Shown in pieces: positions 1 to 33,879 of a stretch of DNA of 33,879 nt (position 1 is the first letter of the stretch; every line of letters begins with the position of its first letter). The notes beneath the pieces were generated by a model. That model ran no database searches. It was not told the DNA's origin and saw only the letters and a list, made by a program, of their open reading frames with translations. The position numbers and the translations under genes were made by a program. The stretch is from a virus, in the IMG/VR virus record IMGVR_UViG_3300020020_000418, positions 1-33,879 of that record; one strand, 5' to 3'.

Positions 1-284
1 GTGGAACCGCCAAAAAGCCCTACTAAGTTATTGATATCATTGAGCTATTTAGAGCATTTAGGGGGTAGAATAGTTTTCTCACTCAGAGTTCCACACAACC
101 TCACAGGTTGTAGCCACTTCGGACCTATCTACCCATACCACTCACAGGTTGTAGTGAGCCAGTGCCAAGTTGTGGTGTCAAATAGTATAGTGATATCAAT
201 GAGTTAACCAATGCATCAAGCCTATGATGAGCAGCACTAGCACAATAAAAGAGGCTAGATTAATGAGCAATTCCAATACCTTAG
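1..284. other. AT-rich gene-free stretch with short repeats
   Basis: No credible gene is seen here; the one open frame has no family resemblance and overlaps the repeats. The stretch is clearly richer in A and T than the rest of the window. CTCACAGGTTGTAG occurs at 100-113 and again at 141-154. The first copy sits in an inverted repeat (ACAACC 95-100, GGTTGT 106-111) and the second in CTCAC/GTGAG arms (141-145, 154-158). TGATATCATTGAG (32-44) recurs as TGATATCAATGAG (191-203). It follows the stop of the leftward HNH gene, so it may hold a promoter or operator for the next leftward, probably head or packaging, genes. A weak leftward TTGACT (283-288) and ATTAAT (259-264) pair is visible. Confidence 0.5.
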
Positions 285-659
285 TCAACGCCTCGCATGG
301 TAGGGGTGCTTAGGGTCAGTAGGAATACCATCCTCACCTATGTCTGACCTGAAACCCCTATTCTCCTGGAATTTCTTCCCGCTCTCATGGCAATTCCGAC
401 ATAGGCTTTGCAGCCTACCCATCCAAAATGAATTCCAGTCTCCCTTGTGGGGGTCGACGTGATCAGCGATCACAGCTCGCACGACCAAACCCTTCTGAAG
501 GCAGAAGGCGCAGAGCGGATGCATCCGCATTTGGAATTTTTGCTTGTTCTTCCAGCGTCCGAGTCCGTACCAGGCGCGAGGATCGCTCGAGCTGTCGGTC
601 ACATGTTGACCCCGTGATGTAAGGATTTTTTGGCGAGCTCCGCAGATTCGACGGGACAT
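285..659 (-). CDS. HNH endonuclease (phage, terminase-neighbour type)
   Basis: A 124-residue HNH nuclease. A zinc knuckle is formed by C50-x2-C53 and C87-x2-C90, and the catalytic core runs from D66-H67 through N76 to H91, in the order typical of phage HNH proteins (PLC..C, then DHxxPHxGD, then LC..CH). In many tailed phages such genes sit just before the small terminase gene and assist DNA packaging or cleavage. Here the next leftward genes lie outside the window, so that role is inference. It is the last gene of a leftward group with the primase and NusG paralogue, 21 bases after the NusG stop. The protein is basic at its N terminus. Confidence 0.85.
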   Translation of the reverse strand: MSRRICGARQKILTSRGQHVTDSSSDPRAWYGLGRWKNKQKFQMRMHPLCAFCLQKGLVVRAVIADHVDPHKGDWNSFWMGRLQSLCRNCHESGKKFQENRGFRSDIGEDGIPTDPKHPYHARR

Positions 660-680
660 AAAGTCCCTAAATCGATCAGG

Positions 681-1217
681 CTAGAAGCTCCGAGCTCTTG
701 AACGAATAAGCTTTTTCCTGTTTTCGCGCAAGCTATCTGTGGTGCGTTGCTCGAGCTCCGTCACCAAATCTTGCGTGTCGATCGTGATCCGCACTTGAGT
801 GCCGAGCATCTCGATCAGCACCAGCTCACGGTTTTTCGCGCTCATGCCGGCATGGATCACCACCCGATGAGTGAGCGATCCCTTCGTGATCACCAGGCGC
901 TGACCCTCTAAAAACCGCGGAGGAGCTGGGAGCTGCACCAAACCGCCAGCCTCTTTCGAACGCCAGAACTCGACCGCCGCATGAGGCAATAACGCGGGGT
1001 TGTCGCCGTTCATCAGGATCGATCGAACGCCGATCGCATTCCTGATCGAGCTCCAGAACGCCGTCGCGCGACAGAACAGGTAGCCAGGAAAAAGCGGTTT
1101 GACCTTGCCAGTCGGCGCCTTGAACCTGGGAAAATACGGATCGTAGTCGGCCAGGCGATCGGCCGCCGTCGTCTCCCGTTGCGGGTTAGTCTGAACGACG
1201 AACCAGTCGTGTTTCAT
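681..1217 (-). CDS. NusG-family transcription elongation/antitermination protein
   Basis: A 178-residue NusG paralogue. The N-terminal NGN domain is recognisable from WFVVQTNPQRE near residue 5, an FPRFKAP segment and the signature PLFPGYLF. The C-terminal part (about residues 105-155, FLEGQRLVITKGSLTHRVV onward) fits a KOW domain. NusG proteins ride on RNA polymerase and change pausing and termination; specialised paralogues such as RfaH and LoaP act on a single long operon. I chose ATG at 1217 because GGAG lies about 9 bases upstream. A longer frame to 1274 would run through two copies of the repeat cluster. Its position before an HNH gene and probably the late genes suggests late-operon antitermination, which is inference. 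Confidence 0.8.
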   Translation of the reverse strand: MKHDWFVVQTNPQRETTAADRLADYDPYFPRFKAPTGKVKPLFPGYLFCRATAFWSSIRNAIGVRSILMNGDNPALLPHAAVEFWRSKEAGGLVQLPAPPRFLEGQRLVITKGSLTHRVVIHAGMSAKNRELVLIEMLGTQVRITIDTQDLVTELEQRTTDSLRENRKKLIRSRARSF

Positions 1218-1241
1218 GCCGGCGATCTCCAATTTCCAGAC

Positions 1242-1517
1242 GGAGAGCAAACGAGTGCCGATTTTGCTCTCCAATTTGCTCCCACCTTAGAAAACACAAG
1301 GGAAATTCCGATTTTGGAGAGCAAAATAATTTTGGCCTCTTTGGGGCGTTGCTGAAGCATAGACGGAACGTGAATGCGATTCAGATTTCGCCATGAATGA
1401 TAAACTCAGCATATTTGCTCTCTTGCTCTCCAACGTGAGTTAACGTTTTGAATTTTAACGAGAAATTCTGGAGAGCAAAATTGGAGAGCAAAATTTCTAA
1501 CTAAAATTTTGCTCTCC
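1242..1517. repeat. cluster of nine TTTGCTCTCC/GGAGAGCAAA repeats
   Basis: A 10-base unit occurs exactly six times: GGAGAGCAAA at 1242, 1316, 1470 and 1483, and its complement TTTGCTCTCC at 1263 and 1508. Three near copies begin at 1275 (TTTGCTCCCA), 1414 (TTTGCTCTCT) and 1422 (CTTGCTCTCC). Several extend to ATTTTGCTCTCCAA. The flanks are AT-rich. The copies fill the gap between the primase gene end and the NusG start, in both orientations. This organisation suits binding sites for a phage protein: origin iterons beside the replicative helicase, or operators controlling the NusG paralogue. No stem-loop plus T-run terminator was seen here. Confidence 0.75.
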
Positions 1518-1525
1518 ATTGCTAA

Positions 1526-4105
1526 TCAGAATAGCGATGCACCTCCACCGGCCTTCAGTCGAATGCCAGTCAGAGCAGCGATGCGCCTCTTTTGTTCTCC
1601 ATCGATGACCGCATCCATCCTTGCACCGCTCTTGGCGCCCGCCAGTTTCACCAGCCAGACTGAGAGCGACCGATCGGTGTGCGGCTCCACTCCGCTCGCT
1701 TCGGCGTAGTGCGTCCAGGCCGCGTAAAACTCCGCAAGGGGCGTCGCCGTCAGGTCGTCGGCCTTGGTCCGCTCGATGTGATCCGCGATGAACCGCATGC
1801 GGATGTCGTGCTTGTTGAGGTAGGCGTCGGTCTCAGCCTTCACCCGCTTCGGCTCGATCAGGCCGTTCTTCTTTGCCGAGAGCAGACCATTGACCGCCCA
1901 CCGCAGAATGCCTGGGCCTTCCTCGATCAGCTTTTTCGATAGCTCCAGGTCCATCAGGCCTTCGGCCTCAAAGTCGCGATCGAATGGGATGATGCGGATT
2001 CGAGATCGGATCGCGGTGTCGACGTTGTGGAATTTCGGCTTGTTGTTGCCGAGCAGCGTCAGCGACCAGGTGCGATCGAAGGTCTCGAAATTCTGGTGCA
2101 TGCCGCGGGCTTGCTGCGTGCCGTCGCCGGTCAACCCCTTGATCCTCTGCGTGTCCCAGGATGCGCCGTCCGGCACCTCCGAAGCCGTGACCATCCTCTT
2201 GCCCTTCAGCGCCCAGACATCCGCAGGATGATCGCTCCCGTATTTTTTGGCGACGAACGTCTCGAACCTGATCGACAGCGAGTAGCCGCCTGGTGCGCCG
2301 CCGGTGATGGCGACCAGGGTGTCCGCGTAGACGTTCTTGCCGTTGCGGCCGGCGCCATGCAGAAACATCAGCATCTGATGCGAGGGATCACCGCACAGGC
2401 TTACGCCGGCCCATTGCTGCAAGAGCTGCCCGATCTCCCGGTCGCCCGACGTCACCTCCTCGATGAACCGTAGCCACCGCGGACATTCCTCCTTCGGCGA
2501 GGGGTCGAACTTCCAACTCAGCCTAATCCGGTCTTTCGGCCGGCCTAACCTGGCCTGGCCCGTCCGCAGATTGACCACCATCAGCGGCCCTGCGGCGAGG
2601 TACGGATCACGGTCGAAGCCGTCCTTGTACTCCAGGAGACCGCGCAGAATTTTCTCGATTGAGGAGAGATGCCGGTGCGCCTCGAGTTGCTTGCGCAGCT
2701 TGGCGCCGGCGGGCGTCCTGGGGATCGGAATGCCCTGGACGAACGTGCCGACGATCATCGTCTCGATCCTGGCGCCCGTCTCGCCCGTCCACCTGGGCGC
2801 CTCAAAACGCAGCCACTGCTTTTCCGCCGGCACATAGCAGAGCCGGTCTCCGTAGAGGCCGGCGATCGCCCTGGCGATCGCGATCTCCGTCAGGGCATCG
2901 GCTGCCGCCTGACCGATCGCCGCCGTAAAGCGATCGGCGAAGGGCGTGCTCTGCTCGTCATCGATCGCCTTGTCGCCATCCGGCGGCAGATCGATGAACA
3001 TCTCAATATCGATCAGGCCTTTGATGCTCTTCTCGAGACCATCCCCAGGCACCGGCCTCTCGGCTACCGGCCGGTGCGTCTGGTCGTTGGCGTGATCATG
3101 CACCGTGATGTGACCAGTCGCCCTGTCGCCGCTCCAACCAACCTGGCACCGATCCATTCGGGTGCCGCCTTCGCCGGTGAACGAGCCTGAGCAGCGCAGC
3201 CGAAGCCCGAGCGCCTCATTTTGCCAGTACAGCTCGATCAACTCACCGAGTGTTACATCGCTGAAATCATCGCCGTCGAACCTCTTGCTGTCATCCAGGT
3301 CGTAGACATCCTCGAGCTTGATCAGGCCGCTCTTGTAGCCCTTCAACGGCATCAGGCCTTGAGCTGCGAAGATGCGATCGGCTTCCGCGCAGATCGCGAG
3401 CGCCTGGTCTTGGCTCAGGATCGGCAGATCACCGAGCGGCGTATCCGCCGGCGATGGCCCGCGCCACTCGTAGCGGACCAGAACTTTGCCGGTCTCATCG
3501 TCCACCGTGTGAGGCCCGAAGGCGCCAACCTGGCGCGCGACCTTGCCCTCATGATTGCGCTCGCTAGAGAACACCTCGATCTGGAACGTCGGCGCATCCA
3601 CATCCTCAGGGTTGGTCGACCACTTCTGAGACCGAATCGTAAACGGAGGAGAAACGCCGCGCCGGCAGAACAGCATGAACTTCGGCGAGCCATCGTCCCG
3701 GCCACGCTCCAGGGCGCCGCGGGCCTCGCCGAGCTGCGGCGCGATCACCGATATGGCGAGCCGCACGGCGAGCGCCATCTGAGCATCAGGCACGTCGACG
3801 TCGAGCCCGAGCAGCTCACCCACGACCTGGGCGCCGGTCGCCGCATGCAACGCCAGGCTGGCTCGATCGTTGAGCCAGGCCCTGACCTCGGCCGCATCAG
3901 GATCGAGCGAATTCCAGCCGGTGTAGAGCGTCCTCTTGTCCCGACATGGAATCGGGACGTAGCCATTGGCCAGAACCTTCAGCCGCAGCGCCGTGATCGA
4001 TGCCGCCTCACCTGGTGCGAGCGCGACCCGGGTTAATTTCTTGACTTCGCGGAGCAACTTCCGTCGTTGCGTCGACTTATTTGGTGGGTTATTGCTGCTC
4101 GTCAC
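1526..4105 (-). CDS. primase-polymerase/helicase, phage/P4 D5 type
   Basis: A large 859-residue replicative protein. The N-terminal third resembles the archaeo-eukaryotic type primase-polymerase domain: LGLDVDVPD carries the D102-x-D104 metal-binding pair, followed by a basic FMLFCRR strand. The C-terminal half is a D5/P4-type superfamily 3 helicase with Walker A GAGRNGKN at about 584-591, an acidic SEV segment at 642-644 and the polar GNNKP motif. It would prime and unwind phage DNA for the polymerase encoded at 6629. Translation appears to start at GTG 4105, with AAGGAA about 7 bases upstream. It follows the VRR-NUC gene in the same leftward unit, and the repeat cluster lies just beyond its stop, as at many phage and plasmid origins. 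Confidence 0.88.
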   Translation of the reverse strand: MTSSNNPPNKSTQRRKLLREVKKLTRVALAPGEAASITALRLKVLANGYVPIPCRDKRTLYTGWNSLDPDAAEVRAWLNDRASLALHAATGAQVVGELLGLDVDVPDAQMALAVRLAISVIAPQLGEARGALERGRDDGSPKFMLFCRRGVSPPFTIRSQKWSTNPEDVDAPTFQIEVFSSERNHEGKVARQVGAFGPHTVDDETGKVLVRYEWRGPSPADTPLGDLPILSQDQALAICAEADRIFAAQGLMPLKGYKSGLIKLEDVYDLDDSKRFDGDDFSDVTLGELIELYWQNEALGLRLRCSGSFTGEGGTRMDRCQVGWSGDRATGHITVHDHANDQTHRPVAERPVPGDGLEKSIKGLIDIEMFIDLPPDGDKAIDDEQSTPFADRFTAAIGQAAADALTEIAIARAIAGLYGDRLCYVPAEKQWLRFEAPRWTGETGARIETMIVGTFVQGIPIPRTPAGAKLRKQLEAHRHLSSIEKILRGLLEYKDGFDRDPYLAAGPLMVVNLRTGQARLGRPKDRIRLSWKFDPSPKEECPRWLRFIEEVTSGDREIGQLLQQWAGVSLCGDPSHQMLMFLHGAGRNGKNVYADTLVAITGGAPGGYSLSIRFETFVAKKYGSDHPADVWALKGKRMVTASEVPDGASWDTQRIKGLTGDGTQQARGMHQNFETFDRTWSLTLLGNNKPKFHNVDTAIRSRIRIIPFDRDFEAEGLMDLELSKKLIEEGPGILRWAVNGLLSAKKNGLIEPKRVKAETDAYLNKHDIRMRFIADHIERTKADDLTATPLAEFYAAWTHYAEASGVEPHTDRSLSVWLVKLAGAKSGARMDAVIDGEQKRRIAALTGIRLKAGGGASLF

Positions 4106-4157
4106 GCCAGGTTCCTTGAGGTTTGGAGATCGCGGGGAAATCTTGGATGTTGAGAGA

Positions 4158-4190
4158 GGCCGCCGGTCTCATGGCCGGCGGCCATTTTTT
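4158..4190 (+). terminator. strong stem-loop with T6, rightward orientation
   Basis: GGCCGCCGG (4158-4166) pairs perfectly with CCGGCGGCC (4175-4183) around an 8-base loop and is followed by A and six T (4185-4190). This is a textbook intrinsic terminator on the plus strand, yet both flanking genes are leftward. Read leftward, the same hairpin has no U-tract. It may stop antisense transcription across the primase gene, or act in the leftward RNA as a processing or attenuation structure between VRR-NUC and primase. Confidence 0.6.
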
Positions 4191-4478
4191 CTACGCTCGA
4201 TTGTCATACTCGTCCATGAGCTGGAGCACTTCAGCCCTGGTCCGACAAACACGCACATTGGCGCCGATCGCGGCATACTCATCGAGCCGCCTTCGTTGAT
4301 GCGGCGAGAGCCGTCCTCCCTTCGGTTTCTTCAATTCGACCAGTGCGATCCAGCCGATCGGCAGCGCGATCAGCCGGTCGAAAAAGCCGCGCGTTCCGAT
4401 CGTGCGGACCTTCTCGCACTTTCCGCCTCGGCGTGCGACTTCCTCCACAAGGAATTTTTCCACAGCCGATTCGAGCAT
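4191..4478 (-). CDS. VRR-NUC domain nuclease
   Basis: A 95-residue protein covering essentially one VRR-NUC domain, the PD-(D/E)XK-like nuclease fold common in phage replication clusters. Visible features are the N-terminal E-x2-V-x3-L helix, GGKCEKV, the loop GTRGFFDRL holding the acidic metal ligand, the core VELKKPKGG with E and K, and the terminal LSPHQRRRLDEYAAIGANV segment typical of the family. It likely cleaves branched or flap DNA during replication or recombination. It is the first gene of the leftward unit, divergent from the DUF2800 gene across a 65-base gap, and its partners in other phages are often DUF2800, polymerase A and SNF2 proteins, all present here. Confidence 0.88.
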   Translation of the reverse strand: MLESAVEKFLVEEVARRGGKCEKVRTIGTRGFFDRLIALPIGWIALVELKKPKGGRLSPHQRRRLDEYAAIGANVRVCRTRAEVLQLMDEYDNRA

Positions 4479-4543
4479 TGCGAATAACCCACCGTCGCGT
4501 TACTTGCTAATCATATTGTCACTACTAACCAGAGGAACGCAGA
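4479..4543. promoter_or_regulatory. divergent early control region
   Basis: This AT-leaning 65-base gap separates the leftward VRR-NUC/primase unit from the rightward replication operon, so both must start here or be read through. I see no strong -35/-10 pair. The stretch TTGCTAATCATATT around 4504-4517 is the most promoter-like. The rightward gene has a good ribosome site, GAGGA at 4532-4536, 7 bases before its ATG. Assignment as a promoter region is inferred from gene orientation. Confidence 0.4.
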
Positions 4544-5770
4544 ATGTCCGCGCATTCGAACGTCGTCGGCGGCTCGAGCGCCGCCCGCTTTCTTGGCTGC
4601 CCAGGGTCGAGAGCTATCATTGATTCGCTGCCTGACGCCGTCGACCAGCCGTCGATCTACGCGACGGAAGGCACGGCCCTGCACCAGGTCATCGCCGAGC
4701 TGCTGCTAAACGCGAAGTCGCTCCCGGAGGATTATCTCGACAAGGAGATCGTCGTGAAGGACGAGGGCACCGTCATGATAACGCAGGAGCTGATCACCGA
4801 CTGCATTCTGCCGGCTCTCGACTGGTTCGACAAGGCCATTCCTGATTCTGCGCACGCCGAAATCGAGGCGCGCGTCAACTTTCCCGGCATCGAAGGCGGC
4901 TTCGGAACGTGTGACCTCATTGCGCACGATCCAGGCGTCAAGACCTACGTCAACGATTGGAAATTTGGCTCAGGCGTTTCGGTCAAAGCTTCGTATCCCG
5001 ATCCTGATGATCCAGAATTCGAGCTGATCAACCCGCAGCTTTTGTTCTACGCTTGCGGTGCGCGTCACACCTTCCCGCACATGTTTCCGAAGGACATCCC
5101 GATCGAGCTCTCGATCATGCAGCCGCGGGCACGCGACGGCATCACCGTCACGACAACGACCGTGACCAATGATGACCTCGACGCATTCCAGGTAGCCCTG
5201 AAGAATGCCGTTGAGCTCTCAGGGCGAGAGGGTGCGCCCATCAGAGAGGGCGACTACTGCCGGTTCGCCGTCTGCCGCACCTCATGCCCGCTGAAGTTGG
5301 CGCCGATGATCAGCTTCCGCGATCTCTACGCACAGCCTGGCGACGAAGTAGCGTTCAAGAAGATCACCGCCACTGAGGACGTGCTCGCCGACATCATGAA
5401 CCTGGCCGATCGGATCGAGCCCATCATCATCGAGGCTCGCCGACAGGCACATGAGCTGCTCGAGGCCGGCGGCTCGATCCCCGGCTACAAGCTTGTGCCG
5501 AAGCGTGCGCAACGGAAATGGGCGCTCGATGAGCCGTTCATCCTGCAGGGGCTGCGGGCGCTGAAAATCAAGAAGGCCCAGGCTTACGCCTACTCGCTCA
5601 AGTCACCAGCTCAGATCGAGAAGCTCCTGCCGAAGGGCAAGGAGCTGCCGGAAAAACTGGTCTCGAAAGTCTCGAGCGGCACGACGATCGCCAAGGCCGA
5701 CGACGCCAGGCCGGACGCCGAGACGATTGGGGATACCGTCGCCGAGCTCATTTCTATGCTTGACAGCTAA
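4544..5770 (+). CDS. DUF2800 protein, Cas4/RecB-like Fe-S nuclease
   Basis: A 408-residue DUF2800-type protein. It shows the PD-(D/E)XK nuclease core: H47 in TEGTALHQ, D124 in GTCDLI, and D138-W-K140 in VNDWKFG. Four cysteines match the Cas4/AddB iron-sulfur layout: C19 near the N terminus (LGCPGS) and C239, C244, C248 in DYCRFAVCRTSC. The family is a standard partner of phage polymerase A and VRR-NUC genes and is thought to process DNA ends or assist recombination; its exact reaction is not established. The C-terminal 120 residues are lysine-rich and may bind DNA. It heads the rightward replication operon with a clear ribosome site. Identification of the fold is firm; activity is inferred. 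Confidence 0.85.
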   Translation: MSAHSNVVGGSSAARFLGCPGSRAIIDSLPDAVDQPSIYATEGTALHQVIAELLLNAKSLPEDYLDKEIVVKDEGTVMITQELITDCILPALDWFDKAIPDSAHAEIEARVNFPGIEGGFGTCDLIAHDPGVKTYVNDWKFGSGVSVKASYPDPDDPEFELINPQLLFYACGARHTFPHMFPKDIPIELSIMQPRARDGITVTTTTVTNDDLDAFQVALKNAVELSGREGAPIREGDYCRFAVCRTSCPLKLAPMISFRDLYAQPGDEVAFKKITATEDVLADIMNLADRIEPIIIEARRQAHELLEAGGSIPGYKLVPKRAQRKWALDEPFILQGLRALKIKKAQAYAYSLKSPAQIEKLLPKGKELPEKLVSKVSSGTTIAKADDARPDAETIGDTVAELISMLDS

Positions 5771-5842
5771 TAATATTGGCGATCAAGTCGGGGGGCGGCA
5801 CCTGGAATCCTCTAGCTGCCGAATGACCAAGATGAGGTTACG

Positions 5843-6559
5843 ATGAAGAACGACGACGAGGCCGGCGATCAGCCGCGCGACCGCGATATCTTCGGGGAGT
5901 TGGTCCCCGCTTGGAATTCCCCAAACGCTCTCACGACTGACCTGGTCACGGGCCTGTCCAACGTCTCGATGTCGGTGGCTTCGGCCGGCGGCTCGAACAA
6001 TGGCATGCCCTTCATCGGCATCAGCCGTCAGGGCATCTGGCAGTACGGTGTCGACGGCGTGAAGGTCGATCCGAAGTCTACCGTCGCCATGAATATCCGC
6101 TCGCTCCAGCATGGCTACATCGCCTGGGTCGACGGCAAGCCTCATGACGTCATGGTGCCGGCGAACCAGCCGTTGCCGGCGGCGTCATCCCTGCCGCCGG
6201 TTGGCGGCAACTGGGAGCTGGCCGTTGCGATCGAGATGATGTTCGTCTCCGGTCCCGACAAAGGCACGGCAGTCCTCTACAAGAACAACTCTCTCGGCGC
6301 CCGCAAGGCGATCAAGCAGTTGATCAAGGAAGTGACCGCTCAGGCCCAGATCGATCCGGCGAAGATACACCCGATCGCCAGGCTCGAGACCTCGAACTAC
6401 GAAAGCAAGAAGTTTGGCGAGATCACCGATCCGGTGTTCAAGATCGTCGGCTTCACCGATGGCCGCGGCGATCCCGGCAAGGCGTCGACGCCTTCGCCTG
6501 CGCCGGCACCTGAGGCAGCGCAACCCGAGACCGCCGGCCGTCGCCGGCGCGTCAGCTAG
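5843..6559 (+). CDS. hypothetical protein in the ssDNA-binding slot
   Basis: A 238-residue protein whose family I do not recognise with certainty. It lies between the DUF2800 gene and the DNA polymerase, the position usually held by a DUF2815-type single-strand-binding protein. The body (about residues 45-205) alternates strands and short helices, compatible with an OB-like fold, and contains GWYIAWV-like aromatic stretches (GYIAWVDGKP) and a basic helix ARKAIKQLIKEV. The tail is Pro/Ala-rich and ends in four arginines, unlike the acidic tail of classical SSB. GAGG at 5835-5838 supports ATG 5843. A ssDNA-binding role is inference from context only. Confidence 0.6.
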   Translation: MKNDDEAGDQPRDRDIFGELVPAWNSPNALTTDLVTGLSNVSMSVASAGGSNNGMPFIGISRQGIWQYGVDGVKVDPKSTVAMNIRSLQHGYIAWVDGKPHDVMVPANQPLPAASSLPPVGGNWELAVAIEMMFVSGPDKGTAVLYKNNSLGARKAIKQLIKEVTAQAQIDPAKIHPIARLETSNYESKKFGEITDPVFKIVGFTDGRGDPGKASTPSPAPAPEAAQPETAGRRRRVS

Positions 6560-6576
6560 GACAGGGTCAGGTCCGG

Positions 6577-6627
6577 CCCCTGGGCGTCAATGCCCAGGGG
6601 AATGCCGGCCTGATCCGCCTACGCGGA
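6577..6627 (+). promoter_or_regulatory. two hairpins before the DNA polymerase start
   Basis: CCCCTGGGC (6577-6585) and GCCCAGGGG (6592-6600) form a perfect 9-base-pair stem with a 6-base loop and no T-run after it. A second small hairpin, TCCGC (6614-6618) with GCGGA (6623-6627), ends one base before the polymerase ATG at 6629. No Shine-Dalgarno sequence is visible in front of that ATG. The structures may limit polymerase translation or mark RNA processing. Confidence 0.5.
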
Positions 6628-6628
6628 C

Positions 6629-8803
6629 ATGACTTTTGCGCTGGAAAAAACCATCAAGTTTGATTTCGAATCGGCGTGCGCGTTGTCGCTGCCGAAGGTC
6701 GGCACTTACGCTTATGCGGACGCCGCCAGGGCGATCATCCTCACTTACTCGATCGGCACCGGCCAGGTGCAGCTCATCCAGAAGGAAGGCCGCGGCCTGA
6801 CCTGGGATGACATCCCGGCCGATCTGAAGGCCGCCGTCGCCGATCCCGAATTCAAGCTCATCGCGTGGAATAGCTCGTTCGATCGAGCGGTCTGGAATTA
6901 CTCTCTGCCTGGGAGCCCCTTCCTGCCGCCAGAGCGCGTGCTGGATGCGATGGCGCAGGCGATGGCGTCCAATCTACCCCCGGCGCTCGATCGCGCCTCT
7001 GCGGCCCTCGGCGGCCCCGGCAAACAGCCCGACGGCAAGAAGCTCATTGCCATGTTCTGCGGCGCCGGCGCTAAAGACCCGAAGGACTTCCCCGACGAGT
7101 GGCGCCGCTTCTGCACCTACGCCGTCCGCGATACCGCGATCCTGGGGACGATCTGGCGTCAAACGAGACCGCTCCCTCTGCGGGAGTGGCGGGTTTACTG
7201 GGCGAACGAGGCCGCCTGCGAACGCGGGATCGGCGTCGATATTCCGTTCTGCCAGGCGGCCGACAAGCTCGCCGTCGAGGCGATCGCCAGGGCCGGCCAG
7301 GAGCTCAACCGGCTGACCAACGGCCAGATCACCTCCGTCAATCAGCACATCCGAATCGCCGAATGGGTCTACGAGCGGCTGCCTGAGGGCGAAGCGCGCG
7401 ACATCATGGTGACCGCCATCCTCGAGCCGGAAGAGCGCGACGAGGACGACAACCTGATCGAGGCCCTGAACAAAATCTCGATCGCCCGCGGCATTGTCGA
7501 GCGCCTGATCGACTGGATGGATGCGACCAAGCACGACGATCCGCAGCTCAAGGCCGTGCTCGAGCTCCGGGAATTTGGCGCCTCGGCGGCGCCGAAGAAA
7601 TTCGCCGCCTTCCTGGCGCAGCAATCCGCCGGCCGGCTCCGCGGTCAGATCGTGTTCAATGGTGCAGCGCAAACCGGACGCTTCAGCGGCAAGGGTGGCC
7701 AGCCGCAGAACCTGACTAGGACGCCACTAGGCGGCGACTACGGCGACTGGGAGCCGTCGACCGTCGACATGATCACCGACGGATGCACGCTCGATCAGCT
7801 CGCAGCTCACGGCGAAGGCGAGACGCCGCTGCGCAAGCTCGCGCTCGTTGTCCGGCCGGCGATCGTGGCACCTCCAGGCCGGACCCTGATCAAGGCTGAC
7901 TACCGCCAGGTCGAGGCCCGCGGCTGCCCTTGGCTGTCGCGATCGAAAGAAGCGCAAGACATGCTCGACTACTTCCGAGCCGTCGACGCCGATCCATCGC
8001 TGCCGGACCTCTACGTCAAGTCGGCCGCCGGCATGCTCAAGAAGCCGACGACCGCGATCGACAAGGCTGAACGACAGCGCGGGAAAATTGCTTCGCTCGC
8101 CTGTCAATTCGGCGGCGCCCACAATGCGCTGCTCTCGATGGCCGCCAATTATCGGACCTACTTCCCGCTCGAGGAAGCCAAGAAGATTGTCGCCGAATGG
8201 CGCGAGGCCAACCCATGGGCCCCGACATTCTGGGGCCGGCACTCCAACCATGAGAGCTTCGGCCTGATGGGTGCAGCGATGCGCGCCTATCAGACTCCGA
8301 AGTCGGTTCATGCTGCCGGCCGCATCTCCTTCACGTTCGAGCCGACGTACCTCGGCGGCACGTTGTTCATGCAGCTCCCGAGCGGTCGTCTGCTTTCGTA
8401 CCCCTGGTGCAAGTGGCGCGAATACGAAGTGAAGGACAAGAAAACCAAGAAGGTGCTCGAGATCAGGAAGGGCCTGACGTTCCGTCGGCCGATCGGCGTG
8501 CGCGCAATTTACGGCGGGCTGTTGTGTGAGAACGCGACCCAGGCAACGTGCGCGGATTTACTGCGCGAGGGCCTGGTCGTTCTCGAGGAAGGCCTTCTCG
8601 GCGACAAACTCGAGATCGTGCTGCATGCCCACGACGAAATTTGCATCGAGTGCGATGACGATCCTGAGACGATCGCGCGTGCAGTGAAGGCGCTCGAGGC
8701 CGCCATGCTGTTCGATCGCGCCTGGGCGAAAGACCTTCCACTCGCCGTCGATACGACCGAGCGTTGGTATTATTCGGCGAGCAAGATGAAAGGCGAAAGA
8801 TGA
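6629..8803 (+). CDS. family A DNA polymerase with 3'-5' exonuclease
   Basis: A 724-residue replicative polymerase. The DEDD exonuclease domain is intact: D12-F-E14, D85 in NSSFDRAVWN, and Y164-x3-D168. The polymerase domain has motif A at D424 (KADYRQVEAR), motif B around ERQRGKIASLACQFGG, and motif C with H668-D-E670 in LHAHDEI. It would copy the phage genome together with the primase/helicase encoded at 1526. The motif A tyrosine is kept, but the usual SQIE is RQVE. The start lacks an obvious ribosome site and follows two hairpins. Its stop overlaps the next ATG by ATGA, implying coupled translation. Confidence 0.95.
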   Translation: MTFALEKTIKFDFESACALSLPKVGTYAYADAARAIILTYSIGTGQVQLIQKEGRGLTWDDIPADLKAAVADPEFKLIAWNSSFDRAVWNYSLPGSPFLPPERVLDAMAQAMASNLPPALDRASAALGGPGKQPDGKKLIAMFCGAGAKDPKDFPDEWRRFCTYAVRDTAILGTIWRQTRPLPLREWRVYWANEAACERGIGVDIPFCQAADKLAVEAIARAGQELNRLTNGQITSVNQHIRIAEWVYERLPEGEARDIMVTAILEPEERDEDDNLIEALNKISIARGIVERLIDWMDATKHDDPQLKAVLELREFGASAAPKKFAAFLAQQSAGRLRGQIVFNGAAQTGRFSGKGGQPQNLTRTPLGGDYGDWEPSTVDMITDGCTLDQLAAHGEGETPLRKLALVVRPAIVAPPGRTLIKADYRQVEARGCPWLSRSKEAQDMLDYFRAVDADPSLPDLYVKSAAGMLKKPTTAIDKAERQRGKIASLACQFGGAHNALLSMAANYRTYFPLEEAKKIVAEWREANPWAPTFWGRHSNHESFGLMGAAMRAYQTPKSVHAAGRISFTFEPTYLGGTLFMQLPSGRLLSYPWCKWREYEVKDKKTKKVLEIRKGLTFRRPIGVRAIYGGLLCENATQATCADLLREGLVVLEEGLLGDKLEIVLHAHDEICIECDDDPETIARAVKALEAAMLFDRAWAKDLPLAVDTTERWYYSASKMKGER

Positions 8804-9009
8804 TTGTATGCGAAGCAGGCGACGTTGTGAGGATGTCATCGTTCACGCATGTCAACCCGGATAGCCAGTTCACGTTCAAGGCCAAGAAAGGCAGGGTCGC
8901 GGTTTTCTTACTGCTAGGTGAAGAGAGCAAAGACGGCAGTGACCCGCTCGATCTGGAAGCCCGAATGAATGAGTTTGGGTGGATTAAGAAAATCGAGCAC
9001 AAGCGATGA
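8800..9009 (+). CDS. small phage hypothetical protein
   Basis: A 69-residue protein starting at the ATG that overlaps the polymerase stop as ATGA; a longer TTG-started frame exists but lies inside the polymerase gene. It is a compact mix of strands and one helix: FKAKKGRVAVFLLLG then an acidic stretch and MNEFGWIKKI. No membrane segment or catalytic motif is visible. Proteins of this appearance are common in phage replication operons without known function. Its own stop overlaps the next gene start by ATGA. Confidence 0.75.
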   Translation: MIVCEAGDVVRMSSFTHVNPDSQFTFKAKKGRVAVFLLLGEESKDGSDPLDLEARMNEFGWIKKIEHKR

Positions 9010-9575
9010 ACCAGTACAACGACGCACCGGAGGAACGTCGGCGCGTCTATAGCCGCATCGCGCCTTTGATCCTGGCGTTTCACCATGAGAACGCCGGCCG
9101 CCGTTTCCACTCTAAAGAGCTTCAGCAATATGTGCTGAGTGGAGCGCCGGAAGTCGCGCCTAGCAGCGCCGATCGCATTCTCCGCTATCTACGGCAAGAG
9201 GGGAAACTCGATTACGTCGTGCTCAGTCGAACGCAATCCCTCTATCAATTCCGATCGAGGTCTCATCCGTTTCCAAAACCAAAAGGGAAGATCATGAAGA
9301 AAGTAGATCACAACGATATCATCATCGATGCTAACCGTGCCGACGAAGAACCCTTCCGGCTCGAGCGGCTCGATATCCTGGCCCGCATCCTGGCGCATCA
9401 CCATGAGACCTTTCTCGGCGACAAGGCGAAGGTGACCGAGCTCTACGATCACAAGGGCTGCCTCACCGTAAATTGGGATGCTGAGCCGACGAAGGAGCAG
9501 CGCGAGCTGGTCGACGGTTTCTGGGACGCCGTCTTTTTCGAGCCTGAGACTGAGCACTACGTTGTGGAGCAGTGA
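9006..9575 (+). CDS. winged-helix protein with a second C-terminal domain
   Basis: A 189-residue protein. The first 80 residues look like a winged-helix DNA-binding domain: a helical segment, SKELQQYV, the recognition-like helix SSADRILRYLRQEGKL and a wing ending in QSLYQF. A basic linker (PKPKGK) leads to a different domain beginning at Met97, with an acidic helical body and a tryptophan-containing end (VDGFWDAVFFEP). A good ribosome site (AAGGGAAG at 9283-9290) precedes that internal ATG at 9294, so the C-terminal 93 residues may also be made alone. It sits in the replication operon between polymerase and helicase genes. Function is unknown; DNA binding is inferred. Confidence 0.7.
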   Translation: MNQYNDAPEERRRVYSRIAPLILAFHHENAGRRFHSKELQQYVLSGAPEVAPSSADRILRYLRQEGKLDYVVLSRTQSLYQFRSRSHPFPKPKGKIMKKVDHNDIIIDANRADEEPFRLERLDILARILAHHHETFLGDKAKVTELYDHKGCLTVNWDAEPTKEQRELVDGFWDAVFFEPETEHYVVEQ

Positions 9576-10957
9576 TGCACGCCAAGTCTGAACTACGCAG
9601 CTATCAGAACCGCCTGGTGACAACGCTCTATGAGAGCACCGCGCACCTGGTGGTCGTGCCGATGGGTGGCGGCAAGACGATCGCCGGCCTCACCACCGTT
9701 GAGGAGCTGATCCGCGACGGCGTGATCCGGCATGCGCTGATCATGGCGCCGAAGAGGGTCGCGCAGCTCGTTTGGCCGGATGAAATAAAACTCTGGGAGC
9801 ACACGCAGCACATGACGCATGCGTTGCTCGACGGCGATCCGAAGCGGAGAGCCGCCGACATCATCACGGCGCCCGATCGGCACCTCACCATCATCGGCAT
9901 CGACAACACGCAGTGGCTCTGCGGCGAGCTCGAGCGGCTCCCCGACGATCATCCGCTGTTCGACGTTCTGATCATCGATGAGATCAGCCGGTTTCGGAAT
10001 CCGAAATCAAAGCGGGCGCGGGCCCTGCTCACCCAGGTCAAGCGGTTCAAGAATATCTGGGGCCTGACCGGAACGCCGCGGCCCAACGGCCTGGAGGATT
10101 TGTTCAAGCCGCTGCAGATCATCAGCCGCGAGAAGCTCTGGGGCCGATCGTTCTACGGATGGCGCGACACCCGTTTCTATCCGACGGATTACGAGCGCCG
10201 CAACTGGGCGATCAAGCCGGACTGGGAAGAGCGCACCAACAAAGAGGCGGCGCTCTACACCTCGACCATGTCGCCCGACGACATGCCGGATTTGCCGACG
10301 CTCAACATCATCGAGCATTACGTTGATCTGCCGGACGACGCCCAGGAGGTCTACGACCAAATGGAAAAGACGTTGTTCGCCGAGCTCGAGGACCAGGACG
10401 TGCTTGCGGTGTCGGCAGGCGTCGCATCCGGCAAGCTCAGTCAGGCAGCTCAGGGCTTCATGTACGGCAACGACGAGGACCGTATGGTCACGACGTTGCA
10501 CTACGAGAAGGCCGACTGGATCGCCGAGCTCGCCGAGAACATGGCCGGATCGCCGATGATCATCATCTATGAATTCCACGAAGATTTAGCCGTGCTGAAG
10601 CAGCTCTTCGGCGATAACCTTCCGTACCTCGGCGCCGGCGTCAGCGATGCCCAGGCGGCCAAGCACGTCGAAGCCTGGAACGCGCGCAAGCTTCCGCTGT
10701 TCGCGATCCATCCAGCCGCCGGCGGTCATGGTCTCAACCTCGGCCAGGGCGGATCGCAGATGGCGTTCTACGGTCTGCCCTGGTCCGCGGAGCTCTACGA
10801 GCAAGTGCTCAAGCGCATCCATCGGCCAGGCCAGACGCAGCCCTGCTTCATTCACGTTTGTCTCGCGCGCGAGACGATCGATGAGGCGAAACGCAATCGC
10901 GTGCTGCACAAGATGAGCATGCAGGAAGCCTTCAAAAAATACTTAAGGAAAATCTGA
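9575..10957 (+). CDS. SNF2-family DEAD/DEAH helicase
   Basis: A 460-residue superfamily 2 ATPase of the phage SNF2 type. Motifs in order are Walker A PMGGGKT (residues 29-35), DEI at 135-137 (DEIS, motif II), GLTGTP at 163-168 (motif III), a GGHGLNL motif V and QVLKRIHRPGQ at 410-420 (motif VI). It probably translocates on or remodels duplex DNA in replication or recombination. A GTG at 9572 precedes the ATG at 9575 in frame; I prefer the ATG, which overlaps the upstream stop as TGATG. The short length and missing accessory domains match phage versions that accompany VRR-NUC and DUF2800. Confidence 0.92.
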   Translation: MHAKSELRSYQNRLVTTLYESTAHLVVVPMGGGKTIAGLTTVEELIRDGVIRHALIMAPKRVAQLVWPDEIKLWEHTQHMTHALLDGDPKRRAADIITAPDRHLTIIGIDNTQWLCGELERLPDDHPLFDVLIIDEISRFRNPKSKRARALLTQVKRFKNIWGLTGTPRPNGLEDLFKPLQIISREKLWGRSFYGWRDTRFYPTDYERRNWAIKPDWEERTNKEAALYTSTMSPDDMPDLPTLNIIEHYVDLPDDAQEVYDQMEKTLFAELEDQDVLAVSAGVASGKLSQAAQGFMYGNDEDRMVTTLHYEKADWIAELAENMAGSPMIIIYEFHEDLAVLKQLFGDNLPYLGAGVSDAQAAKHVEAWNARKLPLFAIHPAAGGHGLNLGQGGSQMAFYGLPWSAELYEQVLKRIHRPGQTQPCFIHVCLARETIDEAKRNRVLHKMSMQEAFKKYLRKI

Positions 10958-11202
10958 TGCCGCACACGCATGGACCTATCATCGAAGAACAACGCAAGCG
11001 GATGAACGATCTCGCCCGCTTCCTCGATGAAATTTTCAACGGCAAGGGTGAGCCGAAGAAGATCGGCTTCGCCTTGCTGGTCTACGAATTCGGTGACCAT
11101 GAAGATGGCCGCATCAACTACATCGGCAATGGGCAGCGCAGCGACGTTCGCACGGCCCTGGAGGAGCTGCTTGGCCGCTGGAAAAAAGAGGACACTCAAT
11201 GA
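10957..11202 (+). CDS. small phage hypothetical protein
   Basis: An 81-residue soluble protein translationally coupled to the helicase (TGATG overlap). It has an N-terminal charged helix (IEEQRKRMNDLARFLDEI), a hydrophobic strand IGFALLVYEFG, the phrase RINYIGNGQRSDV and a final helix ALEELLGRWKKE. This strand-loop-helix plan is frequent in phages of alphaproteobacteria, but I know no function. The stop overlaps the next start by ATGA. Confidence 0.75.
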   Translation: MPHTHGPIIEEQRKRMNDLARFLDEIFNGKGEPKKIGFALLVYEFGDHEDGRINYIGNGQRSDVRTALEELLGRWKKEDTQ

Positions 11203-11438
11203 ATCCATTGCGCGCCTGGTTCGATGCGACCGGAATTTCGAGAGAGGCCTTCCTGGCGAAGGTGCCGATCTCGCAGAGCTACTTGACGCTGCTCCTGTCT
11301 GAGGCGCCGCCGTGGCCGTCTCGAGCTGTGATGCGGCTCATGGTGGAAGCCACCCGCGGTGCTGTGACCGCGGATCAGTGGCTAATGCTGGACGATCCGC
11401 CGCCACAGAAGGCAACCCGCAGTGAGGGAGCTGCATGA
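11199..11438 (+). CDS. Cro/YdaS-like helix-turn-helix protein
   Basis: A 79-residue protein with a single helix-turn-helix: LRAWFDATGISREAFLAKV, then SQSYLTLLLSE as the recognition helix, then AVMRLMVEATRGAVTADQW, the closing pattern typical of Cro or YdaS-like phage regulators. It lacks a cleavage or dimerisation domain, so it would be a simple repressor or antirepressor-type DNA binder. It is embedded in the replication operon by ATGA overlaps at both ends, so its level follows replication gene expression. Target sites are unknown; the operator pair at 13937-13985 and the repeat cluster at 1242 are candidates. Confidence 0.75.
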   Translation: MNPLRAWFDATGISREAFLAKVPISQSYLTLLLSEAPPWPSRAVMRLMVEATRGAVTADQWLMLDDPPPQKATRSEGAA

Positions 11439-11455
11439 TGAAGGAGGGCCAGACC

Positions 11456-12049
11456 ATGGCCGCTAAAAAGAGGAAGTCGAAGGTCTACGCCGACGTGAAG
11501 CATCCGTTCAATTATGCTCTGGTGTTTGTCGGCAGCGATCGCCGCATCGTCAAGAAGGCGATGGCGAAAGTCCGGCCGGCAAAGAAGCCGGTCACGATCG
11601 AGATCACCGCCGCGCATGTGCGGCAGTCGATCAAGGCTGAAGGCGCCGGCAGCACGTCTGCTTGCGTCGCTGCAGTCTGCATGTCCCGTACCGCTGACGC
11701 CTTCGGGCATCCAGTCGAGGGCCATGTCGACTTCAACTACACCCGCGCCTTTGTGGTGTCGAAGCTCGATAAGAACGGCCTGCCGTCGGAGTGTTACTGC
11801 TACGAGCACAATCGCAAAGACGTTGCGAAGCTCAACGACACGCCAGGCGGCCAGCGCAAGCTGCTCGAGATGATCGAGAAGAACGGCCCGATCAAGCTCG
11901 AGCTCAAGCCGCATCGCGTTCGCTCAGAGCCTGGTCGCTCTGGTCGCGATCGCCCGACAACCGGCGCCCGCAAGAAGGGCATTCCGGCGAAGGGCGCGAA
12001 GTTGCGTTATGCGGTGCTGAAGATGGGAGCGATGCCGGCGGAAGCCTAG
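11456..12049 (+). CDS. basic phage hypothetical protein
   Basis: A 197-residue protein of unknown function. It begins with a lysine-rich segment (AAKKRKSKVY), has a central mixed domain with three cysteines, including CVAAVC and the CYCYEH stretch, and ends in a basic, disordered tail (RSEPGRSGRDRP). This suggests nucleic acid binding. Two start regions are possible: ATG 11435, which overlaps the previous stop, and ATG 11456, which has a perfect AAGGAGG 8 bases upstream; I chose the latter. The gene closes the rightward replication operon and its last four bases overlap the end of the convergent gene at 12046. No terminator is visible between them. Confidence 0.7.
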   Translation: MAAKKRKSKVYADVKHPFNYALVFVGSDRRIVKKAMAKVRPAKKPVTIEITAAHVRQSIKAEGAGSTSACVAAVCMSRTADAFGHPVEGHVDFNYTRAFVVSKLDKNGLPSECYCYEHNRKDVAKLNDTPGGQRKLLEMIEKNGPIKLELKPHRVRSEPGRSGRDRPTTGARKKGIPAKGAKLRYAVLKMGAMPAEA

Positions 12050-12249
12050 AGCTTCTTCGACATCGGTGACAGCCGAGCGATCGGCGGAAACGGAAACGTC
12101 GGTTGATCTTCATCATCCGACGTTTCTACGTCTGGATCGTGCAGCGGCGCGATGTGCCAGGGGCCGACGAGTGCCTCGGCGAAGATGGCCGCCCTATCGG
12201 CGGTCTCAAAAGGCCCGTAGAGCTTGCCTGCGTGCGGGACTACGAACAT
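12046..12249 (-). CDS. small phage hypothetical protein
   Basis: A 67-residue protein. The pattern YGPFETADRAAIFAEALVG followed by WHIAPLHDPD resembles small phage proteins in which a strand-helix-strand unit precedes a variable acidic tail (TSDDEDQP). No function is known. It overlaps the methyltransferase gene by 10 bases and is the last gene of the leftward small-gene operon. Confidence 0.65.
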   Translation of the reverse strand: MFVVPHAGKLYGPFETADRAAIFAEALVGPWHIAPLHDPDVETSDDEDQPTFPFPPIARLSPMSKKL

Positions 12250-12818
12250 GCCTTACCTCCGTCTCGGTGCAGCCAGTCGAGCTCTGGCCGGCCAACGTAT
12301 CCACGCTCGAATATCAGCCAGCAATAATCCTGCTTGCCGCCGGTGGTCTTTCCCCCGCTCTTCACAACGTGGCCAGGCGGCATCGACGGCCGCGGCGTCA
12401 GCAACAGGATGCGGCGCAGCGGCAGCTCGCGCAGCCACCTGGCGGCGTTGAGCCTGGCCGTCGGTGCTATCACCGCGGTCTTGCATTTTGAGAGCTCAAC
12501 CGCGTGCCTGGCGAACGCCTCGAGCTGGTCGAATGGCGGGTTCGTCACGATGTTGTCGTGCCGCTTGTTGTGCTTGAAAAAATCCCGGCGGATGCCGTAG
12601 TCGCGATCGGCCAGGTCTGACCCGTAGGCCTTGAGGCCGGCCGCGGTCGCGCTTTCGACAATGCGGCCGAAGCCGCAGGCCGGATCGTAAATCCAGCCGG
12701 CGAACTTCTCTTCTTCGAACAGCCGTTCGCTGACCCACTGCGGCTCTACAAAATGTTCGCTGTCGCGAGGATAGGCCCTGGCGTTCTCCGATGAATGCGT
12801 CCAGGGGCCGTTCCTCAT
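12240..12818 (-). CDS. phage DNA methyltransferase (NPPF type)
   Basis: A 192-residue S-adenosylmethionine-dependent methyltransferase. Motif I is DPACGFGR (residues 45-52), an acidic SD follows at 67-68, and the catalytic motif IV is NPPF (93-96), which marks amino methylation of adenine N6 or cytosine N4. The end (KQDYCWLIFERGY then LDWLH) is typical of small phage enzymes that lack a separate target-recognition domain. It probably modifies phage DNA against host restriction or for regulation. No restriction partner is adjacent. The start overlaps the upstream stop (ATGA). Confidence 0.88.
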   Translation of the reverse strand: MRNGPWTHSSENARAYPRDSEHFVEPQWVSERLFEEEKFAGWIYDPACGFGRIVESATAAGLKAYGSDLADRDYGIRRDFFKHNKRHDNIVTNPPFDQLEAFARHAVELSKCKTAVIAPTARLNAARWLRELPLRRILLLTPRPSMPPGHVVKSGGKTTGGKQDYCWLIFERGYVGRPELDWLHRDGGKACS

Positions 12819-13078
12819 GCGTTGCCCATCACCGGCAAGTCCTCAACACGGACGCCGTCGAGCTCATGCATCAGCTCATCCATCGTATCGTAGAAGGTGG
12901 CCTCGTCAGCGACCTGGGTATCCAGGCGCGCGTAGATGTGGACGGCGCCGAGAAAGAACGCTGACCGCATCACGTCGAGTTGCGCTTCGCCAGCGCCGGC
13001 CTTGAGCAGCTCAGCCGCCAGACGCTCCCAGCTCTCGGAGAGCGTCTTGCTGGTGTCGATCGTCAGCATGACAATCAT
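12815..13078 (-). CDS. small phage hypothetical protein
   Basis: An 87-residue mostly helical protein (MIVMLTIDTSKTL start, then helices SWERLAAELLKAG and DVMRSAFFLGAVHIYARL, and an acidic end). I chose ATG 13078 since it overlaps the stop of the upstream gene by ATGA; the longer open frame upstream is out-of-frame shadow. The acidic, helical composition would suit a small protein-protein inhibitor, but that is speculation. Confidence 0.7.
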   Translation of the reverse strand: MIVMLTIDTSKTLSESWERLAAELLKAGAGEAQLDVMRSAFFLGAVHIYARLDTQVADEATFYDTMDELMHELDGVRVEDLPVMGNA

Positions 13079-13299
13079 GGCGCGTCCTTTCTCAGGAGCT
13101 CGAGATGCTCCGTCCTGCCGTCGACCCATCGCGCCGTGACTGGGTCGTCCGTCTCGACAACGCGAACCTCGCGAACGCTCGTCCACCGATCCTGGAGCGC
13201 CAGGACATTCGCCTGAGCTTCTTCGCGCGTTGCGAAGCGGAGCGCATTGCCGAAGAACTTGCCGCTCGAGTCCGCGATCACTTGCGGGGCCCAGCTCAT
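13075..13299 (-). CDS. small phage hypothetical protein
   Basis: A 74-residue protein with the plan VIADSSGKFFGNALRFAT, helix REEAQANVLALQDRW, then VREVRVVETDDPVTARWVDG. This strand-helix-strand arrangement is common in small phage proteins of alphaproteobacteria. Function unknown. It is coupled to both neighbours by 4-base overlaps. Confidence 0.7.
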   Translation of the reverse strand: MSWAPQVIADSSGKFFGNALRFATREEAQANVLALQDRWTSVREVRVVETDDPVTARWVDGRTEHLELLRKDAP

Positions 13300-13676
13300 T
13301 GCTGCGCCTCGCCGGCGATCTTGGCGACGCCGTTGCTGAGCTGCTCGCAGAGCTCACGGCCGCGCTTGGCTTCTTCGGCGACCTGGTTGCCGAGCTCATG
13401 AAGCTTGGCGATGTTCTCCTTGGTCTTGGCGACGGCGGCGAGCATCTGCCGCTCGAGCGCATCGCAATTTTCCTTCACCGCCTGGAGCTGGTCGATCCAG
13501 CTCTGCGCAATCTTCTCGACTGAATCGTTGAGCAGGCTGTGAACCTGATCGGCGAACGGCGCGATGTCGGGCCGGATCGCCTCGATCTTGGCGACCTCAT
13601 GCTTGGCCGGCAATTTCGAGACGGCGACCAGGCGCCGGATGTCAGCGGAAATATCATCGTGAGCTTGTTCAGTCAT
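13296..13676 (-). CDS. coiled-coil phage protein
   Basis: A 126-residue, almost entirely helical protein. From about residue 45 heptad-like spacing of hydrophobic residues predicts a long coiled coil (VEKIAQSWIDQLQAV, then LERQMLAAVAKTKENIAKL). I chose ATG 13676, giving MTEQAHDD, which overlaps the stop of the regulator gene by ATGA; the longer frame continues into the regulator. Function unknown; self-association is likely. Confidence 0.7.
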   Translation of the reverse strand: MTEQAHDDISADIRRLVAVSKLPAKHEVAKIEAIRPDIAPFADQVHSLLNDSVEKIAQSWIDQLQAVKENCDALERQMLAAVAKTKENIAKLHELGNQVAEEAKRGRELCEQLSNGVAKIAGEAQQ

Positions 13677-13924
13677 TTGGAGATCGATCCTTGTTTGGGG
13701 TTTGGTTTCCTGGCGGTTCGCATCCGCCAGAGATAAGCCGATGCCACCTTCTGCCGCTTGCCGAGCTCGCCCTGGATTTGAACGTAGGTGCTCGCCGGGA
13801 AGCGATCGGACATTCGCCAATTGATGATCGAGTTGTAGCCCACCTCGAGCAGCTCAGCCGCCGCGGTGTTGCCGCCTAACGCCTCGATCACTTCATCAAC
13901 GGTGGTTAAAGGTGAATTGGCCAT
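13673..13924 (-). CDS. Cro-like / carph-isopro type regulator
   Basis: An 83-residue DNA-binding protein at the head of the leftward small-gene operon. The segment VDEVIEALGGNTAAAELL then VGYNSIINWRMSDRFPAST fits the carph-isopro/Cro-type helix-turn-helix, with W in the recognition region and the basic tail KPNPKQG. Such proteins repress divergent phage promoters. I chose ATG 13924; the much longer frame upstream is antisense to the genes at 14018 and 14619. It faces those accessory genes across a 93-base control region holding two operator-like sites, so autoregulation is likely. Confidence 0.75.
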   Translation of the reverse strand: MANSPLTTVDEVIEALGGNTAAAELLEVGYNSIINWRMSDRFPASTYVQIQGELGKRQKVASAYLWRMRTARKPNPKQGSISK

Positions 13925-14017
13925 CGATAACCCTTGACACAAGTTTCTTGGGAATGGCAAGTGGACCCGCCCAACTTTCTTGTGTAGATTCAATGGCGCA
14001 GGCCCCGGACGAACCCG
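13925..14017. promoter_or_regulatory. divergent promoter with paired operator-like sites
   Basis: CAAGTTTCTTG (13940-13950) is an exact CAAG-N3-CTTG palindrome and CAACTTTCTTG (13972-13982) is a one-mismatch copy, 32 bases apart, about three helical turns. Viewed wider, ACACAAGTTTCTTGGG (13937-13952) and CCCAACTTTCTTGTGT (13970-13985) form an imperfect inverted repeat. A consensus rightward -35 TTGACA (13934-13939) overlaps the first site; its -10 is weak. The pattern suits cooperative binding by the Cro-like protein encoded next to it. Confidence 0.6.
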
Positions 14018-14518
14018 ATGTCGATCAACAGCTTCAGCGATGTCTCGCTCGAAATTGGCGGCTGGATTCAGCCGTCCGTTTCGCGGCTGACCTATTGGAA
14101 AGAAACGGCTTTCCGCTGGAAGCTGCCGAAGTCCGCAGGATGGCTGGCCTTGCTCAGCCTGGTGACAATGTCGGCGGCAGCTCTCGCGGTTCAGTGGATT
14201 CCGGCGCCGGCTAAGCCGATCAAGCTCGAGACAAAATTCGAGGCTGCCTGGGTCGACACTGAGACCGTAGTTGCCAAGAAGCAGGACCGCGTCCGGCTGA
14301 TTGAGATCGTATCCGCCGCGCCTAAGCCGGTGGTTACCGAGCGCATCACTCCACCCGATGCGCCGGTCGTGCCGCCGGTGCTTGTGGTGCAAGATGTGGA
14401 CAAGCCTGCACCACAACATCGGCGGCATCACGTCGAAGCTCGATCTCGAGACGTTTGCGCTCGTCACAACATGCGAAAGGTAATGGTCGGAAAGTATCGC
14501 TGGAGGTGCCGTCGATGA
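14018..14518 (+). CDS. single-pass membrane protein with Cys-containing tail
   Basis: A 166-residue protein with one membrane segment at about 41-61 (GWLALLSLVTMSAAALAV), preceded by a basic region, so the N terminus is probably cytoplasmic. A proline-rich stretch (about 105-130, TPPDAPVVPPVLVV) leads to a basic tail with DVCARHNMRKV and YRWRCRR, a two-cysteine motif that I have seen as a recurring small-protein ending in rhizobial genomes. Function unknown. The ribosome site is weak. It is the first gene right of the divergent control region, so it is probably regulated by the Cro-like protein. Confidence 0.65.
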   Translation: MSINSFSDVSLEIGGWIQPSVSRLTYWKETAFRWKLPKSAGWLALLSLVTMSAAALAVQWIPAPAKPIKLETKFEAAWVDTETVVAKKQDRVRLIEIVSAAPKPVVTERITPPDAPVVPPVLVVQDVDKPAPQHRRHHVEARSRDVCARHNMRKVMVGKYRWRCRR

Positions 14519-14618
14519 GCTGAGGATATTGGAGCTGGTGCAACTAGCAACGCAGAACTCCGCTGCATTGCGCGGTGCATCCCGCACCACTTCCTGATCA
14601 GAAGAAGGACTACCTAAT

Positions 14619-15272
14619 ATGAGAAAATTGCTTTTCGCCTGCGCTGCGTTGGCCGCACTGACCGTGCCCGCCAGCGCCGACATCATTCTCAGCGACAGTC
14701 TCGGCGGCACCGGCAACAACGTGGTCTTTACCGGGGCTGTTGGTTCTAATCTGCTCCTCGGCAGGCTCAACGGACAGAATGACGAGGTGGTTCGTTTCCT
14801 CGACCGTTCTTTCTCTGGTTCTTTCACTGGGTCTACCACCGGCAACGACATCACGATCACCAATACCGCCGATCTCCAGATCAGCGTCTTTGATAGCACC
14901 GACTCGACCCAGCTTGGTATTACGCGGGAAATTTTCTCGCTTAAGGGCGAGGGCACCATTCTCTTCCACGTCACGGCGCGAGAAGCGGACGGCAGCTTTG
15001 AGAATTTCAATTTCATTCGCACGCTCACCAGCGGGCAGAACGGCTTTGATTTCACCGCCATCAACGGAGAGACGATCTGGGATATCGACATGAGGCTATC
15101 CTCCGGTGGCCTCATCACTGACTTCGGACACTACCGCATCGACGTGACGCCGACTGTTGCGGCAGTGCCTGAACTTTCAACCTGGATGATGATGATCCTC
15201 GGCTTCGCCGGCGTCGGCACCATCGCCTACCGCAAGCGCCGCAATGAGGGTTATCCCTTCCGCGTTGCCTGA
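14619..15272 (+). CDS. PEP-CTERM sorting-domain exported protein
   Basis: A 217-residue secreted protein. A signal peptide covers residues 1-20 (KLLFACAALAALTVPASA, cleavage after ASA). The body is rich in Gly, Ser, Thr and Asn, with beta-strand character. The end is a PEP-CTERM tail: VPELSTW at 183-189, a hydrophobic helix MMMILGFAGVGTIAYRKRR, with basic residues after it. PEP has changed to PEL. Such proteins are processed by host exosortase and placed at the cell surface. AAGGA at 14605-14609 is a good ribosome site. It is unusual in a phage and looks like a cargo gene changing the host surface. A nine-residue extension after the basic cluster overlaps the next gene. Confidence 0.85.
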   Translation: MRKLLFACAALAALTVPASADIILSDSLGGTGNNVVFTGAVGSNLLLGRLNGQNDEVVRFLDRSFSGSFTGSTTGNDITITNTADLQISVFDSTDSTQLGITREIFSLKGEGTILFHVTAREADGSFENFNFIRTLTSGQNGFDFTAINGETIWDIDMRLSSGGLITDFGHYRIDVTPTVAAVPELSTWMMMILGFAGVGTIAYRKRRNEGYPFRVA

Positions 15273-15363
15273 TTGGACCTACACGATGGTCGCCGCCTGC
15301 CTAACGGCGGCGATCATCGGCTTTATCGTCGGCTGGGCGTGGAGTGAGTGGAGCGACAAATAA
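15244..15363 (+). CDS. 39-residue membrane peptide
   Basis: A very short open frame overlapping the end of the PEP-CTERM gene by 29 bases. It encodes MRVIPSALPDW, then one membrane helix (TMVAACLTAAIIGFIVGWAW) and a polar end SEWSDK. Its stop is 11 bases before the next ATG. The composition (one clean membrane helix, tryptophans at the interface) argues for a real gene, although its ribosome site is not obvious. Function unknown. Confidence 0.55.
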   Translation: MRVIPSALPDWTYTMVAACLTAAIIGFIVGWAWSEWSDK

Positions 15364-15374
15364 GAGGGTGACAC

Positions 15375-16145
15375 ATGAGTAAAAAAACCATCCGCGACTT
15401 CTCCGAGCTGCGTTCCCTACTGAAGAAAACCGAGACTGAAGCCGAAGCCAAGGCCGTAATCAAAGGCGACAGCATGGGCCCGCAGCACAAAATGCCGAAG
15501 CGACCGCTCGTGCCCATGAAGTATCGCCCGATGTCGGCGATCGATAAATTCATCGTGGATACGTTGGCCATTCCACTCGAGCAACTGCCGCTGGATCAAC
15601 TACACGATGCCCGCACGTCGCTCCAGGACGCGGCAGAGTGCGCTAACAATTCGATGCTTTCAATTCAGCGCCAGCTCGAGACGACGGATGCACATTCCGG
15701 CGATGACTGGAAGAAACGCGCGACGGCCGCACTGAGGTTCAAGGTCAATGAGGGAGTGCTGCTGCAGCAACGGTTGAAAATGGTCGATGAGTTGATCGCG
15801 CGCGTCAAGCCGCCGGGGCTCAAGCTGGTGGAGGTGGTTAAGGTAACGCCGCCGAAGGTCGAGCCGCCAAAGATAGAGCCGCCTAAGCTGGTGGCTTCGG
15901 CGTATGAAATCCGCAGCGATGCCCCGCGTCCTAATACCCATCAGAGCGATGAGTGGCGCAAATACCCGTTCGACAAATTAGGGATCGGCCAGAGCTTTCG
16001 CTTCGGCACCGAGACCTCGGACCAGGTGCGGAGGTTTATCACTTCGGCGCAGCGTCATCTGAACCGGCACTTCTCCTACCGCACCGAGCGCGACGGCGTT
16101 CTCGCCGTGTGGCGGGTTGAGGCGCCATCCAGGGGAAGGAAATAG
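15375..16145 (+). CDS. multidomain phage hypothetical protein
   Basis: A 256-residue protein with a good ribosome site (GAGGGTG). The N-terminal part is charged; residues about 60-150 are helical with coiled-coil tendency (ARTSLQDAAECANNSMLSIQRQLE). A proline-rich linker with repeated PPK (TPPKVEPPKIEPPKL, about 157-172) separates a C-terminal domain from residue 197: YPFDKLGIGQSF, a helix and VLAVWRV. That domain resembles small phage proteins with a YP-x-L-x-x-G-x-SF...VWRV frame, often stand-alone. No catalytic residues are visible; function unknown. Confidence 0.7.
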   Translation: MSKKTIRDFSELRSLLKKTETEAEAKAVIKGDSMGPQHKMPKRPLVPMKYRPMSAIDKFIVDTLAIPLEQLPLDQLHDARTSLQDAAECANNSMLSIQRQLETTDAHSGDDWKKRATAALRFKVNEGVLLQQRLKMVDELIARVKPPGLKLVEVVKVTPPKVEPPKIEPPKLVASAYEIRSDAPRPNTHQSDEWRKYPFDKLGIGQSFRFGTETSDQVRRFITSAQRHLNRHFSYRTERDGVLAVWRVEAPSRGRK

Positions 16146-16148
16146 GAA

Positions 16149-16415
16149 ATGATAGACCTGACCCCGGCTGAGCTGGACCGCCTCTATGAGGGGTCCAAGG
16201 ACGACCGTTTCATCGTCGTCGGCAGCGAGGTGCGCCAGATGGTTGGCATGATTCGCCGCGCGCAGGATCGCATTGCGGCGTTGAAGGCGACGCTAACACC
16301 GGTGTTGCCGTTAGCAGAAGCCGCCGCTGCATTTGATAGTGAACCGTGGACGGGTACGTCACAACGTCTTGTCGATCAAATTCGCGCCGCCCTCGCACCG
16401 GAGCAGAGTGGATGA
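16149..16415 (+). CDS. small helical phage protein
   Basis: An 88-residue protein beginning MIDLTPAELDRLYEG, with a helical middle (VRQMVGMIRRAQDRIAALKA) and an alanine-rich end. It starts 3 bases after the previous stop and overlaps the next ATG (ATGA), so it is in the same operon. I do not recognise a family. Confidence 0.65.
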   Translation: MIDLTPAELDRLYEGSKDDRFIVVGSEVRQMVGMIRRAQDRIAALKATLTPVLPLAEAAAAFDSEPWTGTSQRLVDQIRAALAPEQSG

Positions 16416-16717
16416 GCCGACAACTTCTGCCGCAGCGCCGGCACGCCGAGACGTTCGATCTCAACTACAACAACCTTCGTCACACCGTGACGCTTGGTCG
16501 TTATCCCGATGGCTCGATCGGCGAAGTGTTCATCGACTTCGAAAAGTCCGGCATGCCTCTGGCCGCCGTCGCTCGAGATGGCGCCATCCTGCTTTCGCTC
16601 GCCTTGCAGTATGGTGCCACGCTCGAGAACATGCGATCGGCCGTGACGCGCGACCACAACGGCGTTCCAACCTCGATCATGGGCGCCGTCGTGGACAAGC
16701 TTGCGGAATTCAAATGA
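16412..16717 (+). CDS. stand-alone TSCPD-domain protein
   Basis: A 101-residue protein matching the small TSCPD-type domain found at the C terminus of vitamin B12-dependent ribonucleotide reductases and alone in phages. The recognisable frame is RRHAETFDL, then HTVTLGRYPDGSIGEVFID, a helical DGAILLSLALQYGATLE and AVTRDHNGVPTSIMGAVVDKL. The family's cysteines are absent here. No reductase gene is in the window, so it may act on the host enzyme or have a separate role. ATG 16412 overlaps the upstream stop. Confidence 0.8.
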   Translation: MSRQLLPQRRHAETFDLNYNNLRHTVTLGRYPDGSIGEVFIDFEKSGMPLAAVARDGAILLSLALQYGATLENMRSAVTRDHNGVPTSIMGAVVDKLAEFK

Positions 16718-16908
16718 GCATAGCCAAGACAACGCGGCCTCACTTACTCACACGCGAAGCCGCCGCCGCCCGTATCGAAAAGCTGGAAGCCCGTAACGAG
16801 GCGCTGGAAACGGCGCTGCGGGTGATTATAGACGAACCTGATGGCTGTGTTTCCCCCAGCTTCAAGGCTTTGGCGGCGACCGCACTCGCAGCGGAGCAGG
16901 ACCGATGA
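16714..16908 (+). CDS. small coiled-coil protein
   Basis: A 64-residue protein coupled to its neighbours by ATGA overlaps. Residues about 15-38 form a short coiled coil (AAAARIEKLEARNEALETAL), followed by a loop DEPDGCVSP and an alanine-rich helix. Function unknown. Confidence 0.65.
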   Translation: MSIAKTTRPHLLTREAAAARIEKLEARNEALETALRVIIDEPDGCVSPSFKALAATALAAEQDR

Positions 16909-17258
16909 GCCTGCGCCGGCGTGACCATCAGATCGGACGGCGCCTGGCGCACAGGGCCAACCGTGCTCAGGGCGGGCTCTGCTACTGGTGCCAGGCGCCA
17001 ATGATCCTGGTCAAGACGACACCGAGCGATGAGCCTCGGATGATGACCGCGGACCATCTGGTGCCGGTCTACGCCGGCGGCCAGACGATCGCCGGCAACA
17101 TCGTCGCTGCCTGCTACCAATGCAACAACACTCGCAACCGCGAAGAAACTGAACGGGTGAGGCCAGGCGCCACTCTCCTGACGATCGGCGATCCAACGCC
17201 GGCATCCCCCTTTGAGGCGCTCAAACACTGGAAACCAAAATGCGAACCGATCTCCTAA
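16905..17258 (+). CDS. HNH endonuclease, second copy
   Basis: A 117-residue HNH protein with C26-x2-C29, D50-H51 in TADHLVP, N65 and C70-x2-C73-N74. The final histidine is replaced by asparagine, as in HNN variants. The short basic N terminus (RRRDHQIGRRLAHRANR) would contact DNA. It is unrelated in sequence to the HNH gene at 285. Being within an accessory operon, it could be a free-standing homing or anti-competitor nuclease. Its start overlaps the upstream stop (ATGA). Confidence 0.82.
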   Translation: MSLRRRDHQIGRRLAHRANRAQGGLCYWCQAPMILVKTTPSDEPRMMTADHLVPVYAGGQTIAGNIVAACYQCNNTRNREETERVRPGATLLTIGDPTPASPFEALKHWKPKCEPIS

Positions 17259-17572
17259 CCGTTGGAATTTTCCTGGCGCTCACCGGCGCCGGCGCAGCTC
17301 AAGAGTCCTCGCCAGCTCGAGCTCGATACTATTACGGCGGCGAGCCTCATGTCGGCCCCGCGAGCCAGGGCACCATGTACGGGCCCGACGGCAGCGTCGC
17401 CGGCCGATCGTACACTCACAGCAATGGTGCGACGACGATCTACGGCAACGACGGCCGAGTGATGGGCCGAGCTGCGGTCGACAGCCAGGGCACGACGACG
17501 TTCTACGACGCCGGCGGCCGTGTGACTGGCCGAGCTGTCCCGAATGGCGGGCCTGGCGGGCGCGGCCGGTGA
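17240..17572 (+). CDS. secreted Gly-rich repeat protein
   Basis: A 110-residue exported protein. Residues 1-20 are a signal peptide (LLTVGIFLALTGAGAAQ). The rest contains three degenerate repeats of the form YG-x-DG-x-V-x-GR followed by an S/N-x-G-x-TT strand (MYGPDGSVAGRSY, IYGNDGRVMGRAA, FYDAGGRVTGRAV), which suggests a small beta structure. It overlaps the HNH gene end by 19 bases. The role is unknown; with the PEP-CTERM protein it is the second exported protein in this accessory operon. Confidence 0.7.
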   Translation: MRTDLLTVGIFLALTGAGAAQESSPARARYYYGGEPHVGPASQGTMYGPDGSVAGRSYTHSNGATTIYGNDGRVMGRAAVDSQGTTTFYDAGGRVTGRAVPNGGPGGRGR

Positions 17573-17970
17573 AGCGAAGCCATCTGCGCGACCTTGCTCG
17601 CAAAATCCAGGAGGCCGCGCGCGATCACGTCGCGCGGTCTCAGGTCTCCGAATTCATGAACCACATCGACAACCACATCAACGCGCTCGCGCGCATCGAG
17701 GAGCTCAACTGCATGACCGATCGTGATCCGTTGCTTGTCGCCAAGCAGGCAACGCACGGCGAATTCAAAGACAATGCCAGCGTCTCGCAAGGCATCAAGA
17801 ACATCTATCGGCACTCGCCAGGTTGGGGCCAACTCGAGATGATCGAGCGGGAAACGATGGATCAGATCGCCTTGAAATTCTCTCGCATCCTGTCCGGCAA
17901 GTCGATGTCGCGCGAACACTGGGAGGACGTCGTTGGCTACGGCAATCTGGTCCTGGAGCGATGTAAGTGA
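17569..17970 (+). CDS. DUF6378-like phage protein
   Basis: A 133-residue protein starting at GTG 17569, which overlaps the previous stop as GTGA. Its second half fits the small phage domain known as DUF6378: ATHGEFKDNASVSQGIKNIYR, then a tryptophan, TMDQIALKFSRILSGK and HWEDVVGYGNLVLE. A later ATG (17656) is possible but would remove a helical N terminus. Function unknown; the family is common in phages and has been linked to none of the core processes I know. Confidence 0.7.
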   Translation: MKRSHLRDLARKIQEAARDHVARSQVSEFMNHIDNHINALARIEELNCMTDRDPLLVAKQATHGEFKDNASVSQGIKNIYRHSPGWGQLEMIERETMDQIALKFSRILSGKSMSREHWEDVVGYGNLVLERCK

Positions 17971-18143
17971 ACATCACCGTAACCGAGAAGGATAACGGCG
18001 CCGGCATCCTGGCGCACCGCCCCGACTGCGTGATGGTTATGCGTCACCGGATCGAGGGCCGGCCGCTCCTGACCATGTTCGAGTGCAAAGGACTACCGAC
18101 TGATCTCGAGCAACACGAATGCCTGAAAGACAAAACCCGATGA
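17967..18143 (+). CDS. 58-residue phage protein
   Basis: A short open frame starting at GTG 17967 (GTGA overlap) and ending at TGA 18141-18143, which overlaps the next ATG. The translation has two strands (VNITVTEKDNGAGI and DCVMVMRHRIEGRPLLTMFEC) and three cysteines. The tight couplings at both ends support it as a gene. Function unknown. Confidence 0.6.
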   Translation: MNITVTEKDNGAGILAHRPDCVMVMRHRIEGRPLLTMFECKGLPTDLEQHECLKDKTR

Positions 18144-18364
18144 GACAGTACACCGTCACGATCGCCGAGCATGAGCTCAGGGCGATGCGCGACCTGGTCG
18201 CCTATGCCCGCGCGATCGCCCAGACCTTCCCTGACCAGGAGGGCGATCGATTTGCGGCGAAGCTCCGCAGCTACGCCCAGATGCTCGAGGACGTTGTCAT
18301 CCGCGTAGAAACGAGACCGCCACCACCGCGACCAGAGCCATCAGAGCCCTTCGCGAAAGGGTGA
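18140..18364 (+). CDS. small helical phage protein
   Basis: A 74-residue protein. ATG 18140 overlaps the upstream stop (ATGA); a further ATG at 18119 lies in the previous gene. It has one strand (QYTVTIAEHE), two helices (LRAMRDLVAYARAIA and FAAKLRSYAQMLEDVV) and a proline-rich tail. It is the last gene of the rightward accessory operon, 10 bases before the terminator stem. Function unknown. Confidence 0.7.
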   Translation: MRQYTVTIAEHELRAMRDLVAYARAIAQTFPDQEGDRFAAKLRSYAQMLEDVVIRVETRPPPPRPEPSEPFAKG

Positions 18365-18366
18365 AA

Positions 18367-18498
18367 CTAAAAAGGCCGCCCCTTAGGGGGCGGCCCGTTT
18401 TCTATATCGGAGATCTTGCCCGCGGCGACGACGCCCATAGCGATGGCGCCGAAAGTAGTGCCGGTGAAGAATGCGACGACGGCGAATAATGTACACAT
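18367..18498 (-). CDS. 43-residue membrane peptide running through the terminator
   Basis: A short leftward frame with AAGGGG about 9 bases before ATG 18498. The first 27 residues are a clean membrane helix (LFAVVAFFTGTTFGAIAMGV). The polar end GPPPKGRPF is encoded by the terminator stem itself and the stop codon falls just past its U-tract. It follows the endolysin genes, so it may be part of lysis. Ribosomes reading it would open the terminator, a possible attenuation link. Confidence 0.45.
   Translation of the reverse strand: MCTLFAVVAFFTGTTFGAIAMGVVAAGKISDIENGPPPKGRPF
18374..18402. terminator. bidirectional intrinsic terminator
   Basis: GGCCGCCCC (18374-18382) and GGGGCGGCC (18387-18395) make a perfect 9-base-pair stem with loop TTAG. 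It is followed by CGTTTTC on the plus strand and by TTTTTAG on the minus strand. It closes the rightward accessory operon and the leftward tail/lysis operon, which converge here. Confidence 0.9.
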
Positions 18499-18500
18499 GG

Positions 18501-18563
18501 CTAGCACCCCTTACAGATGTCGGGTGGCCTCGGCGGGATCGGTGGCAGGGGATGCTCATGCAT
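18501..18563 (-). CDS. possible 20-residue proline-rich peptide
   Basis: A minimal leftward frame between two small membrane genes: MHEHPLPPIPPRPPDICKGC. It has C-x2-C at its end and is very proline-rich. A GTG directly precedes the ATG. There is no strong ribosome site, so it may be non-coding. It is listed because the gap otherwise has no gene. Confidence 0.2.
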   Translation of the reverse strand: MHEHPLPPIPPRPPDICKGC

Positions 18564-18579
18564 CACCCGCGACCGCCGC

Positions 18580-18756
18580 TCAGCGTATAGGGGAGCCAAA
18601 GACTCCGATACCAAGAATTCCAACGAGGATGAAAAGAACCAACCAGCCGCCGAAGGGCGCCCAAGGTTGTCCCGACGGCCGCCAGGGGTTCATGCCCCAG
18701 ACGCCGAAGATCAACGTTATAACCCAGAGCAACCAGAACCAGACGTTTGCGCCCAT
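18580..18756 (-). CDS. 58-residue two-helix membrane protein, holin candidate
   Basis: A short leftward gene 11 bases after the endolysin stop, with GGGAGAAAG just before ATG 18756. Helix one is VWFWLLWVITLIFGVW, a polar loop NPWRPSGQPW follows, then helix two GWLVLFILVGILGIGVF and a short basic end. Two membrane spans joined by a short loop next to an endolysin suit a class II holin, but no sequence family is recognised. It could instead be an unrelated small membrane protein. Confidence 0.65.
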   Translation of the reverse strand: MGANVWFWLLWVITLIFGVWGMNPWRPSGQPWAPFGGWLVLFILVGILGIGVFGSPIR

Positions 18757-18767
18757 GGTCTTTCTCC

Positions 18768-19919
18768 CTATGTGATTTGCTGGCCGTTGACGACGATGAT
18801 CACATCGCCCTCAACCTCGATTTCGATCCGCGGCACAACGTAAGTCGGCGGCGGCAGCTCCTCGATCGGCGGCGGCAGCTCTTCGCCCCCGGTCATCACG
18901 CCGCCGAGCTCGTCGGCGAGCGCCGTGCAGATGTCGTCAAAGGTCTCGCTGTACAGCTCAGCATCCGCTTCGGAATCAACGAAGCAGACCTCGAGCAGCA
19001 CCGCCGGCATTTCGGTGTTGTTCAGAAAAAAGAGATCGGTGCGTTTCTTCGGGCCGCGATCGATGAACCCGACGGATGCGATCGCTTCCGACAGGCTCGC
19101 TGCGAGCTGGCTCTGCGTGACGTAGAGCACCTCGGTGCCCATCGGCTTTTCGACTTGCTCGTAGGCATTGAAGTGAACCGAGATGTCCAGGTCGCGCGTC
19201 TGCGAGTTATGAAAATCCGCGATCCGGTTCAGGTTCTCATTCTGGCTGGTGCTGACGTCGTCATGGTAGGTGACGACGTCGACGCCGCGCAGTCGCAGCT
19301 CATCGGCCAGGTGCTCCGTAACGCGCCTGGCCTCGTCCACCTCGTCCAGGATTCCATGCGCGCCCCTGACCTTAAGACCGTGGCCTGAGCTGATGACGAT
19401 TCTGTTGTACGGCATTGCCTTCCCTCCTCGGTACAGGCGCAGAGCTTCGTGAGCCATCTCACGTCGCCAGTCCTCATGCGGTGTGCCTGGCCTCTCGTAG
19501 AGCCGCCAGAAGCTCTCAGTCTTGCTGTCGAGCGTTCCGCAATTGCACAGCGGCGGATAGAACACGCCGTTGATGGTGCCGCCTTCAGTCAGCACCCGCT
19601 TCTCCCAGGTCTGCGTCACCTCATAAACAAAGAAGCCGAAGCACGCCGCGTCGTATTCCTCGTCGCCGCCGTTGTAGGGATCGAGATCGGCCGCGATGCA
19701 CCAGATTTCGAAATCCTCCCGCCGTTCGCCGGACCACTGCGCCCAGCCGTAGCCGACGCCGTTGCTCTCCTCGCGAAGGGTGAAGCCGCCGGTCTCGACG
19801 CCGAAGCTCCCCAGGGTCGCCGCGGCATCCTCGTCCGACAGCGGCAGCACCGCCATCAGGTCGCGCATGATGACCGGCGCCTTCTCCTGGAATAGCGGTG
19901 TGATCGGGGCATCGCTCAT
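18768..19919 (-). CDS. two-domain endolysin: tail-type lysozyme plus amidase_3
   Basis: A 383-residue cell-wall hydrolase. The N-terminal part (about 10-165) resembles the phage tail lysozyme domain: GSFGVETGGF with likely catalytic E42, then GYGWAQWSGERR. The C-terminal part (about 172-335) is an N-acetylmuramoyl-L-alanine amidase of the amidase_3 family: H180 in SSGHG, E193 (or E196) in DEVDEAR, H249 in SVHFNAY as zinc ligands and E310 in LEVCFVD as the catalytic glutamate. A proline-rich tail with a short strand follows. ATG 19919 overlaps the upstream stop (ATGA). There is no signal peptide, so it relies on a holin for release, and candidates lie on both sides. Confidence 0.88.
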   Translation of the reverse strand: MSDAPITPLFQEKAPVIMRDLMAVLPLSDEDAAATLGSFGVETGGFTLREESNGVGYGWAQWSGERREDFEIWCIAADLDPYNGGDEEYDAACFGFFVYEVTQTWEKRVLTEGGTINGVFYPPLCNCGTLDSKTESFWRLYERPGTPHEDWRREMAHEALRLYRGGKAMPYNRIVISSGHGLKVRGAHGILDEVDEARRVTEHLADELRLRGVDVVTYHDDVSTSQNENLNRIADFHNSQTRDLDISVHFNAYEQVEKPMGTEVLYVTQSQLAASLSEAIASVGFIDRGPKKRTDLFFLNNTEMPAVLLEVCFVDSEADAELYSETFDDICTALADELGGVMTGGEELPPPIEELPPPTYVVPRIEIEVEGDVIIVVNGQQIT

Positions 19920-20146
19920 GTGCGCGGCCCCTGCTTGCAATCGCGAATATCCTTGACCATCTGCGCGATTAGGTCGGTCTGGTTCTTGTTGCGCTCTGCG
20001 GCGTTGGATGCGACTTCACCCAAGACGTAGGCCGCGAATGCTAGAAAGCCGATGTTGACCACCAGCAACGCGATCGCCAGAGGCACTGACCGCATTGCAT
20101 CGACCGTAGTGCTTGCGACTTTGGCCGCCTGTTCTGGTAGGGTCAT
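19916..20146 (-). CDS. single-pass membrane protein in lysis cassette
   Basis: A 76-residue protein with one long membrane helix at about 22-45 (PLAIALLVVNIGFLAFAAYVLG), a short N-terminal amphipathic helix and a polar, charged C-terminal tail. It lies directly before the endolysin with ATGA overlaps on both sides. It could be a holin, antiholin or a spanin-like component. No lipobox or signal-arrest pattern marks one choice. Confidence 0.65.
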   Translation of the reverse strand: MTLPEQAAKVASTTVDAMRSVPLAIALLVVNIGFLAFAAYVLGEVASNAAERNKNQTDLIAQMVKDIRDCKQGPRT

Positions 20147-20451
20147 TTCGGGTCCACCTTCTGCGGTGAGATGTGCAGCTCGCGCGTCATCACGTCCACG
20201 ATGCGTTCGATGCTTCGCTCGTTCTTCGCGATGTCCTGCTGCAGCTTGGCAATGGAGAGCTTCATTTCCTCCATTCTGAGAACGGTGTATTCAGCGCCGC
20301 GCGTCTCCATGGTGTGGACTCGCACCTCGAGCCTGGTCATGTACGCGAGAAAGCTCGCCGCGCCGGCGCCCATGACGAGCACCTGGCCAAAAAGAAAGAT
20401 GACTAATGCCGCCTGATGTTCGCTCAGCCAGCTCTTGACCTTGTCGTTCAC
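20143..20451 (-). CDS. membrane protein with coiled coil, lysis cassette
   Basis: A 102-residue protein starting at GTG 20451 with AGGAG about 8 bases upstream. One membrane helix (ALVIFLFGQVLVMGAGAASFLAYM, about 15-38) is followed by a charged coiled coil (METRGAEYTVLRMEEMKLSIAKLQQDIAK). This shape, a short cytoplasmic N terminus, a span and a long periplasmic helix, recalls i-spanins of the Rz type, but also structural anchors. The preceding short frame overlaps it by 161 bases in another frame. Role inferred from neighbours. Confidence 0.65.
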   Translation of the reverse strand: MNDKVKSWLSEHQAALVIFLFGQVLVMGAGAASFLAYMTRLEVRVHTMETRGAEYTVLRMEEMKLSIAKLQQDIAKNERSIERIVDVMTRELHISPQKVDPK

Positions 20452-20539
20452 GGCGAGCTCCTGCCCTGATGCGCGCCGCGATGGCGCTGAACGCGGCCAC
20501 CATCCTGCGGCGGCGTTCTTCGCAGGACTGGCAATTCAT
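20291..20539 (-). CDS. small CxxC protein, possibly extended
   Basis: The start ATG 20539 overlaps the fibre gene stop as TAATG, so translation is probably coupled. The first 30 residues (MNCQSCEERRRRMVAAFSA) have a C-x2-C knuckle and a basic helix and look like a small phage protein. The remainder lies out of frame inside the next gene and has the composition of shadow sequence, so the protein may be shorter in relatives. Confidence is modest. Confidence 0.35.
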   Translation of the reverse strand: MNCQSCEERRRRMVAAFSAIAARIRAGARRERQGQELAERTSGGISHLSFWPGARHGRRRGELSRVHDQARGASPHHGDARR

Positions 20540-21666
20540 TACGGTCGCGCTTGCGCTACGAAATGGAGACCCATTTCGTTCGACGCTGGTCCGGCGCCGG
20601 CCATGCCGCCGACAAAGCCGTTTTCGCCGGCGCCTTGGAGATACGCCGGCTGCCCTGAACCACCTTTATAGACAGTGCCTGGAGTGCCGACGTTATCATA
20701 TAGTGTGACTGTCGGCGTGGTGCGCTTCCTGACCTTAAAATCCACGCACATCAGGTAGCCGCCGGTTGCCGCCGTGGGGACCGTCCAGTCGTGCCAGCCT
20801 CTGACGCTTGTTGAAGTTGGCGTCCCCGGTAGAATGTAGTGGTCGTAGCTTTTCTCATAGTAGCGTTGGCACGAAGCGTATTCCTGCGCGAACTCTGGCA
20901 GCTCATATGTCGGTGCGACCGTGCCAATGTAGAAGCCGACATCGAACAGCTCGAAAATATTATTCACCGCCGCCATGAAGGTGTTGCTGATGGCAGGCGT
21001 CGCGAACGGCGCCCCGCCTCCCCACCACACATGCTTTGCGGCCTGGAAATTTGTGCCCGCCGCCAGGCCCCACATGATTTGAAGGTGGGTCCACGTCCCG
21101 GTTTGATCCAGCGGAATGGTCACTGTCCTGACGACATCAGTCAGTGCTTCAGCCGCGGAGATAGTGAACTCTGAAACGTAGGCTCTGTTGTAGGCTGGGT
21201 AGTTGCGGATCGCGATGCCGTAAGTCCCGGCAACGGCCCTGACTCCAAAGCGTATCGTCACGGTCTTTGCTTGCGGTCTCCCCATCATCAAGTCGGCAAC
21301 CCGCAAATCCTCGATGATCGTCGCGAGCTGCATGAAATCGCCGGCCGCTATCGAGGCAGCCGATGCGGAGACGGTGATACGGAGCCGGTTAGGCGAGCCG
21401 CTTGGCGACATCTCAGCCGTCTGTCGTCCTCCAATCGTTCCGGCGGTGCCGTCGTAGAAATAGAACATGTCCACCGGGTAGGCATTTGGAAAAGCCCCGG
21501 AGCTCACACCGACTGATCCGAATTCCTGCGACACCATCATAGCGCCGTTGACGATGTAATTTTTCTTCGGCACCTCCGCCGGGATCGCGTTCCACTTCTC
21601 ACCGTCCCAGGTAAAGCCGTTGGCGACCTGGCCTATCGTCGGTGAGCTGGGAAAATCGAGCGCCAT
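20539..21666 (-). CDS. tail fibre/receptor-binding protein, paralogue 1
   Basis: A 375-residue protein. The N terminus is a short attachment segment (MALDFPSSPTIGQ, then FTWDGEKWNAIP). From about residue 35 it shares a large beta-rich domain with the proteins at 21941 and 23221: NYIVNGAMMVSQEFG near the start, RNYPAYNRAYVSEFTIS, LDQTGTW and a terminal GENGFVGG. No enzyme motif is seen. It most resembles paralogue 3, sharing the GGSG, QGAGENGFV and SNEMG end. It probably forms or caps a fibre binding the host surface. Confidence 0.75.
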   Translation of the reverse strand: MALDFPSSPTIGQVANGFTWDGEKWNAIPAEVPKKNYIVNGAMMVSQEFGSVGVSSGAFPNAYPVDMFYFYDGTAGTIGGRQTAEMSPSGSPNRLRITVSASAASIAAGDFMQLATIIEDLRVADLMMGRPQAKTVTIRFGVRAVAGTYGIAIRNYPAYNRAYVSEFTISAAEALTDVVRTVTIPLDQTGTWTHLQIMWGLAAGTNFQAAKHVWWGGGAPFATPAISNTFMAAVNNIFELFDVGFYIGTVAPTYELPEFAQEYASCQRYYEKSYDHYILPGTPTSTSVRGWHDWTVPTAATGGYLMCVDFKVRKRTTPTVTLYDNVGTPGTVYKGGSGQPAYLQGAGENGFVGGMAGAGPASNEMGLHFVAQARP

Positions 21667-21944
21667 TACGGTGCCATCTTGGAAACGAAATCCGCCAAGC
21701 TCAATGGTGGCTGACCCTCCAGCGCGAGGATGCGGTTCTCATGTTCGAACAGAAGGCTCTGCTCCTGCGTCGGCGCCGGCGGCACCGGCTCAGGCTCGAC
21801 ATAGGGATCGGCCACACCGCCATCTTCGACCCACCGGAGATACTCCGCATAGTCGCTGTTGGCTGGATCGTCCGGTATCCACGCCTGATCCCTGGTGCGC
21901 AGGATCATGTGCGGGTTCGCGGTGAGTTGATATTCGGTCATCAT
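21666..21944 (-). CDS. tail fibre assembly / chaperone-like protein
   Basis: A 92-residue protein between two fibre paralogues, starting in overlap with the upstream stop. The pattern LRTRDQAWIPDDPANSDYAEYLRWVEDGGVADPY matches the p2/XkdW-like segment of small tail proteins in phages, followed by a proline-rich linker and a helix. Such proteins sit next to fibre genes and may help their assembly. The role is inferred from position and this pattern. Confidence 0.6.
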   Translation of the reverse strand: MMTEYQLTANPHMILRTRDQAWIPDDPANSDYAEYLRWVEDGGVADPYVEPEPVPPAPTQEQSLLFEHENRILALEGQPPLSLADFVSKMAP

Positions 21945-23218
21945 CCTATCCTCGCACTTGCCCAGATGTTGGTCTGAAAGGCACCGGGGGCTGCCGCAGA
22001 GTTGGCGGCCCGCTGCTCATTGAAATTCTCTAGGCTTGCCGTGAGTGTGCCGACTGTCACCGGAAAAGCGTATTGATAGGCGCTTTCACCATACATCGTT
22101 GGCACAGCGCGCTTTGCCACCTTGAATGTCCCGTAAGCACGATAGCCGCCCGCGTTGACCACATCACCCCAGTAGCCAAACCCAATCCCGTTGACGGTTT
22201 CGAAGTAGCGTTGGCACAGCCTCAGCTCCGATATGTAATCCGGCAGCACGAACGGCGGCGCGGCGATGCCTTCGACCAGCGACACGTCGAACAATTCCCA
22301 AGTGTTGCCAGCGGTCCCCATGAGATTGAACTGACTGGCGGTGGCGTTGAAGTTTCCGGCTTGCCAGACGTTCTTCGCGGCGTGACGGTTCGATCCGACG
22401 ACCAGCCCCCAGTTGATGTTGAAGGCTCCGGTGTTGTTGCCATTCCACGTCCCGGTCTGGTCGAGCGCCACGGTGAACGACCTGACGACATCGGTGTTCG
22501 CTTCGCCGGGAGCGATGACGTACTCCATGATGTAGTTGCGGTTGAAGTCGCCGTTGTTGAACGAGACGTGGTAGGTGCCTGCCGGTGCCCTGACGCCGAA
22601 TTGCAGCGTGATCGTCTTGGCCTGCGGCGTCCCGAATTTGGTGTCGGTCATGCGCAACCCTTCGATGGATTGCGAGATGAAAACATAATCGGCCGCCGCC
22701 ACGGTTGCGTCGGCTGCGGTGGCCACGACGCGCAGACGACTAGGTGAACCACCCGGCGTGTAACTCAGTGGCGCCGTGAAGGTCGGCGTGCCAGAACCAT
22801 TATGCGCGATCACCCACATATCCGCCGCCCAGTAACCGGGCATCGTTGCTGTCAAGCCGGGGACATTGCCTTGCTGGATCATCATCCCGCCGTTGATGAT
22901 GTAGTTCTTGTATGAGCCGATATTGGCGCGTGCCTGCGACCGCTGCGCCGATGTCAGCGCCTGCGCTGCGTCAAAGCGGATGCGCGCATCGACGTAGTTC
23001 TTGCTCGCGGCATTGGTCGAGGCGACGGGTGGATCGAGCACCGTCAACTGCGCCGTCATCGGCGTGGAGCCGTCGGTGTAGACCGGCGTCTTGCTGCTCG
23101 TCGGTCCTGGTATCGTCGTCCACTTCTCGCCGTCCCAAGTGTAGGTCGGAATGCCGGCAATCGGTGTCGCCGGATATTTCTGACCGACGGTCGGCGTGCT
23201 TGGGAAATCCATCGCCAT
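21941..23218 (-). CDS. tail fibre/receptor-binding protein, paralogue 2
   Basis: A 425-residue protein with an N terminus like paralogue 1 (MAMDFPSTPTVGQ, then TYTWDGEKWTTIP), followed by a TNAASKNYVDARIRF module as in phage fibre shaft proteins and a helical stretch. The C-terminal 300 residues are homologous to paralogues 1 and 3 (NYIINGGMMIQQGN, PAGTYHVSFNNGDFNRNY, LDQTGTW) but diverge at the end (no GENGFV). A 33-base segment is identical to paralogue 3. It likely recognises a different surface ligand. Confidence 0.75.
   Translation of the reverse strand: MAMDFPSTPTVGQKYPATPIAGIPTYTWDGEKWTTIPGPTSSKTPVYTDGSTPMTAQLTVLDPPVASTNAASKNYVDARIRFDAAQALTSAQRSQARANIGSYKNYIINGGMMIQQGNVPGLTATMPGYWAADMWVIAHNGSGTPTFTAPLSYTPGGSPSRLRVVATAADATVAAADYVFISQSIEGLRMTDTKFGTPQAKTITLQFGVRAPAGTYHVSFNNGDFNRNYIMEYVIAPGEANTDVVRSFTVALDQTGTWNGNNTGAFNINWGLVVGSNRHAAKNVWQAGNFNATASQFNLMGTAGNTWELFDVSLVEGIAAPPFVLPDYISELRLCQRYFETVNGIGFGYWGDVVNAGGYRAYGTFKVAKRAVPTMYGESAYQYAFPVTVGTLTASLENFNEQRAANSAAAPGAFQTNIWASARIG
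22473..22505 (-). repeat. 33-base exact repeat shared with paralogue 3
   Basis: This segment, which encodes about EANTDVVRSF, is identical base for base to 23798-23830 while the flanking sequence differs. It marks recent duplication or gene conversion between fibre genes. Confidence 0.85.
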
Positions 23219-23220
23219 TA

Positions 23221-25149
23221 TTAGACCCTCGCACTTGCTGTGTAGTGAAATCCCATTTCGTTCGATGAGATGCCAGCGACGGCGGTGCCTGCGACGAAGC
23301 CGTTCTCACCAGCACCTTGAACGTATGCCGTCACTCCCGATCCGCCTTTGTAGACGCATCCGGCATTACCAACGTTGTCGTACACCGTGACCGATGCAGG
23401 GGCGCGTTTTTTGACCTTGTAATCGACGCACATTATGAAGCCGTTGACTGACCCTTGAGGGACCGTCCAGTCATGCCAGCCAGTGATGCCACCGCTTGCT
23501 GTTGGTGTCCCGACATTGATGGCGTAGTCGTAGCTCTTTTCCCAGTAGCGCATGCACAATTGGAGTTCTGCGGCGTAGTCCACCGGCTGGAATGGCGGTG
23601 CCACGGTCCCTTCTGTCAGCGACACGTCGAACAGATGAAAGAGATTGCCTGCCACGGCGTTGAAGTTTGATTGCGCTGCGGTGGTGTAGAATTGCCCGGC
23701 CTGCCATGTGTTCTTGACCCCCTGAAAATTGGACCCGGCCGCCAAACCCCACATCAGTTGAATGTTCGACCACGTCCCAGTCTGATCCAGCGGGATCGTG
23801 AACGACCTGACGACATCGGTGTTCGCTTCGGCAGTACTAATGGTGAAATCGGTGACGTAGCATCGGGTGTAGGCTGGATAGTTGCGAATGCCGAAGCCGT
23901 ATGTTCCGGCTGGCGCTCTGACACCAAACTGGACTGTCACCGTCTTTGCCGCTGTCGATCCGCTCCTCAGTTCAGCGCACCGCGCGACCTCAATATTTGT
24001 GGCGATCTGAAAGAAATTCGTAGTTGCCACCGTTGAAGTCGTCACGCACTGAACTTGCAGACGATGCGTGGAGCCTCCCGGCGTCAGGGTTGGCTGTTGC
24101 AGGATGATGTTGCCGCCGCCCGTGAGGCCGAAATAATAATAGAAGCAGTCAACGATATACGCCACCGGCCAAGTATCTGTCCCTGCAGCGGCGGTGCCGA
24201 ATTCCTGCGAGATGCGCATCCCACCATTGACGACATAGTTTTTCTTCGCCAGCGCAGCGATGCTGTCCACATAGGCTTTGTTGGTAGAGTGCGCGGCCAA
24301 TGTCGGAGACGGCAGCGCGAGCGGTCCCGTCATGGTGTCGCCAGAGCGCAGCAGGAATTGCGCGACATCAGGCTGCGGAAACGCGATCACCCATTGGCTG
24401 GATGACCCATCATTGTATTTTAAAAACGTGAGGCCGCTGTCGCTGTCGAACCAAAAACTTCCGTCGGCCGCGCCGGCGGGCGGCGTGTCTCCCACCAGAC
24501 ACGTTGCCGTGCCTGCCGGTCCTTGCGGACCCGTGTCACCCTGCTCACCTTGCGGACCTACTATCGATACGCCAGGTGGCCATGCCGCCACGCCCTTCGG
24601 GCCAAACATGAAGTGCGTCGTGATGTTGATGTAGAAATTGCCTTCGACACCTTCTGTGCTGGTCGGGTCCGTCGGACCATAGAGCACCGTGTTGCCTGCG
24701 ATGCCTTGGTTGCCCTGATCGCCTTTGTCGCCTTTGTCACCCTTTGGTCCCTGCGGGCCTGGCACGGTCGAGACCGGCCCCACCGGACCCTGAACGCCCT
24801 GCGGTCCCTGCACGCCTGTCGGACCTGTCGGCCCCACCAGCGACGTGCCAGGTGGCCACACGCCCAACGCCTTCGGCCCGTGCAGAAAGTGGTTCGAGGT
24901 GTTGATGTAGAAGTCGCCGTCGTGCCCGGTGACGGTGTTCGGAGGACCAACTCCGTACAGCATACTAGTCCCGGCAGGACCAGGCTCGCTTCCGGCCGGC
25001 CCCTCTGGCCCCATAGGCCCTGGAGGACCAGGCGGCCCCTGCTCCATCGTCTGGATAACATCGACTTGGTTGTCCAAGGTGACGACGACAGCGACCTCGC
25101 TGGTGCCGGTGCTCAGCTCGTCAGCGTTGGTGATGCTCAGATCGTTCAT
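23221..25149 (-). CDS. collagen-like tail fibre, paralogue 3
   Basis: A 642-residue protein. After a short N-terminal domain, Gly-X-Y stretches (GPPGPPGPMGPEGPAG, then [16 protein letters not shown] and GPKGDKGDKGDQGNQG) alternate with two copies of a 40-residue insert of the form DG-D/N-FYIN-x6-H-x2-GPK-x5-WPPG (about 75-115 and 160-200). A DSDSGLTFLKYNDGSSSQWVIA module and a STNKAYVDS segment follow. The C-terminal 320 residues are the receptor-binding-type domain shared with paralogues 1 and 2. The collagen parts would form a trimeric shaft. Modules recur in the spike protein at 29800. Confidence 0.8.
   Translation of the reverse strand: MNDLSITNADELSTGTSEVAVVVTLDNQVDVIQTMEQGPPGPPGPMGPEGPAGSEPGPAGTSMLYGVGPPNTVTGHDGDFYINTSNHFLHGPKALGVWPPGTSLVGPTGPTGVQGPQGVQGPVGPVSTVPGPQGPKGDKGDKGDQGNQGIAGNTVLYGPTDPTSTEGVEGNFYINITTHFMFGPKGVAAWPPGVSIVGPQGEQGDTGPQGPAGTATCLVGDTPPAGAADGSFWFDSDSGLTFLKYNDGSSSQWVIAFPQPDVAQFLLRSGDTMTGPLALPSPTLAAHSTNKAYVDSIAALAKKNYVVNGGMRISQEFGTAAAGTDTWPVAYIVDCFYYYFGLTGGGNIILQQPTLTPGGSTHRLQVQCVTTSTVATTNFFQIATNIEVARCAELRSGSTAAKTVTVQFGVRAPAGTYGFGIRNYPAYTRCYVTDFTISTAEANTDVVRSFTIPLDQTGTWSNIQLMWGLAAGSNFQGVKNTWQAGQFYTTAAQSNFNAVAGNLFHLFDVSLTEGTVAPPFQPVDYAAELQLCMRYWEKSYDYAINVGTPTASGGITGWHDWTVPQGSVNGFIMCVDYKVKKRAPASVTVYDNVGNAGCVYKGGSGVTAYVQGAGENGFVAGTAVAGISSNEMGFHYTASARV
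23798..23830 (-). repeat. 33-base exact repeat shared with paralogue 2
   Basis: Identical to 22473-22505. The pair lies 1325 bases apart in the same orientation, so recombination between them would delete or exchange fibre ends. Confidence 0.85.
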
Positions 25150-25490
25150 CGAGTTGGTCCCGCATTGTTGATCAAGGTGCCGGACCAGATGCGGACCTTG
25201 TAATTATTGCGAGTGAAGATGTTGGACTGGCTGAACTCGCCAAGCCCCAACCGCTCCAAATAGTATTGCGAGATTCTCACCGTGAATTGACCGTTGACTG
25301 GTTCGGTAAAAATAATCTCCTTGGTGTCAGTGGCCAGCCGCATCACCGCCGTCTTATCTTCCGCGCGGCGCCGAAGCATCATCTCCATCGTGCCGCCAGT
25401 CAGATCAATCGGCGCACCGTCGATGGTCTGCCAGATGAACGTGCGATAGAAATCCGCGTCGTTTGTTACGGTGATGTTGACGATGGCCAT
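25146..25490 (-). CDS. small beta-sandwich tail protein
   Basis: A 114-residue protein coupled to the collagen-like fibre gene (ATGA overlap). Its frame, TVTNDADFYRTFIWQ, PIDLTGGTMEMMLRR, MRLATDTKEIIFT and GQFTVRISQYYLERL, resembles the small beta-sandwich domain found in phage baseplate or fibre-adaptor proteins (BppU/DUF2479-like). It may anchor a fibre. No catalytic motif is seen. Confidence 0.6.
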   Translation of the reverse strand: MAIVNITVTNDADFYRTFIWQTIDGAPIDLTGGTMEMMLRRRAEDKTAVMRLATDTKEIIFTEPVNGQFTVRISQYYLERLGLGEFSQSNIFTRNNYKVRIWSGTLINNAGPTR

Positions 25491-25495
25491 TGCGG

Positions 25496-26059
25496 TTACA
25501 CCTTCAGCCAGTCCATGCGCGCCTGGGTGATCGGCGCGGCAAAGGCGGCGTCGATCTGCTCTAGCGTTGTAATGCTGCCGTCCTCAATGCCAGCCAACAC
25601 GTCAGCGGAGATCGAGAAGCAATTGTTGATGTGCGTCAGCAGCTCGTTGTTCATCGCATCCATCTGCGCGGCGGTCAGGTCATGAACCGTGCCATCCGCC
25701 GCGTGCCATGGAGTCGAGACCGCGGGATTGACCCGTTGCGCTGCGTAGACGCCGGTGATCTTCGCCTGGGCGCGATCGTCAGTCTTGATCGGCATCCCGA
25801 AGGACAGCGTGATGCCGCCCTGTTCTTTCTGCCACCGCTTCGATGCGGTGTAGGTCGTCAATGAGCCTGGAGGAAATTGCAGCGCGAGCACATCGTAAAG
25901 CTCGCCCATCGATGCGATCGGCGAAGGCGAGTAACCTTGCTCGAGCCAAGCCAGGTAAGCCGCATCATCCGCCGGCACCAGCATGTGCCGCGCACTCGAC
26001 CAGACGTTGGCCTCGTCGCCAGCGACGATCCAGTACCAATCCCAAACAGTGAAAGTCAT
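25496..26059 (-). CDS. DUF4376-like tail fibre-associated protein
   Basis: A 187-residue protein. An N-terminal part (MTFTVWDWYWIVAGDE, then DDAAYLAWLEQGYSPSPI) resembles the XkdW-like segment. The C-terminal part fits DUF4376, a domain on tail fibre proteins: TASKRWQKEQGGITLSFGMPIKTDDRAQAKI, a stretch PWHAADGTVHDLTAAQM, then a helical end. AAGGAA sits 12-13 bases before ATG 26059. It probably takes part in fibre attachment or assembly; function unproven. Confidence 0.65.
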   Translation of the reverse strand: MTFTVWDWYWIVAGDEANVWSSARHMLVPADDAAYLAWLEQGYSPSPIASMGELYDVLALQFPPGSLTTYTASKRWQKEQGGITLSFGMPIKTDDRAQAKITGVYAAQRVNPAVSTPWHAADGTVHDLTAAQMDAMNNELLTHINNCFSISADVLAGIEDGSITTLEQIDAAFAAPITQARMDWLKV

Positions 26060-26076
26060 GATGTCATTTTCCTTTT

Positions 26077-27417
26077 TTAGACGTACTGGCCGCCCGTGCT
26101 GACCACCCCGGCGACTGATCCGGGGAAATGGCTCACGCCAGCTCCACCAGATGCGATGACGCCGTTGGCGCTGACGTTAAACTTTGGACCCGTGGCGAAG
26201 CCGCCGCCGCTGATGCCGCCGCTAAAAGCGAAATTGGCCGTCGCGCCGACACCGACTGAGATGAAGCCGCCGGGGAAGTTACATGCGCCCAGAATGTTGA
26301 TCGCCGGATTGTATTCAGCCCTCGGCGAGCGGGTGAGGGCGCTACTGAAGCCAACCCAGATGTGCGAGGACGCATCGCCACCCGCCTCGATGGTCATGGG
26401 GCCGGGAGGTCCGCTGTTGTAGGTGACGTAGCCGCCGTACTCGCAGCAAATGTGGAAGCGATTGCACTTGCCGAAGCGAAGGTTCTGAATGTTCGCCATC
26501 CCGTCATGGATCGCGTAACCATCGAGCGCGGGCGCTGCGGTGGTGAGCCGGAAGCCGTTGAGGCTGTAGTCGCCGCCCGACTGCACGAAGCAGCAACTGC
26601 CGTCCACATCATTGAAGGTGTTGTGGACCGCGACGTTCTGCGGAGCGCCTGTGTTGCCCTCCATGTAGACGCGGCCGGCGCCATTTAGCGGCTTGAGCAG
26701 CACTCGCTCATTGTAGGTGCCATCCGCGACGTGGACCTTCTGGCTGTAGCCGTTCATGTTGTATTTCAGAACCTCGAACGCGCCGCGTTGGATTGTCCTG
26801 AACGGCCCGACGGTCACGCTCTGCACTGTCGGCGATGTGCCGTCATAAACATTATCATCGCCAGTCGCCGCGTTGACGTACCAGTCAGCGTTCTTCTGCA
26901 GGACGCCAGGCATACCGACGACGCGGTTCGATCCGGCAATGACTTGCCATTGCGTGCCGTCGAACATCATCAACAGCCAGGCGGTGGCGTGAATGTCGCC
27001 GAGAGAGATCGGCACCAGGTCGGGGAAAACCACCGGAACGAATGAGCTGCCGTTAACCGAGAACATCGCGCCCGTGACCAGGCTGTCGAAATTCGGTTTG
27101 AACCAGAGCGTCGTGCAGACTGGCGGCGGCATTGCCGGCAAGCTTGGGATCGTTGCGCTCCACTGCCCCGCGGTGCCGTTGTTCACCGACGCCTTGAACA
27201 CATTGAAAACGTCGACGCGCTTCATCGCCTTGACCAATTGCGCAAGGTCGGCGTTGTCCGGCGTCAGACCAGAATCGAGGATCAGCTTGACGATCTCTCG
27301 CTGCGGAAATTCGATCGATGCCGCCGGCGGAATCGAGCCCATCGTTCCAGTGGATGGGTTGCCGTTGATGTACGGCGCGTCGGGGTCAGAGATGCCATAT
27401 GGCTGGTTATATTTCAT
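26077..27417 (-). CDS. beta-helix type tail fibre/spike protein
   Basis: A 446-residue protein starting with a baseplate-type N terminus (GSIPPAASIEFPQREIVKLI) and a middle domain. Near residue 180, DWYVNAATGDDNVYDG followed by GPFRTIQRGAFEVL is the classic opening of a right-handed parallel beta-helix (pectate-lyase-like) in phage tailspikes. Turns rich in Gly and Asn follow, and the C terminus is Gly-rich. Such spikes bind or degrade surface polysaccharide, but I see no clear catalytic triad. GAGGGAAAG precedes the ATG. It lies directly after the gp48-like gene. Confidence 0.75.
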   Translation of the reverse strand: MKYNQPYGISDPDAPYINGNPSTGTMGSIPPAASIEFPQREIVKLILDSGLTPDNADLAQLVKAMKRVDVFNVFKASVNNGTAGQWSATIPSLPAMPPPVCTTLWFKPNFDSLVTGAMFSVNGSSFVPVVFPDLVPISLGDIHATAWLLMMFDGTQWQVIAGSNRVVGMPGVLQKNADWYVNAATGDDNVYDGTSPTVQSVTVGPFRTIQRGAFEVLKYNMNGYSQKVHVADGTYNERVLLKPLNGAGRVYMEGNTGAPQNVAVHNTFNDVDGSCCFVQSGGDYSLNGFRLTTAAPALDGYAIHDGMANIQNLRFGKCNRFHICCEYGGYVTYNSGPPGPMTIEAGGDASSHIWVGFSSALTRSPRAEYNPAINILGACNFPGGFISVGVGATANFAFSGGISGGGFATGPKFNVSANGVIASGGAGVSHFPGSVAGVVSTGGQYV

Positions 27418-27427
27418 TCGCTTTCCC

Positions 27428-28189
27428 TCAAGGTGTTCCGGCCATATCGCCGCCGGTCTGCAGACCGGAGTAGTCGAAGATGATTTCGGTATGCGCGGGC
27501 TTCCAGCGGTTCAACAAGCACTCCAGATCGTCAAACACGCCGATGCGCAGATGTGGATCGACGCCAGTCTGACCGGACGTAACGCGAAACCAAACAAGCT
27601 TCGCGTCCGAGACATGCACCGTCCAATAGAAGCGGTTCTCAGGCGGGCCTAAGCCGTACTGCGGCCACTCCGACAGCTCGCCTTCCGCTACCGGATTGCC
27701 GCCGGGATCGAGAATCGGATTGCCCCACTCATTGTACATTGGATCGGAGCCGTCGCCGTAGACCCGGCTGTCGCCGCAACGATCGATCCCGACAACGAAG
27801 GTGCGGTACTCGGTGATCGTGATCGTGTAGCCAATCATCGCCGCGACGCCGATGAAAAACTCGCGCGACTGCGCGCCGATCATCGTCATTCGCATGACCA
27901 GTGCGAGCTGCCGCTCGTAGATGGTCTGTGGCGCCTCGTAGCAGGGATCAGGCAATCCCCAATTGCGCTCCCAGTCCGGCAGAAGCTCGATGGTGATGCG
28001 CGGGTCGCTCTCACGCTCCAGCAAGTCGGCGGCGCGGCTGTCAACGAAGCCCCAGTACTCAGCAAGACCGCGGCAAGCGAGATCGAGCGTCGTGCCTGGA
28101 TGCTTCGGCCACGCCTGCCCCTGCGGGAGCAGCGTCAGGAACGCAGTGCCGTAGTCCTGACCGAGACGACGAACGTGCCGGTCACTCAT
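27428..28189 (-). CDS. YmfQ/Mu gp48-like baseplate protein
   Basis: A 253-residue tail protein of the DUF2313/YmfQ group, the Mu gp48 counterpart. Visible family features are FLTLLPQGQAWPKHPGT, ERESDPRITIELLPDWERNWGLPDP, a helix ERQLALVMRMTMIGAQ with EFFIGVAAMIGYTITITE, and the C-terminal DDLECLLNRWKPAHTEIIFDY. In Mu it joins baseplate wedge and fibre. It overlaps the gp47-like gene by 8 bases. An insert around 145-165 is rich in Gly and Asp. Confidence 0.88.
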   Translation of the reverse strand: MSDRHVRRLGQDYGTAFLTLLPQGQAWPKHPGTTLDLACRGLAEYWGFVDSRAADLLERESDPRITIELLPDWERNWGLPDPCYEAPQTIYERQLALVMRMTMIGAQSREFFIGVAAMIGYTITITEYRTFVVGIDRCGDSRVYGDGSDPMYNEWGNPILDPGGNPVAEGELSEWPQYGLGPPENRFYWTVHVSDAKLVWFRVTSGQTGVDPHLRIGVFDDLECLLNRWKPAHTEIIFDYSGLQTGGDMAGTP

Positions 28190-29297
28190 GAGGTGTCACA
28201 TCCCCAACCATGACCTGATCGGGTTCGGCAAAGAGCAGCGTGCCCATCACCGCCATGTGCCCCACCGACGGCATCGGATGGTCCTCGGTCGTGATTAGCT
28301 TGAAGGACTGCACTCCTGGTGCATTCATGATCGCGTAGCTGATCCACGCCGCGTAGATGGTCTGGCCGGGGGATGCATTCCGAAACAGCATATCGCGAAG
28401 GCTGGCCTCGACAGCCGCCTCGGCTGCAGCCGTGTCGGGCACCAGGTTCTGGATCGTCACGTCAACGAACTCCTTGATCGGCGCGACGACGTAGCAATCC
28501 TTCACCGTTACCGGCCGCATCTTGTTGATGTAGTCGTGAACCTCCTGCACGTCGGTCGGCAATGGCCAGCCGTCATCTTCCGCGCGCAGCTCGTCCATCA
28601 GGAAGCGCACTGTGATGGTGCCGACGCCCTGCTCAGGCGCCGCCCAGGCGCGCGTAACGCCAGGCACGGCGAGCGCCCAGGTGACGTAGTCGGCCTGAGC
28701 GCCACCCATCGGCGGGTTCTGAATGCGGTGCAGAATACGAGACCGCAGATCGTCGTCGTTCTCGACATCGACGCCGCCGGTCATCTCGATCACCGTCACG
28801 GAGCCGTCGACATTCGGGACGATGTCAGCTAGCCCGATGATCTCGCCACTCTCGACATTGCCGACGGCGCCGGCGCTCAGCGCCCGCGCCGGGGCTTCAA
28901 CTGGGTTCGTCGTGCCGATGATGACTTCCTGCGTAGTCTCGTAATCGACCGGGCCAGCTAGCCGTGTGCCTACCGGCACAACGGTGCCGCCGACACCCGT
29001 GAAGGCAACGACGCCTTCCGAGAAAGTCGCCTGCTTGCGGCCGATCGTGCCGTCGGAATTGACCAGCCAGATCGCGCCATGACGATCGAGCCACTCCGTC
29101 TCCGCAGTGTCCGGCAGGAGCTGCAGCGACAGCCAGTCGATATACTGAAGCGTGAGATGGCACAGGCCGCCCTGGGCGTCCGACAGGACGCGCAAAACCG
29201 AATTGGGGACGGAAGCATCGGCGCCAGGCAGAGACGCCCTGACGTTGTCCCTGACGAGGCTGCGAACCTCTTTGAGTGTTGGTGTTGCCCAAGGCAC
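28182..29297 (-). CDS. baseplate J / Mu gp47-like wedge protein
   Basis: A 371-residue baseplate wedge protein of the phage baseplate J family. Its helical N terminus ends in AETEWLDRHGAIW, a family landmark, followed by the strand-rich GVVAFTGVGGTVVPVGTRLAG, VESGEIIGL and GGVDVENDDDLRSRIL; the C-terminal part contains NKMRPVTVKDCYVVAP. With gp46 and gp48 it forms the wedge that triggers sheath contraction. Position and length agree with Mu-like contractile tails. Confidence 0.93.
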   Translation of the reverse strand: MPWATPTLKEVRSLVRDNVRASLPGADASVPNSVLRVLSDAQGGLCHLTLQYIDWLSLQLLPDTAETEWLDRHGAIWLVNSDGTIGRKQATFSEGVVAFTGVGGTVVPVGTRLAGPVDYETTQEVIIGTTNPVEAPARALSAGAVGNVESGEIIGLADIVPNVDGSVTVIEMTGGVDVENDDDLRSRILHRIQNPPMGGAQADYVTWALAVPGVTRAWAAPEQGVGTITVRFLMDELRAEDDGWPLPTDVQEVHDYINKMRPVTVKDCYVVAPIKEFVDVTIQNLVPDTAAAEAAVEASLRDMLFRNASPGQTIYAAWISYAIMNAPGVQSFKLITTEDHPMPSVGHMAVMGTLLFAEPDQVMVGDVTPHE

Positions 29298-29300
29298 TGG

Positions 29301-29807
29301 CTAAGCCCTTTCGATGTCGGTCCAGAGGACTTGAAAACGCAGCTCGACGGGACGTTTGGGGCCGCGGTAGATCACGACGACGGCGTCGATCTGCTCGATT
29401 CCGTTTCGCCAGGCTTCGACATCAAAGCTGGTCGCGATCTTGTTGTCGACAAAAGGTTGGATCGCCTCGGTGATATACTGCTCGACCCTGGTGATGGTGG
29501 CGCCCTCAGGGTCTTCAGCGCCGACGATCTTCGCCCGCTTCAGAAGCCAGAGCTTGGTGCCGATCGGCCAGCCGTTGAACAGCTCCTCGGCATCCATGTC
29601 GCCCCACCAGCCGGCGCGATCGGTCGAATCCGGGTCCGGCAGAATGTCGTCGGGGCTCGCCAGGCGATCAGTACCGAGCGCCACGATCACCGCGGTCGCG
29701 AGCGCCTGGGTATCATCAAGGGTGCCATCGTCCAGCAAGAGCCAGTCGATCGGGATCGAGTAGACCGGGAATTTGTCCGGCTGTTGAACGAGGCGAATGT
29801 CAGGCAT
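29301..29807 (-). CDS. Mu gp46-like baseplate protein
   Basis: A 168-residue protein of the phage gp46 family. Features are DIRLVQQ at the start, [38 protein letters not shown], and [11 protein letters not shown], then a helical [13 protein letters not shown] and final [15 protein letters not shown]. It belongs to the baseplate next to hub and wedge. I prefer ATG 29807, which overlaps the spike gene by 8 bases, over the TTG at 29819. Confidence 0.9.
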
Positions 29808-32460
29808 CGATCTTCTCAAACCCCCTGGCGCGGATGACGCCGTTGACGGTGAGGTTGCCGGCGAAGGTCACATCACCGTCGATGACGACGCTGCCGTCCC
29901 GCTCGACTCTAATTTTGCCGGCCAGCGCCGCGGTCGTCGTCGTTGCTTGCGAGGCTGCAGGCCCCGCCGCGGTCGTCCACTGGCCACCCGTCGCATCCTG
30001 GTAGAAAACGAAGAGCTGCCCAACTCGAGAATCCCACCACAGCATGCCGTCTACCGGGCTCGATGGCGGGGTGTCTGAGGTCACTGCGGTGGCCATTACG
30101 GGGACGGCCGCGTATGCGATCACCCACTGGCTCGACGTTCCATCATTATAAAAAACGTACAAATTTCCCGAGCTGCTATCCCAGAAGAACTGACCAGGCA
30201 CCGGAGACGGCGGCAGAGTATCGCCGATGGATGCGTAGGTCGCCGGACCAGGAACGCCCTGAACGCCTTGCGGCCCCTGCGCGCCGGCTACGCCGGTGTC
30301 TCCCTTCACACCTTGCGGCCCCGGTGCGCCAGCCGGCCCCGCCGGACCAGGCACAGTACTGTCGGCGCCTGCCGGACCCGTCGCGCCAGGTAGGCCCTGA
30401 GCGCCGGGGGCGCCTGTATCGCCCTTCGGACCTTGAAGGCCTTGCGGTCCTTCCGGTCCAGCCGGACCCGGCACCGTGCTGTCAGCGCCTGCCGGACCCG
30501 TTGCACCTGTCAGACCGATCGGCCCTTGCGCACCCGTCGCGCCCGCGGGCCCCTGCGGGCCAACGTCGCCGGGGACGCCCTGGAGACCTTGCGGACCTTG
30601 CGGACCATCAGGACCAGCCGGACCCGGCACAGTGCTATCGGCGCCGGTCAAGCCGATCGGGCCTTGCGGGCCGACATCGCCTTGCGGACCTTGCGGCCCG
30701 ACGTCGCCTTGCGGACCAGGAACTGTGCTGTCGGCGCCGGTCAAACCGATCGGCCCTTGCGGACCTACGTCGCCCTGCGGTCCCTGGACGCCCTGAACGC
30801 CTTGCGGGCCTTCGGGCCCTGTCGGCCCAGGCACGACCGAATCCGCACCAGCGGGGCCCGTAGCGCCCGTGAGACCCGTCTCGCCTTGGATACCCTGCGG
30901 ACCTTGCGGACCTTCTGGCCCCGTCGGCCCAGGCACGATGCTGTCGGCGCCGGCGGGACCAGTCGCGCCCACGTCTCCGGTGTCGCCCTTGACGCCCTGG
31001 ATGCCCTGCGGGCCTTGCGATCCAGTTTCGCCAGTCTCACCTTGCAGGCCGGTCTCGCCCTGAATGCCTTGCGGCCCTGTCGGCCCTTGAATGCCCTGCG
31101 GCCCTTGCTCGCCCTGCGGACCTTGGATCGGACCCGCGTTGATCCAGGCTCCAGTCTCGGTGTCCCAGACGTGAAGATCGCCGGTCTCAAGCACGGTGTA
31201 AGCGTCGCCGTCTGCCGCGCCTGCCGGCAGATCGGCCACGGTCGGCACCGTGCCCTTCATGTTGATGCCGGTGCCGGCGGCGCCTTGCGGACCTTCGGGG
31301 CCAATCGGACCTTGCGGTCCTTCTGGGCCTGGCACGCCTTGCGGTCCAGTTTCGCCCGGTGAGCCTCTATCGCCCTTCGGGCCTTGGAGACCTACTGGGC
31401 CTGTCGGTCCAATCGGCCCCACCAGCGAAGTGCCTAAGGGCCACGCGCCCGCAGCCTTCGGCCCAAAAAGATAATGGTTGGTAGTGTTGATGTAGAAGTC
31501 GCCGTCAACGCCCTGCCCCGGCGCCGGATTGTTTGCGCCATACAGGATGGTGTTGCCGTCAACGCCATCCTCGCCAGGTTCGCCTGGTTCGCCCTGCGGA
31601 CCTGGCGGCCCCTGGATGCCGCCGCCACCGCCACCGCCTAAAGCAAAGAGGGAATCGACATAGGCCTTAGTCGTGAGATGCTGCGGGAGCTGCGGCGTCG
31701 CCGCGCTAACTTGTTTGGTGAACTCGCCGAAGCCCTGAGTGAACTTGTCGCCCATGATCTTGACCAGCGGTCCCGCCGCCTTCGGCGTGCCGTCGTCATT
31801 CAGCGCCGCGCCATCAGGCGCGGAAAATGTGTGCGTCCCGGTCTTGTAGTCGATTGATTGGTCGTGGGCGTGAGTGGTCTTATCCTTCGTCATCTCAATG
31901 AATTGTTTACCGGCCGTCTCATAGCGTTGCTTCTGGCCTTTCTTCTTGCCGCCACCCGACGAGCTCGAGCTCGAGCCGTTACTCGCTAGCGCCTCAGCAC
32001 TCTTGCCGCCGCCGCTCTGCGAATCCTGCGGCGGCTCAGCCAACTGGAATTTCAGTTTCTTGTCGGTGCGGCCAGTGAGGAAAACGCCGTCTTTGTTGAA
32101 GTGCAGTTGATGCTGATGATGATCGAACATCGCGACGTCGCCAGGCTTCAGCTCCTTCAGCCGGTAGCGCCGATCGTCCATCACCATCGCGACCGGGAAC
32201 GAGCGGTTGCCGCCAAGGAATTGCAGATAGGCTTCGGCGCATTCCTCGATGCTGCCATCCTTGCCCTTGGTCGCCTTGTTGACGACCGATGTGAAGCCGT
32301 AGTTCTGCGGGCTCTCGATCTTCTCGCGGTTCTCGCCGCCTAAGAACGAACCCTTCATTTCCTGCATCATCGGATTGTCGCTGATCTCCTCGACAAGCGC
32401 GCGTGCGCCGCCGCTGGAATAGCCAACGAAACCTTGTTGCAATGGATTTTGACGGTGCAT
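29800..32460 (-). CDS. gp45-like baseplate spike fused to collagen-like fibre
   Basis: An 886-residue protein in the slot of the Mu gp45 spike, which normally has about 200 residues. The first 170 residues fit gp45: [51 protein letters not shown] and [16 protein letters not shown] Ser/Gly/Lys linker and a second strand-rich part ([13 protein letters not shown]) follow. [16 protein letters not shown] leads into Gly-X-Y repeats from about residue 280 to 740, interrupted by a [17 protein letters not shown] insert, a [11 protein letters not shown] insert and six ADS-T/I/V-VPGP breaks. Two QWVIAY/QWTTA-type modules and a beta-rich end close it. gp45 and collagen are both trimers, so the fusion is structurally plausible: a fibre on the spike. 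Confidence 0.85.
30240..31617 (-). repeat. collagen-like Gly-X-Y coding repeats
   Basis: Coding sequence built of nine-base-period GGN-CCN-CAR/GGN units with long near-identical blocks, for example [12 protein letters not shown] twice in succession and [10 protein letters not shown] several times. Such DNA is prone to slippage, so repeat number may vary between isolates. The minus strand is read; the plus strand shows long meaningless open frames as a by-product. Confidence 0.85.
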
Positions 32461-32471
32461 CCTTCTGGCCT

Positions 32472-33632
32472 TTAAGTGCTGGTTGTTTCAGGCGTCGCCG
32501 GCGCCGGCATCGGCGTATCCTTGGGCGGCGTCGTCAGCGTGTAGAGCTTGTCACCTAACATCCACGGCAGCACGCACTCGAGCAGCGTCGTCGTCCCTCC
32601 TTTACTGTCCTGCGTGAACGTCGCGGTCTGGATTTTCATGCCGAGATTGACCGGCACCATCGGTGAATAGATCATGACGTTGTCGCCGGTGCGCCAAAGG
32701 TTGACGCCATCGCGCAGCCAACCCTGGACGGTGACGTTACAACGGAGTTGCGTGCCGTCTCGACGCAGCGCCTCGTAGGTCGCCCGCTTCTGTTGCTCTT
32801 CCGGCGTCTCCGACGGATGTTCGGCGACGATCTCGAGCGCCCGCTTCTGGCCTTTCAGCCCGCCATTGGCTCGCGACATGATCTGCGCCGCGGCGGCCAT
32901 CGACTTGTCATCCTGGACTTTGAATTGCCCGGTCAATTTGTAGAGGCTGTACATCAACTCGTTGGAAAAGATCGCCTGCATCTTGAGAATGTTGAAGCCC
33001 TCGGTGAGCTGCTGAACGATCGGGTTCGAGTGCTCACCGATGATCAGCAAGTTGCCGAGATGGTCGGAGCCGAGCGTCGCATTGCGCATGCGCGCGACCT
33101 TGTCGAGAAAGTCGAACACCAGCTCACCAGGCTGCGACTGCATCACCTTGAATGGCTGCGCGTCGACCGTGCCGATCACCCGGCCCATGCCGCCAACCGA
33201 CGCCACGACCTTCTGAAAGATGTTCTCCGCGGTTTTGTTGTCGAAATTGTTCTGGTTGTTCTCGCTAGGAACGCTCGAGGTCGAGGCTGCCCACTGCTTG
33301 CCAACGCCGGACAACTGAACGCCATGCTCCATCGCCGAGTAAGCGACCTGGCGCTGCGTGATGATGCCGGTGACGGCGAGCTGGCCGCCCAGGATAATCG
33401 TGCAGTCATCGCCCGGTTTGAATTGCAGCTTGGCATAGTCGAATGGTTGCTCCGCGCCTTCGGCAGCCGTGAAGCGAAACGTCGGCCAGCCCTCCTGCCA
33501 GCGGTGCTGGACGTAGACGGATTCCCAGTCGTGGAATTCAACACCGCCAACCTGAAGCATGGCAACTTCAGCTACGTTGATCGGCGCGCGTTCGGGTATT
33601 TTCGGATCGGCGTATGAATCCTGGTAAGTCAT
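32472..33632 (-). CDS. Mu gp44-like baseplate hub protein
   Basis: A 386-residue protein of the gp44/late control D-type hub family. It begins with [26 protein letters not shown], continues with [25 protein letters not shown] and [11 protein letters not shown] (strand-rich, T4 gp27-like fold), and has a DNATLGSD-type segment [17 protein letters not shown]. The C-terminal [21 protein letters not shown] closes the second ring domain. It forms the ring on which the spike at 29800 sits. It overlaps nothing; the spike gene starts 12 bases later. Confidence 0.88.
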
Positions 33633-33633
33633 C

Positions 33634-33879
33634 CTAGAACGCCAACGCTTTCCCCTCGCGCGGTGCGAAGGCCGGATGAACCACCTTGTTTTCCTCGCGT
33701 AATTGATCAGCTCGAGCCGCCGTATCGTAAAGCCGTTGCGACAGGATCAACGTCGGCTTCGGCATGGCAAATTTAAACGAGAGCATCTGCGGCAATGGAC
33801 GCGCCGTCTCGTAGAGATGAAACGTGACGGCGGCATGCAGCCCAATCAGCGCCTTGTAAGACGACAGCGCCATCTCATC
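33634..33879 (-). CDS. DNA circularisation (Mu gpN-like) protein, 3' end only
   Basis: The frame is open at the window edge, so the first residues are missing; the visible 81 codons are the C terminus. The segment PKPTLILSQRLYDTAARADQLREEN followed by HPAFAPREGK matches the conserved end of DNA-circularisation/Mu N tail proteins (Y..D..RA.E....N...HP.F.P.G). Such proteins usually precede the gp44 hub gene, as here. The internal Met at 33873 is not a proposed start. Confidence 0.75.
   Translation of the reverse strand, partial: DEMALSSYKALIGLHAAVTFHLYETARPLPQMLSFKFAMPKPTLILSQRLYDTAARADQLREENKVVHPAFAPREGKALAF

What the first reader, a model, noticed from the sequence alone, without database searches (positions are those of the whole stretch)
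29800..32460. Baseplate spike fused to a long collagen-like fibre
The gp45-like gene is four times the usual length. A gp45-type N-terminal region is followed by about 460 residues of Gly-X-Y sequence with structured inserts. gp45 spikes are trimers and so is collagen, so the spike could carry a central triple-helical fibre, instead of the sharp metal-capped apex known from Mu. That would change how the tail contacts or pierces the host surface. Collagen-like phage proteins are known, but I do not know of one fused to the spike. Assembly and location are inference.
Basis: partly seen in the sequence, partly recalled or inferred. Interest (0 to 1): 0.75.

Follow-up and report, generated by a model that had tools for sequence, protein, structure and literature searches.

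The report
Phage spike extended by collagen-like fibre
In a soil phage with a Mu-type contractile tail, the protein that forms the central piercing spike carries a long collagen-like fibre near its tip, and related phages have fused different fibres to the same spike several times, so the spike probably also serves as a central feeler that touches the host.

Summary
The ORF at 29800-32460 (-) encodes 886 aa: a gp45-type spike N-terminus (Pfam PF06890, E 1e-10; best PDB fold match Mu gp45), then 117 Gly-X-Y triplets (351 aa) at residues 275-740 with two structured inserts, and a 146-aa C-terminus. It lies exactly between gp44 and gp46; no second gp45 occurs in the contig. A compact Bradyrhizobium relative (L003) aligns to residues 1-270 and to the last ~60 residues but has nothing in between, so the collagen is an insert inside a spike gene, not an artefact. 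Of 134 collected relatives, 16 carry collagen, in several branches (at least 5 changes on the tree). One ends in an S74 fibre chaperone. In L034 a separate collagen fibre gene sits directly behind a compact gp45. Close relatives encode a tail sheath. Best reading: a spike that doubles as a central trimeric tail fibre. 'Instead of a metal apex' is only half right: the closest compact relatives also lack the Mu-type HxH apex. Spike-adhesin fusions (Vp4 Gp111) and collagen linkers on siphophage Tal are known; I found no description of a collagen shaft on a Mu-type spike. Trimer, position and role remain inferred.

The parts
29800..32460 (-). gp45-type central spike gene with collagen-like insert, 886 aa
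32062..32403 (-). residues 20-133: gp45 OB-type region (PF06890 covers 20-98)
31936..32028 (-). residues ~145-175: Ser/Gly-rich linker, low confidence in the model
31711..31920 (-). residues ~181-250: conserved spike-body region, probably the trimeric beta-helix stem (fold inferred; model confidence mixed)
31549..31638 (-). residues 275-304: first Gly-X-Y segment (starts in a Gly run)
31420..31548 (-). residues 305-347: structured insert 1 (DGDFYINT...GPKA...WP.GTSLVGP), shared with the fibre gene at 23221-25149
31267..31419 (-). residues 348-398: second Gly-X-Y segment, 17 triplets
31123..31266 (-). residues 399-446: structured insert 2 ([21 protein letters not shown]...VWD...W)
30241..31122 (-). 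residues 447-740: third and longest collagen-like stretch, 90 triplets in seven runs broken by ADSTVPGP-type interruptions
29956..30240 (-). residues 741-835: two repeats of a ~45-aa module ([23 protein letters not shown]) found in cyanophage tail fibres and in this phage's own fibre
29803..29925 (-). residues 846-886: gp45-clade tip ([24 protein letters not shown]), homologous to the tip of compact gp45 in L003, L006, L007, L051, L054
32472..33632 (-). gp44/gpP-like baseplate hub, upstream neighbour
29301..29819 (-). gp46-like baseplate wedge, downstream neighbour

Best explanation
This is the central spike protein (gp45 type) of a contractile-tailed phage that also serves as a central tail fibre. 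Three chains would form the spike on the hub (gp44). Their stem would run on into a collagen triple helix of up to about 100 nm (351 residues at about 0.29 nm each; my arithmetic, textbook rise), broken by small beta modules, and end in two fibre-type modules and a short beta tip that holds the trimer together. The extension would contact the cell surface before the sheath contracts. On contraction the tube and spike would drive through while the flexible collagen stays bound, bends away or is shed. Shown: domains, order, insert position, repeated occurrence, fibre modules, sheath in relatives. Inferred: trimer, central location, receptor binding, fate on contraction.
For: Spike identity: PF06890; profile match to Mu gp45 9ki1_V, E 1e-22; model best PDB match 9ki1_V, E 1e-6, then eCIS, R2 pyocin, VgrG and P2 gpV spikes; place between gp44 and gp46. 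Insert in a spike gene: L003 (322 aa) aligns to residues 1-270 at 64% and to 823-884. Not an assembly error: L002, 88% identical in the spike part, has the same architecture on an independent contig. Recurrent: 16 of 134 rows, at least 5 changes forced by starred branches (quick tree, few columns). Fibre nature: L159 ends in Peptidase_S74, E 2.5e-11; the inserted modules recur in the phage's own fibre (46% over 165 aa; 80.6% over 108 bp) and in cyanophage tail fibres. In L034 a separate collagen fibre gene lies between gp45 and gp46, with the C-terminal module also found in the window gp45. Contractile tail: sheath gene over the cut-off in 5 relatives, including L002's contig.
Against: No trimer could be modelled. 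The monomer model is of moderate confidence (mean pLDDT 60) and its spike-body part is weak. No sheath gene is in this contig, whose end cuts the tail cluster. The phage also has ordinary tail fibre genes at about 20.5-27.4 kb, so another adhesin is not strictly needed. A 100-nm flexible fibre on the piercing axis is an awkward design. All 22 gp45 matches in Bradyrhizobium genomes lie in open frames of 219-414 aa, so the extension is dispensable in the family.
Confidence: 0.7

Rival explanations
1. The extension is made on the spike but cleaved or shed during assembly or at first contact, so the mature piercing spike is compact; the collagen acts as an assembly aid, cap or transient tether.
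For: L159 ends in an S74 chaperone, a domain that usually cuts itself off (general knowledge). Compact spikes exist without any extension.
Against: The window protein has no S74 domain, and its tip is the tip of compact relatives, which suggests that it is kept.
Confidence: 0.15
2. The collagen segment is only a spacer: it holds the C-terminal tip away from the hub or lets the protein reach the wedge or side fibres, without touching a receptor.
For: No recognised binding domain in the window C-terminus; the fold search of that part gave nothing significant.
Against: Relatives end in fibre-type modules and an S74 chaperone, as receptor-binding fibres do; the same modules occur in this phage's tail fibre.
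Confidence: 0.12
3. Chance low-complexity sequence, wrong frame, or a chimeric contig.
For: Gly- and Pro-rich coding DNA is repetitive and gives long antisense ORFs.
Against: Shuffles never exceed 8 triplets against 20; the frame is open across both gp45-homologous ends; independent contigs show the same design.
Confidence: 0.02

Closest known systems
Phage Mu gp45 (PDB 9ki1, 3vto), PF06890
   Same: N-terminal spike domain, fold match, gene order gp44-gp45-gp46
   Different: 4.5 times longer; collagen insert; no C-terminal HxH metal apex
Bacillus phage Vp4 Gp111 / Deep-Blue Gp188 + Gp186 (PMC11406892)
   Same: Membrane-piercing spike fused to host-binding modules in one phage and split into two proteins in another, the same fused/split relation as window versus L034
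   Different: Gram-positive host, pyocin-like spike, carbohydrate-binding modules; no collagen shaft reported in the passages read
Tal extensions of streptococcal siphophages (PMC9437275)
   Same: Central tail-tip protein extended by collagen-like linkers, small beta domains and binding modules
   Different: Non-contractile tail; Tal is the gp27-like hub, not the spike
Collagen-like side tail fibre proteins of EHEC prophages (PMC3368898)
   Same: Phage collagen flanked by trimer-forming domains; shown trimeric and heat-stable there
   Different: Thought to be side tail fibres, not a baseplate spike
Milano, P2, phi92 central spikes (PMC10811340)
   Same: Same role at the tail centre
   Different: Short spike with an HxH motif holding an Fe ion

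Membership tests
Mu gp45 / gpV central spike | gp45 N-terminal domain (PF06890) over curated cut-off | tested here: met
   E 1.2e-10, 41.6 bits against 24.1
Mu gp45 / gpV central spike | Fold of the spike protein | tested here: met
   AF2 model of residues 1-300: best match Mu gp45, E 1e-6, then R2 pyocin, P2 gpV and VgrG; mean pLDDT 60
Mu gp45 / gpV central spike | Place between hub gp44 and wedge gp46 | tested here: met
Mu gp45 / gpV central spike | C-terminal HxH metal-binding apex (seen in Mu-like members; not required by PF06890, so treated as a difference and not as a bar to membership) | tested here: not met
   No histidine in residues 745-886 (sequence); outgroup gp45s have HxH near the end
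Mu gp45 / gpV central spike | Trimer on the tail axis | not testable with these tools
   no multimer prediction offered
Contractile tail (myophage) | Tail sheath gene | tested here: met
   Met in 5 relatives over the cut-off, including L002's contig, E 1.7e-18; not found in the window itself, whose end cuts the cluster
Phage collagen-like fibre proteins | Long Gly-X-Y array, PF01391 | tested here: met
   E 4.5e-45, 117 triplets
Phage collagen-like fibre proteins | Triple helix, trimer-forming flanks | not testable with these tools
   needs CD, SEC or structure
Spike-adhesin fusion (Vp4 Gp111 type) | Piercing domain and host-binding modules in one chain | tested here: inconclusive
   Piercing domain yes; extension is fibre-like but binding is not shown

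The most novel reading that the evidence does not exclude
In one clade of contractile phages the spike tip is an open docking site: fibre genes next to gp45 are repeatedly fused to it, turning the piercing device into a central collagen fibre that senses the host and may itself trigger contraction.
Probability: 0.35. Interest if true: 0.65.

Novelty: new variant of a known kind. Interest (0 to 1): 0.5.

Why it matters
Contractile phages are usually drawn with adhesion by side fibres and piercing by a hard central spike. A spike that carries a long collagen fibre on the same axis, apparently more than once in one clade, would join the two jobs in one protein, as siphophages do at their tail tip, and raises the testable question of how a spike with a flexible leader still penetrates. 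It also offers a natural spike-collagen junction for structural work.

Tried and rejected
A second gp45 gene in the contig or in relatives' records: none; the two matches in G009 are pieces of one frame. Long gp45 in sampled genomes of the order and phylum: the longest frames were stop-to-stop artefacts, VgrG or wrong-frame matches, none with Gly-X-Y. Fold of the C-terminal 150 residues: no significant PDB match. Relatives of the C-terminus in viral contigs: one weak locus. Viral structure library for long spike proteins: best hits are short. Papers on gp45 plus collagen, Bradyrhizobium phage collagen or VgrG plus collagen: nothing on point. Collagen as direct replacement of the metal apex: rejected, since the closest compact relatives already lack it.

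Full report
The finding concerns one ORF, 29800-32460 on the minus strand, 886 aa from an ATG. Pfam gives Phage_Mu_Gp45 at residues 20-98 (E 1.2e-10) and Collagen (E 4.5e-45) in the same protein. Between residues 275 and 740 there are nine Gly-X-Y runs with 117 triplets; the longest has 20, against at most 8 in 1000 shuffles. Two structured inserts (305-347, 399-446) break the array.

The gene sits in a Mu-type baseplate cluster: gp44-like hub upstream, gp46, gp47/J and gp48 downstream, then tail fibre genes. The contig holds one gp45. It ends just upstream of gp44, so the sheath is missing here. The contigs of relatives carry a tail sheath gene, including the one with the nearest gp45. The rest of the contig (family A DNA polymerase, D5 primase, SNF2 helicase) does not look like a Mu-type transposable phage, although the baseplate is Mu-like.

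Spike identity rests on four lines: the Pfam match; a profile match to Mu gp45 in 9ki1 (E 1e-22); gene order; and the fold. AlphaFold2 with 49 sequences gave only moderate confidence (pLDDT 60), but its best PDB match was Mu gp45 (E 1e-6), followed by contractile-injection spikes, R2 pyocin, VgrG and P2 gpV.

Relatives show what happened. L003, from Bradyrhizobium sp. Leo170 (same contig as L106), has a 322-aa gp45 that matches residues 1-270 at 64% and the last ~60 residues, with nothing in between. The tip motif VIDGDxxxxGxLxVNGVxRAxxFE is shared with L006, L007, L051 and L054. So about 570 residues lie as an insert between the spike body and the tip. L002, on an independent contig and 88% identical in the spike part, has the same collagen design (770 aa) with a different, coil-like end.

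The extension recurs. Of 134 gp45 rows collected around the window and the related group A5, 16 had collagen and one a long non-collagen fibre. The sample was drawn by similarity and is not a census. The tree needs 7 changes, and its starred branches force at least 5; gains and losses cannot be told apart, and the alignment has few columns for so many rows. Where both flanks are held, the long gp45 lies between gp44 and gp46. L159 ends in an S74 chaperone (E 2.5e-11), a mark of trimeric fibres (general knowledge). In 266 Bradyrhizobium genomes the 22 gp45 matches lie in open frames of 219-414 aa. About 40 further copies in samples of the order and phylum lie mostly in short frames, and the nine longest read in full had no Gly-X-Y runs.

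The source of the insert is probably fibre genes. In L034 a compact gp45 is followed by a separate 244-aa collagen protein before gp46; its C-terminal module matches that of the window gp45 (E 2e-6 for this single comparison). L004 has several fibre-like ORFs in the same gap. Within the window, the fibre gene 23221-25149 shares insert 1 and the end module with the gp45 extension: 46% over 165 aa and 80.6% over 108 bp. The end module also occurs in cyanophage tail fibres.

Mechanism. I think the spike doubles as a central tail fibre (0.7). Shown: domains, position, insert borders, recurrence, fibre modules. Inferred: trimer, triple helix, length near 100 nm, receptor contact, behaviour on contraction. 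Outgroup gp45s keep HxH near the end and Milano, P2, phi92 and Mu spikes have it as an Fe site (PMC10811340), but the window's closest compact relatives have none at their tips. 18 of 129 more distant clade members do have an HxH in their last 70 residues, whose role was not examined.

Known precedents. Vp4 Gp111 joins a pyocin-like piercing spike to binding modules, and in Deep-Blue the two are separate proteins (PMC11406892). Streptococcal Tal proteins carry collagen linkers (PMC9437275). EHEC prophage collagens form trimers and are thought to be side tail fibres (PMC3368898). I found no paper on a collagen extension of a Mu-type spike in the open library; subscription papers and preprints were not searched. 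Hence: new variant of a known kind.

Noticed in passing
window 23221-25149 (-): Second collagen-containing tail fibre gene, sharing modules with the gp45 insert (80.6% over 108 bp), which suggests module exchange inside the genome.
   Followed up: partly
window 1526-10957: D5-type primase, DUF2800 nuclease-like, family A DNA polymerase and SNF2 helicase genes: a replication module unlike Mu's, joined to a Mu-type baseplate.
   Followed up: no
window 18768-19940 (-): One ORF matches both Amidase_3 and Phage_lysozyme2, a possible two-domain lysin.
   Followed up: no
L159:4471-7146: gp45 with collagen and a C-terminal Peptidase_S74 chaperone; its near twin L158 has a stop after 421 aa with a 1.7-kb gap before gp46.
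   Followed up: partly
L053:3121-6168: gp45 with at least 1015 aa and no collagen, a different long fibre on the spike; runs off the contig.
   Followed up: no
L167:4648-6534: gp45 plus collagen with a weak Mtd second-domain match (E 0.0099); a retroelement nearby was not looked for.
   Followed up: no
L112-L123: Methylophaga thiooxydans DMS010 shows the same Mu-like gp45 match on many contigs, either a multi-copy prophage or an assembly effect.
   Followed up: no
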